This document shows, one piece after another, positions 1 to 64,000 of a stretch of 64,000 bases of DNA (position 1 is its first letter; every line of letters starts with the position of its first letter). The stretch spans positions 493,616 through 557,615 of the forward strand of contig JAOQAE010000004.1 in NCBI GenBank assembly GCA_025963725.1, written 5' to 3'. The notes beneath the pieces are model-generated. The model saw only the letters and a list, made by a program, of their open reading frames with translations. It was not told the origin of the DNA and did not search any database. The DNA is from Bacteroidota bacterium. Lineage in GTDB: Bacteria; Bacteroidota; Bacteroidia; 2-12-FULL-35-15. The translations under genes and the position numbers were made by a program.

Positions 1-1416
1 GCTATGCGGAAGTTTGCGGCTCACAATGCCATGTACATCGGGCAGCGGTATTATACGTATGCAGAGCTGTATGAGCTCACAGGAAGGATCTATTCCCTGA
101 TCCCGCAGGATAAAGTGTACAAGCGGATCGGGATCTGCTGCAATAACGATATTGAAACGTACGCGTCCATACTTGCTGTAAGTTTATACGGAGCGGCGTA
201 TGTACCGCTGAACAGGGATTTTCCGGTATTGAGAAACAGGAAGATCGCAGAAGATTGCGGCCTGGAGCTGATCATGTGCAGCACGGAGAATGATGGCTTG
301 AAGGCAATTGCAGGCGATGCTCAATATTTGCTCACAGCTTCCGCACAGGCAGCAGAAGGCAGGATCGTAAAAAGAACGGATCAGCCAACAAGCTATATCC
401 TTTTTACTTCCGGCTCTACAGGCGAGCCGAAGGGCGTTCCGGTTTCTCATGCTAACCTGCGCAGCTTTTTCAATTACTTCCTTGCCAATTATGATTTTGA
501 TGAGCGCGACCGCTTTCTTCAAACTTACGAGCTCACTTTCGATGTTTCCGTTTTCTCTTTTTTTATGCCCCTCATGGTTGGCGCCTGTTGTTATGTGCTG
601 CCGGCTGAAGGCATAAAGCCGCTGAAGATCGTGGAATGCCTGCAGAAGCACACTATTACGGTTGTAAGCATGGTGCCCGGCGTGCTGCGTTATCTCGACA
701 GCTATTTTAAAGAGATCGTTCTTCCGGGGCTGCGTTTCAGCTTTTTCTCGGGTGATGCCCTGTATCATGAGCTTGCGGCAAGGTGGAGCGGTTGCATTCC
801 CAATGCCGCGATCCATAATTTTTACGGCCCTACCGAAACCACCATTGTGTGCACACGCTATATTTTTGACCCGCAAGGGCCGGTAACTGAAAACGGGATC
901 GTGCCGCTGGGTAAGCCATTTGAAGGGATAGAGCTTATCATTGTAAATGAAGATCTGCAGGAAACCGAAAAGGGAGAGCTCTGCTTTTCCGGTACACAGG
1001 TGATCCCCGAATACCTTGATGGAGCAAACGGGGAAAAGTTCTTTGTGAAGAATGAAAAGCGGTATTATAAAACCGGCGACCTGGCTTCTTGGAACATAAC
1101 CGGTGATCTTGTTTTTCATGGCCGGGCCGACAGCCAGGTAAAGGTGAACGGCTACAGGGTAGAGCTGGCGGAAGTGGAGAATGCAGTACGCAAAGCATCC
1201 GGCAGCGAATGCATTGTGATGTGCGTGCAGGAAAATAAGCTGAGCCGCCTGGTCGCGTATACGCAGAAAGGCATGGATGAAGAAGCGCTGCGAAACAGGC
1301 TGGCAAGCCTTCTTCCGGAATATATGATCCCTCACAAATTCATCCCGGTTGATGCATTTCCCCTGAACGCCAACGGCAAAATTGACCGGAAAGCGCTGAT
1401 AAATGCGTATATTTGA
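1..1416 (+). CDS. DltA-like amino-acid adenylating enzyme (5' end outside window)
   Basis: ANL-superfamily adenylating enzyme that should activate an amino acid with ATP and load it onto the carrier protein encoded next. Visible core motifs, counted from the ATG at position 4: phosphate loop FTSGSTGEPKG (134-144), LTFDVSV (178-184), YGPTETT (274-280), YKTGDL (355-360), GRADSQVKVNGYRVE (373-387) and the catalytic lysine in NANGKIDRK (K459). The Asp in LTFDVSV (D180) sits where amino-acid-activating domains bind the alpha-amino group, which favours an amino acid over a fatty acid. The ATG at 4 lacks about 20 residues usual at the N-terminus and the preceding codon is open, so the gene probably begins before the window. 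D-alanine is the usual DltA substrate, but the substrate here cannot be read with certainty. It overlaps the carrier-protein region and heads a + strand cassette. Confidence 0.85.
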   Translation, partial: AMRKFAAHNAMYIGQRYYTYAELYELTGRIYSLIPQDKVYKRIGICCNNDIETYASILAVSLYGAAYVPLNRDFPVLRNRKIAEDCGLELIMCSTENDGLKAIAGDAQYLLTASAQAAEGRIVKRTDQPTSYILFTSGSTGEPKGVPVSHANLRSFFNYFLANYDFDERDRFLQTYELTFDVSVFSFFMPLMVGACCYVLPAEGIKPLKIVECLQKHTITVVSMVPGVLRYLDSYFKEIVLPGLRFSFFSGDALYHELAARWSGCIPNAAIHNFYGPTETTIVCTRYIFDPQGPVTENGIVPLGKPFEGIELIIVNEDLQETEKGELCFSGTQVIPEYLDGANGEKFFVKNEKRYYKTGDLASWNITGDLVFHGRADSQVKVNGYRVELAEVENAVRKASGSECIVMCVQENKLSRLVAYTQKGMDEEALRNRLASLLPEYMIPHKFIPVDAFPLNANGKIDRKALINAYI

Positions 1417-1424
1417 GGGAGCAC

Positions 1425-1664
1425 ATGGACACATCAGAACGCTTGCAGCAGGTATTCAGGAAAGTATTTCAGAAGGATGATCTCCTCGTCTCAGCGTCCA
1501 CAACCGCGAAAGACATCAGGATGTGGGATTCGCTCACGCACCTCGAATTGATCGCGGCAGTGGAAGAGGAGTTTAATATAAAGTTTTCCTTCAGCGAAGT
1601 GATGCAATTCAATGCGGTTGGCGATATGCTTGTTGCTCTCAGCCGGAAGTCCGGAGAAATATAA
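1425..1664 (+). CDS. Acyl/aminoacyl carrier protein, DltC-like
   Basis: Carrier protein of 79 residues. The DSL motif at residues 35-37 supplies Ser36 for the 4'-phosphopantetheine arm, in the context MWDSLTHLELI, which is typical of stand-alone acyl carrier proteins. A TTG at 1413 is also open in frame, but the ATG at 1425 follows a purine-rich gaggga and gives the normal family length, so I chose it. It lies directly after the adenylating enzyme and 6 bases before the MBOAT gene, which is the DltA-DltC-DltB logic: load the amino acid on this protein, then pass it to the membrane acyltransferase. It could instead carry a plain acyl group. The carrier-protein call itself is secure. Confidence 0.88.
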   Translation: MDTSERLQQVFRKVFQKDDLLVSASTTAKDIRMWDSLTHLELIAAVEEEFNIKFSFSEVMQFNAVGDMLVALSRKSGEI

Positions 1665-1670
1665 CCATCT

Positions 1671-3092
1671 GTGATCTTGATCTTCAATTCCCTCATATTT
1701 CTGTGCTTTGTGGTTGTCACGGTCATCATCAACTACCTGCTTCCTGAGCGCTTCCGCTCTTTTTTTCTCCTGTTTTGCAGCCTCGCCTTTATCGGGTATT
1801 ACAACATCGAATCATTGCTTGCAGTGCTCGTATTCTCCCTTTTTACCTTTTACATTTCAAGGAACATCCGCGGGAACCGGCTGCTTTACATCGCTGGCAT
1901 CCTGCTCAATGCCTATGCGGTGATCATGTTCAATTATTTCTTCGCCACGCGGCAGGGATTTGACTTTTCATACGCGGCCATTAGCTTCAACGTCAACAGC
2001 TTTATTATTGCGCTGGGCCTGTCGTTCTACGCCCTGCAGAACATCTCTTATCTCACGGAGGTGTATTTCGGCCGCTGGCAGCCGGAGCTCTCCTTTAAAA
2101 ATTTCGTGCTGTACAATTCGTTCTTTCCGAAGGTTGTGAGCGGGCCGGTGATGCTGCCGCGTGAGTTCATGCCGCAGATCGACCGGAACGTGATCACGCA
2201 TGAAAGGCTTGCCGCAGGCTTTAACCGCTTCCTGCTCGGACTTTTTAAAAAGATGGTGCTCGCCGACAGGCTTGCGCCGGCCGTACATTCCATTTTCGAT
2301 TTCGGCGATGCCAACTGCGGCTTAACAACATTGGCAGGTGCTTATCTTTTTACCATCCAGCTGTATTTCGATTTTTCGGGATATACCGACATGGCGCTCG
2401 GCATTGCAAAAATGCTGGGCTACGACCTAAAGGAAAATTTTAACCTGCCGCTTCGCGCCTCTTCCGTTTCCGAATTCTGGAGAAGATGGCATATTTCGCT
2501 TATCAGCTGGTTCACGGCGTATGTTTATTACCCGCTGGTTTACCGGCTTCGCAGCTACAAGAAAGCGGCTGCGGTGGCGGGCATTCTTGCTACATTCCTC
2601 ATCTCGGGGATCTGGCACGGCATCGGCATTACTTTCTTTTTATGGGCCTGCTGCCACATTGCTTATCTCTGCTTTGAGTTGCTCACAAAACGTATGCGCT
2701 CCGGCTTATCCGAAAAGCCCTCGTATCTTTTTTATAAGCTTGCCGGGATCTTCATTGTGTTCAACGCGGTGAGCTTCAGCAATATCTTTTTCCGTTCGGG
2801 CTCGCTGTCTTCCGCGTTGCTGATGATAAAAAGCCTGTTTTCTGATTTTTTTCCTGCCGGCTGGCTGCATGATTTTATCGCTCCGCTTGCTGTTGGGGGG
2901 CACCAGGTGGATGAGTTCAATTTTTACATCAGCATCTTTATGGCGGCGGCCTTCCTGCTTTTTGAACGGAGGATCAACCGGATCGCAAACAGCGGGGGAT
3001 TCAGCTTTTATTACACCACGGCCTGCGTGCTGCTGATCTTCCTGCTCGGGATTTTCAGTAACGGCGAGCGGTTTATTTATATGCAGTTTTAG
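1671..3092 (+). CDS. MBOAT family membrane O-acyltransferase (DltB/AlgI type)
   Basis: Polytopic inner-membrane O-acyltransferase of 473 residues, the usual AlgI/DltB size. It starts with GTG, 6 bases after the carrier protein. Hydrophobic segments run through the whole protein. Family hallmarks: YFDFSGYTDMALG (232-244), SEFWRRWHISLISWF with His274, and the active-site histidine in SGIWHGIGITF (His316). Such enzymes move an activated acyl or aminoacyl group from a carrier protein to a periplasmic or secreted acceptor. Known partners are DltC in teichoic-acid D-alanylation and AlgX/AlgJ in alginate acetylation. Here the upstream adenylating enzyme and carrier protein point to an aminoacyl or acyl donor. 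The acceptor in this Gram-negative cell is unknown; lipopolysaccharide or an exopolysaccharide are possibilities. Confidence 0.9.
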   Translation: MILIFNSLIFLCFVVVTVIINYLLPERFRSFFLLFCSLAFIGYYNIESLLAVLVFSLFTFYISRNIRGNRLLYIAGILLNAYAVIMFNYFFATRQGFDFSYAAISFNVNSFIIALGLSFYALQNISYLTEVYFGRWQPELSFKNFVLYNSFFPKVVSGPVMLPREFMPQIDRNVITHERLAAGFNRFLLGLFKKMVLADRLAPAVHSIFDFGDANCGLTTLAGAYLFTIQLYFDFSGYTDMALGIAKMLGYDLKENFNLPLRASSVSEFWRRWHISLISWFTAYVYYPLVYRLRSYKKAAAVAGILATFLISGIWHGIGITFFLWACCHIAYLCFELLTKRMRSGLSEKPSYLFYKLAGIFIVFNAVSFSNIFFRSGSLSSALLMIKSLFSDFFPAGWLHDFIAPLAVGGHQVDEFNFYISIFMAAAFLLFERRINRIANSGGFSFYYTTACVLLIFLLGIFSNGERFIYMQF

Positions 3093-3095
3093 GGA

Positions 3096-4088
3096 TTGAA
3101 AAATTATAAAGTTAAATTGAATACGGTAAAGAAAATAACGCTCTCGGTCGCCATTATCCTGCTTGTCCTCGCCGGGCTCAGCAGGCTGTACGATTTTGCC
3201 CTGCGCCACAATGCCAATCTCAAAGCGGCTTATGTGCAAAGGGCGAAGATCGATGCGGAGATCCTTTTTCATGGCCCCTGCGAGCCCTTGTGGATGATCT
3301 CGCCTGCAATGCTCGATTCCCAGACTCATGTAAGGTCGTATAACCTTGCCCTCAGCCATTCCGATTTTGCCGATAATTACCTGCACTTATATTTTTATCT
3401 GAAGCACAACAAAGCTCCGAAGCTGATGTTTTTATATGTCACCCCCGAATCGATGGACGCGAATTACAATACGTTCAACACCTATCGCTTTGCGGCTTTT
3501 ACGGGCGATCCCGTGGTGGATTCGGTGCTGAAGGAATGCGATCCCGGTTATGCAAAGTGGACTGCATTCCCCTTCATGAAATATGCATGGTACAGCAGTA
3601 AAATAAATTTTGATGCGCTGCAGGGCCTGAAGCATTATCTACAGCACCGCACCGTTCCGTATTATGCCGATGGCTACGAGCCGCCGCTGCAGGTGGTTTG
3701 GGACAATCACCTCGAGGAATTCATCCAGCTCTACCCGCATGGCTACAATTTTGAGTGGAATAAGCTGAGGGAAAAGTATCTTTGTAAAACCATTGCCCTT
3801 GCGCGGCAATACGGCATTGAAGTTGTGCTGTATGAATCGCCGGTGCTGAAGGAAGCGCTGCTATACCAGCCGAACAGGCGGGAGATCGTGAAAAGGATAA
3901 AAGGTATTGCGGATGCTTATGGAGTTGAGTATGTACAGTTCGATAAAATGAAAATTGCAGAGTCAAGAAAATACTTTATGTCGACGCTGAACCTGAACAT
4001 GGAAGGTGCCCGGATCTTTACCGATTCGCTGGGAAAATATATTTCCGGCCGCCTGTATTACAATGAATTTATACGCCCCCATTTATGA
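3096..4088 (+). CDS. Membrane-anchored SGNH-like protein, putative DltD/AlgX-type partner
   Basis: 330 residues from a TTG start 3 bases after the MBOAT gene, so almost certainly co-translated with it. One transmembrane helix (about 13-30) would place the rest in the periplasm. The layout resembles SGNH-fold proteins that accompany MBOAT enzymes. An early beta-turn block reads LFHGPCEP (58-64) where active relatives have Gly-x-Ser. A late block reads LNLNMEGARIF (298-308) where active relatives have a D-x-x-H-L-N-x-x-G-A pattern. The canonical Ser, Asp and His therefore seem absent, with Cys62 close to the nucleophile position. The SGNH assignment is an inference from layout and context. It may bind the acceptor or assist transfer without being a classical esterase. 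Confidence 0.55.
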   Translation: MKNYKVKLNTVKKITLSVAIILLVLAGLSRLYDFALRHNANLKAAYVQRAKIDAEILFHGPCEPLWMISPAMLDSQTHVRSYNLALSHSDFADNYLHLYFYLKHNKAPKLMFLYVTPESMDANYNTFNTYRFAAFTGDPVVDSVLKECDPGYAKWTAFPFMKYAWYSSKINFDALQGLKHYLQHRTVPYYADGYEPPLQVVWDNHLEEFIQLYPHGYNFEWNKLREKYLCKTIALARQYGIEVVLYESPVLKEALLYQPNRREIVKRIKGIADAYGVEYVQFDKMKIAESRKYFMSTLNLNMEGARIFTDSLGKYISGRLYYNEFIRPHL

Positions 4089-4714
4089 GGAAGCTTGTGT
4101 TTGTCTTTTTGTTTTTCATCCGCCTAACGGGCTTCTCACAGGCCGATTCGGTGCCTTATTCCCGTGAATACGAGTTTAAGGAAGGCGTTTTTCTGAACGT
4201 GGAGCAGTTCAGAAAAAACGAGCCTGTACCTAAATCCGCGATCATTTCCGGCTATCCGAAAACGCAGGTGGATTTTATGAAGCAGGTAACCGGGGAGCGC
4301 TACATCACCTACAAAGCTGCAGATGGCTCCGAGCAGAAGGTGGAAACGCTTAGCCTCTGGGGCTACTGCCAGAACCGCTCACTGTTCATTAATTTTAATA
4401 ATGAGCTCAACCGTGTGAACCAGATCGGCACTCTTTGCCATTTTACTTCGATCGTGAGCACGCCGGTTTCGTACCAGGATCCGATGAATACGTACGGGAT
4501 CAACACTTCGGATGAAATGCGGCAATTCGTTTTTGATACGCAAACCAATAAGGTGCTTGATTTTAATGTGAAGAACATGGAGCTGCTGCTGAAGAACGAT
4601 CCTGCACTGTATGCAGAGTTCATGAAGTTGAAGAAACGTAAAAAAGCAGATGCGATCTTTATTTTCCTGCGCCGGTACAATGAAAATCATCCGCTTTATC
4701 TGCCGGTGAAATAA
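4085..4714 (+). CDS. Secreted protein of unknown function, end of Dlt-like cassette
   Basis: 209 residues with an N-terminal signal peptide (hydrophobic stretch about 4-17, ending GFSQA). Its ATG overlaps the previous stop by 4 bases (ATGA), a mark of translational coupling, so it belongs to the cassette. The mature part is polar, with a KKRKKAD stretch near the C-terminus (about 182-188) and no lipobox or transmembrane segment. I do not recognise a family. It may be a periplasmic accessory of the acyl-transfer system or sense its product. Nothing in the sequence shows a catalytic site. Confidence 0.7.
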   Translation: MRKLVFVFLFFIRLTGFSQADSVPYSREYEFKEGVFLNVEQFRKNEPVPKSAIISGYPKTQVDFMKQVTGERYITYKAADGSEQKVETLSLWGYCQNRSLFINFNNELNRVNQIGTLCHFTSIVSTPVSYQDPMNTYGINTSDEMRQFVFDTQTNKVLDFNVKNMELLLKNDPALYAEFMKLKKRKKADAIFIFLRRYNENHPLYLPVK

Positions 4715-4769
4715 GATAGGATCGCTGTGTTTATTATATTTTCGATAAATTTACTTTCATGGCCTGCCG

Positions 4770-5540
4770 TTACCATTTATAACTTTTCAGCAATTGCTTT
4801 TCAATTTTCAGGTCGCCAACCTTTTCCTTTGGAATATTTGTCCATTTGTAGATAAACAGATATCCGTTCTTTTGTTCTAAAATCCACCCGTTTCCTTTTG
4901 ATGAGATTAGATTAATCACACCAAGTTCGGGATTGCAATTACAACTTATTGAGTCATTGTTCAATATTTTTTCAAGTGAGGGATAATTTCTCATGTCGAA
5001 TGCTTTGTCGAGCAGACGGATATGCTCTTTGTCGTAAGCCCAATCGTTATCTCCTGCAGAGCCATAATTAATATAGGCAATTTTTGTATTGGAATAATTA
5101 TCGTAATAGTAAAGCGTGTCCGAAACAATTTGCAGGATCCCCATAATGATCGTCGAGTCCTGAAATAACGCAGGGATGTATTGTGTTCTAAATACCTGGT
5201 AAATATTATCACCAATCTTTTTCAGAGGAAATGTATTAGGGTCATAGATTATTCCATCATGTATTGTAGCATAGCTACTGTCCAGGCGGATCAGTGTATG
5301 GGTTTCCATTTTCTGACATTCGCAGGGAAGCTTTTCTTGCAGGCATTTCACATACGTAACGCTCATCCAGTTTTTACTTTTTACGGGCATACTGTCGCTT
5401 GCTGAATTAGCCGATACCGTTTTTACTTCCTGACCATCAATAAATAAAGTAGCATTTCTTTGAGCAAGCGTCACTGTGATGATGAAAAAACTCGCGGAAA
5501 CAAGAAGGAGCTTTAAGGTGACGAACTTTGTCATTATCAT
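4770..5540 (-). CDS. Secreted protein of unknown function
   Basis: About 256 residues. An upstream in-frame ATG at 5585 exists, but the hydrophobic leader LKLLLVSASFFIITVTLAQ lies just after the ATG pair at 5540/5534, so the signal peptide sets the start there. The mature protein has several cysteines (two close together in LPCECQK, two in SCNCN) and aromatic-rich strands at the C-terminus. No known family recognised. It is the last gene of a - strand run of small accessory genes and is convergent with the Dlt-like cassette. The 55-base gap between the two stops shows no clear terminator. Confidence 0.65.
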   Translation of the reverse strand: MIMTKFVTLKLLLVSASFFIITVTLAQRNATLFIDGQEVKTVSANSASDSMPVKSKNWMSVTYVKCLQEKLPCECQKMETHTLIRLDSSYATIHDGIIYDPNTFPLKKIGDNIYQVFRTQYIPALFQDSTIIMGILQIVSDTLYYYDNYSNTKIAYINYGSAGDNDWAYDKEHIRLLDKAFDMRNYPSLEKILNNDSISCNCNPELGVINLISSKGNGWILEQKNGYLFIYKWTNIPKEKVGDLKIEKQLLKSYKW

Positions 5541-5657
5541 GTTTTTAAATGTCAATATCCTTTGATCCTGTTCTTGTATTATCACTGTGGAACTGGCAGC
5601 TAACGTTAGAGGTCATTGTTTGCATCAAAATATTAAAATTCCCTCATTTGATTATGA

Positions 5658-6203
5658 TTAATTGCGTTTGTAGTAAAGAATTACTGCACCACCACTAAAG
5701 CTCTTCGTCTTTATAAGTTTAAGAATAGTTCTGTCGTTCATGTGTTCAAATAATAGCGAACCGCTTCCGGCAACAACCGGATGAACACAAATTTGATATT
5801 CATCAATTAAATTAAGTTTCATTAGTTGTATAATTATGCTCCGGCTGCCGACTAAAATATCCCTGCCTCGCTCCTGCCTGAGCCCTAAAACCACTTCTTC
5901 AATGGTTTGATCTGACAGCTTTGCACTGTCCCATCCTGTATCTTTCAGCGTATGCGAAAACACAATTTTTGGTATTTTGTCTATAGCCCCGGCAAAGTCG
6001 TCCATTGATTTTTCACCGGAAGGATCTTTAACCAGGGTTTGCCAGTATTGCATCAGCTGATATGTGATCCTTCCGTACAGAATTGCATCTGCGTTACTCA
6101 GCAGTTCTGTATAATGCTGATGTATTTCTTCATCCGGCAATGATGCCGTATGATCGAAAACCCCGTCAAGTGTCATGTTAATTCCTGCAACTATCTTTCT
6201 CAT
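5658..6203 (-). CDS. Dihydrofolate reductase family protein (RibD C-terminal-like)
   Basis: 181-residue cytoplasmic protein. It starts MRKIVAGINMTLDGVFDH, then NADAILYGRITYQLM and GRDILVGSRSIIIQLM, and ends in a strand with GGAVILYYKRN. These blocks match the RibD-C/DHFR-like fold (YyaP/YwjB type) that binds NADPH. Substrates for this stand-alone subgroup are mostly unknown. The distance from true folate enzymes is large, so neither trimethoprim resistance nor riboflavin synthesis should be inferred. A second, diverged member lies at 7983-8555. Confidence 0.85.
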   Translation of the reverse strand: MRKIVAGINMTLDGVFDHTASLPDEEIHQHYTELLSNADAILYGRITYQLMQYWQTLVKDPSGEKSMDDFAGAIDKIPKIVFSHTLKDTGWDSAKLSDQTIEEVVLGLRQERGRDILVGSRSIIIQLMKLNLIDEYQICVHPVVAGSGSLLFEHMNDRTILKLIKTKSFSGGAVILYYKRN

Positions 6204-6300
6204 ATTTTGTTTTTAATTAGCCATTCACTGTTACATCCCGTAGGTCGTTAACAGACAACGGTTGATACAAATGTTCCTGAGGTAACCAAAACGTCATTCG

Positions 6301-6783
6301 TCAGGCCGGCTTACCGAAATACGATGTTAAAATGCCGAAAAGAACAAATACCCCAATTGTTATCAATACCAGTTGTTCCGTCTTTTTTGTCTTAAGCTGA
6401 AAGGCAACAAGAAAGGAAAAGATCAAACCATAAATTGTTATTAAAATAGCCGAACGGCTCACGGTATATATGCGGTCATTAAATTCATTGGCTTCCATAG
6501 TCAGTTGCCTTAATGACTGAAACATAATTTCAGCGGGTAAGACCATAAGGCCCCCGAGTACAGTGAGCTGAAATATCGTTTTTTCGCAATCCAGCCGGAG
6601 TATTTGCCTTTGAAATGCTATCAGAACAAACGTGATCAGGATCATTAATAGCAATCCGCTTATCCGTATTGGAGTATGCGGGATATTGTCAGGTAAATTC
6701 AGCGGCGAAAGCTTTGTGAGCCACCACTCGAATAAAAGTCCGGTTAATAGAAAAAAGCTAAACTTAAGAACTACTAATTTCAT
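6301..6783 (-). CDS. Small integral membrane protein of unknown function
   Basis: 160 residues, starting at the ATG at 6783, one base after the stop of the upstream VOC gene. The reading frame stays open further upstream, but that part is antisense-like junk inside the VOC gene. Four hydrophobic segments are visible, at about residues 3-18, 35-53, 66-85 and 108-127, with another near the C-terminus (about 134-152). The charged linker between the middle helices resembles small DUF-type membrane proteins of Bacteroidota. No motif suggests an activity. Tight spacing makes it the second gene of a VOC-membrane pair. Confidence 0.65.
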   Translation of the reverse strand: MKLVVLKFSFFLLTGLLFEWWLTKLSPLNLPDNIPHTPIRISGLLLMILITFVLIAFQRQILRLDCEKTIFQLTVLGGLMVLPAEIMFQSLRQLTMEANEFNDRIYTVSRSAILITIYGLIFSFLVAFQLKTKKTEQLVLITIGVFVLFGILTSYFGKPA

Positions 6784-6784
6784 T

Positions 6785-7210
6785 TTATTGTCGTGAATCG
6801 AATTCCACCATCCATTCAATGCCGTATTTGTCCCTGAACATCCCAAAATAGGAGCCCCATGGGCTGTCGTCCATCGGCATTTCAACCGCGCCGCCCGCTG
6901 AAAGCCCGTTAAATAATTTGTCGGCTTCTTCACGGCTTTCTGCGCTAACAGAGATCTTAGACCTGTTCTCCATTTCATTTACGCGGCCCATGCTTTCCGG
7001 AACGTCGTTGGCCATTAACATGTTCTTGCCAATTGGCAAAGCAATATGCATGATCTTATTTGCTTCGTTTTCCGGTACAGGATGCTCCGGGCCAAAGATC
7101 TCTTTGAAGCGTACGATCCTTGCGAACTCTCCGCCAAATACCGATTTGTAAAAATTGAATGCTTCTTCGGCATTCCCGTTGAAATTGATGTGTGGATTGA
7201 TAAGTGCCAT
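6785..7210 (-). CDS. VOC family protein (PhnB/glyoxalase-fold)
   Basis: 141 residues with the vicinal-oxygen-chelate pattern. It begins INPHINFNGNAEEAFNFYKSVFGGEF, has a central IMHIALPIG strand, and ends SYFGMFRDKYGIEWMVEF. This is the PhnB-like (3-demethylubiquinone methyltransferase-like) subgroup, usually a homodimer whose metal and substrate are unknown. It is followed after one base by a membrane protein. VOC proteins of this subgroup are common in accessory regions next to DHFR-like reductases, as here, but I cannot assign a reaction. Confidence 0.88.
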   Translation of the reverse strand: MALINPHINFNGNAEEAFNFYKSVFGGEFARIVRFKEIFGPEHPVPENEANKIMHIALPIGKNMLMANDVPESMGRVNEMENRSKISVSAESREEADKLFNGLSAGGAVEMPMDDSPWGSYFGMFRDKYGIEWMVEFDSRQ

Positions 7211-7254
7211 AATTTATATTTTTGATTAGTTGTTATTTCTTTCAAAATGCCGGT

Positions 7255-7983
7255 CTATTCATATTTCAAAGTCGCTTTGTTGTTCTTTTCATCATAGATT
7301 ATAATGAACCGCCCGTCGTCAAAAAGCCGGAATGATATGGAAGTTAGCCCGACGATGTTTTTTATAGATAAAAATTCTTCCAGGTCGGTTTCTTCATGAC
7401 TTGGTAATGTATTATCTGTCTTGAAGAACAATATGGTTGTTATATTATTCCAATAAGCGCATTTGGGAGGCACTCCGAGTCGCCAGGGCTGTGTGCTGAT
7501 CACTTTGTGTTCGGTTATGCAGGAGGCGTCTTCGTGCCAGGCATAGATACTATCCTTTAAGTTCTTTTTTGTTCTTATTGAAATAAAAGGCTTGTCCATT
7601 AATTGATATTTGATCTTCTCAATGTCTTCCGGCCAGGACCAATACTTAAGGCTGTCATAACTCAATTTTGATGCGGGAACTATATCTATGCTGCCGCAAC
7701 AGGCTCCTATTAAGGAATAACTGGTATCCGGTTTAAAATTGCAAATAATCGGGAAATTCGATTCACGGTCTTCATCTTTAAAACTCAACGTATCAAGCCC
7801 CGGATAATGAGTGGGTATCTTTTTGCCAATGCTATCAATAGAATATTCCCTGCCATTAATTATCACGGTCTGAACACCAACTGAAGAATTCAGGGAAAAT
7901 TTATTCTTCGAATAGGACGTAAGTGTAAGCATCAGCAATAGTGTGCTGATAAATGCTGTCCTTCGAGGGTAATAGTGTTTCAT
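7255..7983 (-). CDS. Secreted protein of unknown function
   Basis: 242 residues with an N-terminal hydrophobic leader (about 9-23, ISTLLLMLTLTS) after a basic KHYYPRR start. The mature part contains GACCGSID (two adjacent cysteines) and a C-terminal strand pair (GRFIIIYDEKNNKATLKYE). Start and upstream stop overlap as TAATG at 7981-7985, so it is translationally coupled to the DHFR-like gene upstream. No family recognised. It has the general build of the secreted unknown at 4770-5540 but no clear sequence similarity to it. Confidence 0.65.
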   Translation of the reverse strand: MKHYYPRRTAFISTLLLMLTLTSYSKNKFSLNSSVGVQTVIINGREYSIDSIGKKIPTHYPGLDTLSFKDEDRESNFPIICNFKPDTSYSLIGACCGSIDIVPASKLSYDSLKYWSWPEDIEKIKYQLMDKPFISIRTKKNLKDSIYAWHEDASCITEHKVISTQPWRLGVPPKCAYWNNITTILFFKTDNTLPSHEETDLEEFLSIKNIVGLTSISFRLFDDGRFIIIYDEKNNKATLKYE

Positions 7984-8555
7984 TAATCACGTTTCATTTC
8001 ATAGTGAAGGGCAATCACTCCGCATGAAAATGTTTTCGATTCTACAAGTTTCAGCTTCGTTGTTTCCGTAATATCTTTAAAGAGCGGCATTCCTTTTCCA
8101 AGCAATATGGGATTGACAAATAACCATAACTCATCAACCAGTCCTTCGATCATTAATGAATGCGAAGCGCGCGGGCTTCCGAAAATGATGATGTTTTTCC
8201 CGTCCTGTTTTTTTATTTTAGTTATATTCTCTGTAAGCTGGCCGCTGATAACAGTTGTGTTGTCAAGCCCTTTTTCACTCATCGTTCTTGATAAAACAAT
8301 TTTTGAGGCCTTGTTATACCAGGCCGAATGCTCTTTGTCGTGTTTGGATGCGTTTGGATCATCACCCGCAGTTGGCCAGTAATTCTGCATCATTTCATAA
8401 GTTACCCGTCCGTACAGCGCAGTGTCAGACTTGTCTGTCATTGTGCCAACAAAGTCAAATATAGTTTCGTCTACAGTGATCCAGTTCATTTCTCCATTAG
8501 GCCCGGCCACAAAGCCATCAAGTGAAGTGTGCATAGAGAATATTAATTTTCGCAT
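7983..8555 (-). CDS. Dihydrofolate reductase family protein (RibD C-terminal-like), second copy
   Basis: 190 residues. It starts MRKLIFSMHTSLDGFVAGPNGEMNW, then DTALYGRVTYEMMQNYW, NIIIFGSPRASHSLM and LVDELWLFVNPILLGKGMPLF, ending SCGVIALHYE. This is the common YyaP-type DHFR-like reductase of Bacteroidota, and its motifs fit the family better than those of the diverged copy at 5658-6203. It is probably a cytoplasmic NADPH-dependent enzyme of unknown substrate. It is translationally coupled to the secreted protein downstream (1-base overlap). Confidence 0.88.
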   Translation of the reverse strand: MRKLIFSMHTSLDGFVAGPNGEMNWITVDETIFDFVGTMTDKSDTALYGRVTYEMMQNYWPTAGDDPNASKHDKEHSAWYNKASKIVLSRTMSEKGLDNTTVISGQLTENITKIKKQDGKNIIIFGSPRASHSLMIEGLVDELWLFVNPILLGKGMPLFKDITETTKLKLVESKTFSCGVIALHYEMKRD

Positions 8556-8618
8556 TTTTTATTTGTTAATGGTTATACTATGTTTTCGTTTTATTGTTCG
8601 TTGCTTTTCACAGAATTG

Positions 8619-9050
8619 TTACTCGGGAGCAGATATTGATTTCATATAAGTGATCACATCCGAGCTGTTCCAAACGATGCATCCATTCATTGTGGTGATT
8701 TTTGCTGTGTCATTCTGATGTTTATTTAAAATGTCGTCAATTGTTTGTTGGCCTGCTTTCTTTTTGATCAGGCCAAGGAATGCATAACATCTTACAATGG
8801 GACTTTTATCATCAGTAAATTTAATTAATGCCTGAACGGAGGAAGCATCCCATAAGGATTTTGCTGCCTGATAATTCCGGCTTAGAGAGCCGGCGATACC
8901 TATACGTTCACTTTCCACTCTGTCCATTTTGCGCAATGAACTTAAAAGAGAATCCTGTCGCGTGAGGGAGTCCGTTTGGCCGTAAGCAGATGGTCCTGCC
9001 AAGGCAATTATGGAGACAAGGATTACTATCGTGGTTAGAAATGGTTTCAA
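8619..9050 (-). CDS. Small secreted protein with HEAT-like helices
   Basis: 143 residues from a TTG start. A signal peptide is clear (TTIVILVSIIALAGPSAYG, cleavage near residue 24). The mature part is helical, and ALIKFTDDKSPIVRCYAF followed by LGLIKK is the kind of paired helix seen in HEAT-repeat proteins, but only one repeat is evident. Two cysteines could pair in the periplasm. A good -7 element (9068-9075) lies 17 bases upstream of the start. Function unknown. Confidence 0.6.
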   Translation of the reverse strand: MKPFLTTIVILVSIIALAGPSAYGQTDSLTRQDSLLSSLRKMDRVESERIGIAGSLSRNYQAAKSLWDASSVQALIKFTDDKSPIVRCYAFLGLIKKKAGQQTIDDILNKHQNDTAKITTMNGCIVWNSSDVITYMKSISAPE

Positions 9051-9067
9051 TGGCGTGTTCAGTTTAT

Positions 9068-9075
9068 CAAATATA
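9068..9075 (-). promoter_or_regulatory. Bacteroidota -7 element for the 8619-9050 gene
   Basis: Reading the - strand, TATATTTG matches the TAnnTTTG element of Bacteroidota sigma-ABfr promoters. No convincing -33 TTTG is seen at the right distance. Transcription would begin about 10 bases before the TTG start. Confidence 0.4.
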
Positions 9076-9255
9076 CCATTTTACATAACTGCACAGATCC
9101 GGGTTTTTGGATATTTTTAATGTTCTCCTAACCGATAAACGCGATTTTCTCCCCGGAATTTACGATATTTGCAGCCTGTAAATTTAAAAACAAACAACGC
9201 TTTTCCTTATATTTAATTCAGCAAATCTAAAATTCAACAAATCATACATTAAAAT

Positions 9256-10941
9256 ATGTCAGAAGGCAGGCAGATAATTTTTTCGATGGTGAACGTAAGT
9301 CGTACGTTACCAACAGGCAAAACAATTTTAAAGGATATTTATTTATCGTTTTACTACGGCGCCAAAATCGGGATCCTCGGTTTGAACGGCTCGGGTAAAT
9401 CCACGCTGATGAAGATCATTGCGGGTCTCGAGAAGAATTACCAGGGAGAGATCCATTTTTCACCGGGCTACCGTGTGGGCTACCTCGAGCAGGAGCCCAT
9501 CCTCGACGATAACAAAACCGTGCTGGAAGTAGTGCGCGAAGGCGCCATGGAGCATGTGAACATCCTCAAGGAATACGACGATGTGAACAATAAATTCGCA
9601 GAGCCGGAATATCTTGATGATCCCGATAAGATGGAAAAGCTGATCAACCGACAAGCATATCTGCAGGAGCAGATCGATCAGCTCGACCTCTGGAACCTCG
9701 ATAACAGGCTGGAGCAGGCCATGGAAGCATTGCGCTGCCCGGAAAGCGAAACCCCGATCAAAAACCTTTCGGGTGGTGAGCGCAGGCGCGTTGCATTGTG
9801 CCGCCTGCTGATCCAGGAGCCGGAGATCCTTTTGCTGGATGAGCCTACCAATCACCTCGATGCGGAATCGGTTGACTGGCTGGAGCAGCATTTGCAGCAT
9901 TACAAAGGAACCGTGATCGCGGTAACCCACGATCGTTATTTCCTTGATAACGTTGCGGGCTGGATCCTGGAGCTCGACAGGGGAGAAGGCATTCCATGGA
10001 AAGGAAATTATTCCGAGTGGCTGGACCAAAAGCAGAAGCGTTTAGCACAGGAGGAGAAAACAGAAAGCAAGCGCCAGAAAACACTCATGCGTGAGCTTGA
10101 CTGGGTTCGCCAGGGTGCGAAAGGCCGCCAAGCTAAATCAAAGGCACGTTTACAGAACTATGAGAAGTTGCTTGGCGAAGATGCACGTGCAATGGAAGAT
10201 AAGCTGGAGCTCTATATTCCGAACGGGCCGCGTTTGGGTAATGAAGTGATCGAAGCGCAGGGCGTTTCCAAAGCGTATGGCGACCGCCTGCTCTATGAGA
10301 ACCTGAATTTTAAATTACCTCCTGCGGGGATTGTCGGCATCATCGGGCCGAACGGTGCGGGTAAAACAACCTTGTTCCGTATGATCATGGGACAGGAAAA
10401 GCCGACTGCCGGCGAGTTCAAAGTGGGCCCTACCGTGAAGATCGCGTATGTTGACCAGTCGCACTCCGGCATCGATCCCAACAAATCAATTTATGATGTA
10501 CTGAGTGGAGGAGCTGAAAATATTATGCTTGGCGGAAAAACGATGAATGCGAGAGCGTATATTTCACGCTTCAACTTTGCGGGTTCCGATCAGGGGAAAA
10601 AATGCGGCATCCTTTCCGGTGGAGAGCGGAACCGTTTGCACCTTGCTATGGCGCTGAAGGAAGAAGGAAACGTATTGCTGCTGGATGAGCCTACGAATGA
10701 CCTGGATGTAAACACACTCCGCGCACTCGAGGAAGGTTTGGACAATTTTGCCGGCTGCGCCGTGATCATCAGCCACGACAGGTGGTTCCTGGATCGCGTG
10801 TGTACGCATATCCTTGCATTTGAAGGTGATTCGAGCGTGTACTATTTTGAAGGAGGCTATTCCGAATACGAAGAGAACAAGAAGAAGCGCTTAGGAAATG
10901 TAGAGCCTAAAAGGGTGAGGTATAAAAAGCTGACTGTTTAG
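9256..10941 (+). CDS. ettA: Energy-dependent translational throttle protein EttA (ABC-F)
   Basis: 561-residue cytoplasmic ABC-F ATPase, close to the 555 of E. coli EttA. Two nucleotide-binding domains are visible: Walker A GLNGSGKST (first) and GPNGAGKTT (second); signatures LSGGERRRVALCRLL and LSGGERNRLHLAMAL; Walker B runs ending LLLDEPTNHLD and LLLDEPTNDLD. Between them lies the charged P-site tRNA-interaction linker rich in Arg, Lys and Gln (about 255-310). There are no transmembrane segments. EttA binds the ribosomal E site and gates the first peptide bond according to the ATP/ADP ratio. The ATG at 9256 gives the family N-terminus (IIFSMVNVSR). It stands alone and ends at a bidirectional terminator. 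Confidence 0.95.
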   Translation: MSEGRQIIFSMVNVSRTLPTGKTILKDIYLSFYYGAKIGILGLNGSGKSTLMKIIAGLEKNYQGEIHFSPGYRVGYLEQEPILDDNKTVLEVVREGAMEHVNILKEYDDVNNKFAEPEYLDDPDKMEKLINRQAYLQEQIDQLDLWNLDNRLEQAMEALRCPESETPIKNLSGGERRRVALCRLLIQEPEILLLDEPTNHLDAESVDWLEQHLQHYKGTVIAVTHDRYFLDNVAGWILELDRGEGIPWKGNYSEWLDQKQKRLAQEEKTESKRQKTLMRELDWVRQGAKGRQAKSKARLQNYEKLLGEDARAMEDKLELYIPNGPRLGNEVIEAQGVSKAYGDRLLYENLNFKLPPAGIVGIIGPNGAGKTTLFRMIMGQEKPTAGEFKVGPTVKIAYVDQSHSGIDPNKSIYDVLSGGAENIMLGGKTMNARAYISRFNFAGSDQGKKCGILSGGERNRLHLAMALKEEGNVLLLDEPTNDLDVNTLRALEEGLDNFAGCAVIISHDRWFLDRVCTHILAFEGDSSVYYFEGGYSEYEENKKKRLGNVEPKRVRYKKLTV

Positions 10942-10984
10942 CAGTCATTGCGAACCCTCTTCGAAGAAAGGGTGAAGCAATCTT
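10942..10984. repeat. R4-family dispersed repeat copy
   Basis: The stretch gtcattgcgaaccctc...gggtgaagcaatct is a reversed member of the R4 family (gattgcttc...cgcaatgac). Its centre, accctcttcgaagaaagggt, can form a hairpin. It sits between the ettA stop and the terminator. Confidence 0.6.
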
Positions 10985-11003
10985 ATAGTTATAGATATGA
11001 TAT

Positions 11004-11039
11004 AAAAAAAGCCTGTTCAGAAAATGAACAGGCTTTTTT
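11004..11039. terminator. Bidirectional intrinsic terminator
   Basis: Perfect 9-bp stem GCCTGTTCA (11011-11019) / TGAACAGGC (11025-11033) with loop gaaaa, flanked by seven A on the left and six T on the right. It can stop transcription from both sides and lies between the convergent ettA and S46 peptidase genes. Confidence 0.85.
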
Positions 11040-11059
11040 AGTATCAATTACTGATCATA

Positions 11060-13207
11060 TTAATTCCTCACGATCTTCATCTCGTCAATTAAGTTCTGCG
11101 CTCCGCCGAACTTATCGATCAGGAACAGCACATAACGGATGTCGACGCTGATGGTGCGCTTGTATTTCTGGTCGAAATAAATATCGCCGCTCATCGCTTC
11201 CCAGTTACCGTCGAATGCAAGTCCTACTAATTCACCGTTGCCGTTGATCACCGGGCTTCCGGAGTTACCGCCGGTAATATCGTTGTTGCTGATGAAGGCA
11301 ACATTGATGTCGCCGTTGGCATTTGCATACTGGCCGTAATTTTTCGTTTTATAAAGCTCCTTTAATTTGGCAGGCACCTGGAACTCGAACTGCGCCGGAT
11401 TTTCCTTTTCCATTACGCCGCTCAGTGTTGTGTAATAGCTGTATTCCACGCCGTCCTTCGGCTGGTAAGCTTTCACGCTTCCATAAGTGAGGCGCAGCGT
11501 GCTGTTGGCATCGGGGTAGAAGTTTTTCCCGCCCGTCATCTCCATCAGGGCCTTCACATATTTCTTGCCTTCCGCGGCATTCACCACGTTAAACGCATCG
11601 ATGTGCGGCTTGATGTTCGCAATGTAGTTGTCGAGAAATGCCTTGAAATAAGCATAGGCAGGGTCTGCTTCCAGCTTTTTCAGCTCGGGCTTTTCAAGGA
11701 ACTTCTCTGTTTTTTCCTTTGATGTCATAAAGCTCTTCTCGAATGCCTTCTTTGCGAAAGCATCCATTTTTTCGCCGGTAGTGTTTCCTTTGCTTTTCTT
11801 CACAAGGTCTGTTAAGTATTGCGGATGCTGGCTTGCAGGGATGTTCTCATAAAACAGCTGGGTGAGGCGTGCAAGGATCTTCTCTTCCGATTTTGCATTG
11901 AAGGATTTGTAAAAGGTTTCTGCCGCAGCTTTGATCGCATCCACTGTTTTTTTGATCTCGGCATCGTCCGGCTTGTCGGCTTTCAATGCTTTTTCCAGCG
12001 CGGTAAAGTTCGCCGCAAAGGCAATGATGGATGAGCCTGTTACGCCTTCCCTGAAATAGGTTGCGTGCAGCGCATAGTTGTTGTAATCCTTGTAGGCATT
12101 CTCAAAATTTGTAAGGATGGAAGCGTATTCAGCATTGCTTTTGCTCCAGCCGGCAAACTGCTTTTCCGTTTCCTGCTTTTCCTGCAGTACTTTTAAGTGC
12201 TTCAGCTGCTCGGTCTGGCCGATGTAATATTTCCAGTAGTTGGAGATCTTCGCAAACTGCGACGACATCAGCAAGCGAACGCTGTCGCTCTTGTCCATTT
12301 CCTCTTTCCATGCATTCAGCCGCACATCGCGCAAAGCAACAATGGCCGGATTGATCTTGTCGATCGCCAGCTGGATGCCGTAAGAAGTCTCATAGCGGTT
12401 GGTCCTTCCCGGAAAGCCGAAGATCATAGTGTAATCTCCCTCGTTCAATCCTTTGATGGAAACAGGCAATGATTTTTTTGGCTTGTAAGGCACATTTTCC
12501 TTCGAGTAGGCAGCAGGCTTGTTATCCTTGTTCGCGTAAATTCGGAACATGGAGAAATCTGCCGTATGGCGCGGCCACATCCAATTGTCGGTATCGCCGC
12601 CGAACTTTCCGATCGACTGCGGCGGTGCTGCAACAAGGCGGATGTCGGTGAATTTTTCGAATACGAATAAATAAAAAGCATTGTCCTTGAACATGGATTT
12701 TACCTGTGCATCGTAGCCGTCTTTCTTAGCTTCCTGTTCGATCGCTTTAAAGATCTCAGCTCTTTTTGCATCGGCGGTTTTTGCATCAAGCCCTGCAAGC
12801 GCTTTGTTCACGCGGTCGCTCACGTCTTCCATGCGCACGAGGATGGAAACCCACATGCCTTCATTCGGCATTTCCTCTGCATACGATTTCGCCCAGAAGC
12901 CGTTGTCGAGAATGTTGTTCGCCGTGGTGCTGTGGTTGGCGATGGCCTCGTAGCCGCAGTGGTGGTTGGTGAGCAGCAATCCCTGCTCGGAAATGATCTC
13001 GGAGGTGCAGCCGCCGTTGAACCATACTACCGCATCTTTCAGGCTGCTGTGGTTCACATCGTACAATTGCTCCGGCGTGAGCTTCAGGCCAAGCTTTTGC
13101 ATCTGCTCATAGTTGTTCTTTAAAAGCGCAGGAAGCCACATGCCTTCGTCTGCAATTCCGGCCCCGGCAATAAAAAGGGCGGCGATAAGAGTGTATATCT
13201 TCTTCAT
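11060..13207 (-). CDS. S46 family dipeptidyl peptidase (DPP7/DPP11 type)
   Basis: 715-residue secreted serine exopeptidase that removes dipeptides from free N-termini of oligopeptides, usually in the periplasm. A signal peptide (1-19) precedes DEGMW, the conserved mature N-terminus of the family. Trypsin-like triad: His83 in TNHHCGY, Asp217 in HTADFSMF, Ser649 in GGNSGSPV. The residue 18 positions after the catalytic Ser is Gly667 (in AFDGNW). In P. gingivalis the matching residue is Gly in DPP7 (hydrophobic P1) and Arg in DPP11 (Asp/Glu P1), so a DPP7-like preference is predicted. The C-terminus carries the usual TISVDIRYVLFLIDKF. A single gene, convergent with ettA. Confidence 0.93.
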   Translation of the reverse strand: MKKIYTLIAALFIAGAGIADEGMWLPALLKNNYEQMQKLGLKLTPEQLYDVNHSSLKDAVVWFNGGCTSEIISEQGLLLTNHHCGYEAIANHSTTANNILDNGFWAKSYAEEMPNEGMWVSILVRMEDVSDRVNKALAGLDAKTADAKRAEIFKAIEQEAKKDGYDAQVKSMFKDNAFYLFVFEKFTDIRLVAAPPQSIGKFGGDTDNWMWPRHTADFSMFRIYANKDNKPAAYSKENVPYKPKKSLPVSIKGLNEGDYTMIFGFPGRTNRYETSYGIQLAIDKINPAIVALRDVRLNAWKEEMDKSDSVRLLMSSQFAKISNYWKYYIGQTEQLKHLKVLQEKQETEKQFAGWSKSNAEYASILTNFENAYKDYNNYALHATYFREGVTGSSIIAFAANFTALEKALKADKPDDAEIKKTVDAIKAAAETFYKSFNAKSEEKILARLTQLFYENIPASQHPQYLTDLVKKSKGNTTGEKMDAFAKKAFEKSFMTSKEKTEKFLEKPELKKLEADPAYAYFKAFLDNYIANIKPHIDAFNVVNAAEGKKYVKALMEMTGGKNFYPDANSTLRLTYGSVKAYQPKDGVEYSYYTTLSGVMEKENPAQFEFQVPAKLKELYKTKNYGQYANANGDINVAFISNNDITGGNSGSPVINGNGELVGLAFDGNWEAMSGDIYFDQKYKRTISVDIRYVLFLIDKFGGAQNLIDEMKIVRN

Positions 13208-13236
13208 AATAAGATTGTTTCAGTTTTTAAGGAATA

Positions 13237-13244
13237 CAAAAATA
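13237..13244 (-). promoter_or_regulatory. -7 element for the S46 peptidase
   Basis: On the - strand TATTTTTG fits TAnnTTTG, 29 bases before the peptidase ATG. No good -33 partner was found. Confidence 0.4.
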
Positions 13245-13375
13245 GCATTCTTCGGCAATCTCCGGCAGGCTTTTATAGGAATGCGTTATTAGCAGGGACG
13301 AGTGGGGGATATTTGGTGATAAACAGCGGGGCGGATAAAGCAAAAAATCACGATATTCGCGGTAAATTAGAGTGT

Positions 13376-14797
13376 ATGAAGAAATTGGTTTTGTTTTTCT
13401 GTTTCCTGTTGAGCTGCTTGTTCAGTACCGCTCAAACCGTCAGGCAAACGCTTGAAGGGATAAGGTGTGTATCTTACAAAGACGGAATACTGGTATATGG
13501 TTATGAAAAAAATACGAACGGATATTCATTTTCGATAACGCATTATAACAGCAGCTTAAAAATAATTCATCAGTATTCAAAAGAAATCCCCGGCAATGTA
13601 GAGGTGAGGTGGTCACGTTGTACTATTAACGGTGACATCATTGACGTTTATACCGCTTCAAAACCTACAGCATATTTTATTAAGCTCTCGTCAACGCTGC
13701 AAGAGCTGTGTGCAAATGAAATTACCCCCGAAGTGAGGGAAGCCAATAACAGTATCATTTCACCTGTGCAAAATATTACTGTTGACTTAGAAACAGAAAC
13801 CGGTAATTTTCAAAGAGGAATTGAGAATATTAAGTTTTGTAATTCGGATCTGCTGAATTTCAGCTACCCGGAGCAAAGTTTGATAAAACACAAACCACTT
13901 CCGGGCCTGAAGCTGGATACAAGATATTCCCAGGAGTGGGTAAGGCCTATTGAGGGTATTGAGAAGGTGAAGTCAACCGGAATTATTTATGCTGATAATA
14001 AAGATATTTTCCATTGTTTTATTACAAAAGGGAAGCATAGCCTGTGGGACGATTTTATTGTCAGGGTCGATTCAAAGACCGGCCAGATAAAAAATAAGAT
14101 CTTCACCGTATATCCGGATAAGAGCGAGGTCTTTTTTCTTTCTAATGCTTATTTTGACCCGGTAACGGAGAAGATTGTAGCGGTTGGACAATTGTACCAG
14201 GATAAATTCAGGGTGGACATGCATGCTACCGTAATATTGGTGTATGATAAGGAGGGAAGCCTGGTGATGTCAAAAAAGATTGAATTTCCTGTGTATGAAA
14301 TTCCCGATGCTCCGAGAAATATTGATCTGAACGAAAAATCCATCGTTGTTCAGAATATTGGCCGTACAAAGGAAGGTCATTATTTAATGATCACTGCACA
14401 CAGGTGCCGGATAAAGGGAACGTTTTACTGGGCCACCGTAGGATATTCCTATACTGAAATAAATGATGCGGGAGAAGTTATCACCGATAGGATGGCATAT
14501 CTTCCGGATCTGAAAATCGGTGCAATCGTTACCGTTGGTAAAGGCAACGAAAAATATATCGTTGTTGGAACTTCGGAAAAGGAATTATTGACGGTTCAGG
14601 TCGTGAATTTCGAGAAGAATGGTGCAAATATGCTTCAAAAGATCGACGCATTTGATTATTTCAAAGATCTCAAATATGATCCCGATAAGGATGTTGGGGT
14701 TTATAAGCAATTTATCCTTGATGATACGCATACTGTGATCTATCACAAATTTGCGAAATCCGATATGTGTGAGCTAAAATCAATAACTGTAAAATAA
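13376..14797 (+). CDS. Secreted protein of unknown function, beta-rich
   Basis: 473 residues from the ATG at 13376, where a signal peptide starts ([20 protein letters not shown]). The frame is open 63 bases further up, but that extension lacks coding character. The body consists of many short alternating hydrophobic strands with DGN/KDG-type turns (for example [35 protein letters not shown]), which suggests a beta-propeller or similar repeat fold. No lipobox, catalytic motif or type IX C-terminal domain is present. It is followed 7 bases later by hisS, so the two may share a transcript, although no functional link is apparent. Confidence 0.65.
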
Positions 14798-14804
14798 ACC
14801 TGTT

Positions 14805-16181
14805 TTGAAACCATCGATCCCAAAGGGCACAAGAGATTTTTCACCGGCAGAAATGGTGAGAAGGAATTATATTTTTGATACCATTAAGCAAGTCTTTCAG
14901 CGTTATGGCTACCTGCCGATCGAAACGCCGGCAATGGAGAACCTCTCCACGCTGATGGGGAAATACGGGGAAGAAGGCGATAAGCTGATCTTTAAGATCC
15001 TGAATAGCGGAAACTATTTCTCCGATTTTAAAACTGATGACGAGATCATTCAAGCGAAAAGCCAGGGGGAAAAAGCATTTACAAAATATATTTCCGAAAA
15101 AGCATTGAAATACGACCTTACGGTTCCTTTTGCCCGTTACGTTGTGCAGCATCAGAATGAAATAACTTTCCCTTTCAAGCGTTATCAGATACAGCCTGTT
15201 TGGCGCGCCGACCGCCCCCAGAAAGGACGTTACCGTGAATTTTACCAGTGCGATGCCGATGTGATCGGGAGCAATTCGCTCATCAATGAAGTGGAGCTCG
15301 TGCAGATGATCGATGATGTGTTTACAACGCTGAAGGTGCCGGTTGTGATCAAGATCAATAACCGTAAAATATTAAGCGGCATTGCAGAAGTGATCGGCGA
15401 AAAGGAAAAGATCATTGCGATCACTGTTGCCATTGACAAGCTCGATAAGATTGGCGCAGATGGCGTTAACAAAGAGCTGAAGGAGAACGGCATCAATGAT
15501 GAAGCCATCGCAAAGCTGCAGCCCCTGATCGAATTTAAAGGAACAACGCTTGAAAAAGTGAACTTCTTAAAAACCCTTTTAGCATCTTCTGAGATTGGCC
15601 TGAAAGGAATTGAAGAGGTTGAATATATTTTTAAAACAGTAGCCGGCTTAACATTAAATACCGCAGAAGCCGAGCTTGACATCACACTCGCACGCGGACT
15701 CAACTATTACACCGGCGCTATTTTCGAAGTGAAGGCAAATGCAGGAACGCTTACCAGCAGCATCTGCGGCGGAGGGCGGTATGACGACCTTACCGGCATT
15801 TTCGGGTTGCCGAACATGAGCGGCGTTGGCATTTCCTTCGGTGCCGACCGGATCTACGATGTATTGAATGAATTGAACTTATATCCCGAATCGGTGGCAG
15901 CAAGCACCAAATTGCTGTTTGTTACATTCGGTGAAGCGGAGCAGGGTTACTGCCTGCCTTTATTGGCGCAGGTTCGCAAAGCTGGCATTAACTCCGAGAT
16001 CTACCCGGATGCAAATGCGAAAATGAAAAAGCAGATGGGCTATGCGGATGATAAAAAAGTGCCTTTCGTGGTGATCGTTGGAAGCGATGAAATGCAAAGC
16101 GGCCTGCTGAGCTTAAAGAATATGGCTTCGGGAGAGCAGGAGAAATTAAGTATTGAAAATATTATAGAAAAATTAAAATAA
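14805..16181 (+). CDS. hisS: Histidine--tRNA ligase HisS
   Basis: 458-residue class II aminoacyl-tRNA synthetase charging tRNA-His. It starts at TTG, giving [17 protein letters not shown]; the KGTRDF block is the family N-terminus, so the non-ATG start is likely real. Motif 2 region: [26 protein letters not shown]. Histidine A box: [26 protein letters not shown] and [11 protein letters not shown] follow (motif 3), then the C-terminal anticodon-binding domain (about 365-458). Only 7 bases separate it from the upstream secreted-protein gene. Confidence 0.96.
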
Positions 16182-16183
16182 TT

Positions 16184-16262
16184 TACCGCAAGGACGCAGT
16201 GAGTAAGAAAACAGAGAAACTCCGTGAATCTCTGTGAACTCCGTGCTTCCGTGGTTAAAGAA
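16184..16262. repeat. R1-family dispersed repeat copy
   Basis: The text accgcaaggacgcagtgag... and ctccgtgaatctctgtgaactccgtgcttccgtggttaa is a classic low-copy intergenic element pattern with two halves (accgcaaag...cgcagag and ctctgtgaac...cgtggtta) that can pair imperfectly. Other copies or fragments are at 31111-31157 and 34487-34521. Confidence 0.6.
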
Positions 16263-16268
16263 AATAAG

Positions 16269-17756
16269 ATGCATCAAATCACTACAGAATTATTGGATCT
16301 CGACACCATCTCTGAGATCATTAAAAATAATAAAACGCTTGTCCTTTCGGAAGAAGCGAAGAATAACATTACGCGCTGCCGCGAATACCTCGACCGTAAA
16401 ATGGCTTCGCAGGAAGAGCCCATCTATGGTATTAACACAGGCTTTGGCTCTTTGTGCAATGTGGTGATCCCGGATAATGAGCTGGAGCAGCTGCAGACAA
16501 ATCTTGTAATGTCGCATGCCTGCGGAACAGGCGATGAAGTGCCGCAGGATGTGGTAAAGCTTATGCTGCTGCTGAAGATCCAGGCGCTTGCTTATGGCAA
16601 ATCGGCAGTGCAATTGCAAACCGTTGAGCGCCTTGTCGACTTTTTCAATCACGATATTTTACCGGTGGTGTACCAGCAGGGCTCGCTTGGCGCTTCCGGC
16701 GATCTTGCGCCGCTCGCGCACCTGAGCCTGCCTTTGCTTGGAATGGGAGAGGTGTATTACGAAGGCGTGAAGCAGCCCGCCACGGATGTGCTGAAAGAGC
16801 TGGAATTAGAGCCTGTGCAGCTGCAATCAAAGGAAGGCCTGGCATTGCTGAACGGTACACAGTTCATGAGCGCTTACGGTGTTTGGTGCCTGCTGCAGAT
16901 CAGGAACCTCAGCGCTCTTGCCGATATTACCGGCGCTATTTCACTTGAAGCATTCGATGGCCGCATCGATCCGTTCAAGCCGCATATTCACAGCATCCGC
17001 CCGCACAAGGGGCAGGTGGATACGGCTAACAACATGCGCAGGATCCTGTTGGGAAGCGAGCTCATCCAGCGTAAAAAAGAACATGTGCAGGACCCGTATT
17101 CGTTCCGCTGCATTCCGCAGGTACATGGCGCTTCAAAGGATACCTTCGATTACGTTGAGCATGTTTTTCTCACCGAGATCAATTCTGTTACCGATAACCC
17201 GACCGTTTTCCCCGAAGAGGATGAAGTGATCTCCGGCGGAAATTTTCACGGGCAGCCGCTTGCCCTTGCGCTTGATTTTTTAGCCATTGCCCTCGCCGAG
17301 CTGGGAAATATCTCCGAAAGGAGGATCTACCAGCTGATCTCCGGTTTACGTGGATTACCGCCATTCCTGGTTGCGAAGCCCGGGCTGAACTCCGGTTTTA
17401 TGATCCCGCAATACACTGCCGCCAGCATTGTAAGCCAGAACAAACAGCTGTGCTCACCTGCTTCTGTTGATTCTATTGTGAGCTCGAACGGACAGGAGGA
17501 CCATGTTTCCATGGGCGCAAACGCTGCAACGAAATGCTATAAAGTGGTGGAGAATGTTCAGCGCATCCTTGCCATCGAGCTGTTCAACGCCGCACAGGCG
17601 TTGGAATTCAGGAGGCCGGCGCAATCATCGCCTTTTATCGAGAAGATCGTGTCGGATTACCGTGAGGAAGTTCCTTTTATTGATGCCGATAAGATCATGT
17701 ACACGGAGATCGAGAAAAGTGTGAGCTTTATTAAGAGGAATAATTTTATTTTTTAG
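16269..17756 (+). CDS. hutH: Histidine ammonia-lyase HutH
   Basis: 495 residues. It catalyses non-oxidative deamination of L-histidine to urocanate, the first step of histidine breakdown. The MIO prosthetic group forms from Ala142-Ser143-Gly144 in GSLGASGDLAPLAHLSL. The selectivity pair is Ser82-His83 (MSHACGTG), typical of histidine rather than tyrosine or phenylalanine lyases. YGINTGFG (53-60) supplies the catalytic tyrosine loop. The start was set at the ATG at 16269; the upstream open frame is R1 repeat sequence. No other hut genes (hutU, hutI, hutG) are in the window, so it stands apart from the rest of the pathway. Confidence 0.93.
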   Translation: MHQITTELLDLDTISEIIKNNKTLVLSEEAKNNITRCREYLDRKMASQEEPIYGINTGFGSLCNVVIPDNELEQLQTNLVMSHACGTGDEVPQDVVKLMLLLKIQALAYGKSAVQLQTVERLVDFFNHDILPVVYQQGSLGASGDLAPLAHLSLPLLGMGEVYYEGVKQPATDVLKELELEPVQLQSKEGLALLNGTQFMSAYGVWCLLQIRNLSALADITGAISLEAFDGRIDPFKPHIHSIRPHKGQVDTANNMRRILLGSELIQRKKEHVQDPYSFRCIPQVHGASKDTFDYVEHVFLTEINSVTDNPTVFPEEDEVISGGNFHGQPLALALDFLAIALAELGNISERRIYQLISGLRGLPPFLVAKPGLNSGFMIPQYTAASIVSQNKQLCSPASVDSIVSSNGQEDHVSMGANAATKCYKVVENVQRILAIELFNAAQALEFRRPAQSSPFIEKIVSDYREEVPFIDADKIMYTEIEKSVSFIKRNNFIF

Positions 17757-17795
17757 ACCTCACCCCAACCCTCTCCAAAGGAGAGGGAGCAGAGG
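17757..17795. repeat. R2-family hairpin repeat
   Basis: The sequence cctcaccccaaccctctcc then aaa then ggagaggg has a perfect 8-bp stem (17769-17776 / 17780-17787). It lies between the convergent hutH and response-regulator genes and may act as a terminator-like structure, though no T-run follows. Other R2 copies: 29982-30113, 36361-36400, 41366-41533. Confidence 0.65.
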
Positions 17796-18494
17796 TCACT
17801 CCGTAAACTTATACCCAACGCCCCGTATCGAGTGGAAATGCTGCGGCTCGCGCTGGTTCTTTTCAAAATATTTTCGGAAGGCAAGTATGTAATTGTCGAT
17901 GGTGCGTGAGGATGGGTACACATCCGTTCCCCATACCTTATCAAGAATCTCTTCCCGGGAGATCACCTCGTTCTTCCGCTCGATCAGCAGCTTCAGCAGG
18001 GCAATTTCCTTTTTGCTGATCTGTGTTTTCTCCCCGTTCACATCAATGATCTCGTAGGTAATAAAATTTATTTCATTGCCGCCGAACTTAAAAACGTCGG
18101 GCGTGCTGGCTGTGGGACGGCTGTTATTGCTGCGCTTCAGGAGGATCTGGACCCGGAGCAATAATTCCTCAAGGTTGAAAGGCTTGGTGAGATAATCGTC
18201 GGCACCCAGCTTCAGGCCCTGGATGCGGTCTTCGCTGGCGCCTTTGGCCGTGAGGAACAGCAAGGGCACATCCTTGTTCTCCTTCCTGATCTCTTCGCAT
18301 ACATCGAAGCCGTTCATTTCCGGGAGCATCACATCGAGCAGCACCAGGTCGAAGCTGTTTTTTCTGAATTCCTTCAGCGCCTCAATGCCTGTAACTGCGG
18401 GAGTAACAGCGTAGCCTTCCAGCTCCAGGTTGAGGCGGATGATCTTCAGCAGGTTCTCTTCGTCCTCTGCAAGCAGGATGCGTTTCTCGTTCAT
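17796..18494 (-). CDS. OmpR/PhoB-family response regulator, orphan
   Basis: 232-residue two-component DNA-binding regulator. The receiver domain (5-117) has the acidic pair Asp11-Glu12, phospho-acceptor Asp54 in LVLLDVMLPEMNG, Thr82 (FLTAKG) and Lys104 (LTKPFN). The winged-helix effector domain (about 135-231) ends RTIDNYILAFRKYFE and HFHSIRGVGYKF, the trans-activation loop and wing. No histidine kinase gene is adjacent, so the partner must be elsewhere. A TAnnTTTG element stands only 5 bases before the start, suggesting a leaderless message. Confidence 0.93.
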   Translation of the reverse strand: MNEKRILLAEDEENLLKIIRLNLELEGYAVTPAVTGIEALKEFRKNSFDLVLLDVMLPEMNGFDVCEEIRKENKDVPLLFLTAKGASEDRIQGLKLGADDYLTKPFNLEELLLRVQILLKRSNNSRPTASTPDVFKFGGNEINFITYEIIDVNGEKTQISKKEIALLKLLIERKNEVISREEILDKVWGTDVYPSSRTIDNYILAFRKYFEKNQREPQHFHSIRGVGYKFTE

Positions 18495-18499
18495 TGCAG

Positions 18500-18507
18500 C
18501 AAAGATA
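18500..18507 (-). promoter_or_regulatory. -7 element immediately before the response-regulator start
   Basis: On the - strand TATCTTTG ends 5 bases before ATG (18494). If used, the transcript would start at or next to the AUG. The -33 region is not clear. Confidence 0.45.
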
Positions 18508-18595
18508 ATGAGATTTTTGGCCGTTACCGGACAGTTTTATGCAGTATGTCGTCCTGGGCGAAGCGAGTGGATCTGCTAAACAAAAGCCCGTGGCA

Positions 18596-18627
18596 TTTGT
18601 TAATAAAGGGCACAAAGCGTAACTTTG
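18596..18627 (+). promoter_or_regulatory. Bacteroidota-type promoter for mqnE
   Basis: TTTG at 18596-18599 and TAACTTTG at 18620-18627, separated by 20 bases, match the -33 TTTG / -7 TAnnTTTG consensus exactly. The start site would be near 18634, about 12 bases before the mqnE ATG. Confidence 0.7.
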
Positions 18628-18645
18628 TACTCTTAAATTAACACC

Positions 18646-19818
18646 ATGCAAACCCAGGATAACTCAGCGGTTCTGTTGAATTCAAACATTTCAGAAGAAC
18701 TTAAAAATATTGCCCAGAAAGTATACAATTCGGAACGCATCACCTTTGATGAAGGTGTGCTGCTGTATGAAAAAGGAGAGCTTGGCTACCTGGGGACACT
18801 TGCCAATTTTGTGCGTGAAAGGAAGAATGGCAATTATGTGTTCTTCAACCGCAATTTCCACATCGAGCCTACTAACATCTGCGTATTTGATTGTAAATTC
18901 TGCTCTTATTCACGACTGCTGAAGCAAAAGGATTCAGAGGCCGCATGGGAATTATCTGAAGAGCAGATCCTCGACCTTGTAAGAAGCTATAACGGCAAGC
19001 CGGTAACGGAAGTGCACATTGTTGGCGGCGTTCATCCGAAAATGGGTTTGATGTATTTTGCAAACCTCATTAAAAAAGTGAAGGAGATCCGTCCCGATAT
19101 CCACGTAAAGGCATTCACTGCGGTGGAGCTTGAATATATGTGCAGGAAAGCGAAAGTAAGCTTTGAAGAAGGCTTAAGAATTTTAAAGGAGCATGGGCAG
19201 GATTCGCTGCCGGGTGGCGGAGCGGAAATTTTCCAGGAAGACATCCGCAAGCAGATCTGTGAAGATAAATGCACGGCAGCCGAGTGGCTCGAGATCCACG
19301 AAACGGCACACAAGCTGGGAATGCCTTCCAACGCTACCATGCTGTATGGCCACATCGAAAAGTTTTCCGACCGCATCGACCACATGAACCGCCTGCGCGA
19401 GCTGCAGGACCGCACGCATGGCTTCAATACATTCATTCCGCTGAAGTTCCGCAACAAGGGGAACCAGATGAGCAACATCCAGGAAAGCACGGTGATCGAA
19501 GACCTACGGAATTATGCGGTTTCACGCATCTATATGGATAATTTCAACCACGTAAAAGCCTACTGGCCCATGATCGGGCGTACCACGGCGCAGCTCTCGC
19601 TTGCGTTTGGTGTGGATGATATCGATGGAACGATCGATGATTCAACGAAGATCTACACCATGGCCGGCTCGGAAGAGCAAAGCCCTGCGCTCAGCACGCA
19701 GCAGCTGGTGGAAATGATCAAGCAGGTAGGGCGCCACCCGATAGAGCGCGATACCGTTTACAATACCATCACCGATTTTAAGGATTATGATTTCAGCAAG
19801 GAAAACGTTGTTGTTTAA
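18646..19818 (+). CDS. mqnE: Aminofutalosine synthase MqnE (radical SAM)
   Basis: 390-residue radical SAM enzyme of the futalosine menaquinone pathway. It joins the adenosyl radical to the chorismate-derived enolpyruvyl benzoate to give aminofutalosine. The 4Fe-4S cysteines are Cys79, Cys83 and Cys86 in PTNICVFDCKFCSYSR. Other family blocks: VTEVHIVGGVHPKM, DSLPGGGAEIF, LGMPSNATMLYGHIE and FIPLKFRNKGNQM. The PTNICVFDC context distinguishes it from the related cyclase MqnC. It has its own strong promoter. Its stop overlaps the convergent type IX cargo gene by 4 bases, so no room is left for a terminator between them. Confidence 0.94.
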   Translation: MQTQDNSAVLLNSNISEELKNIAQKVYNSERITFDEGVLLYEKGELGYLGTLANFVRERKNGNYVFFNRNFHIEPTNICVFDCKFCSYSRLLKQKDSEAAWELSEEQILDLVRSYNGKPVTEVHIVGGVHPKMGLMYFANLIKKVKEIRPDIHVKAFTAVELEYMCRKAKVSFEEGLRILKEHGQDSLPGGGAEIFQEDIRKQICEDKCTAAEWLEIHETAHKLGMPSNATMLYGHIEKFSDRIDHMNRLRELQDRTHGFNTFIPLKFRNKGNQMSNIQESTVIEDLRNYAVSRIYMDNFNHVKAYWPMIGRTTAQLSLAFGVDDIDGTIDDSTKIYTMAGSEEQSPALSTQQLVEMIKQVGRHPIERDTVYNTITDFKDYDFSKENVVV

Positions 19819-20741
19819 TTGCTGATCACAAGTTTTCCTGTCATTGTTTCCGTATGCCTGTCCTGCAGCTGGTAATAATAAAACCCTGCAGGCAATTCAC
19901 CGCGGTCAACTACAAGGCTGCTTCCCGAAAATAGAATTGTTTTCACTTTTTGTCCGCCAGCGTCAAAAATTGTCAGTGAGGCGTCTTTCAGCTCTTTTCC
20001 GAATTCAAATACAGATTGGCGGGAAAAGGGATTTGGAAAAATCGAAGCTTCACGCTTTTTTGTAAGCGCCGGAACTTCCAATGCAAGCTGGCAGCCTGGC
20101 CCGCTGGAAGGTATGTATTCAGTGCTGTCCATGCTGTAGCACAACAGCTCGCAGGTTCCCTCAAGAAAGCTACCGCTAACAGACTCTATAAGTCCGCCGC
20201 TGCTTCCCGCTCCTTCATACAGGTAAAAAGAAACTGGGGCCGGATCTGGGTCTGTGGCCAGTTTGAACCGTTTCCTGAAACCGTAGGGTGTGGCAATGCT
20301 GTCGATCGCCACTACTGTAATAATTTGCCCGTACACAGCTTCTGTCATAGGCAGCGTATCGCCCACGGCCAGGTTATAATCAAAGAGCAGGTCTTCTGCA
20401 GGATGGCCGGGGACCCGTTTATAAATTTGAATTCCTGCTGACCGTAAGAAAAATTGTGGATTTGTATAAGGATAGGTTGTGGTATCCAGCGGCATTCCAA
20501 CGTCGGAATAATGGAAGACGTTTCCTCTCTTAAAGATTTTTTTGTAGGTGTACGATGAAATAATGGTATCACCGTCGATGTAATAATTGAATATATCCTC
20601 ATATCTATCACCGCCGGGCGTATAGATAACCTTCTTCACCAGCCAAACCGGGTTATTCAAAAAATACGCATTCGCCTGGGAAAAGCCGGAGCTGGATAAA
20701 AAAAGGGCGATCAGGCAGGAAAGGATGTAGCTTTTTTTCAT
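19815..20741 (-). CDS. Type IX-secreted protein with C-terminal sorting domain
   Basis: 308 residues. Signal peptide 1-21 (LSCLIALFLSSSGFSQ) and a C-terminal type A sorting domain of about 76 residues starting SIFPNPFSRQSVFEF and ending GKLVISN. The CTD strands TIFDAGGQKVKT and LPAGFYYYQLQD are typical. The domain would direct export through the type IX system and then be removed. The central part (25-225) looks like a beta-rich domain with TPGGDRYEDIFNYYIDGDT near its start. This resembles many small Bacteroidota cargo proteins, but I see no catalytic motif. Confidence 0.88.
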   Translation of the reverse strand: MKKSYILSCLIALFLSSSGFSQANAYFLNNPVWLVKKVIYTPGGDRYEDIFNYYIDGDTIISSYTYKKIFKRGNVFHYSDVGMPLDTTTYPYTNPQFFLRSAGIQIYKRVPGHPAEDLLFDYNLAVGDTLPMTEAVYGQIITVVAIDSIATPYGFRKRFKLATDPDPAPVSFYLYEGAGSSGGLIESVSGSFLEGTCELLCYSMDSTEYIPSSGPGCQLALEVPALTKKREASIFPNPFSRQSVFEFGKELKDASLTIFDAGGQKVKTILFSGSSLVVDRGELPAGFYYYQLQDRHTETMTGKLVISN

Positions 20742-20929
20742 GGGTTTGATTTTAATATATAATAAATGTAAAAAAAATTTCAGGTAAAGTCAATTGGAAA
20801 ATTGAGACCTGTGAAGTGCGGCCGCATCCGGGGACAGCCTGTAGTCTGTGTATTTCCCTCCACAAATTTTAAAAATTCCACAAGCATAAACTTTGTCAGA
20901 AGAGGTTGTACCTAATTTTAACCTTATTT

Positions 20930-21904
20930 ATGACTGCTATAAAAAAACACATTTCAAATTTCTGGGAAATCAGTAAAAAAACTGTTGTTGCCTGGAATAA
21001 AGCGGATCCTTTCCGCCAGGGCGCCATTATTTCCTATTATGCCATTTTTTCGATCCCTGCCCTCTTAGTGATCATTATTAGTGCTGCGGGCTATTTCTTC
21101 GGTAAGGAAGCCGTAAGCGGGGAGATCTCGAATCAGGTAACAGCCGCCATGGGCGCGGATACCGCCAAACAGATCGAAGAGATGGTGGCGAATTCCAGTG
21201 AGAACAAGAACAGCGTACTTGCCGCAATTATCGGGGTGATCACCTTGTTAGTGGGTGCCACTGGGGTATTTGTGCAGCTCCAGAAATCGCTCGACCTCAT
21301 CTGGGAAGTAGAGGTAAAAGCAAAGAAAGCATGGCTGAAATCCCTCAAAGACCGGTTATTTTCCTTTGGCCTGATCCTGTCGATCGGCTTTTTATTACTC
21401 ATCTCCCTTCTTATTTCCGCAGGGCTGGCTGCTTTTAGCGGATGGATCAAAGCGAGCCTGCCTGATTTTATGATGGCCGTATTCTTTGTGATCAGCTTTG
21501 CGGTGAATTTTGCAGTGCTCACAGTGTTATTTGCGCTGATGTTCAGGATCTTACCCGATGCCAGGGTGCGCTGGAAGGACGTATGGCTCGGTGCCATGAT
21601 CACAGCCCTGTTATTCATCGCCGGTAAATTCGCGCTCGGACTGTATTTCGGGAAAGCAAACCCCGGATCGGCTTACGGGGCCGCTGGCTCAATTATTTTA
21701 TTAATGCTTTGGGTCAACTATTCCAGCATGATCCTTTTCCTGGGTGCGGAATATACCAAGCAGTTTGCACTGCATTTCGGCCACGAAATTGAGCCGGCAA
21801 AAGATGCCGTAAGGATCGAAGGCTCTGAAAAGGAACGGGAAGTAAAAAACAAGCAAAAAGCCACGAACCGGGTGATCGGGAAACGAAACTGGTCGGGCGC
21901 ATAA
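20930..21904 (+). CDS. YihY/BrkB-family integral membrane protein
   Basis: 324 residues with about six transmembrane helices. The family blocks DPFRQGAIISYYAIFSIPALLVIIIS, GATGVFVQLQKSLDLIWEV, LPDARVRWKDVWLGAM and GSAYGAAGSIILLMLWVNYSSMILFLGAEYT are all present. The ATG at 20930 was preferred over an in-frame codon 24 bases earlier because MTAIKKHISNFWE fits the family start. The C-terminal tail (about 290-324) is highly charged and cytosolic. The biochemical function of the family is not settled; the RNase BN label in databases is a historical error. Confidence 0.92.
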   Translation: MTAIKKHISNFWEISKKTVVAWNKADPFRQGAIISYYAIFSIPALLVIIISAAGYFFGKEAVSGEISNQVTAAMGADTAKQIEEMVANSSENKNSVLAAIIGVITLLVGATGVFVQLQKSLDLIWEVEVKAKKAWLKSLKDRLFSFGLILSIGFLLLISLLISAGLAAFSGWIKASLPDFMMAVFFVISFAVNFAVLTVLFALMFRILPDARVRWKDVWLGAMITALLFIAGKFALGLYFGKANPGSAYGAAGSIILLMLWVNYSSMILFLGAEYTKQFALHFGHEIEPAKDAVRIEGSEKEREVKNKQKATNRVIGKRNWSGA

Positions 21905-21933
21905 AAAACTAATCATAAGAAAGGAACATTGTC

Positions 21934-22113
21934 ATGAGCGAAAGTAAAACACCATTTAGCAAAGAGCTGCTCGGGCTCCTGTTATTATTCTCATTTTTAG
22001 TGCTCTGGACCATCAGGTCGCATGCGGCACCTGTTGTGAAAAGCTATAAAAAAGCTGATCTGAAAACAGGGCAGAAAATTACAGCGCATCACACCAGGGC
22101 TGTAGCCCTTTAA
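21934..22113 (+). CDS. Small membrane protein, 59 residues
   Basis: A short frame starting ATG with aagaaaggaac 5-15 bases upstream, 29 bases after the YihY-family gene. It encodes an N-terminal polar segment, one transmembrane helix (about 12-27, LLGLLLLFSFLVLW) and a basic tail with KSYKKADLKTGQK. Codon use resembles its neighbours. No family recognised. It may be a small accessory of the YihY protein, or simply the first gene before the propeller protein 15 bases downstream. Confidence 0.5.
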   Translation: MSESKTPFSKELLGLLLLFSFLVLWTIRSHAAPVVKSYKKADLKTGQKITAHHTRAVAL

Positions 22114-22128
22114 TTCCGGAACCTGAAA

Positions 22129-24249
22129 ATGACGAAAACGCCCCATCCGAATAAAGCAGCTGTTTATAAAAAAGGAATGCTCATCCTTTTTATGAACCTG
22201 TTTTTTATTGGCCTTTTCGCCCAGCCGGGCAGCTGGAATTATTATGCCATGGGTAAGCAGGCCGTTTGCCTGGCTGAAGAAGGTTCGTTTATCTGGACAG
22301 GTACTGCTGCGGGCTTGGTCAGGATTAATAAATCAACAGGGGCCGCTACTTATTATAATAAAGCGAATTCGGGCCTGCCCGGCAATTTTATATGCGCGGT
22401 GGCTGTGGATGCAGCTGGTGTGAAATGGATTGGAACAGATAATGGACTTGTAAAATACGATGGCGCCGCCTGGACGGTTTTCAACACAGCAAACTCGGGC
22501 CTTCCCGACAACCAGGTGCTTTCTTTATCCACACAAGGCAGTGTAGTTTGGATTGGTACGCGCAATGGCTTAAGCCGGTTGAGCAGTTCCGGATGGAGCA
22601 CTTATAATATTTCCAATTCACCTTTAACAACAAATTATATTCTTGCCATAACCGTGGAAGCTTCAGGGATCAAATGGATCGGTACAACCAATGAACTTGC
22701 AAAATTTGACGGCAGCAGCTGGACAATTTATAACAGCTCCAATTGCGGCATCCCGGCGGGTGGGGTTTTGTGTGTTACTATTGATAGCGATGGATCGAAA
22801 TGGATCGGGACAAGTTCGGGGCTTGCTGTTTTTAATGATGTTTCCTGGACTATATATACAGCAAGCAATTCTTCCCTTCCAAATAATTCGATCTCACATA
22901 TTGCTATTGATGGCTCCGGGAATAAATGGATCAGCACGCATGCATATTACCAATGCGGCTTTGTGAAGTTTGACGGCTCCTCCTGGACCTTGTACAACGG
23001 AACCTCGCATCCCTGGCTTGATGCCGACATCAGCTCTATTATTGTGGATGCTTCGGGGAATAAATGGATTGCCGGAAATGGCCTGCTTAAATTCAATGGC
23101 TCCGCCTTCAGCGAAATAAATACTTCCAACTCCGGCCTGCCGGATAATTCCGTATTCAGTATAAAAATTGATGGAGCTCAGAACAAATGGATCGGAACTA
23201 ACGGCGGTGGGCTTGTAAAATATGACGGCAGCAACTGGACAAATTACAATACATCCAATTCCCCTCTTCCGCATGGTACGGTGTACAGCATGGCGATGGA
23301 AGGCAGCAGCGACCTCTGGATTGGAACGGGGAACGGCGTTGCTCATTTCAACGGTGCCGCATGGCAGGTAATGCATTCTGCGCCCGGCGGACTGCTGAGC
23401 GGAGTTGTACATTCGATCGCGGTTGATGCTGCGGGAAATAAATGGTTTGGTACCGGAACGGGCATTTCGCGTTTTAATGGCTCCTGGATGAATACGCCCA
23501 CCGCGGATGCCGTTACAGCTCTTACCATTGACGGTTCAGGGCATGTGTGGGCGGGGCTGAACGGGGGCGGACTGATGGAATACGATGGCAGCGCCTGGGC
23601 CACCTACAATACCGGCAATTCCGGCCTGCCTTCCGATAACGTGGTCGCGCTGGCAGCTGATAACTCGGGTAATCTCTGGATCGGTACGTTTGGTGGGGGA
23701 ATGGTAAAGTTCAATGATACCACCTGGACTGTGTATGATACGCTCAATTGTTCCATACCCGATAACTGCGTGCGTTCCATTGCGATCGACGAGAACGGCG
23801 TGAAGTGGATCGGCACCAACAATGGCTTTGGAAGTTTTGATGATTATGCCTGGGCAGCTTACCATACAACGGACTCCCCTTTGCCGGGCGCTTTTGTGCC
23901 TACTGTGGCGATAGATGCTGCCGGTAATAAATGGCTGGGGACATTGTATGGGCTGGCTACCTTCAAAGGATCCGCCGCTACAGATGTGGCAGGTAAGAAC
24001 AAGCCGGAATCTTCCATGCTGGTCTACCCTAATCCTTTCGACCGGGAAGCCGTATTTAAAACAGGGCAGGAGCAGATCGTAAACGGCAGCTGTGTGCTTT
24101 ACGATATACATGGCGAAAAAATACGCAGCTTTAAATTCCGCAATCCCGATTTTACCATTTCAGGGGAAGGGCTTCAGAAAGGGATTTATTTCTATGAAGT
24201 AAGCGATGGAGCGACACTGATCGGAAGAGGTAAGATCATTGTGCAATAG
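22129..24249 (+). CDS. Type IX-secreted protein with two-component-regulator-type beta-propeller repeats
   Basis: 706 residues. N-terminal leader with hydrophobic core LILFMNLFFIGLFAQ. Then about fourteen repeats of roughly 42 residues containing (N/V)KWIGT followed by a G-L-(A/V)-K-(F/Y)-(D/N)-G segment, an SSWT strand and a SNSGLP(D)N(S)V turn. This is the Reg_prop pattern, giving one or two seven-bladed propellers. A C-terminal sorting domain starts LVYPNPFDREAVFKT and ends GRGKIIVQ. The propeller is usually the sensor part of hybrid two-component systems, but here there is no membrane or kinase domain, so this is a free or surface-attached secreted propeller of unknown ligand. Confidence 0.88.
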   Translation: MTKTPHPNKAAVYKKGMLILFMNLFFIGLFAQPGSWNYYAMGKQAVCLAEEGSFIWTGTAAGLVRINKSTGAATYYNKANSGLPGNFICAVAVDAAGVKWIGTDNGLVKYDGAAWTVFNTANSGLPDNQVLSLSTQGSVVWIGTRNGLSRLSSSGWSTYNISNSPLTTNYILAITVEASGIKWIGTTNELAKFDGSSWTIYNSSNCGIPAGGVLCVTIDSDGSKWIGTSSGLAVFNDVSWTIYTASNSSLPNNSISHIAIDGSGNKWISTHAYYQCGFVKFDGSSWTLYNGTSHPWLDADISSIIVDASGNKWIAGNGLLKFNGSAFSEINTSNSGLPDNSVFSIKIDGAQNKWIGTNGGGLVKYDGSNWTNYNTSNSPLPHGTVYSMAMEGSSDLWIGTGNGVAHFNGAAWQVMHSAPGGLLSGVVHSIAVDAAGNKWFGTGTGISRFNGSWMNTPTADAVTALTIDGSGHVWAGLNGGGLMEYDGSAWATYNTGNSGLPSDNVVALAADNSGNLWIGTFGGGMVKFNDTTWTVYDTLNCSIPDNCVRSIAIDENGVKWIGTNNGFGSFDDYAWAAYHTTDSPLPGAFVPTVAIDAAGNKWLGTLYGLATFKGSAATDVAGKNKPESSMLVYPNPFDREAVFKTGQEQIVNGSCVLYDIHGEKIRSFKFRNPDFTISGEGLQKGIYFYEVSDGATLIGRGKIIVQ

Positions 24250-24324
24250 TCTGCAGATATAATTCACTCCCTGAGCTCACCTGTTTTTGTTATACCTGAT
24301 ATACTTCCTGATATTTCACACTTT

Positions 24325-24516
24325 TGTTCAACAGGCCGCTCCTACGGAGCTTGAAAACAGATAAGAGCCTATGTGTTACAAACAGGCCACTCCTACGGAG
24401 CTAAGAATATGCGATTATTGTTAACACGCTTCCTGTGAAAAGCCCCTTCGGGGCGACCTGTTTGTAGCGCAAGGCAAACACACAGCATTTCAAGCTCCAT
24501 AGGAGCGGCCTGTTAC
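24325..24516. repeat. R6-family palindromic repeat cluster
   Basis: Four related units: 24330-24351 (acaggccgctcctacggagc plus tt), 24380-24402 (aacaggccactcctacggag plus ct), and two in reverse, 24440-24466 (agccccttcggggcgacctg plus tttgtag) and 24491-24515 (caagctccataggagcggcc plus tgtta). Two forward and two reverse copies make the block an overall inverted repeat. It fills the 289-base gap between the propeller gene and the convergent barrel gene, where no gene is seen. Confidence 0.75.
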
Positions 24517-24538
24517 GGCTTTTACACACAAATTGCAG

Positions 24539-25117
24539 TTAATTATTGAAAAGGTAAGCGGTATACGTTACCGAGAAGCCGATCCCGGATGAGATCTGCC
24601 GGGAGACATTTCTCCGGATCTGGTTGTGAGGTTCGCCGGCCACAAGCAAAGGCTGATAGCCCGACAGTCCGAATCCGTAATTCACATTCAGTGAAAATTT
24701 ATCATCCTTCAGGTTCCTCACATAATTGCTCATGTTCACATTGAAGGATGCGCCTGCAAAAATATGATGCATGTTGGGCGTCCGATAAGTAGAGAAGCGC
24801 TTGTCGCTGTCGAATAATTTTGAAATGTTTCTGCTCAGCAAAAATTGATAATCGGCATTCAAGCTCACTGAATATTTTCTTGCTTTTACAAAGGCCCATT
24901 TAAACCCGGTGGTTGCACCCATTCCATTGTAGCTGATATTGATGGCCGGCCCAAGCTGGTAGGTGACCCTTTCGGAGAGGTCCACGCCCATCACGAAAAT
25001 CCCCACCGTTCCGAACGGGGATTTGTAGCCCGCCCCGAAGCTTGCGGAAACAGGGGCCTGCGCTCCGGCATGGAGCGAACAGATAAGAATAATAAAAACA
25101 AGCGCCTTCCTGGCCAT
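24539..25117 (-). CDS. Probable small outer-membrane beta-barrel protein
   Basis: 192 residues with signal peptide (LVFIILICSLHAGAQA). The rest is made of alternating amphipathic strands (SASFGAGYKSPFGTVGIFVMG, KYSVSLNADYQFLLSR, FSLNVNYGFGLSGYQPLL), ending in an aromatic-flanked strand GIGFSVTYTAYLFNN, as expected for barrel insertion by BAM. No enzyme motif. Distinct from the barrel protein at 47521-48189. It could be a structural or small-solute porin; the exact role is unknown. Confidence 0.65.
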   Translation of the reverse strand: MARKALVFIILICSLHAGAQAPVSASFGAGYKSPFGTVGIFVMGVDLSERVTYQLGPAINISYNGMGATTGFKWAFVKARKYSVSLNADYQFLLSRNISKLFDSDKRFSTYRTPNMHHIFAGASFNVNMSNYVRNLKDDKFSLNVNYGFGLSGYQPLLVAGEPHNQIRRNVSRQISSGIGFSVTYTAYLFNN

Positions 25118-25174
25118 TATAATTGAAACAGAGGTTCTGTGTCCCTGTATTTTGTGTAAAAAATAAACCGGTGA

Positions 25175-26572
25175 TTACGCCTTTAAGAAGCCTAAGATCT
25201 TCTCAACGCTGTCTTTGGCATCACCGTAAAGCATTTCCGAATTTGATTTGTAAAACAACGGATTGTCTTCTCCCGAATAACCTGCCGACATGGAGCGCTT
25301 CATAATGATCACTTTTTCTGCTTTCCATACCTCGATCACCGGCATTCCGTAAATAGAGCTTGCCGGATCATCTTGTGCACTTGGGTTCACCACATCATTA
25401 GCGCCGATCACCATCACCACATCCGTATTAGGCATATCATCGTTGATCTCGTCCATTTCCAGTACAATATCGTAAGGTACGTGTGCCTCAGCCAATAACA
25501 CATTCATGTGTCCGGGTAAGCGGCCTGCCACCGGGTGAATGGCAAAGCGTACATTTTTTCCTTCCCTGCGCAGTGTCTGCACCATATCAAAGATCGGGTA
25601 TTGCGCTTTCGCGACAGCCATCCCGTAGCCCGGAACGATCACCACCGATTTAGCTTCTTTTAATAAAGCCGCTACCTCTTCATGGTTCAGTGCGGTAACT
25701 TCACCTTCAATTACTTTGGCTTCACCTTTGGCAGCCGGGGCATTTCCAAAGCCACCTAAGATCACGGAGAAAAAAGAGCGGTTCATTGCCTTGCACATGT
25801 GAATGGAAAGGATCGCTCCCGAGCTGCCCACGAGGGCGCCCGTAACAATCAAAAGATCGTTACCGAGCATAAATCCGGCAGCCGATGCAGCCCACCCGGA
25901 ATAGGAGTTTAACATACTCACAACAACCGGCATATCTCCGCCGCCGATCGCCATTACGAGCATTACCCCGATAAAGCAGGCGATTGCCGTCATGATGCCT
26001 AAATAAAGCAAGCCGTTTGTGCCTTCCTGCTGCGCGAACAACACACCCAGCACCACACAAATGATCAATAAAATGATGTTTACCGCATGCCTGCCGGGAT
26101 ACAACAATGCTTTGCTGCGGACTTTGCCTTCCAGCTTACCCCATGCAATGATAGAGCCTGTGAAGGTGATAGCGCCGATAAAGATGCCGATGTATACTTC
26201 GGTTAAGTGAATGATGTGTGATGCACCTTCCAGGGTTTGTGTTTTCGGATCGAGATAAGAACCGAAGCCAACCAGTACGGCTGCCAATCCCACGAAGCTG
26301 TGCAGGATCGCCACCAGCTGGGGCATAGCTGTCATCTCCACTTTCCGCGCAAGCATCAAGCCTATTACGGAAGCTATGGCAATGGCTGCAATGATGTAAA
26401 CCTGTCCGGCAACGCCTTCACCCAGCACGGTAGCTAAAATAGCTATTGCCATCCCTATGATGCCGTAATACACCCCACGCTTCGCAGATGCTTGTGAGGA
26501 TAATCCCCCTAAACTTAAAATGAACAGGATACTTGCAAATAAATACGCTGCTGTTTGAATTCCTATAGCCAT
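25175..26572 (-). CDS. pntB: NAD(P) transhydrogenase subunit beta PntB
   Basis: 465 residues, E. coli-like length. The N-terminal half has about nine transmembrane helices (proton channel, domain II). The C-terminal half is the NADP(H)-binding domain III with [57 protein letters not shown] and the loop around [16 protein letters not shown]. With PntA it couples hydride transfer between NADH and NADP+ to proton movement across the inner membrane, supplying NADPH. It lies 51 bases downstream of pntA on the same strand. Confidence 0.96.
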
Positions 26573-26623
26573 AATATTTTTTAACTCTTAATTAGTTTAT
26601 TATTTATACCGTGAAGCTGCTTC

Positions 26624-28171
26624 TTATTTTTTAAACATGTTCAGCATACGATAGGTAACCATAAAGCCTCCGACAATATTAATACTTGCGACCAAGATCG
26701 CTACAGAAGCAAGAATGGTCATAGGGTTCGTAATGTCGTCTGTAGTCTGCAACAAGCCGCCAACAACGATAATACCGCTGATGGCATTGGTTACAGCCAT
26801 TAAGGGAGTGTGCAATGAGTGCGCAACGTTGGTGATCAGCTGCCAGCCTACAAACACTGCCAGCACAAACACCGTGAAATGCTGGATGAATTCAGCCGGT
26901 GCATAACGGCCAACGAGGAACAGTAATACTCCTACTACGCCAAGGCGGATAAACATAGATGCAGTGGCTTTTTTTACTTCTGCAGCCTCGGATATTTTCT
27001 TTTCCTCTGCAGTAGGGGCCGGTGCTTTTTTAGCGCCACCGCCAGCCGTAGGGCTTACCGGAAGGGGGGCAGGAGGCCAGTTGATCTTGCCGTTATAAGT
27101 TACCATTGCTCTCGACACAACAGCATCTTCCATGTCGATCTTCCATTTGTCTGCTTTGCCCATGTCATCCAGTAAATGACATAAGTTATTTCCGTAAAGC
27201 TGTGAAGCCTGGTGCGGCAGCTGGTTCAGCTTGCCGATAATCGTTACTCCGTTATCGGTAGTATAGATCTCTCCGTTCTTGGTTAATTCGCAGTTTCCGC
27301 CTGATGATGCAGCCAGATCCACAATTACGGAGCCCGGCTTCATAACAGCCACATGATCGGCAAGGATCAGCTTAGGAGCCGGCCTGCCGGGGATCTGTGC
27401 CGTGGTGATAATAATATCCACTTCGGCTGCCTGTGCCTTGAACAAAGCCATCTCGGCAGCGATAAACTCCTTGCTCATTTCTTTTGAGTAACCCGATGAG
27501 GTTGCCCCGTCTTCTTCGATCTCCACGGTAAGGAACTGCGCTCCCATCGATGCGATCTGCTCGGCCACTTCCTTGCGGGTATCGAACGCCCTAACGATCG
27601 CGCCCAATGAGTTGGCGGCACCGATCGCGGCAAGTCCGGCCACCCCGGCGCCGATCACCAGCACCTTTGCCGGCTCTACTTTACCTGCGGCGGTGATCTG
27701 CCCGTTTAAAAATCTTCCGAAATGATAGGATCCTTCAATAACTGCCCTGTATCCGGCGATATTTGCCATGGATGAAAGAACGTCCATTTTCTGCGCCCTC
27801 GAGATCCGCGGGATCGCATCCATTGCGATCGCATTTACTTTTTTATCGGCCAGCTTCTGAAGCAATGCCTGGTTTTGTGCCGGCCATAAATAGCTGAGCG
27901 TCACAAGGCCTTCCTTCATCATGTCCACTTCTTCCATGGAAGGCTCTTTTACCTTCAGCACGATATCCGATTTGCCGTATATATCGGCAGCTGTAGCCAC
28001 TATTTTAGCGCCGGCTTCTTCAAACTCCTTATCAGAAAAGTTGGCCTTTATCCCTGCGTTATGCTGAATATAAACTTCAAAACCCTGCTTTTGCAGTCGT
28101 TTGACGGTTTTGGGAGTTGCAGCAACTCTTAACTCATTTGGAAAAATTTCCGATGGAATGCCTACCTTCAT
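26624..28171 (-). CDS. pntA: NAD(P) transhydrogenase subunit alpha PntA (fused form)
   Basis: 515 residues combining the NAD(H)-binding domain I with the three- or four-helix membrane part, as in E. coli, rather than the split alpha1/alpha2 form of many bacteria. Start [20 protein letters not shown]. Rossmann loop [22 protein letters not shown], then [12 protein letters not shown]-loop equivalents are not obvious by eye. A Pro/Ala-rich linker (about 365-395) leads to the C-terminal helices (about 405-510). It is first in a pntA-pntB pair, and the upstream gap contains an R5-type palindrome and a weak TACTTTCG -7-like element. Confidence 0.96.
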
Positions 28172-28264
28172 AATTCAACTATATTAGGTTTACTTGTGTT
28201 TTGCGAACGAATTTTGCGTCCCGAAAGTAGTAAAATAATGGTAATTGACCAAAAGCAGGGGGAA

Positions 28265-28325
28265 ATCCATCAAAATAGGGGCATTGGGGAGAGATGCCGT
28301 GTCGCGCACGGCATGACGGTGCCAA
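28265..28325. repeat. R5-family palindrome
   Basis: gagagatgccgtgtcgcgcacggcatgacg contains ATGCCGTG / CACGGCAT as an 8-bp stem with loop tcgcg. Related sequence recurs at 47450-47505. It lies between pntA and the GDPD gene. Confidence 0.65.
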
Positions 28326-28339
28326 AGGGAATAAAAAAG

Positions 28340-29230
28340 TTACGATTTCCTTAGCTTCACAGCTACATCCGGGTAATCGGTGATCAGCCCGTCCACGCCC
28401 CATTCGATCAGGCGCTTCATGTCCTCATCGTGGTTGATCGTCCAGGGAATGACCCTGCAGCCATGCTGGTGCGCCTGTTTGATCGTATGCTCCTTTGTGA
28501 GCTTCAGCGCGGGATTGTACATGTAGGGCGTAAAGCCTAATTTCCGGATGTTATTGTCTACAGAGCCGGTATTGGCAACCAGCAGCCCGATCCTCAGCTC
28601 CGGGTCGAGCTTGTGAACGGCCTGCAGGCTCCGGATGTCGAAGCTCTGGACAAGGATGCGTTCAGCGATGTTGTATGGGGTTATAACATTGTGCAGCAGC
28701 TCCGCGATCCGCTGCGGGTCGGGATGCCATTTGCCATCGCCAACCTTCCCGCTTTTGATCTCGATGTTATAGGTCACCAGCGGATAATTGTTGTCGCGGC
28801 AGAACTGGTCCAGCACCTCGATCACTTCGCTCAATAAAGGCTTGTATTCGGCGGAAGCCTGCTGCATCGGAAATTCGCTGTTCACCCTTTGTCCGCAGTC
28901 GTAGGCCCTGATCTCCGCATACGTCATCCTGTGCAGGTTATGCTGCTTCAGGGCTTTTACCTTTTCGCCGTTAGGCTCCGAGCAGAACTTATAGTTGAAC
29001 CAGGGCTCATGCGATACCACCACCTGCGAATCCTTTGAAATGATCACGTCCAGCTCGATGGCATCCACGCCCAGCTTCACAGCTTCCTTGAATGCCGTTA
29101 ATGTGTTCTCGGGGAAATGCCCCCGGAAGCCCCTGTGCCCGTGTATCTCTGTTTTTTTGCTCAAGGTGATGATCTGTGCCTGCAGCAATTGTGGCAGGAC
29201 AAGGAAAAGGGTAATGATGTATTTAAGCAT
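28340..29230 (-). CDS. Glycerophosphodiester phosphodiesterase family protein
   Basis: 296 residues with a cleavable signal peptide (LKYIITLFLVLPQLLQAQ), so periplasmic, like GlpQ. The metal and catalytic set is visible: His32-Arg33 (GHRGFRG), Glu41 (PENTLTAF), Glu59 and Asp61 (AIELDVI) and His74 (VVSHEPW). C-terminal blocks VLVQSFDIRSLQAV, GCRVIPWTIN and WGVDGLITDYPD complete the TIM barrel. It hydrolyses glycerophosphodiesters from phospholipid turnover to glycerol-3-phosphate and an alcohol. No transporter or glycerol gene is adjacent. It is divergent from the SGNH esterase 83 bases away. Confidence 0.93.
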   Translation of the reverse strand: MLKYIITLFLVLPQLLQAQIITLSKKTEIHGHRGFRGHFPENTLTAFKEAVKLGVDAIELDVIISKDSQVVVSHEPWFNYKFCSEPNGEKVKALKQHNLHRMTYAEIRAYDCGQRVNSEFPMQQASAEYKPLLSEVIEVLDQFCRDNNYPLVTYNIEIKSGKVGDGKWHPDPQRIAELLHNVITPYNIAERILVQSFDIRSLQAVHKLDPELRIGLLVANTGSVDNNIRKLGFTPYMYNPALKLTKEHTIKQAHQHGCRVIPWTINHDEDMKRLIEWGVDGLITDYPDVAVKLRKS

Positions 29231-29313
29231 TTGTTCTTATATCCCTGTAAAGGTACGAAATTTTAGGCTAAATCTTAAGCGCCGCAGTTTGCGTATATTT
29301 AAAAAAATACATC

Positions 29314-29979
29314 ATGAAAACGCTTTGCATTGCTTTTCTCACCGCAGTATTCCTTCATCTTCCCACTATGGAAAAGAACAAATATGCCTATGTCGCCCTC
29401 GGCGATTCATACACGATCGGCACGGGCACCACGCCTGAAAACTCATGGCCGGTGCTGCTTTCAAAGCATCTGTCGGAAAGCGGCATCAGCATTGTGCTCG
29501 AGGCAAATCCGGCGCACAACGGCTGGACCACCAAGGATGTAATTGAAAGAGAGCTTCCTGTTTTTGAAAGCTCCAGCCCGAGCTTCACTACCCTGCTGAT
29601 CGGTGTGAACGACTGGGTGCAGGGCATGGATGAAAAAACATTCCGGAAGAACCTTGTTTACATCATTGAAAAGGTGCAGGCGAAGCTGCCGGACAAATCA
29701 AAATTTGTGCTCATCACCATTCCTGATTTCGGTGTAACGCCAACAGGGGCAATGTACAGCAATGGCAGGGATATTTCGAAGGGCATTGCCGAATTTAATA
29801 AGATCATTCTCGAGGAAGCAAAAAAGCGGGATCTCAAAACCGCTGACCTGTATGCGCAATCCAAAGAAATGGGGAAGGACAGGTCGCTGGTGGCGGATGA
29901 CGGGCTTCATCCTTCGGCGAAAGGATACGCCACCTGGGAAAAGCTGATCTTTCCGGTGGTGTATGGGGTGTTGAAGTAA
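29314..29979 (+). CDS. SGNH/GDSL-family esterase or lipase
   Basis: 221 residues. A short hydrophobic N-terminus (LCIAFLTAVFLHLP) suggests export. Block I YVALGDSYTIGTG has Ser32; block II Gly70 (HNGWTT); block III GVNDW with Asn99; block V DDGLHPSAKGY with Asp196 and His199. All four catalytic blocks are complete, unlike the SGNH-like protein at 3096-4088. It is probably a periplasmic acyl-ester hydrolase similar to TesA or acyl-CoA thioesterase I; the substrate is unknown. Confidence 0.9.
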   Translation: MKTLCIAFLTAVFLHLPTMEKNKYAYVALGDSYTIGTGTTPENSWPVLLSKHLSESGISIVLEANPAHNGWTTKDVIERELPVFESSSPSFTTLLIGVNDWVQGMDEKTFRKNLVYIIEKVQAKLPDKSKFVLITIPDFGVTPTGAMYSNGRDISKGIAEFNKIILEEAKKRDLKTADLYAQSKEMGKDRSLVADDGLHPSAKGYATWEKLIFPVVYGVLK

Positions 29980-29981
29980 TG

Positions 29982-30113
29982 AAGAACCACCCCTGGCCCC
30001 TCCTGGGAGGAGGGGAATGCATTGTGCGAGCGAGAACATATTGGTAAAGGATAATGATGCAGTATAGCTGAACGTGCTCCCTCCTTTTAGGAGGGTTGGG
30101 GTGGTATACTTGT
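29982..30113. repeat. R2-family repeat pair
   Basis: aaccacccctggcccctcctgggaggagggg and, about 85 bases on, ccctccttttaggagggttggggtggt. Each half has an inner hairpin, and the two ends are also complementary, so the whole region can fold as one long stem. It occupies the gap before the YkgJ-like gene. Confidence 0.65.
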
Positions 30114-30138
30114 AATTCGTACCAATTAATTCTTTTCG

Positions 30139-30146
30139 TAATTTTG
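30139..30146 (+). promoter_or_regulatory. -7 element just before the YkgJ-like gene
   Basis: TAATTTTG matches TAnnTTTG and ends 4 bases before the ATG at 30151. A cTTG lies 26 bases further up, which is slightly too far. If active, the message would be leaderless. Confidence 0.45.
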
Positions 30147-30150
30147 CAGC

Positions 30151-30639
30151 ATGCAACTGGATACATTAAAGCAGCGGGCTCAAAAGGCGGAGCTCGGCAC
30201 AAAAAAGCTGTTCGATAAATTAAAGCGTAAAACACCGAAAACACTCGATGATGTGGTGCATCGCCTGCACGATGAAGCCTTTGAAAATACCGATTGCCTG
30301 AAATGCGCCAATTGCTGTAAAACCACTAGCCCTATTTTTTATGAGCGCGATATCGACCGTGTATCAAAGCGGTTAAAAATGCGCCCATCCGACTTTATCG
30401 CGAAGTACCTGCACATCGATGAGGATAAGGATTACGTTCTGAATGTGGCGCCCTGCCCCTTCCTGGATTCGGAAAATTATTGTCTCGTGTACGAAGACCG
30501 CCCCACTGCCTGCCGCGAATACCCGCATACCAACAGGAAGCGCTTTCACCAGATCCTCGATCTTACGGTAAAGAATACGGCAATTTGTCCAGCTGTGTAT
30601 GCAGTAGTAGAGGAAATGAAGAAGAAGTTTCCCTTGTAA
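30151..30639 (+). CDS. YkgJ-family cysteine-cluster protein
   Basis: 162-residue cytoplasmic protein with the Zn/Fe-chelating cysteine pattern: Cys49-x2-Cys52-x2-Cys55-Cys56 (DCLKCANCC), then Cys102 (APCPFL), Cys111 (NYCLVY) and Cys121 (TACREYP). These fit the CxxCxxCC...CxF...C...C layout of UPF0153/YkgJ proteins, thought to bind a metal ion or Fe-S cluster. A helical, lysine-rich N-terminus (1-40) is extra. No partner gene reveals a substrate. A tight promoter-to-start distance suggests leaderless translation. Confidence 0.9.
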   Translation: MQLDTLKQRAQKAELGTKKLFDKLKRKTPKTLDDVVHRLHDEAFENTDCLKCANCCKTTSPIFYERDIDRVSKRLKMRPSDFIAKYLHIDEDKDYVLNVAPCPFLDSENYCLVYEDRPTACREYPHTNRKRFHQILDLTVKNTAICPAVYAVVEEMKKKFPL

Positions 30640-30643
30640 CGTG

Positions 30644-31093
30644 TTAATTCTTCTTCTTGTAAAAATTATCCGCCTTCACCGCCATAAAGTTCTGCGGCTT
30701 CTCTAAATTCTTAAACCCGAACTTCTCATACAGCGTATGCGCATCCCTTGTCAGCAGGCAGAAATTGCGCAACCCCTGCAGTTGCTCATGCTTCATGATG
30801 CATTCCATCAGCCATTTGGATAATCCTTTGCCACGCTCTTCTTCGATGATGAACACATCGGCGAGATAAGCGAATGTGGAGTAATCGGAGATCACCCTTG
30901 CAAAGCCAACCTGCGAATCATTATGATAAACCCCGAAGCATAAGGAGTTCTCAATTGATTTTTTTACAATTGCCTGCGGGATCTCTTCCGCCCAGTAAGA
31001 GCGGCTGAGATAGCCATGAATGAAAGCAAGGTCGAGCCGGGAGCTGTCGCTGCTGATGGTGTAATTGTTTTGTGTGTATGTTTCTGGTTTCAT
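30644..31093 (-). CDS. GNAT family N-acetyltransferase
   Basis: 149 residues from ATG 31093; the open frame further up is repeat sequence and lacks a plausible start. The GNAT core is clear: strand FARVISDYSTFAYLADVFIIEEERGKGLSKWLM contains motif A with the acetyl-CoA loop EERGKGLSKW, followed by LLTRDAHTLYEKFGF (motif B). The SYWAEEIPQ segment near residue 33 is typical of a subgroup common in Bacteroidota. Substrate unknown. It is convergent with the YkgJ-like gene, 4 bases apart. Confidence 0.92.
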   Translation of the reverse strand: MKPETYTQNNYTISSDSSRLDLAFIHGYLSRSYWAEEIPQAIVKKSIENSLCFGVYHNDSQVGFARVISDYSTFAYLADVFIIEEERGKGLSKWLMECIMKHEQLQGLRNFCLLTRDAHTLYEKFGFKNLEKPQNFMAVKADNFYKKKN

Positions 31094-31110
31094 TTTCTTT
31101 TTAACCGGGT

Positions 31111-31157
31111 ATGTTAACCGCAAAGTTCGCAGAGGTGTACGCAAAGTCCGCAAAGTT
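31111..31157. repeat. R1-family repeat fragment
   Basis: taaccgcaaagttcgcagagg...cgcaaagtccgcaaagttt: three short cgcaaag-type units, the same family as 16184-16262. Confidence 0.55.
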
Positions 31158-32030
31158 TTATTCGGCTACGATGGCCATTTTTGTTCCGTCGGGACTGATG
31201 GCGATGCGGGTGATGTTCTTAATTCCATATTGGGAAAGATTAGCCATAACAGACCATTCACTTTTGTAGTCATCAGCGAAATGCTGTTGGTTTTCAATAA
31301 TTTCGGCATTAACCGATGAAATGAGTTTGTTGTTCAGAAAGCAAAAGTCTTCACTATTAAAGTTCTTTACACAAAATGGAAAGCTTTGTTGGTTTCTGAG
31401 ATCAACAGTATAAAAAACATTTTTATATGAATAGAAAAAGCGTGTCTGCTCATTCACCTTTCCAAGCGCCATTCCTCTGGAAATAGTATCATGTTTGATT
31501 ATAGTTGAAACTTGAGTTGAAAGGTCCGTAAATACAAGTTGAAAAGGATTGGTGATTAAATAGAGCGCAACATGTTTTTCATCGATCCAGCAATGATACC
31601 CGATCGAATCCACTTTGTCCATCACGAGGCTTGGCGCACCGCCTTTCAATGGAAATTTCCAGAGGCGCTGCACGCTGTCGGGCTCCACCATCACCACCGA
31701 AATGTTTTTACCATCCGGCATAAAAGTAGGGGAGTATTCGCTGGTTGCAGGTGTGTTGGTAAATTGTGAGATCTGTTTTGTTTTCAGATCATACTTGTAA
31801 ATATCGGATTGCTTTTCATCGCGGATGGAAGTGTATAAAATGTATTTTCCGTCAGGAGAAAAAGATGGCTGGTTATCGTAACCTGCGCGGTTGGTAATGT
31901 TCACGGGGTTGGAGAGAATGATGGTATCCTTCGTTGCTTTTATATCCAGCAGCCAGATGTCGGTGTTGGGGAGCTGCGCAAAAAGCGTGTGACTGAAAAG
32001 AAGGCTGAAGTATAAGATTGTGTTTTTCAT
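31158..32030 (-). CDS. Secreted TolB-like beta-propeller (PD40) protein
   Basis: 290 residues with signal peptide (TILYFSLLFSHTLFAQ). WD40-like PD40 repeats are visible: QPSFSPDGKYILYTS, YSPTFMPDGKNISVV and ITRIAISPDGTKMAIV, each giving a propeller blade with the xSPDG turn. About six blades are expected. No catalytic domain is attached. Such proteins bind peptides or cell-wall components in the periplasm; a specific partner cannot be named. Its upstream region is filled by an R4 tandem repeat. Confidence 0.8.
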   Translation of the reverse strand: MKNTILYFSLLFSHTLFAQLPNTDIWLLDIKATKDTIILSNPVNITNRAGYDNQPSFSPDGKYILYTSIRDEKQSDIYKYDLKTKQISQFTNTPATSEYSPTFMPDGKNISVVMVEPDSVQRLWKFPLKGGAPSLVMDKVDSIGYHCWIDEKHVALYLITNPFQLVFTDLSTQVSTIIKHDTISRGMALGKVNEQTRFFYSYKNVFYTVDLRNQQSFPFCVKNFNSEDFCFLNNKLISSVNAEIIENQQHFADDYKSEWSVMANLSQYGIKNITRIAISPDGTKMAIVAE

Positions 32031-32037
32031 GTTTTGT

Positions 32038-32233
32038 TTTTAACCGCAAAGACGAGATTGCTTCGTCGCGAAAAGCTCCTCGCAATGACGTTCTGCTATT
32101 GCCAACTGTTTTTTTATTGCCTACTGCAAAATTGCCAACTGCCAACTAAAATGAGATTGCTTCGTCGCGAAAAGCTCCTCGCAATGACGTACTGCTATTG
32201 CCAACTCTTTTAAATTGCCTACTGCCTACTGCC
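32038..32233. repeat. R4-family tandem repeat with short gccaactg/gcctactg units
   Basis: The 38-base core gagattgcttcgtcgcgaaa...tcgcaatgacgt occurs at 32054-32091 and again, identical, at 32153-32190, spaced 99 bases apart. Between and after them are many 8- to 9-base units (attgccaact, gcctactg). This fills the 209-base gap between the propeller gene and the PaiB-like gene; no gene is present. Confidence 0.85.
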
Positions 32234-32239
32234 CACGGC

Positions 32240-32848
32240 CTACTGATTCTTCTTCATCTCTTCCGCAATTTCCTTCTGCACCTGGTCTTCACTGCTCCCG
32301 AGTGCTGATATGATTTGCTGCTGCTCATTCTTTGTCTTGTTCTGGCTCAGCTTGAATTTTCCATCCAGCTTCGTTACTTCGATCTCAAACGCAACGATCT
32401 CCTTCAGCATATTGTTCACGTATCCCGGCGCGAGATTCTTCCATTGCTCCATGAACTTTTCCTCAAACTTGTGGATGGTCCTTTCCATCAGGTTCCATAC
32501 CTCTTTCGGCTCATCGATGATCCTTGCTTTTCCGTAAGCATGCACCGCGATATAATTCCATGTGGGTACATTCTGCTGCTTTTCGTAATGCGATGGGGAA
32601 ATGTATGCATGCGGGCCCTGGAAGATAATGAGCAGGTCGTTGCCCGCAAAGCTCTGCCACTGAGGGTTTGCCTTCGCCATGTGCGATACAAGGAACAGTT
32701 TTTCATCGCGCGTTTCGATCACAAAAGGCAGGTGCGTGGCTATTGGCACATTATTCGCACTGCTCACAAGGTTGGCAAAATTATGAGCCTGCATGAACGC
32801 GATCAGCTTCTCCCTGTCGTCCTCGCGGTAATAAGGTGGAATATACAT
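32240..32848 (-). CDS. PaiB-family FMN-binding split-barrel protein
   Basis: 202 residues from the ATG at 32848; the frame is open upstream, but MYIPPYYREDDREKL is the family N-terminus. Family blocks: ANNVPIATHLPFVIE, GNDLLIIFQGPHAYISPSHYE, VPTWNYIAVHAYGKARII and FEIEVTKLDGKFKLSQNK. These give the flavin-reductase-like split barrel of the FMN-binding negative transcriptional regulator family (Bacillus PaiB). Whether it regulates transcription or works as a flavin or heme oxidoreductase is uncertain. Divergent from the secreted protein at 32886. Confidence 0.92.
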   Translation of the reverse strand: MYIPPYYREDDREKLIAFMQAHNFANLVSSANNVPIATHLPFVIETRDEKLFLVSHMAKANPQWQSFAGNDLLIIFQGPHAYISPSHYEKQQNVPTWNYIAVHAYGKARIIDEPKEVWNLMERTIHKFEEKFMEQWKNLAPGYVNNMLKEIVAFEIEVTKLDGKFKLSQNKTKNEQQQIISALGSSEDQVQKEIAEEMKKNQ

Positions 32849-32885
32849 ACCGTTTTTATTTTTAACTTTAGCTAAATTACGAATT

Positions 32886-33362
32886 ATGAAGAAACTGTTT
32901 TTTTTATTTTTGATAATATCGTCAACAGCTGCGGCCCAGGAGCTGACGCTAAAAAAGGCCACGATGCAAACGGTGAACCAGGGCGCTTCGCCAACTTCAT
33001 CCACCACCTACAATGTATTCCTGTGCCAGTGCAAAAAAGGCAAATGGAGCATCGATTCGGTGATCAGCACATCTTCCGGCCAATCTGTAAAGTTCAACAT
33101 GGTAAAGGTGGATAACCCCGATGCGGCTTCACCGGATTATAAAAAGCTCGATTCGTATTCCAGCCTGGGGACAGGAAATTACCTCATCAGCTTCGGAAAA
33201 ACAAAGCAACGCGGAAGCGGGCGCCCGGGCTCACCGCAGAATACAAAAGTAGATACTACGAATATTGATGGGGGTGTGGTCATTTATTATTCCGAAGGAA
33301 AAAAGAGAAAACAGCTGAAGGTGATCGAGTTCGAGCAGCTCGAAACGATCGATGCGCCTTAG
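32886..33362 (+). CDS. Small secreted protein of unknown function
   Basis: 158 residues with signal peptide (LFFLFLIISSTAAAQ). The mature protein begins ELTLKKATMQTVNQGAS, has a CQCKKGKW segment with two cysteines, and a glycine/proline-rich loop KQRGSGRPGSPQN. The C-terminus KRKQLKVIEFEQLET is a beta strand. No family recognised. It overlaps the convergent methyltransferase gene by 4 bases. Confidence 0.65.
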   Translation: MKKLFFLFLIISSTAAAQELTLKKATMQTVNQGASPTSSTTYNVFLCQCKKGKWSIDSVISTSSGQSVKFNMVKVDNPDAASPDYKKLDSYSSLGTGNYLISFGKTKQRGSGRPGSPQNTKVDTTNIDGGVVIYYSEGKKRKQLKVIEFEQLETIDAP

Positions 33363-33910
33363 TCGTTACACACAAACACGAAAGCGGGAGGGATGTTGAT
33401 GGGCGTAAAGCCGATCTCAACATTGTTGAATGTGCCTTTCAGCTTTTTATAGGCATTCAGCGAATACTGGTACTGCATGAAGAGTCCGGTTGGCTTCAGC
33501 ACTTTCTTCACCACCGTTAAAATATTTCTTACGATGCCGTTGGGGATCATCGCAAACGGAAGTGATGACACAATGTAATCCACATGCTCGATCTTATATT
33601 CCAGGAGGTACAGCTCGATGTTCTCGGCAGTGTCGCTGATGATCTTTAAGCGCGGATCTTTGATCTCGTTCAGGATCTTGCAGAATCCGGTATTGATCTC
33701 GAAAGCCAGCAGCACCGAATCTGCCGGCATCAGGTTGAGCAGCTCGTGTGTTATGCTGCCGGTGCCCGGGCCGAATTCCACGATGCATCTCACCGTTTTG
33801 AAATCGATGGGGCTCAGCATTTTTTTCACCAGGAAACGCGAGCTCGGAGCAATGGCTCCAATGTTCTTGGTTTGCTTTAAAAAAGCGGAAAAGAAATTTT
33901 TCTTACTCAC
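33359..33910 (-). CDS. SAM-dependent methyltransferase, phospholipid N-methyltransferase-like
   Basis: 183 residues from a GTG start. Class I methyltransferase fold: IVEFGPGTGSITHELL is the SAM-binding motif I, LLAFEINTGFC motif post I with the acidic Glu, then IISDTAENI and DYIVSSLPFAMIP. The start FSAFLKQTKNIGAIAPSSRFL and the SSLPF motif are typical of PmtA-like phosphatidylethanolamine methyltransferases and the related KsgA-like group. A membrane-lipid substrate is plausible but not proven. Overlap of 4 bases with the convergent secreted-protein gene. Confidence 0.82.
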   Translation of the reverse strand: MSKKNFFSAFLKQTKNIGAIAPSSRFLVKKMLSPIDFKTVRCIVEFGPGTGSITHELLNLMPADSVLLAFEINTGFCKILNEIKDPRLKIISDTAENIELYLLEYKIEHVDYIVSSLPFAMIPNGIVRNILTVVKKVLKPTGLFMQYQYSLNAYKKLKGTFNNVEIGFTPINIPPAFVFVCND

Positions 33911-33943
33911 GCGGCTTAATTTTTGAATCTGCCCGCTTCTGTG

Positions 33944-34438
33944 TTACGGGTTGAATAATGTGGTCTGTTTGCCGAAGGTACTACTTTTTTCATGATTCAG
34001 CAGCCATTCCTTTCTCCAGAGCCCTCCGCCGTATCCCACAAGCTTTCCGCTTACGCCGATCACCCTGTGGCAGGGCACAATGATGGAGATCGGGTTGCTG
34101 CCATTGGCATTTCCCACTGCCCTTGTCGCATTGGCATCGCCGAGCATCCGTGAAATATCAAGATAGCTTACTGTGCGGCCGTAAGGAAGGGTGGAAAGCT
34201 TCTCCCAGACGCGTTTCTGAAAATCGGTGCCCTTCGGATTCACTTTGATCCCGAATTCTTTTCGCAGGCCTTTGAAGTATTCTTCCACCTGCAGCAGGCA
34301 TTCTTTCAGTGCGGGATGCACTTTGGCGGAACTGTGCTTGCGCTCATCCACAAAATAAAGCGTGGCAATGCCATCTTCGTTTCCGCTAATCTCGATCAGG
34401 CCGATGGGAGAGGAGTAATATGCATAATGAAGTTCCAT
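33944..34438 (-). CDS. ogt: Methylated-DNA--protein-cysteine methyltransferase (Ogt type)
   Basis: 164 residues. Suicide DNA repair protein that removes alkyl groups from O6-alkylguanine. Alkyl-acceptor Cys123 in IIVPCHRVIG; helix-turn-helix region FQKRVWEKLSTLPYGRTVSYLDI; arginine finger in NATRAVGNANGSNP; C-terminal YGGGLWRKEWLLNHE. The length matches single-domain Ogt rather than Ada. It stands directly after the terminator of the fad operon and probably has its own promoter. Confidence 0.95.
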   Translation of the reverse strand: MELHYAYYSSPIGLIEISGNEDGIATLYFVDERKHSSAKVHPALKECLLQVEEYFKGLRKEFGIKVNPKGTDFQKRVWEKLSTLPYGRTVSYLDISRMLGDANATRAVGNANGSNPISIIVPCHRVIGVSGKLVGYGGGLWRKEWLLNHEKSSTFGKQTTLFNP

Positions 34439-34454
34439 GTGTGTTGCAAAGGTA

Positions 34455-34486
34455 AAAAGAAAAACCCACAGTTTCCCGTGGGTTTT
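34455..34486 (-). terminator. Intrinsic terminator after fadE
   Basis: Perfect 9-bp stem AAAACCCAC / GTGGGTTTT (34461-34469 and 34478-34486) with an 8-base loop. On the - strand it is followed by a T-rich tract (TTTTTCTTTTT). It lies 50 bases after the fadE stop. Confidence 0.8.
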
Positions 34487-34521
34487 AACTCTGCGTTCTC
34501 CGCGCCTCTGCGAGAAAACTT
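34487..34521. repeat. R1-family repeat fragment
   Basis: aactctgcgttctccgcgcctctgcgagaa is the right half of the R1 element, between fadE and its terminator. Confidence 0.5.
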
Positions 34522-34535
34522 TATTTTCGATAAGC

Positions 34536-36311
34536 TTAAAAACAATATTTATTCTCCGCGATCAGCTTTGCCGAAACAGCTCTCCTCAGCTCAGTTGTGT
34601 TCAGCGGTTCTGTTTTTGTAAAGCGCTTGATGCCCATCAGCATTCCGCGCTGCTCGTCGCCATCCGCGAAGCTGTTGATCGCTTCCTTGCCCGATTTATG
34701 GATTTTGTCGGCCGCATCATTGATGTAAACCTTCATCATCGCGATCTGCTCCTTGCATGCATCTTCGCCTTTCATGCCCACTAATTTTTCAACGCGCAGC
34801 AGCACCGATTCCGATACGTATGTTTCAATGATCATATCGGCGATGTTCATCAGCACTTCCTGCTCTTTTGCAAGCTGGGTCATGAGCTTCTGAACGGCAG
34901 CTCCGGCAACCATCAGCACTGCTTTTTTGAAATTAGCTACTGTTTTTTTGTCGGCGGAAAAAGCCCCTGTTTCAGCGCTGCCCATATCCGGGATGCTCAT
35001 GAGTTCCGCTGCCACTTTCTGCGCCGGGCCCATCAGGTCGAGCTCGCCTTTCATGGCGCGCTTCAGCATCATGTCAACGGTAAGCATCCTGTTGATCTCG
35101 TTCGTTCCTTCAAAGATGCGGTTGATACGTGCATCGCGGTAAGCCCTGTCCATAGGAGCTTCCGCGCTGTAGCCCATTCCGCCGTAGATTTGCACTCCTT
35201 CATCTACAACGTAATCCAGTACTTCGGAGCCATGCACCTTTACGATGGCCGCTTCCACGGCGAACTGCTCAACGCCTTTTAATTTCGCCTTCGCTTCATC
35301 CATTCCGCCTGCGATCAGTGATTTGATGGCATCCTCGATGTTCTGGCTTGCGCGGTAGATCGCAGATTCCGCTGCGTAAATGCGTGTAGCCTGCTCTGCC
35401 AGTTTATAGCGGATCGCTCCGTATTTGGAGATCGGCCTGCCGAACTGCTGGCGCTCATTTGCATACTGCACCGCCTTGGTGGTTGTTTCCTTGCTTCCGC
35501 CAATTGCTGCACCTGCCAGCTTGATGCGGCCAAGGTTCAATATATTTACAGCGATCTTGAAGCCGTTCTGCCTGTCGGATAAAAGGTTCTCAACCGGCAC
35601 TTTGCAATCGTTAAAGAATACCTGGCGCGTGGAGCTTCCCTTGATGCCCATTTTGTGCTCTTCCGGGTTCAGGGAAATGCCGCCGAATGCTTTTTCCACG
35701 ATGAATGCGGAAAGGTTCTCGTCGTTGTCGATCTTCGCGAACACTGTGAAGATATCTGCAAAGCCGCCATTGGTGATCCACATTTTCTGCCCGTTAAGGA
35801 TATAGTGTTTTCCATCGGCCGATAATACCGCTTTTGTTTTTCCCGAGTTGGCATCCGATCCCGAAGCCGGCTCTGTTAAGCAATACGCCGCTTTCCATTC
35901 ACCGCTTGAAAGCTTCGGAATGTATTTCGCTTTCTGATCAGCATTACCATAATATAAGATGGGCAATGTGCCGATCCCTGTGTGTGCGGAGATCGCCACT
36001 GCAAAAGAATGCCCTGCACCAAGGATCTCTGTGGCCAGCATTGATGTGGTGAAATCCTTCCCGAACCCGCCGTATTCTTCCGGCACGGAAATGCCCAGCA
36101 GTCCGAGCTCGCCTGCCTTGTTGAGCAGGTCAACCATCAGTCCTTCTTCCTGCGCATCAATGCGGTCGAGGCTGTTCCATACATGCTGTGCAAGAAAATC
36201 ATGGCAGGTTTGTGCGATCATTTGCTGTTCTTCATTCCATTCTTCCGGGATGAATACGTCTTTTGCTTCTGTTTCTTTGATGAGGAATTCGCCTCCTTTT
36301 AATGTTGACAT
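34536..36311 (-). CDS. fadE: Acyl-CoA dehydrogenase FadE-like
   Basis: 591-residue FAD-dependent acyl-CoA dehydrogenase, first oxidation of beta-oxidation. Blocks: AYCLTEPASGSDANSGKT and MWITNGGFADIFTVFAK (flavin/acyl site), GIKGSSTRQVFFNDCKVP, QYANERQQFGRPISKYGAI, QIYGGMGYSAEAPMDRAYRDARINRIFEGTNEI (the Glu of FEGTNEI is the catalytic base). A C-terminal extension of about 180 residues makes it longer than the 380-residue short-chain enzymes and near the size of Bacillus FadE (about 594). It is last in the fadN-fadA-fadE run. R2 repeat in front, terminator behind. Confidence 0.93.
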   Translation of the reverse strand: MSTLKGGEFLIKETEAKDVFIPEEWNEEQQMIAQTCHDFLAQHVWNSLDRIDAQEEGLMVDLLNKAGELGLLGISVPEEYGGFGKDFTTSMLATEILGAGHSFAVAISAHTGIGTLPILYYGNADQKAKYIPKLSSGEWKAAYCLTEPASGSDANSGKTKAVLSADGKHYILNGQKMWITNGGFADIFTVFAKIDNDENLSAFIVEKAFGGISLNPEEHKMGIKGSSTRQVFFNDCKVPVENLLSDRQNGFKIAVNILNLGRIKLAGAAIGGSKETTTKAVQYANERQQFGRPISKYGAIRYKLAEQATRIYAAESAIYRASQNIEDAIKSLIAGGMDEAKAKLKGVEQFAVEAAIVKVHGSEVLDYVVDEGVQIYGGMGYSAEAPMDRAYRDARINRIFEGTNEINRMLTVDMMLKRAMKGELDLMGPAQKVAAELMSIPDMGSAETGAFSADKKTVANFKKAVLMVAGAAVQKLMTQLAKEQEVLMNIADMIIETYVSESVLLRVEKLVGMKGEDACKEQIAMMKVYINDAADKIHKSGKEAINSFADGDEQRGMLMGIKRFTKTEPLNTTELRRAVSAKLIAENKYCF

Positions 36312-36360
36312 ATATTAGAAATATTAAATAATTGGTTTCATTTTTTCGCTTAGAATAAGT

Positions 36361-36400
36361 TCTGCCCCCTCTCCTCCGGAGAGGGGATTAAGGGGTGAGG
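36361..36400. repeat. R2-family hairpin inside the fad operon
   Basis: gccccctctcctccggagagggg then attaaggggtgagg: inner palindrome CCCCTCTCC tcc-like centre GGAGAGGGG. It lies in the 92-base gap between fadA and fadE and could alter message stability or read-through. Confidence 0.65.
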
Positions 36401-36403
36401 TAT

Positions 36404-37582
36404 TTAGTTAAGCATTTCGAAGATCCCCGCAGCGCCCTGCCCGGTCCCTACGCACATGCTTACGATCCCGTATTTTTTATTCCGGCGCTTCAGCTCACTA
36501 AATAATTGTACCGACAGCTTGGCTCCCGAACAGCCCAGCGGGTGCCCGAGGGAAATAGCGCCGCCGTTCACATTCACGATCTCGGGGTTCAGCTTTAATT
36601 CACGTACTACCGCTAACGATTGTGATGCAAACGCTTCATTCAGCTCCACGAGGTCGATCTGGTTGAGGCTCATTCCCGCTAATTTCAATGCTTTCGGGAT
36701 AGCCGCAATGGGGCCTATTCCCATAATGCGCGGAGGAACGCCTGCCGCTGCAAAGCTTACCATACGCGCAATAGGAGTCAGGTTGTTCTCTTTCAAGAAC
36801 TTTTCGCTCACGATCATTACAAATGCAGCTCCGTCGCTTGTCTGCGACGAATTACCAGCCGTAACACTTCCCTTCGCATCGAACACGGGCTTTAATTTTG
36901 CCAGCGCTTCGAGCGTTGTATCGGCGCGCGGGCCTTCATCTGTATCCACAATAAAATCGCGCGTTTTCTTTTTCTCATTTTCATCGATATACGTTTCAGT
37001 AACTTTCACCGGAACGATCTCCTCTTTGAACTTGCCTTCCTTAATGGCCTTGATGGCTTTTAAATGCGAGTTGAACGCAAATGCATCCTGGTCTTCACGG
37101 CTCACATTGTATTCCGTTGCAACCGCCTCTGCCGTTAAGCCCATTCCCCAGTAATGATCGGGATGAGCAAGCGCAACGCCTGCATGCGGAACAATTCTCC
37201 AGCCGCCCATCGGGATCAGGCTCATGCTCTCTGCGCCGCCTGCAACAATGCAATCGGCCATGCCTGCATGGATCTTGGATGCCGCAATGGCAATGGTTTC
37301 CAGGCCGGAAGCGCAATAGCGGTTCACGGTCATGCCGGAAACCTTATCGGTATTAAAGGCCATCAATGAAATTAAACGCGCCATGTTGAGGCCCTGCTCA
37401 GCTTCCGGCATTGCGTTGCCCACGATAAGATCGTCTACCTGCTCGTGCGACACGTTCGGCACCGAAGCCATTAAATGTTTAATGACATCCGTTGCCATGT
37501 CGTCAGGACGGGTGAAACGGAATCCGCCCCTGTTGGCTTTGCCTACTGCGGATCTGAAACCTGCTACTATATATGCATTCAT
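36404..37582 (-). CDS. fadA: Acetyl-CoA acyltransferase (3-ketoacyl-CoA thiolase) FadA
   Basis: 392 residues. Thiolytic cleavage of 3-ketoacyl-CoA, the last step of the beta-oxidation cycle. Nucleophile Cys90 (TVNRYCASGLETI), His347 in GHPLGCSGAKL and Cys377 in SMCVGTGQGAAG are all present; NEAFASQSL is also family-typical. The length matches Bacillus FadA (391). It starts 24 bases after the fadN stop and is probably co-transcribed with it. Confidence 0.94.
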   Translation of the reverse strand: MNAYIVAGFRSAVGKANRGGFRFTRPDDMATDVIKHLMASVPNVSHEQVDDLIVGNAMPEAEQGLNMARLISLMAFNTDKVSGMTVNRYCASGLETIAIAASKIHAGMADCIVAGGAESMSLIPMGGWRIVPHAGVALAHPDHYWGMGLTAEAVATEYNVSREDQDAFAFNSHLKAIKAIKEGKFKEEIVPVKVTETYIDENEKKKTRDFIVDTDEGPRADTTLEALAKLKPVFDAKGSVTAGNSSQTSDGAAFVMIVSEKFLKENNLTPIARMVSFAAAGVPPRIMGIGPIAAIPKALKLAGMSLNQIDLVELNEAFASQSLAVVRELKLNPEIVNVNGGAISLGHPLGCSGAKLSVQLFSELKRRNKKYGIVSMCVGTGQGAAGIFEMLN

Positions 37583-37606
37583 TCGATTGGAATTTTTAAT
37601 GTTTGT

Positions 37607-39982
37607 TTAATTACGTAGAACCTTACCACCTGTTATAATGCTCTGCAGCCTTTCCAGCGTTTTCTTCTCACCGCAAAGGCTTAAGAACGCTTCACGCTCG
37701 AGGTCAAGCAAATATTGCTCGCTTACCAATGTAGGTTGTGAAAGGTCGCCGCCGCAAAGCACATAAGCCAGCTTCTGAGAGATCTTCACATCGTGCTCGC
37801 TGATGTAATTACCTACCTTCATGGAATTAGCGCCGAGGTAAGCCAGTCCGAGCGCCTGTTTGCCAAGCACGCGGATGTCTTTGCGGTGCGCCGGCATGGT
37901 ATATCCGGCTTCCGCCAGCTCGATGCAGTTTAATTTCGCTTCTGCCAACAAGCGGTTGCGGGAGATCACCACCACATCTTTGCCTTTTCTTAAATAGCCA
38001 AGGTCGAATGCTTCATACGCCGATGTTCCCACCTTTGCCTGTCCAACGGTCAGGAAACGGTCGCGGAAATTGTTCAGCTCGATGTCGCCTTCCTGCAATT
38101 CATCTGATAATCTAACAGCGAATTCTTTTGTTCCGCCACCACCGGGGATCAGCCCAACGCCGAATTCAACAAGTCCCATATAGGTTTCCGCATGGACAAC
38201 AACTTTATCGGAATGCATGCTCATTTCGCAGGCGCCGCCCAGCGCAAGGTTGTGCGGGGCAACCACCACGGGGATGGACGAATAGCGCACGCGCATCATC
38301 GTATCCTGGAATGTTTTGATCGCAAAATTCAATTCGTCATATTCCTGCTCCACCGCCATCATAAAGATCATCCCTACGTTTGCACCGGCAGAGAAATTAG
38401 CGCCTTCATTCGAGATCACCAGCCCGCGGAAATCCTTTTCCGCGATCGCGATCGATTTGTTAATGCCTTCAATTACTTCGGCGCCGATCGAATTCATCTT
38501 CGTGTTCCATTCTAAATTCACAATGCCGTCACCAATGTCGGTCAGCGTAGCTCCGGAATTTTTCCACACTGTTTTGCTTGCGCGGATATTATCGAGGAGG
38601 ATGAATGATTCTGTTCCCGGAATTACTTTATATGCTTTTGAAGGAATGTCGTAATATTTTTTGCTGCCGTTCTCTACCTTGTAGAAGGAGGTGGCTCCGC
38701 TTGCCAGCATGTCGTAGATCCATTGCGCTGGCTTGTTGCCCGCGGCTTCCATGGCCTTTACCGTGTCGGCAACGCCCAGTGCGTCCCATGCTTCGAAGGG
38801 GCCTAATTCCCAAGCAAAGCCGGCGTTCATTGCCGCATCTATCTTGTACAGCTCATCCGTGATCTCCGGGATGCGGTTGCTCACATAGGCGAACAATCCG
38901 TAGAAGGAAGTACGGTAAAACTCACCGGCCTTATCTTTTCCTGCAAGCAGCACTTTCATGCGCTCGCGTAAATTATCGATGGATTTGGTTTGCTCCAGTG
39001 TTGCGAATTTCGCTTTCACCGAGGGCTTGTATTCCAGTGTTTTCAGATCGAGGGAGTGGATCTCCGATTTGCCGTTCGCGCCTTTTACCTTTTTGAAAAA
39101 GCCCTGTTCTGTTTTGCTTCCCAGCCATTTGTTCTCCACCATTTTGGCAACATAGCCGGGGATTTTGAATACGTCGATGGCTTCATCCTTTGGACAACTT
39201 TGCGCCACGCCGTTCGCTACATGCACAAGCGTATCGAGGCCGACAACGTCGCAGGTACGGAAGGTCGCCGATTTCGGGCGGCCAAGCACCGGCCCTGTTA
39301 ATTTATCCACTTCATCGATCGTGAGGTCCATCTTCTCAACAGTGTGGAAGAGGCTCATGATGCCGTAAACGCCGATCCTGTTGGCGATGAAAGCGGGAGT
39401 ATCCTTGCATAGAACGGTTGTTTTCCCAAGGTACAGCTCGCCGTAATGCATCAGGAAGTCGATCACTTCAGGTGAAGTCTTTGGCGTTGGAATTATCTCG
39501 AGCAAACGTAAATAGCGTGGCGGATTGAAGAAGTGTGTCCCGCAGAAATGCTTCTGGAAATCTTCGCTGCGCCCTTCGTTCATCAGGTGGATCGGGATCC
39601 CGGAAGTGTTGGAGCTGATGAGTGTTCCGGCCTTGCGGTATTTCTCCACATTTTCAAACACCTGCTTTTTAATATCGAGGCGTTCGATCACCACTTCAAT
39701 GATCCAGTCGCAGCTTGCGATGTCTTTCATGTTGTCGTCGAAGTTGCCGGTAACAATGCGCTTTGCAAACGACTTGCGGTAGATAGGCGAGGGGTTCGAC
39801 TTCAATGCAAATGCCAGTGCATCGTCCACAATTTTGTTGCGTGATTTTTTATCCGCTCCCGCATCTTTCGGCACAATGTCGAGCAGGATCACTTCAATGC
39901 CGATGTTCGCAAAATGGCAGGCAATGCGGCTTCCCATTACTCCTGAGCCAAGCACTGCAACCTTTTTAATTGTTCTGTTCAT
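37607..39982 (-). CDS. fadN: 3-Hydroxyacyl-CoA dehydrogenase/enoyl-CoA hydratase FadN-like
   Basis: 791-residue bifunctional enzyme for hydration and second oxidation. The NAD-binding N-terminus has VAVLGSGVMGSRIACHFA; the catalytic His of the dehydrogenase is in CGTHFFNPPRYLRLLEI; then KDTPAFIANRIG and TGPVLGRPKSATFR. The C-terminal half is a crotonase fold: NFSAGANVGMIF, LALGGACEMSM and FGVGLIPGGGGTKEF. The order (dehydrogenase first, hydratase second) and size match B. subtilis FadN (about 789) and are the reverse of E. coli FadB. It is first in the fadN-fadA-fadE run. Confidence 0.92.
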   Translation of the reverse strand: MNRTIKKVAVLGSGVMGSRIACHFANIGIEVILLDIVPKDAGADKKSRNKIVDDALAFALKSNPSPIYRKSFAKRIVTGNFDDNMKDIASCDWIIEVVIERLDIKKQVFENVEKYRKAGTLISSNTSGIPIHLMNEGRSEDFQKHFCGTHFFNPPRYLRLLEIIPTPKTSPEVIDFLMHYGELYLGKTTVLCKDTPAFIANRIGVYGIMSLFHTVEKMDLTIDEVDKLTGPVLGRPKSATFRTCDVVGLDTLVHVANGVAQSCPKDEAIDVFKIPGYVAKMVENKWLGSKTEQGFFKKVKGANGKSEIHSLDLKTLEYKPSVKAKFATLEQTKSIDNLRERMKVLLAGKDKAGEFYRTSFYGLFAYVSNRIPEITDELYKIDAAMNAGFAWELGPFEAWDALGVADTVKAMEAAGNKPAQWIYDMLASGATSFYKVENGSKKYYDIPSKAYKVIPGTESFILLDNIRASKTVWKNSGATLTDIGDGIVNLEWNTKMNSIGAEVIEGINKSIAIAEKDFRGLVISNEGANFSAGANVGMIFMMAVEQEYDELNFAIKTFQDTMMRVRYSSIPVVVAPHNLALGGACEMSMHSDKVVVHAETYMGLVEFGVGLIPGGGGTKEFAVRLSDELQEGDIELNNFRDRFLTVGQAKVGTSAYEAFDLGYLRKGKDVVVISRNRLLAEAKLNCIELAEAGYTMPAHRKDIRVLGKQALGLAYLGANSMKVGNYISEHDVKISQKLAYVLCGGDLSQPTLVSEQYLLDLEREAFLSLCGEKKTLERLQSIITGGKVLRN

Positions 39983-40028
39983 AATGGATCAATTTTATTT
40001 TTATAGGCTTTTGTATTGAATGTGGGTG

Positions 40029-40128
40029 TAGACGTCAGTTCGAGTTTTCGCCTTTTTGGCGAAAGTATCGAGAACTGGTCTACTTCTCGATACGCTCCAC
40101 TGCGTTGCGCACTCGAAGTGACATAGTC
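40029..40128. repeat. R3-family dispersed repeat copy
   Basis: gtcagttcgagttttcgcc...gcgaaagtatcgagaactg then cttctcgatacgctccactg and cgcactcgaagtgacat. It contains inner hairpins and lies between fadN and the MarR gene. Other copies: 42209-42306, 56264-56324. Confidence 0.7.
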
Positions 40129-40165
40129 ATTAGTAATTTAACCAACATTCCTCTGCATAATATAT

Positions 40166-40618
40166 TTATCCTTGTCTGATCAGTTTATGCTGCTCTTCGG
40201 CAAGCTGGCTGATCTCGCTGATCGTTTTTATAAAATCCTCGATCCGCTGTTTGCCGATCTTATTTTCAATCAAGGTATTAAAATTACGTACAATATTCTT
40301 AGCAAGCTCCTTATTTTCCTTGCCTTTTTGTGTCAGGATTATTTTCACCTTCCGCTTGTCGGTTTTATCGCTTTTGCGGATGATCATTTTCTCCTCTTCA
40401 AGGGTTTTGATGATGCGTGAAAGGGAGGTGCTTTCCATGCCCAGCATGGGTGCGATCTCGGAAGCATAGGCGCCTTCATCGCTGTCGATGTTCAGCAGAA
40501 AATGGCCGATGGCGATGCTGCCGCCGTACTGCGCGGCTTCCGCATTGTACATCCTGCTGATGATCTGCCAGGAGGTCTTGATCTTTGAATCGATTGTTTC
40601 GGTATGCTTTTTTGCCAT
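40166..40618 (-). CDS. MarR-family transcriptional regulator
   Basis: 150-residue winged-helix repressor or activator. DNA-recognition region: EGAYASEIAPMLGMESTSLSRIIKTLEEEKMIIRKSDKTDKRKVKIILTQKGKE, with the wing around KTDKRKVKI. The flanking helices (5-40, 110-150) form the dimer interface. It precedes the fad genes on the same strand, separated only by the R3 repeat, and so is a good candidate for their regulator; in Bacillus the analogous FadR is a TetR protein. Its own promoter is covered by two palindromes (see the operator entries), pointing to autoregulation. The divergent TRIC gene could share the control. Confidence 0.92.
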   Translation of the reverse strand: MAKKHTETIDSKIKTSWQIISRMYNAEAAQYGGSIAIGHFLLNIDSDEGAYASEIAPMLGMESTSLSRIIKTLEEEKMIIRKSDKTDKRKVKIILTQKGKENKELAKNIVRNFNTLIENKIGKQRIEDFIKTISEISQLAEEQHKLIRQG

Positions 40619-40622
40619 TTCT

Positions 40623-40638
40623 TATGCAAACATAATAA
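40623..40638. promoter_or_regulatory. Putative operator 1 of the MarR regulator
   Basis: TATGCAAACATAATAA. On the - strand TATGTTTGCATA is a near palindrome and contains the TATGTTTG -7 element of the marR promoter. It is repeated 28 bases away as operator 2. Confidence 0.55.
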
Positions 40639-40657
40639 TCTTTTATTTATTATGCAA
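40627..40657 (-). promoter_or_regulatory. marR promoter
   Basis: On the - strand TTG (40657-40655) and TATGTTTG (40634-40627) are 20 bases apart, matching the Bacteroidota -33/-7 layout. The -7 element ends 8 bases before the ATG, so the leader is only a few bases. Confidence 0.6.
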
Positions 40658-40666
40658 GCATAGTAA
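40651..40666. promoter_or_regulatory. Putative operator 2 of the MarR regulator
   Basis: TATGCAAGCATAGTAA. TATGC-AA-GCATA is a perfect 5-bp dyad, covering the -33 element of the marR promoter. 13 of 16 or more bases match operator 1. Confidence 0.55.
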
Positions 40667-40718
40667 ATGAAAAATAAAGCCGGCTGAAGGAATATTTTTC
40701 CCGGTGCCTTTATTCCCA

Positions 40719-40726
40719 TAACTTTG
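40719..40726 (+). promoter_or_regulatory. -7 element for the TRIC gene
   Basis: TAACTTTG, 14 bases before the ATG at 40741. The -33 region is only T-rich. Confidence 0.5.
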
Positions 40727-40740
40727 CTGCATCTTACGCT

Positions 40741-41364
40741 ATGCAGATCCAGTACATCCTTGAAGTTACCGGCACCGGCTTTTTTGCCATCTCCGGTGCG
40801 CTTGCCGCCAACGATAAGGCTCAGCCCGATTGGTTCGGCGCCAGCTTTATCGGCTTTATTACTTCCATTGGCGGCGGAAGCCTGCGTGATATCCTGCTGG
40901 GCAGCTACCCGCTCGTGTGGGTGCACGACCTTAATTTTGTGTATGCCATTTTCATTGGGGTGGTGCTTGCCAGCATTTTCTTTAAGGTGCTGATCCGCCT
41001 CCGCAAAACATTCTTCCTGTTCGATACAGTCGGGATTGCCATGTTCACCATCGTGGGCACCGAGAAAGCCCTGAGCCTTGGCGTAGATCCTGTGATCGCG
41101 GCCATCATGGGAATGTTTTCCGCCGTAATGGGCGGCGTGATCCGCGATGTGCTCACCAATGAGATCCCGATCATCTTTAAAAAGGAAGTGTATGCCACAG
41201 CCTGCCTTTGCGGCGCCATCGCTTATTTGTCGCTCGATGCCCTCGGACTGGAGCGGAATGTGAATTTCATTCTTTCTGCGCTGCTCATTATCGGGATCCG
41301 CCTGGTGGCCGTGAAAATGAATTTGAGCCTGCCGAAGTTTATTAGGGAGGATAGAATTGAATAG
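40741..41364 (+). CDS. TRIC cation channel family protein (YadS/UPF0126)
   Basis: 207 residues forming two repeats of a three-helix unit: GTGFFAISGALAA and FITSIGGGSLRDILLG in the first, DTVGIAMFTIVGTEKAL and FSAVMGGVIRDVLT in the second. The two glycine-rich GGGxxRDxL kinks mark prokaryotic TRIC-type trimeric monovalent cation channels. About seven transmembrane helices. Divergent from the MarR gene with a shared 122-base control region. Some related proteins have been linked to glycine uptake, so a transporter role is not excluded. Confidence 0.92.
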   Translation: MQIQYILEVTGTGFFAISGALAANDKAQPDWFGASFIGFITSIGGGSLRDILLGSYPLVWVHDLNFVYAIFIGVVLASIFFKVLIRLRKTFFLFDTVGIAMFTIVGTEKALSLGVDPVIAAIMGMFSAVMGGVIRDVLTNEIPIIFKKEVYATACLCGAIAYLSLDALGLERNVNFILSALLIIGIRLVAVKMNLSLPKFIREDRIE

Positions 41365-41365
41365 G

Positions 41366-41533
41366 AGAACACACCCCTAGCCCCTCTCAAGAGGGGAACC
41401 GACGCTGCTATTATTGAGCATTGTTCTGCTATTGATGTTGTTTCGTTCGAGCAGTAGGTATACTGCCTGTTAGCGCCAATTCCCCGGTTCATCCTGAGCG
41501 AAGCCGAAGGAAGAGGGGTTAGGGGTGTGTTTT
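41366..41533. repeat. R2-family repeat pair
   Basis: aacacacccctagcccctct then caagaggggaacc, and about 100 bases on gaagaggggttaggggtgtgtt. Outer ends are complementary and can close a long stem. The 270-base gap holds no gene. Confidence 0.65.
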
Positions 41534-41634
41534 GTAATAGATGAAAATGAGCATTTCTTTTCATTTTAAAAAAATCTCAAAAATTTAAAGTATTTCCTTC
41601 TCTCAATCGTCTTCTAAGTATAACCCGCTGTTAA

Positions 41635-42207
41635 ATGAGTGTTGACACCCTTCATGAATCGAAGAACAAAGAGATCGATACAACCGTTCACAAAGAACAG
41701 GGGAAGCTGCTCAGTTTCATAAATACACGCATGCCTTCTGCAGAGGATGCGGAAGACATTCTGCAGGATGTTTTCTATGAATTTGTGGAAACGGCACGAG
41801 AAGCCGAGCCCCTCGAAAAGGCGGTGGCATGGCTGTACAGGGTGGCTCGGAACAAGATCACCGACTGGTACCGCAAAAGAAAGCCGGAGCGCTTTGAGAA
41901 CCGGAGCGTAGGCAATGAGGAGGAAGATGAGCCGCTGTTCTTAACGGATATCCTCGCTTCCCTCGACAGGCCTGCCGATGATCAGATGCTGCTCAAGGCG
42001 ATCTCGGAAGAGCTGAGCGATGCGCTCGGGATGCTTCCCGATAAGCAAAGGGAAGTGTTTGTGCTGCATGAGCTGGAAGGCTTCAGCTTACAGCAGATCG
42101 CCGACCGCACTCAAACACCTTTGAAAACGGTGATCTCCAGGAAACATTACGCGGTTCAATTTTTAAGGGAACACCTGCGCGGGTTATATGACGAATTGTT
42201 AAGCTAA
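41635..42207 (+). CDS. ECF-type RNA polymerase sigma factor
   Basis: 190 residues. Region 2: MPSAEDAEDILQDVFYEFVETA and AVAWLYRVARNKITDWYRKRKPE (core binding and -10 recognition). Acidic linker around EEEDEPLF. Region 4: LPDKQREVFVLHELEGFSLQQIADRTQTPLKTVISRKHYAVQFLREHL (helix-turn-helix for -35 recognition). No anti-sigma factor of standard form is adjacent, but a small membrane protein follows at 42355. A stress or envelope regulon is likely; the trigger is unknown. Confidence 0.93.
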   Translation: MSVDTLHESKNKEIDTTVHKEQGKLLSFINTRMPSAEDAEDILQDVFYEFVETAREAEPLEKAVAWLYRVARNKITDWYRKRKPERFENRSVGNEEEDEPLFLTDILASLDRPADDQMLLKAISEELSDALGMLPDKQREVFVLHELEGFSLQQIADRTQTPLKTVISRKHYAVQFLREHLRGLYDELLS

Positions 42208-42208
42208 A

Positions 42209-42306
42209 CGAATGTCACTTCGAGTGCGAGGTACGAGCGTATCGAGAAGTGCTCAAAGCTCAGTTCTCGATACGACTCCACTGCGTTTCGTCACTCGAAC
42301 TGACAG
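42209..42306. repeat. R3-family dispersed repeat copy
   Basis: gtcacttcgagtgcgaggta...cgtatcgagaagtg, then cagttctcgatacgactcca and cgtcactcgaactgaca. The inverse orientation of the copy at 40029-40128. It separates the sigma factor from the small membrane protein. Confidence 0.7.
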
Positions 42307-42354
42307 AAGAATTATTAAAACAACCTTAATCAAAAATTTAAATTGAAAAATAAC

Positions 42355-42684
42355 ATGAAAAATTTAAAACTAATGATCGGGCTGAAGATCGCAGGAATGA
42401 CATTGCTGTTCGGCTCATTGCTGGGCTTCGTAACCATGGGCCTCTGGAACTGGCTGGTGCCCGGCTTGTTTCACGGCCCTGTAATTACTTTCTGGCAGGC
42501 GATCGGACTGTTCGCGCTTTCAAAGATCCTTTTCGGCGGATTCAAAGGCAAGGGCGGCAGCAGATGGGGCGGAAGGCCGCGTCACGAATACTGGAGAAAA
42601 AGAATGGAAGAGCGTATGGCGAACATGACAGAAGAAGAAAAAGAAAAATTCAGGAACCGTTGCAGCTGGAGAAGCGCGCAGTAA
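42355..42684 (+). CDS. Small membrane protein following the ECF sigma factor
   Basis: 109 residues from the ATG at 42355 (a TTG 12 bases earlier is also possible). Two hydrophobic helices (about 4-30 and 44-58) with GLWNWLVPGLFHGPVITFWQAIGLFALSKILFGGF, then a cytosolic basic/acidic tail with a run of charged residues (about 75-103) and one Cys near the end. The GPxITFWQAxGLxxLSKILFGGF-type motif recurs beside sigma factors in other Bacteroidota (from memory), suggesting a partner or anti-sigma role. This is an inference. Confidence 0.65.
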   Translation: MKNLKLMIGLKIAGMTLLFGSLLGFVTMGLWNWLVPGLFHGPVITFWQAIGLFALSKILFGGFKGKGGSRWGGRPRHEYWRKRMEERMANMTEEEKEKFRNRCSWRSAQ

Positions 42685-42756
42685 GATCATCAGCCTGGCA
42701 AGAAAAAAGGCCTCGAGTGTGTGGAGCTGGAGTAGGAGAATGTAGAAAATTTTAGG

Positions 42757-42764
42757 TATATTTG
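42757..42764 (+). promoter_or_regulatory. -7 element for the BNR-type cargo gene
   Basis: TATATTTG, 23 bases before the ATG at 42788. No clear -33. Confidence 0.45.
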
Positions 42765-42787
42765 GTTGAATAAAATTTCAGCACCCA

Positions 42788-45595
42788 ATGAAACAACTTT
42801 ATACCTATTGCTTTGCGATCATTACAGCCGCATCTGCCGTTGCCTACATCGCTTCAACCACATCTCCTGCAAAAGGATCCGCATCCCATGAAGAAGGCGA
42901 GCGCTCCCATGAAGGCATGGAAGACGATGCCATCGAGCGCATGGAGTGGGAGCTTGCCCGCCTTGCAGACCCCGCTACCGGGCAGATCCCGGAAAATATC
43001 CGCCAGAAAGAGCTTGCCTTTGCAGCCACGCTTCCTTCCGATGCGCAGCTTACCGGCAATCGCGCACCCATATTAAATGTAACAAGCCGCGGCCCCTGGA
43101 ACTTAGGAGGCAGAACCCGCGCACTCGGCATCGATGTAAGCAATGAGAACAGGATCCTTGCAGGGACGCCTTCCGGCGGAATGTGGCTCAGCACCGATGG
43201 CGGCGCCAGCTGGTCTCAAAGCAATACGGCATCGCAGCTGAAAAATGCAACCTGTCTTTCGCAGGACAAGCGCCCCGGCCATACCAACGTATGGTATTAC
43301 GGCAGCGGTGAAGCGTATGGCGCATCTGCAAGCCACGGTGTAGGCGGGTATTACCTCGGCGATGGAATTTTCAAATCGACCGATGGCGGCGTTTCCTGGT
43401 CACAGATCACTGCCACAGGCTCCGGGAACCCGCAATCGTTCACCACCAACTGGCAGCTCATCTGGAACGTGGCAACCGACAGCACAGCCAATGATACGAT
43501 CGAAGAAGTATATGCTGCCACGTACGGCGCTGTGTACAGGAGCCTGAACGGCGGAACCACATGGACGACTGTAAGGGGCGGCGGCTCTCCGGCTTCCTAT
43601 TTTACCGATGTGAATGTTTCCCCTTCCGGGGTGGTATATGCAACACTGAGTGATGACGGGTCTCAGAAAGGGATCTGGCGCTCGGTTGACGGATTGACAT
43701 TCGTTAATATCAAGCCTGCAGCTTTCCCTGCAGCATACAACAGGATCGTTTCCGGGATCAATCCTTCCAATGAAAATGAAGTGTATTTCCTTGCGAACAC
43801 ACCGGGATTCGGAAAAGTAACCTATAACTATCTCGGCGACCCGGAATGGAACAGCCTCTGGAAATATACTTATATCACCGGCGACGGTGCAGGCGCAAAC
43901 GGCACCTGGCAGGACCTTTCCATGAACCTGCCGAATACCGGCGGACAGTTTGACCGCTGGCAGGTGCAGGGCTCGTATGATATGGTGATCAAAGTAAAAC
44001 CGAATGATCCGAACACGGTGTACATCGGCGGAACCAACCTTTACCGCTCTACCAGCGCCTTCCAGGATTCAACAAGCACCACCTTTATTGGCGGTTACCA
44101 GCAGTTCTCCGTATTGCCGGTGATCAACTCTTACGCGAACCACCATCCCGACCAGCATTGCCTCGAGTTCTTCAATTCGAATCCCGACATGATGCTGAGC
44201 GCGAACGATGGCGGTGTGTTCAAAACAATGAACAATACCGATTCGGCAGTTGTATGGCAGCCGCTGAACAACGGCTATCTCACCAGCATGTTCTATACCG
44301 TGGCGATCGACCATGCAACGCCGGGCAACAATATCATTATCGGCGGTGCGCAGGACAACGGTTCCTGGTACACCAATAGCACCAATCCAACCGATCCATG
44401 GGTGCAGCCGAGAGGCGGCGACGGATCGTATTGCGCCATCGCTGATAACCAGTCGGCTTATTATTTCTCCATCCAGAATGCAAAGATGATGCGCGCCACG
44501 CTCGATGCAAACGGCAGTATTACCTCCTTTGCCCGCATCGATCCTATCGGATTGAAGGACCCGCAGTTCATCAACCCGTATGTGCTCGATCCGAACAACA
44601 ACAACATCATGTACCTCGCAGGCGGAAAATACCTGTGGAGGAACAACGACCTTTCCGGCATCCCGATGTCGGGCAACTGGGATTCCATCAGCACCAACTG
44701 GACGCAGTTTGCCGACTCCGTTCCCCTTGCCAATTCAAAGATCACGGCTGTGCATGCCTGCAGGGCAACCGCAAACAGGGTGTATTACGGAACAGATAAA
44801 AAGAAGATCTACCGCATCGACAATGCAAATGTTGGAACGCCTACACCGGTTGATATTACGCCTGTTTCAGGAACCATCTTCCCAAGCAGCGGCTATGTGA
44901 GCTGCATCAACACCGATCCGCTCAACAGCGACAAGGTGCTTGTCGTGTTTTCCAATTATTCGGTGTACAGCCTGTTCTATTCAACCGATGGCGGAACCAC
45001 CTGGGCAAAGGTTGCGGGCAACCTCGAGCAGAACTCGTCGGGAACCGGCGCAGGGGCTTCTCTCCGCTGGGCAAGCATCATGCACGTAAGCGACGGAACT
45101 GTTTACATGGTGGCAACCAGCACCGGCTTTTATGCTACCGACACGCTGAATGGCTTGTCGACAGTATGGGTTCAGCAGGGCGCAACCACCATCGGCAACA
45201 GCGTTTGCGATATGATCGAAACGCGTGATTCGGATGGATTGGTAGTGGTGGCAACGCATGCAAGCGGGATCTATTCTGCGAACATTACCAGCGTAAACGA
45301 TATTACAACAGGTGAAACATTGCTTGCCGCAAAGGCAGAGCTCGATCTGCGCAACTTCCCGAACCCGGTGTCGGGATCAACCACCATTGAGTTCTCTTTA
45401 GACAGGCAATCGAAAGTGAGCCTCGAAGTTTGGGACAGCCGCGGCCGCGTGATCCGCACGCTGCTGAATGAAACGCTGCCCGCAGGAAAGCATGCCGTTC
45501 CGTTTGAAGTGGGCTCATTGCGCTCCGGGATCTACTATTATTCGCTTACCGCGGATGACAGAAGGAAAACGAACAGCATGATCATTTTAAAATAG
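42788..45595 (+). CDS. Type IX-secreted BNR/sortilin-like propeller protein
   Basis: 935 residues. N-terminal signal (TYCFAIITAASAVAYIAS). A large region of Asp-box (BNR) repeats is visible: LSTDGGASWSQ, KSTDGGVSWSQ, RSLNGGTTWTT and YSTDGGTTWAKV, the signature of Vps10/sialidase-type beta-propellers. Linkers include PNDPNTVYIGGTNLYRS and HHPDQHCLEFFNSNPDMML. The C-terminal sorting domain starts LRNFPNPVSGSTTIEFSL and ends KTNSMIILK. No sialidase Arg triad or other active site is apparent by eye, so binding or adhesion is more likely than catalysis. Confidence 0.9.
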   Translation: MKQLYTYCFAIITAASAVAYIASTTSPAKGSASHEEGERSHEGMEDDAIERMEWELARLADPATGQIPENIRQKELAFAATLPSDAQLTGNRAPILNVTSRGPWNLGGRTRALGIDVSNENRILAGTPSGGMWLSTDGGASWSQSNTASQLKNATCLSQDKRPGHTNVWYYGSGEAYGASASHGVGGYYLGDGIFKSTDGGVSWSQITATGSGNPQSFTTNWQLIWNVATDSTANDTIEEVYAATYGAVYRSLNGGTTWTTVRGGGSPASYFTDVNVSPSGVVYATLSDDGSQKGIWRSVDGLTFVNIKPAAFPAAYNRIVSGINPSNENEVYFLANTPGFGKVTYNYLGDPEWNSLWKYTYITGDGAGANGTWQDLSMNLPNTGGQFDRWQVQGSYDMVIKVKPNDPNTVYIGGTNLYRSTSAFQDSTSTTFIGGYQQFSVLPVINSYANHHPDQHCLEFFNSNPDMMLSANDGGVFKTMNNTDSAVVWQPLNNGYLTSMFYTVAIDHATPGNNIIIGGAQDNGSWYTNSTNPTDPWVQPRGGDGSYCAIADNQSAYYFSIQNAKMMRATLDANGSITSFARIDPIGLKDPQFINPYVLDPNNNNIMYLAGGKYLWRNNDLSGIPMSGNWDSISTNWTQFADSVPLANSKITAVHACRATANRVYYGTDKKKIYRIDNANVGTPTPVDITPVSGTIFPSSGYVSCINTDPLNSDKVLVVFSNYSVYSLFYSTDGGTTWAKVAGNLEQNSSGTGAGASLRWASIMHVSDGTVYMVATSTGFYATDTLNGLSTVWVQQGATTIGNSVCDMIETRDSDGLVVVATHASGIYSANITSVNDITTGETLLAAKAELDLRNFPNPVSGSTTIEFSLDRQSKVSLEVWDSRGRVIRTLLNETLPAGKHAVPFEVGSLRSGIYYYSLTADDRRKTNSMIILK

Positions 45596-45640
45596 ATTGC
45601 TTCTCCGCCTGGGCGGATCGCAATGACGTTCTGAATACCC
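45594..45640. repeat. R4-family repeat copy
   Basis: agattgcttctccgcc...gatcgcaatgacgttctg matches the R4 ends (gattgcttc / cgcaatgacgttctg) with a different centre (gcctgggcggat). Confidence 0.65.
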
Positions 45641-45670
45641 CTTTTTCAATAAACAGCAAATTGTTAGTTA

Positions 45671-45703
45671 AAAGATCCTCCGCTCAGCCGGGGGATTTTT
45701 TTT
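45671..45703 (+). terminator. Intrinsic terminator
   Basis: Stem ATCCTCCG (45675-45682) / CGGGGGAT (45689-45696) with one G-U pair, loop ctcagc, followed by eight T. Terminates the BNR-type cargo gene. Confidence 0.75.
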
Positions 45704-45734
45704 GCCGTTACTTTTATATAAATTATTCATCACC

Positions 45735-46337
45735 ATGCTTCATTCCGTTTTTGGCAGCTTTGATTACTACAGCTGGATCGTGCTTCCGCTGATCATATTT
45801 TTTTCCCGCGTCTGCGATGTGAGCCTCGGCACGCTTCGCCATGTTTTTATTTCCAAAGGCTTCCGGAAGATAGTTCCTATACTCGGATTTTTCGAAGTGC
45901 TGATCTGGATCGTGGTGGTGGCGCAGGTGATGAAGAACCTCAACAACTTTGCATGTTACCTTGCCTGGGCAGGCGGATTCGCAACGGGAACTTATGTGGG
46001 TTTGCGCATTGAAGAGCGCCTTGCATTGGGCATGCAGGTAATCCGCATCATCACCAACCAGAATTCGGATGCGCTCATCACGGCGCTGAAAGACAGAAAG
46101 CACGGCGTTACCATTGTGGATGCCCAGGGCGGAATGGGCCCGGTGAAAATGATCTTCACCATCATCAAAAGAAAGAATGTGCAGTCGGTGGAGAAGCTCA
46201 TCGCCCTTCACAATCCCAAAGCATTTTATTCCATTGAGGACATCAAGAATACAAAGGAAGGCGTGTTCATGCCTGTGCAGAATCAAAGCACACTGAGCGC
46301 GGTCCGTGCGATGTTTCCTGTGCGGAAATCAAAATAA
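45735..46337 (+). CDS. UPF0316/DUF2179 membrane protein
   Basis: 200 residues from ATG 45735 (the TTG at 45702 lies in the terminator T-run and is rejected). About three N-terminal helices (LPLIIFFSRVCDVSLGTLRHVFIS, ILGFFEVLIWIVVVAQV, FACYLAWAGGFATGTYVGLRIEE) then a cytosolic DUF2179 domain with VIRIITNQNSDALITALKDRKHGVTIVDAQGG and KMIFTIIKRKNVQSVEKLI. Family function is unknown; the DUF2179 fold resembles small-ligand-binding ACT-like domains. Confidence 0.88.
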   Translation: MLHSVFGSFDYYSWIVLPLIIFFSRVCDVSLGTLRHVFISKGFRKIVPILGFFEVLIWIVVVAQVMKNLNNFACYLAWAGGFATGTYVGLRIEERLALGMQVIRIITNQNSDALITALKDRKHGVTIVDAQGGMGPVKMIFTIIKRKNVQSVEKLIALHNPKAFYSIEDIKNTKEGVFMPVQNQSTLSAVRAMFPVRKSK

Positions 46338-46439
46338 ATTACTGATCTGCAGTTCGTTGTAAAATATTTTGCATTTTTGTTAAACATAATCCATTCTCGT
46401 CCGTCCTAAGGCAAATCAAAAACAAAAACATTCAGCAAC

Positions 46440-47297
46440 ATGAAAATAAAATTTGCACCCCGTTTACTTATGACAGCAGCTGTTGTAAGTCTTGTGTTTG
46501 GATCCTGCCGCAAGGAAAAGGACGATGACGATAAGGAAACAACCAGCGCCCGCGACAACGCGCTTGCTGAAAGCACATTCAGCGATGTGGTAAACATTGC
46601 CGACCAGGCTGCCACAGGATCGCTCGCTACGTATTTTGCGCCGAACAGCTCGGAATACAAATCAGCTGCTTCCATGCTGAGCACCTGCGCCACCATCACT
46701 AACGACACTGTAGCGGTGCCGCACATGCTCACGATCAATTTCGGTACTACTAACTGCCTTTGCAACGATGGCAGGTACCGCAGGGGAATCATCAATGTGG
46801 CTTATACCGGCATGTACCGCGATTCGGCATCCACGCATACCATCACCTTCAGCAATTATTACGTGGAGAACAACAAAGTGAGCGGGACAAAAACGGTAGT
46901 GAACAACGGGCATAATGCCGCAGGGCATTTAACATATTCCGTTACTGTGAACGGACAGATCGACAAAGCATTGGGCGGCACGATCACCTGGACATCCAGC
47001 CGTACCCGTGAATGGCTTGTTGGCGAGTTAACTCCAACCTGGGGCGATGATATTTACCTCATCACAGGCTCTGCCAATGGCGTAAGCACGCCAACAAGCG
47101 GAACCTCCACTTCCTACAGCATTAACATCACGCAGGCGTTAAGAAAGGAATTAGGCTGCCGCCATTTTGTAAGTGGAAAATTTGAGTTAACGCCATCCGG
47201 CAAAGCCACACGCTATGTTGATTTCGGAACAGGCGTCTGTGATAACACCGCGATGGTCACGATCAACGGGCATAGCTATAATGTGACGCTGAATTAA
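46440..47297 (+). CDS. Lipoprotein with acidic export signal, unknown function
   Basis: 285 residues. Leader with lipobox ending VFGSC (lipid Cys23), followed at once by RKEKDDDDKE. An acidic run just after the lipid cysteine is the Bacteroidota lipoprotein export signal that places proteins on the cell surface. The mature region has cysteine pairs in NCLCNDGRYRRGI and ELGCRHFVSG, a repeated GTITW/GKFELTPSGK-type strand pattern and a C-terminal GVCDNTAMVTINGHSYNVTLN. The body looks like one beta-sandwich. Function unknown; the leader predicts surface exposure. Confidence 0.72.
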   Translation: MKIKFAPRLLMTAAVVSLVFGSCRKEKDDDDKETTSARDNALAESTFSDVVNIADQAATGSLATYFAPNSSEYKSAASMLSTCATITNDTVAVPHMLTINFGTTNCLCNDGRYRRGIINVAYTGMYRDSASTHTITFSNYYVENNKVSGTKTVVNNGHNAAGHLTYSVTVNGQIDKALGGTITWTSSRTREWLVGELTPTWGDDIYLITGSANGVSTPTSGTSTSYSINITQALRKELGCRHFVSGKFELTPSGKATRYVDFGTGVCDNTAMVTINGHSYNVTLN

Positions 47298-47314
47298 CAG
47301 GGAATAATAAAATG

Positions 47315-47355
47315 AATAACCCCGCATTGAAAGATGCGGGGTTATTTATTTTATG
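47315..47355 (+). terminator. Intrinsic terminator
   Basis: 13-bp perfect stem AATAACCCCGCAT (47315-47327) / ATGCGGGGTTATT (47334-47346), loop tgaaag, then a T-rich tail. It ends the surface-lipoprotein gene and could also work from the other side. Confidence 0.82.
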
Positions 47356-47362
47356 TCTTACG

Positions 47363-47505
47363 TAGTCAATGTCATTCCGTGCCACGACACGGAATCTCTA
47401 CGCGATTTTAATTAGTGCAGGATTCCTCTCACATCATGATTACAGAGAGATGCTGTGTCCGCGCACGGCATGACGTACCTCAGGCACGGAATGACGGGAA
47501 CTTTT
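47363..47505. repeat. R5-family repeat, paired copies
   Basis: gtcattccgtgccacgacacggaatctct and, about 75 bases on, agagatgctgtgtcc...gcacggcatgacg then caggcacggaatgacggga. Outer ends (gtcattccgtgcc / ggcacggaatgac) are perfect inverted repeats. Fills the gap between the lipoprotein and barrel genes; no gene here. Confidence 0.75.
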
Positions 47506-47520
47506 CTGTTAATTTAAAAT

Positions 47521-48189
47521 TTACAACTTAAAGCTGAACCCTAACGTTCCCCAAGAAATGTTAGAGCTTCCAAGCTCGCCAAACAAGCCGATGTTCTGGG
47601 TGAAGTACCAGCGGGCACCTAAAAATGCAGAATACGCCGGTGCAACAGCGCCGTTGCTCAGGCTGTAATATGCCGAATTAGGATCAGGGCTGTTTGTTTC
47701 ATACCTGTACGTGCGGATGTTCACGCCAACTGTAACGCCTGCATAGATCTCAGCGCGCTCGCTGTTCAGGAAATCGAGGTGGTATGCTGCACGTGCTGCC
47801 ACAGTATAGGATTTCCATTTGTGCTCGTAATAGTAAAGTCCGCCGTTGTAATACGAGTTGTTGTAACGTGCAGTTGAGCTCTGGTAGCCAAGGTAAGCGC
47901 CGATCCCAAGAAATCCGGGCCCAAGCTTATTTTTCAGCGCCTGCTCATAGGAAAGGCTGAAAGCCGGCGAGCTTCTGTAGTTGTAGCCTTTGCCCCTGTA
48001 GCTCCTGTAATAGCTGGCGCTTGCGAAGCCAACCCCGAGGTTCAGCACTTTTGAGTTCTCATCGAAGCATTTTGATCCGGAATCATCTTTCAGTAAGGAG
48101 TTGCTTTGGCCCTCGATGATGTTTCCTGCCATGCAATCGTTCAAAGCAAAAGCGGAAACAAGCAGAAAAGAAAGGAATAATTTTTTCAT
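47521..48189 (-). CDS. Outer-membrane beta-barrel protein
   Basis: 222 residues with signal peptide (LFLSFLLVSAFALNDCMA). After a short polar linker it has eight or so amphipathic strands (VLNLGVGFASASYYRSYRG, SSPAFSLSYEQAL, LGIGAYLGYQSST, SYTVAARAAYHLDFL, EIYAGVTVGVNIRTYRYE, APAYSAFLGARWYFTQN, LFGELGSSNISWGTLGFSFKL), ending in a Phe-x-Leu strand suited to BAM insertion. Similar to the OmpA-like/porin-family small barrels of Bacteroidota. Function unknown. Confidence 0.75.
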   Translation of the reverse strand: MKKLFLSFLLVSAFALNDCMAGNIIEGQSNSLLKDDSGSKCFDENSKVLNLGVGFASASYYRSYRGKGYNYRSSPAFSLSYEQALKNKLGPGFLGIGAYLGYQSSTARYNNSYYNGGLYYYEHKWKSYTVAARAAYHLDFLNSERAEIYAGVTVGVNIRTYRYETNSPDPNSAYYSLSNGAVAPAYSAFLGARWYFTQNIGLFGELGSSNISWGTLGFSFKL

Positions 48190-48258
48190 AATGGAGGTTT
48201 TTAAATGAATAAGTGGTTTTACAAAAAAAATAGATTAAAAGTTACGCTTTGCCAAGGC

Positions 48259-48291
48259 AAAAAAAATGCCTCTTCGGAAAAGAGGCATTTT
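48259..48291 (-). terminator. Intrinsic terminator after the PNGase F-like gene
   Basis: 12-bp stem AAAATGCCTCTT (48263-48274) / AAGAGGCATTTT (48280-48291), loop cggaa. On the - strand a run of eight T follows, so it stops transcription coming from 48332-51769. Confidence 0.82.
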
Positions 48292-48331
48292 CAGGTCGTA
48301 TACCGATCGGAAAGGGATGTTGTTTGTGAAT

Positions 48332-51300
48332 CTATTGGATCATTAACTTTTTGGTTAACAGGCTGTTATTTGTCCTCAGGTTCACAAAATACATTCCCTT
48401 CGGAAGGCCGGAAAGATCCGCTTCAATGCTTTCGGCTGCCATGTCCTTAAATTCATATTCGTATACTTTTTTCCCCATCAGGTCCATGATCTCGATCCTG
48501 CCATCCAGCTTTTCCGTAAGGTCGATGTTAATATAAACATGCCCGTCGCCGGGGTTAGGAAATACATTCAGTGAATTGCTCTTTGCAAACACAACATCTG
48601 TAATTCCCGTTGTTGAATTCACGGTGAACTGCTGATATACCTGTCCGCCAAAATCGGAAATGAAATTCTTCAGCGTTACTGCCGGCGTTACTTTCTTGAA
48701 ACGGATGTAGCCGCTGCCCTGTGCGGTGTTTGCCCAGAATGATAAGCCGTCCTCGCCCGAATCGGTCAGCTCAAACTCATAGCAGCCATCGGCAAGCGTT
48801 ACGGTATCCTTGTAAACTGTATTCGCGCTCAATACAGCGCCGTTCCTCGACCTGATGATCGTGCCCGCATCATCCTTCAGCGTCCACTGGTCTTCATACG
48901 GATAGTTGTTTGTCCGGAATTCGATCACGAACTGCGGCAGCATGATCGGCGGATAAGTATAATGCGAGGTTTTGCTGTTGTTGTAGGAATACTGGTCTGC
49001 CCCGCCGTTCGGGCTGCTCAGTGTAACTGTAAAATCGGTTGCAGAAGGCACCCAGGCAAATGTTCCCAGCGTTACTTCTGCAGTTTCCATAAATGGTAAG
49101 CTTCCTGTCCAGTTGTATACCGATGGTGTGCCGCCATTCAAGCCGTAGGTGATCGTAAGCGAGGTCAGCGTGGTTGATCCTGTGTTCTTAATGCGGATCA
49201 CGGGGTTGGTGCAAACAGGGTTTTTGCGTGCCCACATCTGGTTGGTGCTCGGGGAGAGAATGTCCTCGATGGCTGCATCCAATGTAAAATTAGGCGCGCT
49301 GTAGCTTACGAGCTGGTCTTCGATCTGGAAATAATCCCAGCCGCCGGTATTGATGTACGGCTCCACATCGTGATCCAGCACAGCTGTGTTTCCGGGCGTT
49401 ACAAAAGGCGTAAGCTCAAAGTCGTACGTCCACACTTCTGCGCCCGGGCACCAGTTCGCGCGGTCGTACACCCAGGTTCCGCCCTGCGGGTAAAGCGGGT
49501 TCACATCGCAGTTGTCGCGCCACACCAGCTTGGAGAATTGCTGCGTGCCATCCACTTTAAAGTAATGGTGCTTGGCGCAGAACTCGGCGCAATTCTCGGG
49601 AGTATCCATGCCATGTCCTGTGATCCGCGACTTCCAGCGGGTGTTGGCGGCGTTGGAAGGAATGTTGATCGTTAACGGTTGTAAATGACTTTCGATCGGG
49701 TCGCCGGATTGGCCGTAGTTGAACCCGCCGTTCCATAAATTCTGAATGCCTACCACATCGCGTGGAGGTGTTCCTTTGATCATAAGGAATTTCATGTCGA
49801 GCAGTTCCTGCCAGTTGCCGGCGGCAAGGTGCACGCTGTCGGCAAGCAGTGTGCGGTAATCGCTCACGTCGAAGGTCCATGTCCAGCCGCTTCCAAGGCT
49901 CAGGCCGTTCCCATAAGGCGTGATGTAGCGCGCTAATTCATAACGGTCTACTTTCGGAAATTTCCTGTACCAGTCGTAATACACGAGGTTCATAATACCG
50001 TCAGGCGTTACCAAAGTGGAATCTGTTGCGTTGCCCTGCGCATCGTACACGTAATTGTTGTAATACGCCGGCCATACATTCATGGTATCGATGGCGGCTC
50101 CCGGGTTATTGATCGAATCGTTGTAGGTGATCACCTGCACGGATGCATTCACGGTGGAATCAACCACCAGCACCGAATCAAGATGGGATGTGAACACGCC
50201 CTGCTCGAAGATCACATTCGGGCGAAGGGTTGTTTTTGTGAAATTGGTGTTAAGCTCAGCGGCAACGCGCAGCGGGTTATCCACCGTGGTGAAGGTTGCC
50301 GGCGCATGTGCTCCCGGGGCAGCATCGGCGGCTGTCATGTAATTGCCGTCGTCAAAATGATAATACACGGCGAGGTTACTGTAATTCGGGTGCGCAGCGT
50401 CTATCTGCCTGTTCATGTAAGCCTGGATCGTTGCAAGACTGAGCTCCGTATTGAACACGGCAAACTCGTCGATCTTACCTTCATACGTCTGCGATCCGGC
50501 CCAGTTTCCTTTGCCGATGCGGAAAGTGCGGATACCGTTCATGCGTTTTATTTTGCCCGAATTGCTTAACCACAGAACGCCGTTCAGGTAGATCTTCATC
50601 GAGCCTGTAGCTACATTTTTTGTGAATACCCAGTAATTCCATTGTCCTTCGCTTTCTGCCGTTGTTGCGGTTTTGCTCACGCGGTCGTAGGACGTCCCGC
50701 CGAAGCCTGCATCCCAGTATACTTTGCTGTCGGACCAAGGCATGTGCGAATTCAGGATCCTGTTGCCGGCAGAGTCGATCGCTTCGAAAGCCGTACCGTC
50801 CTGCGGCTGGTAAGCAGGCGTGCCGTATGCCCAGTAGGCCACGGTCACAAATGAATCAATTGCAGTGAGCTTGTTGTTCAGCGGCACATCAATATAGCCG
50901 TAGCTGTGAAAGGATGCGCTGCGGTCGCTTCCGGCATTGGTAAGCCCTGTGCTGTTTGCGGTGATGGAAGATGCAACAACATTGTTGGTTGCAGGAGCCA
51001 TATTATCATACATGATCTCGATCAATAAATTGGAAGTGCCATCCCAGTTGAACGGCGTTGTGAGCTGCAGGCTGTTCCAGCCGGTGGTGTTGAATTGCGT
51101 ATTGTGCGCATACACGGTAGTAAATCCGCTTGCGCTGAATGCCGCTGGCGTAAGGGAATCCAGCGTGCTTGCTTTTAAGCGGATGGTCATGTTGCCCAAT
51201 AGTCCGCCTGTCGACTGAAGATAGAACTGAAGCCCCGTGATGTTCCCTGCGCTCATTCCTGCCGAAGTCATTTCACTTGCTTTCCATAAATACTGGCAGC

Positions 51301-51769
51301 GCGAAACAGGGGCTGCAGCGCCGAAAGGCTTGTTATTAGACGTGCTGCCGCTTCCCACCTGGTGTGTGGATAAGGAAGTGGTGTCGGTATGCACCGTGCT
51401 GTATTGCCAGGAAGGCTGGTAAGAATACGAAGGCGTGTTCATGTAGGAGAAGCTGGCAGGTGTCGCCCCGTTCACAGTGTAGGTCGGCTGATGCACGAGT
51501 GCGCTGTCGAGCAGCCCTGTGTTCTTATAAAGGTAGGTGTACGTGAGGTAATCCCATTCCCCGCAGGCAGGGCTTTGTGCAGGATTGCACTTCAGGGTGT
51601 ACTGCATGAGGATCTTTTCGAAGCGGACCGTATCGGAAGGAAATACGAACCATGCATCCTGCGGCGCGCCGAAGTTGAAGGTTTGCACAACCACCGTGTC
51701 GCCGGGATTGGCAGATGCGGCAGCGTTGAATATTAAGGAAGCAAAAACAGCGTAAATGTATTTTTTCAT
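48332..51769 (-). CDS. PNGase F-related type IX-secreted protein with LamG insertion
   Basis: 1145 residues from the ATG at 51769 (a GTG lies just before). Signal peptide to about 20. Residues 23-80 resemble the N-terminal lobe of peptide-N-glycosidase F, including ACGEWD with Asp73 at the place of catalytic Asp60. A LamG/concanavalin-like domain (about 325-470, NYWVFTKNVATGSMKIYLNGVL, EGKIDEFAVFN) interrupts it. The PNGase fold resumes near 605 (RYITPYGNG, TFDVSDYRTLL) and ends with ITGHGMDTPENCAEFC (Glu729 at the place of Glu206) and YDRANWCPG. The site of PNGase Glu118 seems to be Gly or Asn. The C-terminal sorting domain starts NVFPNPGDGHVYIN. It probably binds or trims N-glycans, or is a catalytically altered relative. 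Confidence 0.82.
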   Translation of the reverse strand: MKKYIYAVFASLIFNAAASANPGDTVVVQTFNFGAPQDAWFVFPSDTVRFEKILMQYTLKCNPAQSPACGEWDYLTYTYLYKNTGLLDSALVHQPTYTVNGATPASFSYMNTPSYSYQPSWQYSTVHTDTTSLSTHQVGSGSTSNNKPFGAAAPVSRCQYLWKASEMTSAGMSAGNITGLQFYLQSTGGLLGNMTIRLKASTLDSLTPAAFSASGFTTVYAHNTQFNTTGWNSLQLTTPFNWDGTSNLLIEIMYDNMAPATNNVVASSITANSTGLTNAGSDRSASFHSYGYIDVPLNNKLTAIDSFVTVAYWAYGTPAYQPQDGTAFEAIDSAGNRILNSHMPWSDSKVYWDAGFGGTSYDRVSKTATTAESEGQWNYWVFTKNVATGSMKIYLNGVLWLSNSGKIKRMNGIRTFRIGKGNWAGSQTYEGKIDEFAVFNTELSLATIQAYMNRQIDAAHPNYSNLAVYYHFDDGNYMTAADAAPGAHAPATFTTVDNPLRVAAELNTNFTKTTLRPNVIFEQGVFTSHLDSVLVVDSTVNASVQVITYNDSINNPGAAIDTMNVWPAYYNNYVYDAQGNATDSTLVTPDGIMNLVYYDWYRKFPKVDRYELARYITPYGNGLSLGSGWTWTFDVSDYRTLLADSVHLAAGNWQELLDMKFLMIKGTPPRDVVGIQNLWNGGFNYGQSGDPIESHLQPLTINIPSNAANTRWKSRITGHGMDTPENCAEFCAKHHYFKVDGTQQFSKLVWRDNCDVNPLYPQGGTWVYDRANWCPGAEVWTYDFELTPFVTPGNTAVLDHDVEPYINTGGWDYFQIEDQLVSYSAPNFTLDAAIEDILSPSTNQMWARKNPVCTNPVIRIKNTGSTTLTSLTITYGLNGGTPSVYNWTGSLPFMETAEVTLGTFAWVPSATDFTVTLSSPNGGADQYSYNNSKTSHYTYPPIMLPQFVIEFRTNNYPYEDQWTLKDDAGTIIRSRNGAVLSANTVYKDTVTLADGCYEFELTDSGEDGLSFWANTAQGSGYIRFKKVTPAVTLKNFISDFGGQVYQQFTVNSTTGITDVVFAKSNSLNVFPNPGDGHVYINIDLTEKLDGRIEIMDLMGKKVYEYEFKDMAAESIEADLSGLPKGMYFVNLRTNNSLLTKKLMIQ

Positions 51770-52060
51770 CACAGGATAAATTAATTTACTGCTAAATTAA
51801 TATGAATGTGCGGAGCGCGCAACATATAATGCTGCGATTCTTAGCAATCAGTAGGGCATTTAAGATAAGTGGCTGAATAGGGGAATAAGTGGTTGAGGTA
51901 ATTGTCATTCCGGGCGAGACCCGGAATCTCTCTATAGTCATAAGGTGAAGAAAATCCCTTCAAGCCGCGACATAGAGATTGCTTCGTCGTGCCTCCTCGC
52001 AATGACTTGACGCGGCGTTTTCTTATCAATGGGTATTTTCCGACATTTTGCGTGTTATAC
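51770..52060. repeat. Long intergenic region with R5 and R4 repeat copies
   Basis: The 344-base gap before the hydrolase gene holds an R5-type pair at 51900-51935 (attgtcattccgggcgagac then ccggaatctctc), an R4-type copy at 51966-52000 (gagattgcttcgtcg then tcctcgcaatgac) and, at its end, the promoter of the next gene. I see no gene in it; an open frame across it is repeat-derived. Confidence 0.7.
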
Positions 52061-52090
52061 TTGCTTTTCCGGAGGAATAAATTATATTTG
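52061..52090 (+). promoter_or_regulatory. Promoter of the alpha/beta-hydrolase gene
   Basis: TTG (52061-52063) and TATATTTG (52083-52090), 19 bases apart, fit the -33/-7 consensus. The start codon is 24 bases after the -7 element. Confidence 0.55.
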
Positions 52091-52113
52091 TTATACACAA
52101 AACAAATTCCTTC

Positions 52114-53775
52114 ATGAGAAAATTAACCGTTCACAATACGCACGCGTATTTCAGCAACAACAATGCGCGCTTTCTTATTTTGGGCAGGGAAGAGGCGCAA
52201 ACAAGCCTGTTCCAGCCGATCATCGATGCCAAGATCAACAAAAAAGTACGTGAGCAGGTGCCCGGCATCTGGGGCACGCTGGGAATGGAGAATGGCGATG
52301 CTATTTTATGGCAGGGAAATCTTGCTTTTTCAAAATCGGGAAATGACCAATCGGTAGGCCGCACGCTGGAGCAGGTGAAAGAGCTGTACCACATCAACAG
52401 CGAGCTGAACGGCGCCGATTCGATAGTAACAGAGCGCTTCATTAACTTCGATGACATAGAATTTCCGCCTTTTCCGAAAACATTCACCGAAGCGGAAATT
52501 CCGAATTTAAGGCTTACGCTTTTTCTGCGTCCCGATGAAGGTGCGCTGGTGTTCTACCAGCATTTCAAGGAATCGTACAACAACGAGGACGGCTCTGATA
52601 TTGAATTTATCCTGCCGCAGAAAACGGAAAATTTCACTACCGACCGCGACCGCCTTACCTATATTTTTCCGGTGCTGCCAAAGCAGAAGATCATTGAAAC
52701 ATCCACGCCGGGAGTATTCACGCTTTCGGATACCGAGCTGAACAAAAGCTTTGTATTGAAAGTGCTTACATTCAAGCGCAACAACATCGACCATCATCCC
52801 GACCAAGTGATGAAGAGCATTTCCTTCAAGGTAAGGAACGGACAGGACGGGCACAAGCTGCTGCGCTTTGTGTACAAGCAGAATAAGTTTTACGAGGTGA
52901 ACAACAACGATGTGCTTGTTGACCCGAACGCAAAAACGCTGTTCCTCATCCACGGGACATTCTCCACCACCGACAACTCTTACAACGGGCTGCTGAAGCA
53001 GGAGTACGACAACAACACAAAATCGTGGATCCAGAAAACGATGGAAACCCGCGGCTACCTGCAGGTGATCGCGCTGGATCATCCTACCATCTCTCATGAT
53101 GCAAAAGGGAATGTGGAGGCGCTGATCCGCATCCTCAACGGCGTTACATTTTCGAAGAATGCTTCTGTCGACATTATCACTACAAGCAGGGGAGGACTGG
53201 TTGGAAAATACATTACCTGCTGCCTGGATAACGACCAGTTTCCGGTGCGTAAAATGGTGAACATCGCCTGCGCCAATGGTGTCGGCTATTTCGATACAGG
53301 CCGTCACATCGCGCGCTTCCTCAGCATCTGGAAATCATTCGCCGCTGCCACCGGAAACCCGATGGGAAGCGTGATCCTGGGCTTCGCACAATTCTCCGCC
53401 GACTACTTCCTTGCACAGCCTGGATGCCGCCAGATGACGATCAACGATGATCGCCTCACCAGCATCATCAGCAAGGAGCCGACCGCCTTCAATCAAAAAG
53501 TACGCATCCAGCCGATCACCGGCGATTGGGATCCTATATTAGTTCAGGATGACGGACTCTTCAAGCGCCTTGCAGAACGCGGCCTCGATGCGGTGATCAA
53601 GACCAGCCTCGGAAAAGAGAACGACTGGGTGGTTGGAACGGAAAAGCAGCGCATCACTCCTGCAAATTATTCAAACCCGCCGATAAAAGTGAGGTCCATG
53701 CACGTGAAATACCTGAATTCGGATTATTGCCCGGATAAGGTGCATGAGAAGATTTGGGAGTTTTTGGATGCGTGA
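52114..53775 (+). CDS. Cytoplasmic alpha/beta-hydrolase protein with HGTFST motif
   Basis: 553 residues without signal peptide. The C-terminal half is an alpha/beta-hydrolase. The oxyanion strand TLFLIHGTFSTTDNS (275-289) comes first. The nucleophile elbow is DIITTSRGGLVG with Ser358; it reads TSRGG where GxSxG is usual. The acid is Asp504 (KENDWVVGT) and the histidine candidate His530 (RSMHVKYL). The N-terminal 270 residues form a separate beta-rich domain. The HGTFST start and SRGG elbow recall the hydrolase domains (DUF7379-like) found next to CHAT-type proteases; that link is from memory and uncertain. It is 43 bases upstream of the NERD-helicase gene but of ordinary base composition. Confidence 0.7.
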   Translation: MRKLTVHNTHAYFSNNNARFLILGREEAQTSLFQPIIDAKINKKVREQVPGIWGTLGMENGDAILWQGNLAFSKSGNDQSVGRTLEQVKELYHINSELNGADSIVTERFINFDDIEFPPFPKTFTEAEIPNLRLTLFLRPDEGALVFYQHFKESYNNEDGSDIEFILPQKTENFTTDRDRLTYIFPVLPKQKIIETSTPGVFTLSDTELNKSFVLKVLTFKRNNIDHHPDQVMKSISFKVRNGQDGHKLLRFVYKQNKFYEVNNNDVLVDPNAKTLFLIHGTFSTTDNSYNGLLKQEYDNNTKSWIQKTMETRGYLQVIALDHPTISHDAKGNVEALIRILNGVTFSKNASVDIITTSRGGLVGKYITCCLDNDQFPVRKMVNIACANGVGYFDTGRHIARFLSIWKSFAAATGNPMGSVILGFAQFSADYFLAQPGCRQMTINDDRLTSIISKEPTAFNQKVRIQPITGDWDPILVQDDGLFKRLAERGLDAVIKTSLGKENDWVVGTEKQRITPANYSNPPIKVRSMHVKYLNSDYCPDKVHEKIWEFLDA

Positions 53776-53818
53776 GGAGGGGACGATTCAGGTAATCTAG
53801 ACTATTAAAAATATTGAT

Positions 53819-55894
53819 ATGGCTGTGAAAATTAGCATCAAAGGTGACAAAGAAACAAATGAGTATAAAGATGCATTAGCACTTAAACAAATTTTTGAAA
53901 AAGAATTTATAAATAAAGACACATCAGGAGAGATTTTAATAATCAGCGGGGCTACTCTTTTCGGACAGGACGTAAAAGATGTAGATCTTATAGTATTAGG
54001 CAATTTTGAGAATTATAGTTGTAAAGTAAAATCTAAAGCAGAGATTGGTTTTTATGATAATAGAAAGGAATTAGAATTAAAAGAAAGATTAATTTATATA
54101 AATAGCTTCTGCTTTGTAATTGAAACAAAAAGACAAAGAGCGGAAGACATTCAGTTAAATGGAATTCAACTTTTGGTGCGTTACAATGACAAACTTCACG
54201 ATGTAACTACACAAAGTGAAAAACAAAAATATGCACTGATGTCTTTCTTTAAAGATAGGCTAGATTTCACACCCTATATATGTAATTTTATTTGGTTTAG
54301 AAATATTAATTGGGAATCCATAAAGCAACTCTTAGGGAATAATGAGAATGTATTAACTAAACATAACTATCTTCCAAACACATTTTCATTAGCATTTTTA
54401 TTTCAACTTGCTTGTGTTCAATCAACCCCATACAATCTTACTGACAAGGATGGAAAGCCGAAAGGTTATTCTTCATTCAAATGTTTGAAAAAAAGTCAGG
54501 TTTTTGACTTGAAAGAAATGAATTCAACTTTCGAGCTGTTTGAAAAAGTGCAAGTGGGAGTTGGACAACTGACTCGAAAAAAAATAGAGCAGATCACAAG
54601 TAAGTTGCTCGATAATCAACAATATGCGCAGGCAATCGGTCAAAAATTTATTGTAATCTCAGGGAGAGCTGGGACTGGAAAAACGATTAAGCTGCTAAGA
54701 ATTGCCTGTGATTTAGCAGTCTCGAAAGGCGCAAGATGTTTAATTCTTACATATAACCATGCATTGGTAAGTGATATTAAAAGGACACTCGCGTTAGCTG
54801 AGATACCTGATGGAGTTGATACGTATACCGTAAATATATCAACTCTTCACAAGTTTTTTTTCGAACTCCTTATTGGTTTTGGGATTGTAAAGAATGAGCT
54901 TAATCCAGATGCGGATGTCAAGTATATTCCTAATTACCTAGAGAAGTATAATCAATATTTGGAAGAGTTATACGATTATATTGACAACGGTTTAATTCAG
55001 GAAAAAGAAATTCAAGAATTAATGCGAAGCAGACATGATAAGGTGGCTTGGGATTATATTTTAATAGATGAATCCCAAGATTGGGGTGACTTTGAGAAGT
55101 CAATAATTTTTCGAATATTTGGGAAAGAAAAGGTAATAATTGCAGATGGTGTAGATCAATTAGTTCGGACACAAAAAAAATGTAATTGGGTGAGAGGACT
55201 AAAACCAGATATTGATTTTAAAAAAACAAATGAAAAAAGAGGCCTTAGGCAAGAAGTAAATTTGGTTTCATTTATTAATGCTTATGCAAAGGAATTGGGA
55301 ATAGTTTGGGAACTTGAGCCGAAACAAGAGCTTATAGGTGGTAAAATAATTATTTCAACAAAGGACTACTCTAAAGAACTTCACCAAAAAGAAGTAAAAC
55401 GATGCAAAGAATTTGGAAACACGGAGTATGAAATGATGTTCTTGGTCCCCCCCAATCTTGTCAACGTAGTCAAGGGCTCAGGTGGAGAAGTTCGTAATTT
55501 CAAATTAGCAGAAGAGTTTAATCAAATGGGAATTAAAATTTGGGATAGTACTTCTAAGGACCTACGATCGCAGTACGTTGTAGATTTAACCCAGCATAGA
55601 TTATTACAGTATGAGTCTTGCAGAGGACTTGAAGGATGGACAGTTATATGTCTTCATTTAGATGAGTTTATAAAATATAAAATGGAAACTTTTACTGAAC
55701 AGGCTACCGAAGAGTTAGTGTTAGAATCATTTCAAGAAAAAAGAGATAAATTTGTTTATCTGTGGTCTTTAATTCCGTTGACAAGAGCTATTGATACCCT
55801 TGTTATTACAATAAAAGATAAAGAAAGCAAAATTGGGCAAACGTTAAGAAAAGTTTATGAAAAAAATCGAGACTTTGTTCAATGGATAGAGTAG
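53819..55894 (+). CDS. NERD-type nuclease/SF1 helicase fusion protein
   Basis: 691 residues, much richer in A and T than its neighbours. N-terminal nuclease-like region with Asp56 (DVDLIVL) and Glu102-x-Lys104 (FVIETKRQ), a PD-(D/E)xK pattern typical of NERD domains, followed by the Gln/His-containing LLVRYNDKLHDV. The helicase core has Walker A SGRAGTGKT (281-289), Walker B ILIDESQDW (415-422), a motif III-like ADGVDQLVRT, SCRGLEGWTVICLHLDEF and the motif VI-like PLTRAIDTLVI. It therefore combines a restriction-type nuclease with a UvrD-like ATPase. Such fusions occur in anti-phage and DNA-processing islands. No partner methylase is present. Function inferred. Confidence 0.85.
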   Translation: MAVKISIKGDKETNEYKDALALKQIFEKEFINKDTSGEILIISGATLFGQDVKDVDLIVLGNFENYSCKVKSKAEIGFYDNRKELELKERLIYINSFCFVIETKRQRAEDIQLNGIQLLVRYNDKLHDVTTQSEKQKYALMSFFKDRLDFTPYICNFIWFRNINWESIKQLLGNNENVLTKHNYLPNTFSLAFLFQLACVQSTPYNLTDKDGKPKGYSSFKCLKKSQVFDLKEMNSTFELFEKVQVGVGQLTRKKIEQITSKLLDNQQYAQAIGQKFIVISGRAGTGKTIKLLRIACDLAVSKGARCLILTYNHALVSDIKRTLALAEIPDGVDTYTVNISTLHKFFFELLIGFGIVKNELNPDADVKYIPNYLEKYNQYLEELYDYIDNGLIQEKEIQELMRSRHDKVAWDYILIDESQDWGDFEKSIIFRIFGKEKVIIADGVDQLVRTQKKCNWVRGLKPDIDFKKTNEKRGLRQEVNLVSFINAYAKELGIVWELEPKQELIGGKIIISTKDYSKELHQKEVKRCKEFGNTEYEMMFLVPPNLVNVVKGSGGEVRNFKLAEEFNQMGIKIWDSTSKDLRSQYVVDLTQHRLLQYESCRGLEGWTVICLHLDEFIKYKMETFTEQATEELVLESFQEKRDKFVYLWSLIPLTRAIDTLVITIKDKESKIGQTLRKVYEKNRDFVQWIE

Positions 55895-55991
55895 CTAGAT
55901 AAATGGCATAATATATTCACAAATTTATACGTATTAAATGCGCATATCTTCGTAAGACAAGGTAGAATAAATTAAGTCTTAACCTCCATAC

Positions 55992-56186
55992 TCATTTGAG
56001 CTTTTGCATCACGGAGTTCTTGCTGTTTTTTTTTGTTTTATCAACAGCCTTAAGCATTTTAGATAAACCAATGTCTTCCATTTCTTCATCTAAGATTGTA
56101 GTTGAAGGGATCCTAAGCCTTTTAAGTAAATCATTAATAAACTTAAACTCAACTTGATTTTTTGGTGTAATTACGATTGCTTTCAT
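55992..56186 (-). CDS. Small antitoxin-like protein (DUF2683-type)
   Basis: 64 residues from ATG 56186. The start MKAIVITPKNQVEFKFINDLLKRL and the following linker with IPSTTILDEEMEDIGLSKML fit the short antitoxin-like proteins of Bacteroidota that normally precede a RelE/ParE-type toxin gene. None follows within the window: the gene ends at 55992, and the 97 bases between it and the helicase hold no toxin frame. It is an orphan or remnant in the AT-rich insert. A GATATTTG element lies just upstream. Confidence 0.6.
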   Translation of the reverse strand: MKAIVITPKNQVEFKFINDLLKRLRIPSTTILDEEMEDIGLSKMLKAVDKTKKNSKNSVMQKLK

Positions 56187-56210
56187 ACACAAATATCGTA
56201 AATCCTTTAA

Positions 56211-56243
56211 ACAAGAACGGCTGCCATCGGCAGCCGTTCTTGT
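56211..56243. terminator. Strong hairpin, 15-bp stem
   Basis: ACAAGAACGGCTGCC (56211-56225) / GGCAGCCGTTCTTGT (56229-56243) with a 3-base loop. Flanking T-runs are weak. Downstream of the S9 peptidase gene, so probably its terminator, or the edge of the inserted segment. Confidence 0.7.
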
Positions 56244-56263
56244 ATTTCTATAAAAAGCAATCT

Positions 56264-56324
56264 TCAGTTCTCGATACTTTCGCTAAAAAGCGGTCATCCC
56301 GATAGCTATCGGGACGAACTGACA
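56264..56324. repeat. R3-family repeat copy
   Basis: cagttctcgatactttcgct...cgatagctatcg...gacgaactgacat: R3 ends with a different centre containing the perfect palindrome cgatagctatcg. Lies just after the S9 peptidase stop. Confidence 0.65.
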
Positions 56325-56326
56325 TT

Positions 56327-58447
56327 TTAATACTTCATCCCCAAATTATAAAACACAAAGCTCCAGATATCGGCGTATTCCTCGATCTGCTTGGAGGTTG
56401 GCTTTCCTGCGCCATGGCCGGCATTGGTGTCGATGCGGACAAGCACAGGGTTGGAGCCTTTTTGCTTTTCCTGTAAGGTGGCGATGAACTTGAAGGAGTG
56501 AGCAGGCACCACGCGGTCGTCATGATCGCCTGTAGTGACAAGCGTTGCAGGATATTCCACTTCTTTTACATTGTGCAGTGGAGAATATTTGATCAGGCAG
56601 TTGAACTCTTCCTGGTTGTCGCTGGTGCCGTAGTCGGATGCCCATGCCCAGCCGATCGTGAATTTATGATAGCGCAGCATGTCGAGCACGCCAACCGTTG
56701 GGATCGCTACTTTGGCAAGGTCGGGGCGCTGTGTCATTACTGCACCCACCAGCAAGCCGCCGTTAGAGCGCCCGTGGATCGCGAGCCTGGAGGAAGTTGT
56801 GTAATTCTCCTTGATCAGGTATTCTGCCGCCGCAATAAAATCGTCGAATACATTCTGCTTCTGGCATTTCGTTCCCGCTTTGTGCCAGTCTTCGCCGTAA
56901 TCACCGCCGCCGCGTAATCCCGGGATCGCGTAAACGCCGCCATTCTCGAGGAACACCGCGCGGTCGATCCTGAACTCCGGGGAATAGTATGAGTTGAACC
57001 CGCCGTAACCGAACAGGAAGCATGGATTGGTTCCATCCATCTTGATCCCTTTTTTATGCGTGATGAACATCGGAATTTTTGTGCCGTCCTTGCTGGTGTA
57101 AAACACCTGCTTGGTTTCATAATCCTCCGATTTAAAATCGATCTCCGGCTTGAACCAAACGCTCATTTTGTTGGTTACGATGTTGTATTTGTAAACGCTG
57201 GCAGGTGCGGTAAATGTGTTGTAGGAGAAGAAGGCGAGGCTGTCGTCCTTGTCGCTGTCGAAGCCTTCCACCTTGCAGATGCCCGGCAGCGTGATCTCGT
57301 TCTCTTTTTTGCCGTTCATGTCATACACATACAAACGGGTGGTCACATCCTTTAAATACTGCGCGATCAGCTTGCCGTTGCACAACGAAACATGCTCGAG
57401 CAGGTCGCTCGATTCAGGGATGATCTTTCTCCGGTTTTCCTGATCCGGCTTTTGGGTAAAGTCGATCTCCAGCAATTGATATTTCGGCGCGCCTTCATCC
57501 GTCACCACCAGCAGCTTGTTGCCATTGTTGTGGATCACGCTGTAGTTGTGCTCGAAGTTGCTCACCACGTAATGCCATTCGTCTGCTTTGGTAAGGTCTT
57601 TTACAGCCAGCGTGGTGCCGCTTGTAGATTCCGATCCGTATAGCAGCAACAGTTTTTCATCTTCCGTAACACCGGTAGAGAAATTCCGCAGTGGATGATT
57701 TTTATCTTCGTACACCAGCTCATCCTTCGCCTGCGCATCGCCGATCTTATGATAAAATACCTTGTGATATTCATTTTTGTTGGAGAGCTCGCTGCCGCCT
57801 TTCGGCTCATCGTAAGCGCTGTAATAAAAGCCGTTTCCTTTCCAGGCAATGTCGGAGAATTTTACCCACTTGATCTCATCCGTCAGCTTTTTCCCGCTTT
57901 CGATCTCCATTGTATAGATCTCGCTCCAGTCGCTGCCTGCGCGGTTGATGCTATATGCTAAATATTTCCCGTCCTTGCTTACGGAAAGCCCGCCGAGGGA
58001 AGCCGTGCCATCTGCCGCAAGCGTGTTCGGGTCAAGCAAAAGCTTCGCAGTTCCGTTAACGCCTTCCTGCACATACAGTACGCTTTGGTTCTGGATGCCG
58101 TCATTCTTATAGAAGAAATAGCGCTTTCCTTTTTTGAAGGGAGAGCTCACCTTTGCAAAGTTCCAGATCTTCGTAAGGCGTTCCTTGATCTTGTCGCGGA
58201 AAGGAATGGAGCCTAAGTAATCGAAGGTCACCTTGTTCTGCGCCTTCACCCATTCGCCGGTCTCTGCCGATTTATCATCTTCCAGCCAGCGGTAAGGATC
58301 AGGCACTTTTGTTCCGAAGTAAGTATCGGCCGAATCGGTTTTTCGTGTAACAGGATAATTCATCTTTTCTGTTTCTTTGGTTTCTTCATTGTTGGAGCAG
58401 GCCGCAAAAACGGAAAGCAGGATGATGGGCGTTAGCTTTTTTAACAT
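56327..58447 (-). CDS. Prolyl oligopeptidase family peptidase (S9A) lipoprotein
   Basis: 706-residue serine peptidase cutting after proline in short peptides. Lipobox SVFAAC makes it a lipoprotein of the envelope. N-terminal beta-propeller with PDPYRWLEDD (family mark) then the catalytic alpha/beta-hydrolase domain. Ser561 in IHGRSNGG, Asp644 in GDHDDRVVP, His678 in NAGHGAGK; the GGGDYGEDWHKAG block and YGTSDNQEEF are typical. Similar to the F. meningosepticum enzyme in length (705). It complements the S46 and DUF885 peptidases of this window in peptide breakdown. Confidence 0.95.
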   Translation of the reverse strand: MLKKLTPIILLSVFAACSNNEETKETEKMNYPVTRKTDSADTYFGTKVPDPYRWLEDDKSAETGEWVKAQNKVTFDYLGSIPFRDKIKERLTKIWNFAKVSSPFKKGKRYFFYKNDGIQNQSVLYVQEGVNGTAKLLLDPNTLAADGTASLGGLSVSKDGKYLAYSINRAGSDWSEIYTMEIESGKKLTDEIKWVKFSDIAWKGNGFYYSAYDEPKGGSELSNKNEYHKVFYHKIGDAQAKDELVYEDKNHPLRNFSTGVTEDEKLLLLYGSESTSGTTLAVKDLTKADEWHYVVSNFEHNYSVIHNNGNKLLVVTDEGAPKYQLLEIDFTQKPDQENRRKIIPESSDLLEHVSLCNGKLIAQYLKDVTTRLYVYDMNGKKENEITLPGICKVEGFDSDKDDSLAFFSYNTFTAPASVYKYNIVTNKMSVWFKPEIDFKSEDYETKQVFYTSKDGTKIPMFITHKKGIKMDGTNPCFLFGYGGFNSYYSPEFRIDRAVFLENGGVYAIPGLRGGGDYGEDWHKAGTKCQKQNVFDDFIAAAEYLIKENYTTSSRLAIHGRSNGGLLVGAVMTQRPDLAKVAIPTVGVLDMLRYHKFTIGWAWASDYGTSDNQEEFNCLIKYSPLHNVKEVEYPATLVTTGDHDDRVVPAHSFKFIATLQEKQKGSNPVLVRIDTNAGHGAGKPTSKQIEEYADIWSFVFYNLGMKY

Positions 58448-58576
58448 GGGGTTTTTGTTTGGATGATCAAAAGTATGAAAATTAAGTTCCCGGGAAGAAA
58501 TATTTGACCAGCGGAAAAACAGGATGATGAAAGGTGCATCAACGATGACCCGGAATAAAGCCCTGTTTATGCCTGC

Positions 58577-58996
58577 TTAGGGCACATGCACATAGTGCGG
58601 GTTTGAAAAGAAGGAGAGTGTGCCGTCCGCCTCTTCGAAGGCAAAGGTGTAAGCATACGTTTGTGAGTGATAAACATTAAGATCGCGGGGATAATAAACA
58701 TTTACCTGGGTGGGTGACAGCCGGAGAGCTAATTCACCATCGCGATAAATAACGATCTTTGAAATAAGAGAAGCATCTGGGATAAGGTCATAACGGATAT
58801 GATAGTACAGCTGCACATACGGATACGCATTCACCTGTATGCTGTCAACAATGAAAAATTCGGTGTGCGGGTTTTCAGGTGCAAAAATATTGCTTTCCGG
58901 CGAGAGCTCGCCCAGCTCGCTTTTTTTTCTGCAGCCAAAGCTAAAAAGAATGAAGAGCGCTATTGATAAAACAAAAAGCCTGCGGGGAAGGATCAT
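58577..58996 (-). CDS. Lipoprotein B' of duplicated envelope module
   Basis: 139 residues with lipobox LFSFGC (Cys22) after a long hydrophobic leader. The mature part has SNIFAPENPHTEFFIVDSIQV followed by a fibronectin-III-like sandwich (strands VQLYYHIRYD, KIVIYRDGELALRL, YAYTFAFEEADGTLSFFSN). It follows gene A' by only 2 bases. Its build and the short NPxD/P(E)xF-V(I)DSxxV segment match lipoprotein B at 59767-60165, so it is the diverged second copy. Function unknown. Confidence 0.72.
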   Translation of the reverse strand: MILPRRLFVLSIALFILFSFGCRKKSELGELSPESNIFAPENPHTEFFIVDSIQVNAYPYVQLYYHIRYDLIPDASLISKIVIYRDGELALRLSPTQVNVYYPRDLNVYHSQTYAYTFAFEEADGTLSFFSNPHYVHVP

Positions 58997-58998
58997 AG

Positions 58999-59760
58999 TT
59001 AGCGGATATTAATGAGTAAAGATAACGAGTAATCCTGGTCAAATTCACGTGTGATCGAAATGCTGTTCAGGCTTAGCAAGGGTGTTTCCGAATAACGCGG
59101 TTTTTCTAATTTGCCCGACCAATAGATCAGGACGGCAGAAGCTACGATCCCTGCAGGGATGATCACACAGGAAAGAGTGGAAAGCCTGTTGTTCTTCTTT
59201 ATATAGGATTCGTAGATTGCCTTTTCGGAGTAATATGTCTCCTTATACATGCTGATGTTGGACAGTGAAATGGAATGCTCATACCCTTCCTTTGCGATGT
59301 GGGCATTTTCAAGGTGTTCATTCATCAGTTTTGCGTTCTGCCTGTATTTAAAATAAGCAAAGCCTGAATAAAGTAATGTTGCAGGTAACACAACATAGCG
59401 GGCCCCGGCCTTTTTCAGCTTATAGGATGATAGTTCCCTCCGGTACTCAGAGTAGGCCTCCGAGTTTTTTAAGCTCTTAACGCAGATCGTTGTTTTGCCT
59501 TCGGTTATAGTGATCGTATCGGTAAACAATTCTTTGGTCGGTGCCCATGCCCTCACAATATATTTGCCTTCTTTAAGCAGGATCGGATTTTTTGTCTGCC
59601 TGAGCAGCGCCGTATCCAGCCGTACTGTAACCGGTGTTGGTGATCCGAAATAGATAATTGCCTTTCCTTTGCCCTGCACGATCTCCTGCGCTATAACCGC
59701 CGAGGAACAGTGTATAAAAGCGAGGCACACAATTATCCGTAACAGGCTTGAAAAGTTCAT
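58999..59760 (-). CDS. Two-helix membrane protein A' of duplicated envelope module
   Basis: 253 residues. Signal peptide (about 1-24), a PEGA-like beta domain (about 30-95: ILLKEGKYIVRAWAPTKELFTDTITITEG), helix 1 (about 120-137), a coiled or helical periplasmic/cytosolic segment (140-190), helix 2 (about 194-214) and a beta tail ending YSLSLLINIR. The same plan as protein A at 60170-60898. Immediately followed by B' (2 bases) and preceded by B (6 bases), so the four genes are one operon. No enzymatic motif. Confidence 0.72.
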   Translation of the reverse strand: MNFSSLLRIIVCLAFIHCSSAVIAQEIVQGKGKAIIYFGSPTPVTVRLDTALLRQTKNPILLKEGKYIVRAWAPTKELFTDTITITEGKTTICVKSLKNSEAYSEYRRELSSYKLKKAGARYVVLPATLLYSGFAYFKYRQNAKLMNEHLENAHIAKEGYEHSISLSNISMYKETYYSEKAIYESYIKKNNRLSTLSCVIIPAGIVASAVLIYWSGKLEKPRYSETPLLSLNSISITREFDQDYSLSLLINIR

Positions 59761-59766
59761 GTAAGA

Positions 59767-60165
59767 TCAGGGAGTTATAAAGTTAAACGCATCGGATTGG
59801 CCGGTTTTGCCATTATCGTATTTAAGCGCTGCGGTATAAGAATATGCCGTTCCCGCAACCGCCGTATTATCATACAGCGCTTCCGTAAGAACGGAAGCAT
59901 GGGAAGTCCGGTTGATCGTTTTAATAGCAACGCCGTTCCTGTAAAGTATTGCTCCCTGGTACATCTCGGTTGATGAAGTAAGGCTGACCTTAGTGGCATA
60001 AACATGAAAGCCGACCTCCATTCTTCTCACGCTGTCTATTCTTACAACCTTCGGGCCCGCATATTCGTGGTCGTAAGGATTGTCATTCAGCTGTACGTCA
60101 TCCAGCTTGCTTTTGCAGCCCAGCAGGAAGAATGCCGCCGCAAGTATGTAGAATGCTTTTTTCAT
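59767..60165 (-). CDS. Lipoprotein B of duplicated envelope module
   Basis: 132 residues from the ATG at 60165 (frame open further up, but inside gene A). Lipobox FLLGC (Cys17). After CKSKLDDVQLNDNPYDHEYAGP comes a fibronectin-III-like domain (GFHVYATKVSLT, GAILYRNGVAIKTI, YSYTAALKYDNGKTGQS). It starts 4 bases after the stop of A. The two lipoproteins share build but little identity. Confidence 0.72.
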   Translation of the reverse strand: MKKAFYILAAAFFLLGCKSKLDDVQLNDNPYDHEYAGPKVVRIDSVRRMEVGFHVYATKVSLTSSTEMYQGAILYRNGVAIKTINRTSHASVLTEALYDNTAVAGTAYSYTAALKYDNGKTGQSDAFNFITP

Positions 60166-60169
60166 ATTT

Positions 60170-60898
60170 CTAAAGTTCAATTCGTAAGCCATATCGCAGG
60201 CCCCTGTTCTCAAGATCCGGGTAAATGTTAAAGTGGAGCCTGGAAAATGCGCTGCGTTCCGTGAATTGCGGCACAGGAGTGTTTTTTTGCCTGATAAGAA
60301 TCCTTATATAGTTAACAAACAAAGCGGCTGAAACACCATAGATCCCGTACTCTGTTTTTTTTAAATTATCGTACTTCCTTTTATACGTTGCGAAATTTGC
60401 TTTTTCTTCATCCATTTTTGACTGATTCCCCGTTCCCGAATAATAGGTCTTTGCATCCAATGCCTTGTTGTATTGCTTTTGCGCAAACTGCTTATTTACG
60501 AAGATCCCTGTGCCTATTGTTATTCCCATCCAGATAGGCGAAACAAAAAAACGCCTGTTCCTTACGCGCATGAATTCAGCATAATCTTTTTTGTATTGAA
60601 TATATTCCGGCAGGAGCTTCAGCATAAAGCTATATTTGGCGGTATCGTTCACGTTCACAAGAACCACCGTATCCCTCATAATTGTTTTAGGCGACCAGAT
60701 CTTTACATGATGGCTGCCGGCACTAAGCATGAAGGTTGTGTCGGGAGAGCGGAAAATATTTTCATCGATCCTGTAAACCGCATCCGGCTCGCCGTAGATC
60801 CGTAAATGAAGAAAGCCCTTCTCCTGTGTTTGGGCCTGGGCAATGCTGCAAACGAAAGAACATAAAACAAGAAGGGACAATAATTTTTTGAGCGGCAT
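60170..60898 (-). CDS. Two-helix membrane protein A of duplicated envelope module
   Basis: 242 residues, first gene of the four. Signal peptide (LLSLLVLCSFVCSIAQAQ). PEGA-like domain (28-92: MLSAGSHHVKIWSPKTIMRDTVVLVNV). Helix 1 (about 117-135, PIWMGITIGTGIFVN), a charged helical segment with KANFATYKRKYDNLKK, helix 2 (about 184-203), and a beta tail ending GLRYGLRIEL. PEGA domains usually sit in the periplasm and bind sugars or peptidoglycan. Promoter element at 60946-60953. Confidence 0.72.
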   Translation of the reverse strand: MPLKKLLSLLVLCSFVCSIAQAQTQEKGFLHLRIYGEPDAVYRIDENIFRSPDTTFMLSAGSHHVKIWSPKTIMRDTVVLVNVNDTAKYSFMLKLLPEYIQYKKDYAEFMRVRNRRFFVSPIWMGITIGTGIFVNKQFAQKQYNKALDAKTYYSGTGNQSKMDEEKANFATYKRKYDNLKKTEYGIYGVSAALFVNYIRILIRQKNTPVPQFTERSAFSRLHFNIYPDLENRGLRYGLRIEL

Positions 60899-60945
60899 AA
60901 AGTTAATTTAAAAACAGGCGGCGCAATTCTGTGTAAAAGAGCGCG

Positions 60946-60953
60946 CAAATATA
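60946..60953 (-). promoter_or_regulatory. -7 element of the A-B-A'-B' operon
   Basis: On the - strand TATATTTG, 47 bases before the ATG of A. No clear -33. Confidence 0.45.
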
Positions 60954-61062
60954 ATATTTTGTTTGAGTTCCTTTCGCGCTGCGGGAAATAATATAAGATG
61001 AGAACAGGGACCAACGGGCAGACACGATTATTTTTTTAACTTTACGCGTCTAAAATCCCCCT

Positions 61063-62832
61063 ATGAAAAAAATAGCCTTTTCCTTTTGCCTGTCTGTCGC
61101 GCTCGTTTCATGCGGCGGCGATAAGCAGCATGCCGATGCAAAGAACACGCAGAACCGCGATGCACAGTTCGATCATTACAAGGAAAATTTTGTAGAGGAG
61201 CTCTGGAAAGTATATCCCGGCTGGGCAAGCTCGCAGGGCTATCATAAGTACGACAGCGTGCTCGTGGTGCCCGATGAAGCATCCCGCGCAAAGGAAATGG
61301 CCTTCGCAAAAGCAAACCTCGACTCCCTGAAAAGCTACGATCTCAGCTCGCTTTCCGACAATAACAAAACGGATTACCACATGATCGAAAATCAGCTGAA
61401 CGGGATCGAATGGAACATCACCGGCCTGAAGTCGTTCGAGTGGAACCCTTCCGAGTATAATGTTTCCGGCGCTTTTGCTGAAATGCTGAATGGAAGCTAT
61501 GATTCACTGGATGTGCGGCTGCGTAATTTTTACTTAAAGATGGCGAACATCCCGGCTTTTTATGAAGCTGCGAAAAAGAACATTAAGAACCCTACAGTGG
61601 AGCATACGCACTTGGCGATCGACCAGAACCTTGGCGGGATCTCCGTGTTTGAAACGGATTTCCACGAGGCGCTGAACAAAACAAAGTTCGGCGAGCATGA
61701 AAAGCAGGCGATGGAAGCAACCGCAAAGCAGGCGGTGGATGCGATCAGAGGATATGCCGATTGGCTGAAAAAGCTCGATAACAAAACCCCGCGCAGCTTC
61801 CGCTTAGGCAATGAGCTGTATGCGAAAAAATTTGAATTTGATATACAGTCGGGCTACACCGCCGACCAGATCTACCAGAAAGCATTAAGGCATAAGAATT
61901 ACCTGCACCAGAAAATGTACGGGCTCACCGAAAAGCTCTGGCATAAATACCTTTCCGGCACGCATATTCCCGACGACAGCTTAAAGGCGATCCGCATGAT
62001 GATCGATAAAATTTCCGAGAAGCATGTGAAGGCCGATTCCTTCCAGGCAGCCATCTCACAGCAGCTCCCGGTGCTCATCGATTTTATAAAGAAGAAAGAC
62101 CTCATCTACATCGATCCTTCCAAGCCGCTGGTAGTGCGCAAGGAGCCTGATTACATGGCAGGCGTTGCAGGTGCGTCCATTTCTGCGCCCGGCCCTTATG
62201 ATAAGAACGGCAACACCTATTATAATGTAGGCAGCCTCTCCGGCTGGGACAAAGCCAAAGCGGAAAGCTACCTGCGTGAATACAATTATTACATCCTCCA
62301 GATCCTGAACATTCACGAAGCCATCCCGGGGCATTACACACAGCTGGTGTACAGCAACCAGTCGCCAAGCCTCATCAAATCACTATTCGGGAACAGCGCG
62401 ATGATCGAAGGCTGGGCCGTGTACACTGAGCGCATGATGCTTGAAAGCGGCTACGGCGATAATGCCGATGAAATGTGGCTGATGTATTATAAATGGAACC
62501 TGAGAAGCACCTGCAACACCATCCTCGATTACAGTGTCCATACCAAGGACATGAGTAAGGAAGATGCCATGCACCTGCTCGTGGATGAAGCCTTCCAGCA
62601 GAAAACCGAAGCGGAGAACAAATGGAAGAGGGTTTCTGTTACGCAGGTGCAGCTCTGCTGTTACTATACCGGCTATACCGAAATTTATGATTTCCGCGAA
62701 GAGCTGAAAAAGCAAATGGGCGATAAGTTCGACCTGAAAAAATTTCATGAAAAATTCCTGAGCTACGGAAGTGCCCCCGTGAAGTATATCAAAGAATTAA
62801 TGCTGGCGGAAATGAACCCACGCACCAACTAA
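61063..62832 (+). CDS. DUF885 family lipoprotein, putative metallopeptidase
   Basis: 589 residues. Lipobox ALVSC (Cys17) places it at the envelope. The zinc-binding segment is NIHEAIPGHYTQ (His418, Glu419, His424), with a downstream acidic motif EGWAVYTE (449-456), both hallmarks of DUF885 proteins, a large helical metallopeptidase group distantly related to M32/M3. Rest helical throughout. Substrates are probably peptides. It is divergent from the A-B module and 13 bases upstream of the FemAB-like gene. Confidence 0.9.
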   Translation: MKKIAFSFCLSVALVSCGGDKQHADAKNTQNRDAQFDHYKENFVEELWKVYPGWASSQGYHKYDSVLVVPDEASRAKEMAFAKANLDSLKSYDLSSLSDNNKTDYHMIENQLNGIEWNITGLKSFEWNPSEYNVSGAFAEMLNGSYDSLDVRLRNFYLKMANIPAFYEAAKKNIKNPTVEHTHLAIDQNLGGISVFETDFHEALNKTKFGEHEKQAMEATAKQAVDAIRGYADWLKKLDNKTPRSFRLGNELYAKKFEFDIQSGYTADQIYQKALRHKNYLHQKMYGLTEKLWHKYLSGTHIPDDSLKAIRMMIDKISEKHVKADSFQAAISQQLPVLIDFIKKKDLIYIDPSKPLVVRKEPDYMAGVAGASISAPGPYDKNGNTYYNVGSLSGWDKAKAESYLREYNYYILQILNIHEAIPGHYTQLVYSNQSPSLIKSLFGNSAMIEGWAVYTERMMLESGYGDNADEMWLMYYKWNLRSTCNTILDYSVHTKDMSKEDAMHLLVDEAFQQKTEAENKWKRVSVTQVQLCCYYTGYTEIYDFREELKKQMGDKFDLKKFHEKFLSYGSAPVKYIKELMLAEMNPRTN

Positions 62833-62845
62833 TTGTTAACTGAGT

Positions 62846-64000
62846 ATGCTCGTTTCCTGTAATAAAGTGCCCAATAAGAAGAGATCGGCAGTGCGTAAAA
62901 AAGCCTCCGGTTTTGCCTTTGCCGTATACGATTCTGTTTCCATGATCAATAAGGAACACTGGAACGGCATTGTGGGCCATGGCAGCGAATTCCTGGAGAT
63001 CCCTTTTTTATCCGTGATCGAGAGAACGCGGCCGGGGAACATGCGATTTCATTACGCCATTATTTACGACCAGGGAGAGCCGGTTGCCATCTCTTATTTC
63101 CAGGTCATCGATTTTTCTGCCGAAAGCTTCGACAGCATCCTCGAGCAGGACAATTCCGAATTTTCATGCTTCATCACCGATTATATTAAAAAGCACCTCG
63201 CCAATCACATCCTGCGCAGCGCCGATAAGATCAACATGCGCCTGCTCATTTGCGGAAATGCTTATGTAAGCGGAGAGCATGGCTTTACCTGTGCCCCTGG
63301 CGTGGATAAAACCGGGGTGATCGATGCGCTTGCCGATGTGATCTACCGCATCAGCCGCGCTGAAAAGCTCAGGGGGAAAATTGCCGCCGTGCTGGTGAAG
63401 GATTTTTATCCTGCCTCGCTCGAGCATGCCTCCGAGCTGGAAGAATACAAGTACCACGATTTTTTGGTGGAGCCCAATATGATCGTCGATATTCAGTGGC
63501 AAACCTTTGAAGAGTACCTGGGCGCCATGAGCAAAAAGTACCGGAACCGTGCAAAGAGCATTGTTAAAAAAGGTGTAGCCCTCGAGCGGAAGGAATTCAG
63601 TGCCGCCGAGATCCTCGCGAATGCGGCGGAGATCCAAACGCTGTTCAACAACGTTCACCTGAAGGCCAAATTCAGAATGGTTTCCGTGGATTCCGCTTAC
63701 TTTGCAGAGCTGAAAAGCACGCTCAGCGATAAATTCAGCTTTACAGGGTATTACCATAATGAAAAGCTGGTGGGCTTCCGTTCAGCCTTTACCCTGAACA
63801 ATGAGCTGGAAGCGCATTTCATTGGCCTCGACTATGAGGTGAACAAAGAGCTGGAAGTGTACCAGAACATCCTGTACGATTACATCATCGAAGCCATAAA
63901 GCTGGGCAAAAAGCAGCTGATCCTCGGGCGCACTGCATCTGAGATCAAAAGCACCGTAGGGGCCGAAGCGCACGAGCTTACCTGCTATATCCGCCACCGG
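62846..64000 (+). CDS. FemAB/GNAT-like acyltransferase (3' end outside window)
   Basis: 385 codons open to the last base; the stop lies beyond the window. It begins with the ATG at 62846, 13 bases after the DUF885 gene. Peptidoglycan-bridge (FemAB-like) and BioF2-type GNAT fold features: FAVYDSVSMINKEHWNG near the start, MSKKYRNRAKSIVKKG with the basic motif, LVGFRSAFTLNNELEAHFIGLDYEVNKEL, and LYDYIIEAIKLGKKQLILGRT near the end. Members join amino acids or acyl groups to envelope or small-molecule acceptors. No membrane helix or signal. Strand and frame are certain; the product is inferred. Confidence 0.8.
   Translation, partial: MLVSCNKVPNKKRSAVRKKASGFAFAVYDSVSMINKEHWNGIVGHGSEFLEIPFLSVIERTRPGNMRFHYAIIYDQGEPVAISYFQVIDFSAESFDSILEQDNSEFSCFITDYIKKHLANHILRSADKINMRLLICGNAYVSGEHGFTCAPGVDKTGVIDALADVIYRISRAEKLRGKIAAVLVKDFYPASLEHASELEEYKYHDFLVEPNMIVDIQWQTFEEYLGAMSKKYRNRAKSIVKKGVALERKEFSAAEILANAAEIQTLFNNVHLKAKFRMVSVDSAYFAELKSTLSDKFSFTGYYHNEKLVGFRSAFTLNNELEAHFIGLDYEVNKELEVYQNILYDYIIEAIKLGKKQLILGRTASEIKSTVGAEAHELTCYIRHR

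Follow-up and report, generated by a model that had tools for sequence, protein, structure and literature searches.

An apparently undescribed cell-envelope module of paired A-type and lipoprotein genes, present as two paralogous arms at a Bacteroidota locus

The described proteins and complexes closest to the locus analysed here are proteins with a PEGA domain (PF08308), proteins with the domain DUF5683 (PF18935), lipoproteins with fibronectin type III (FN3) domains, and the extended BAM complex of F. johnsoniae (PMC12611786). All 21 genomes in the sample around the window (the window being the whole 64,000-nucleotide stretch of DNA that was analysed) contained DUF5683, and the one paper found to name this domain, as judged by its title, concerns nematode receptors. 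A search of titles and abstract openings returned no description of a platform protein paired with a lipoprotein in this manner and no named system, in agreement with the original prediction, which had known of no named system with this layout. The A-B and A′-B′ gene pairs, listed here with the associated sequence elements, apparently constitute an undescribed cell-envelope module.

A: 60170-60898, minus strand; 242 aa protein (basis: sequence, predicted structure and fold search)
B: 59767-60165 from its ATG, minus strand; 132 aa lipoprotein with lipid-bearing Cys17 (basis: sequence, model and fold search)
A′: 58999-59760, minus strand; 253 aa paralogue of A on a separate old branch (basis: BLASTP, profile comparison and tree)
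B′: 58577-58996, minus strand; 139 aa lipoprotein, paralogue of B (basis: profile comparison and partner tree)
TATATTTG: 60946..60953, minus strand; fits TAnnTTTG, about 48 bases ahead of A (weak evidence)
TACTTTTG: 58468..58475, minus strand; TAnnTTTG element ahead of the downstream S9 peptidase gene (equally weak evidence)

The genes A-B-A′-B′ all lie in one orientation, on the minus strand, and are separated by 4, 6 and 2 bases; on re-examination, the coordinates, strand and gaps of the original prediction were found to be correct. For B, the open reading frame list places an alternative upstream start, a TTG, at 60213. A divergent DUF885 gene lies 5′ of A, and a same-strand gene for an S9 prolyl oligopeptidase lies 3′ of B′. 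TAnnTTTG is a promoter element of Bacteroidota, and between positions 58300 and 61200 it was matched four times on the strand of the genes (twice within B′) and three times on the opposite strand; because of the further matches inside B′ and on the other strand, the two elements listed above are weak evidence. The short gaps between the four genes contained no TAnnTTTG match. A single transcript would likely span all four genes, and TACTTTTG is compatible with a separate promoter for the S9 peptidase gene. Sigma-70-type promoters (7 vs 5.1 in shuffles) and terminators (1 vs 2.9 in shuffles) were also sought and set aside.

The S9 prolyl oligopeptidase family, represented in the window at 56327-58447, was also found near the module in loci L089, L093, L094, L098, L099 and L102; in total, of the 43 loci searched, three further ones from the window's genus and six from family f5 have relatives of this peptidase close to the module. 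A functional tie between the module and the peptidase was considered and dropped, and no function is drawn from this neighbour because the arrangement differs between loci. Elsewhere in the window, positions 48335-51772 (minus strand) encode a 1146 aa protein that has a Por secretion tail as well as a peptide-N-glycosidase F C-terminal domain and a laminin-G-like domain. Positions 53819-55894 (plus strand) encode a protein of 691 aa that contains an AAA domain and is matched in PADLOC by a NERD+UvrD candidate defence model (E 1.6e-8).

The original prediction had described the locus as an old tandem duplication in which A and A′ share one plan and both pairs were kept, and had proposed profile-profile comparison of the two arms. 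By BLASTP, A and A′ were 27% identical (E 2e-8), and comparison of profiles from independent alignments gave E 2.8e-14 (1.1e-12 for the mature parts and 4.4e-6 for the helices alone). The shared plan of A and A′ was supported. B and B′ matched weakly by BLASTP (E 0.014) and significantly by profile-profile comparison (E 4.3e-10). The comparisons were repeated with mature parts because signal peptides alone score well: B and another lipoprotein, C (see below), matched at E 2.6e-6 by hhalign over the signal peptide only and at 0.074 in their mature parts, and C was rejected as a relative of B. The mature parts of B and B′ matched at 2.4e-5. Given the significant mature-part matches and the fall of the B-C match, the two arms (A-B and A′-B′) are paralogous as judged by sequence comparison.

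The tree built from 34 A-type proteins placed the A rows on one branch and the four A′ rows on another (support 91/91 and 89/76); a wider A′ group, into which rows of f22, f33 and f5 also fall, was weakly supported (82/58) and had some long branches. In the window's genus, five genomes have A-B only, and a sixth (L036) has A-B plus an interrupted A′/B′ copy. In f22 and f33, each genome examined has a single A′-type gene and no pair other than the A′-type one. In L041 (family f24), A-B-C converges on B′-A′ of the opposite strand. The A′/B′ copy in L036 (4381-11410, G026) is interrupted by about 6 kb, within which lies an ORF of 1754 aa whose start resembles a signal peptide; the adjoining A-B is intact. 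Because the two types lie on separate tree branches and each arm occurs without the other, these comparisons indicate that A-B and A′-B′ arose by an old duplication and represent two old subfamilies, the arms of which can be lost singly. Therefore, the old divergence and the retention of both pairs at this locus were supported, whereas a local tandem event was not, since the arms occur singly.

A 15-row profile search of the class matched 40 of 395 genomes, in 14 of 196 genera; 36 of these matches were at E under 1e-10 and came from seven families, and four were weak part matches. The module is patchy within the window's family, where 9 of the 36 genomes sampled matched. In a sample of the phylum, 42 of 395 genomes matched, and outside the window's genome the matches were weak (1.6e-9 at best) and mostly of the beta domain only. 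The A-family profile matches other Bacteroidota proteins mostly over positions ~25-94, and at least some of these proteins have repeated PEGA-like domains. A 421 aa lipoprotein-like protein in L044 (5067-6332) and L045 (4701-5966) matches A at E about 4e-6 over query residues ~37-155.

The original prediction had also suggested looking for the pairing in other genomes, and this was evaluated in 67 stretches, made up of 66 loci and the final 10 kb of the window, with A-type genes from seven families. For 41 of 42 A-type genes, the next gene encodes a lipoprotein and starts -59 to +11 bases from the stop, compared to 17 of 398 other ORFs under the same script rule (Fisher p 8e-43, which overstates the certainty because the genomes are related). 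Nor can the 42 genes be counted as independent, since 14 are from one f9 genus and 12 from the window's genus. The gap between the A-type and lipoprotein genes was exactly -4 in ten cases; starts were picked mechanically, and longer overlaps may therefore be artefacts. A first lipobox rule gave 43 of 46 for A, 20 of 36 for the PEGA-DUF5683 genes considered below (six genes being in both sets) and 17 of 392 for the background; this rule had missed lipoproteins visible by eye and was loosened after the first result, for targets and background alike, with the window added. In the one exception, L087 (2415-3134), the B gene is located further downstream, behind an inserted gene that separates it from A and that resembles a PIN-domain (toxin) gene. 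The neighbours of A-B vary by lineage and include genes that are presumably parE/parC-like and tyrS-like, the S9 peptidase gene and others; in L083, L084, L090, L095 and other f9 and f20 loci, A-B lies beside or between the parE-like and parC-like topoisomerase IV genes. Because the flanking genes differ between lineages, it is the pair that is conserved and not the neighbourhood. With significant profile matches between the arms and the pairing retained in other genomes, the original prediction withstood both of the refuting conditions that it had named.

A tree of 28 partner lipoproteins kept the A, A′ and f9 grouping with 3 label changes, the minimum being 2, and 0 of 200 shuffles was as low; one A′-type row (G121) was placed among A rows, and the deepest forks were weak. 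The partner tree largely mirrors the A tree. The distances among A-type proteins and among their partners had a correlation of 0.85 (0 of 2000 permutations), which is uncorrected for species relatedness and owes part of its strength to gene linkage. For each of the six pairs among the four two-arm genomes, B was closer to B, and B′ to B′, than B to B′. One explanation is that these envelope proteins are co-expressed without physical contact and are paired only through shared regulation. Although the distances of linked genes correlate anyway, direct adjacency in seven families with differing surroundings and the clade-matched partners argue against this explanation, which we regard as quite unlikely.

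The A protein consists of a signal peptide, a PEGA/transthyretin-like beta domain, a helical hairpin with two hydrophobic stretches, and a C-terminal beta hairpin. Structure models were built from 7 rows each, the 34 A and 28 B sequences having been collected later, and the A model is of modest confidence (mean pLDDT 64.5, pTM 0.38). It contains the beta domain at residues 27-92 (block pLDDT 66-90), a helix at 97-113 followed by long helices at 121-156 and 159-206, and the C-terminal beta hairpin at 222-241, which is unreliable (pLDDT <40). Transthyretin-like domains were among the fold-search matches to residues 27-92, with one match under E 0.001 (6hif_Y, 7e-4), and comparison of A to the sequences of solved structures gave nothing at E 0.001 (best E 0.15, listing at E 1). 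A matched 0 Pfam families at E up to 1 and did not reach the Pfam gathering score for PEGA; PEGA was also absent from the Pfam matches of A′, and PEGA matches at E 0.1 or better were found for 3 of the 34 A-type relatives, the best at 0.00096. The term PEGA-like used in the original prediction has weak support in sequence. DUF5683 was absent from the Pfam matches of the 34 relatives. Six profile set-ups comparing the hairpin and tail of A to DUF5683 gave a best probability of 6% (E 0.0059), and the best match of the A hairpin to the hairpins of PEGA-DUF5683 proteins was 13% (E 0.0023). Homology of the A hairpin to DUF5683 was not detected in the six set-ups, despite the similar layout and tail.

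The best 18-residue windows flanking the loop of the hairpin had Kyte-Doolittle averages of 0.6 to 2.5 in the 34 A-type proteins, several being <1. On the presumed exported sides of the 34 sequences, K+R numbered 129 and 115 and D+E 23 and 33; on the loop sides, K+R numbered 83 and 107 and D+E 71 and 47. The usual charge pattern of inner-membrane hairpins is the opposite, and the flank charges argue against a simple inner-membrane hairpin with exported ends. Because the flanks do not fit the textbook hairpin, an outer-membrane location is possible for A. A C-terminal phenylalanine, which is common in outer-membrane proteins, is present in 18 of the 34 proteins. The original prediction had proposed a periplasm-to-outer-membrane link or sensor in which the lipoprotein binds the PEGA protein; in the form considered here, it is an envelope-spanning tether or sensor in which A of the inner membrane and B of the outer membrane are joined across the periplasm. 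The two hydrophobic helix stretches, the exported beta domain and the lipoprotein partner are consistent with such a link, whereas the higher positive charge on the presumed exported sides runs opposite to the usual rule, and B extends only 115 residues past its cysteine, which is short for the span. We consider a tether or sensor unlikely.

B and B′ each have a lipobox cysteine. In B, the lipid-bearing cysteine is adjoined by the segment LNDNPYDxxYxG, followed by an FN3-like domain; the NPxD segment is absent from the B′ sequence. The best solved-structure match of the B model (mean pLDDT 64.4) was to a construct containing an FN3 module (E 2.5e-3), and no structure matched at 0.001. Comparison of B to the sequences of solved structures gave nothing at E 0.001 (best E 0.048, listing at E 1), and neither B nor B′ matched Pfam at E up to 1, B′ having one unrelated-looking NCBIfam match. 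The prediction of FN3-like lipoprotein partners was supported in part: both have the lipobox, and an FN3-like domain in B was suggested by the fold search. A Pfam scan of ten partner lipoproteins found PKD in two, fn3 in three (two above cut-off) and no match in four, including an f9 B; the remaining one matched propeller models only, far below the cut-offs. The heads of the partners therefore vary, with both FN3 and PKD present, and propeller heads are suggested. Seven f5 A-type genes carry a 204-223 aa lipoprotein (C) instead, and two of three tested match PKD domains; the C gene of L041 is related to the f5 C lipoproteins (E 1.4e-11, in an alignment that includes the signal peptide).

Of the A partners, 24 of 41 carry the pattern N..D..[YF]..[PG] no more than 40 residues from the cysteine, as do 23 of 28 PEGA-DUF5683 partners; it occurs in only 3 of 82 other lipoproteins, each of which belongs to one of the module gene clusters. 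This contrast is descriptive because the pattern was derived from the partners themselves. The A′-type and C partners are without the motif, and therefore docking by way of it cannot be general. C-x-K-(D/E)2 is reported as the optimal surface-export signal in Capnocytophaga (PMC5080379). It was found in 9 of 13 adjacent f9 partners (9 of 41 A partners overall, all f9), in 1 of 82 other lipoproteins and in 0 of 28 PEGA-DUF5683 partners. The sequences of B (CKSKLD) and B′ (CRKKSE) do not match, and this signal, which may not be that of the window's lineage, was rejected for them. SusD homologues, sought to calibrate the signal of the window's lineage, gave one sub-threshold match and none above the cut-off. 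Alternatively, A could act in the sorting, retention or surface export of its own lipoprotein, as a dedicated factor that reads the anchor-proximal segment and sets the destination of the lipoprotein. This would account for a recurrent segment beside the cysteine while the heads differ, and for the Capnocytophaga signal in f9 partners, but not for the mismatch in B, B′ and the PEGA-DUF5683 partners; we assign a sorting role a low probability.

The interpretation that we think probable is that A-B and A′-B′ form two paralogous two-protein envelope complexes, each composed of a constant membrane-anchored platform and a dedicated lipoprotein with a changeable head. The A-type protein would be exported, with the PEGA/transthyretin-like domain kept outside the cytoplasm and the long helical hairpin holding the protein in a membrane. 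The lipoprotein made directly after it (B or B′) would be the dedicated partner that docks on A in a physical complex, in many lineages probably via its anchor-proximal segment, and would present its head domain, FN3-like in the window. A would thereby serve as an adaptor or scaffold, a platform that is non-enzymatic and stays constant, and the exchangeable working part would be the head of the lipoprotein.

An outward search from the beta domain led to the PEGA-DUF5683 proteins in other classes of the phylum, most of them ~300-470 aa. Of eight members tested, three matched PEGA (best E 9.5e-7) and seven matched DUF5683 at E up to 0.1 (best 2.6e-11), and the hairpin matches DUF5683 by profile (E 1.6e-11). 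A lipoprotein gene is located directly 3′ of 28 of 36 PEGA-DUF5683 genes, a rate that applies to strong members because the loci were the best-scoring matches of the phylum search (119 of 395 genomes match, many with plain DUF5683 proteins). Four of the eight unpaired genes precede another such gene, one is at a cluster end, one is near a contig end, and two are weaker matches (L214, L215). Tandems in which PEGA-DUF5683 and lipoprotein genes alternate (A-L-A-L) are present in L165 and L198. A broader proposal, which we judge to be slightly short of an even chance, is that of an undescribed phylum-wide envelope system in which a PEGA-hairpin platform is combined with a lipoprotein that docks by its anchor-side segment, with the heads (FN3, PKD, perhaps propeller) being swapped. 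The A-B-A′-B′ operon would be a two-channel version, and the DUF5683 and A types, the hairpins of which have no detectable relation, would follow the same logic. The platform-lipoprotein pairing would provide DUF5683-kind proteins with a role that can be tested, and the cysteine-proximal motif would open a way to study how particular lipoproteins are positioned in Bacteroidota.

Compared to the known systems, the PEGA-DUF5683 proteins are like A in having a signal peptide, one or more PEGA-like domains, a two-helix hairpin, a C-terminal tail and a downstream lipoprotein gene, and they differ in that their hairpin matches DUF5683, whereas that of A does not detectably; their partners range in size from 135 to 748 aa. 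The beta domain of A may resemble PEGA/transthyretin domains, and A itself is without a Pfam match. One 146-residue chain of the F. johnsoniae extended BAM complex (PDB 9n2d) matched A in fold at E 0.046, which is too weak to indicate kinship. B resembles the FN3 lipoproteins in its lipobox and its putative FN3-like domain, but unlike them, it is tied to an A-type gene.
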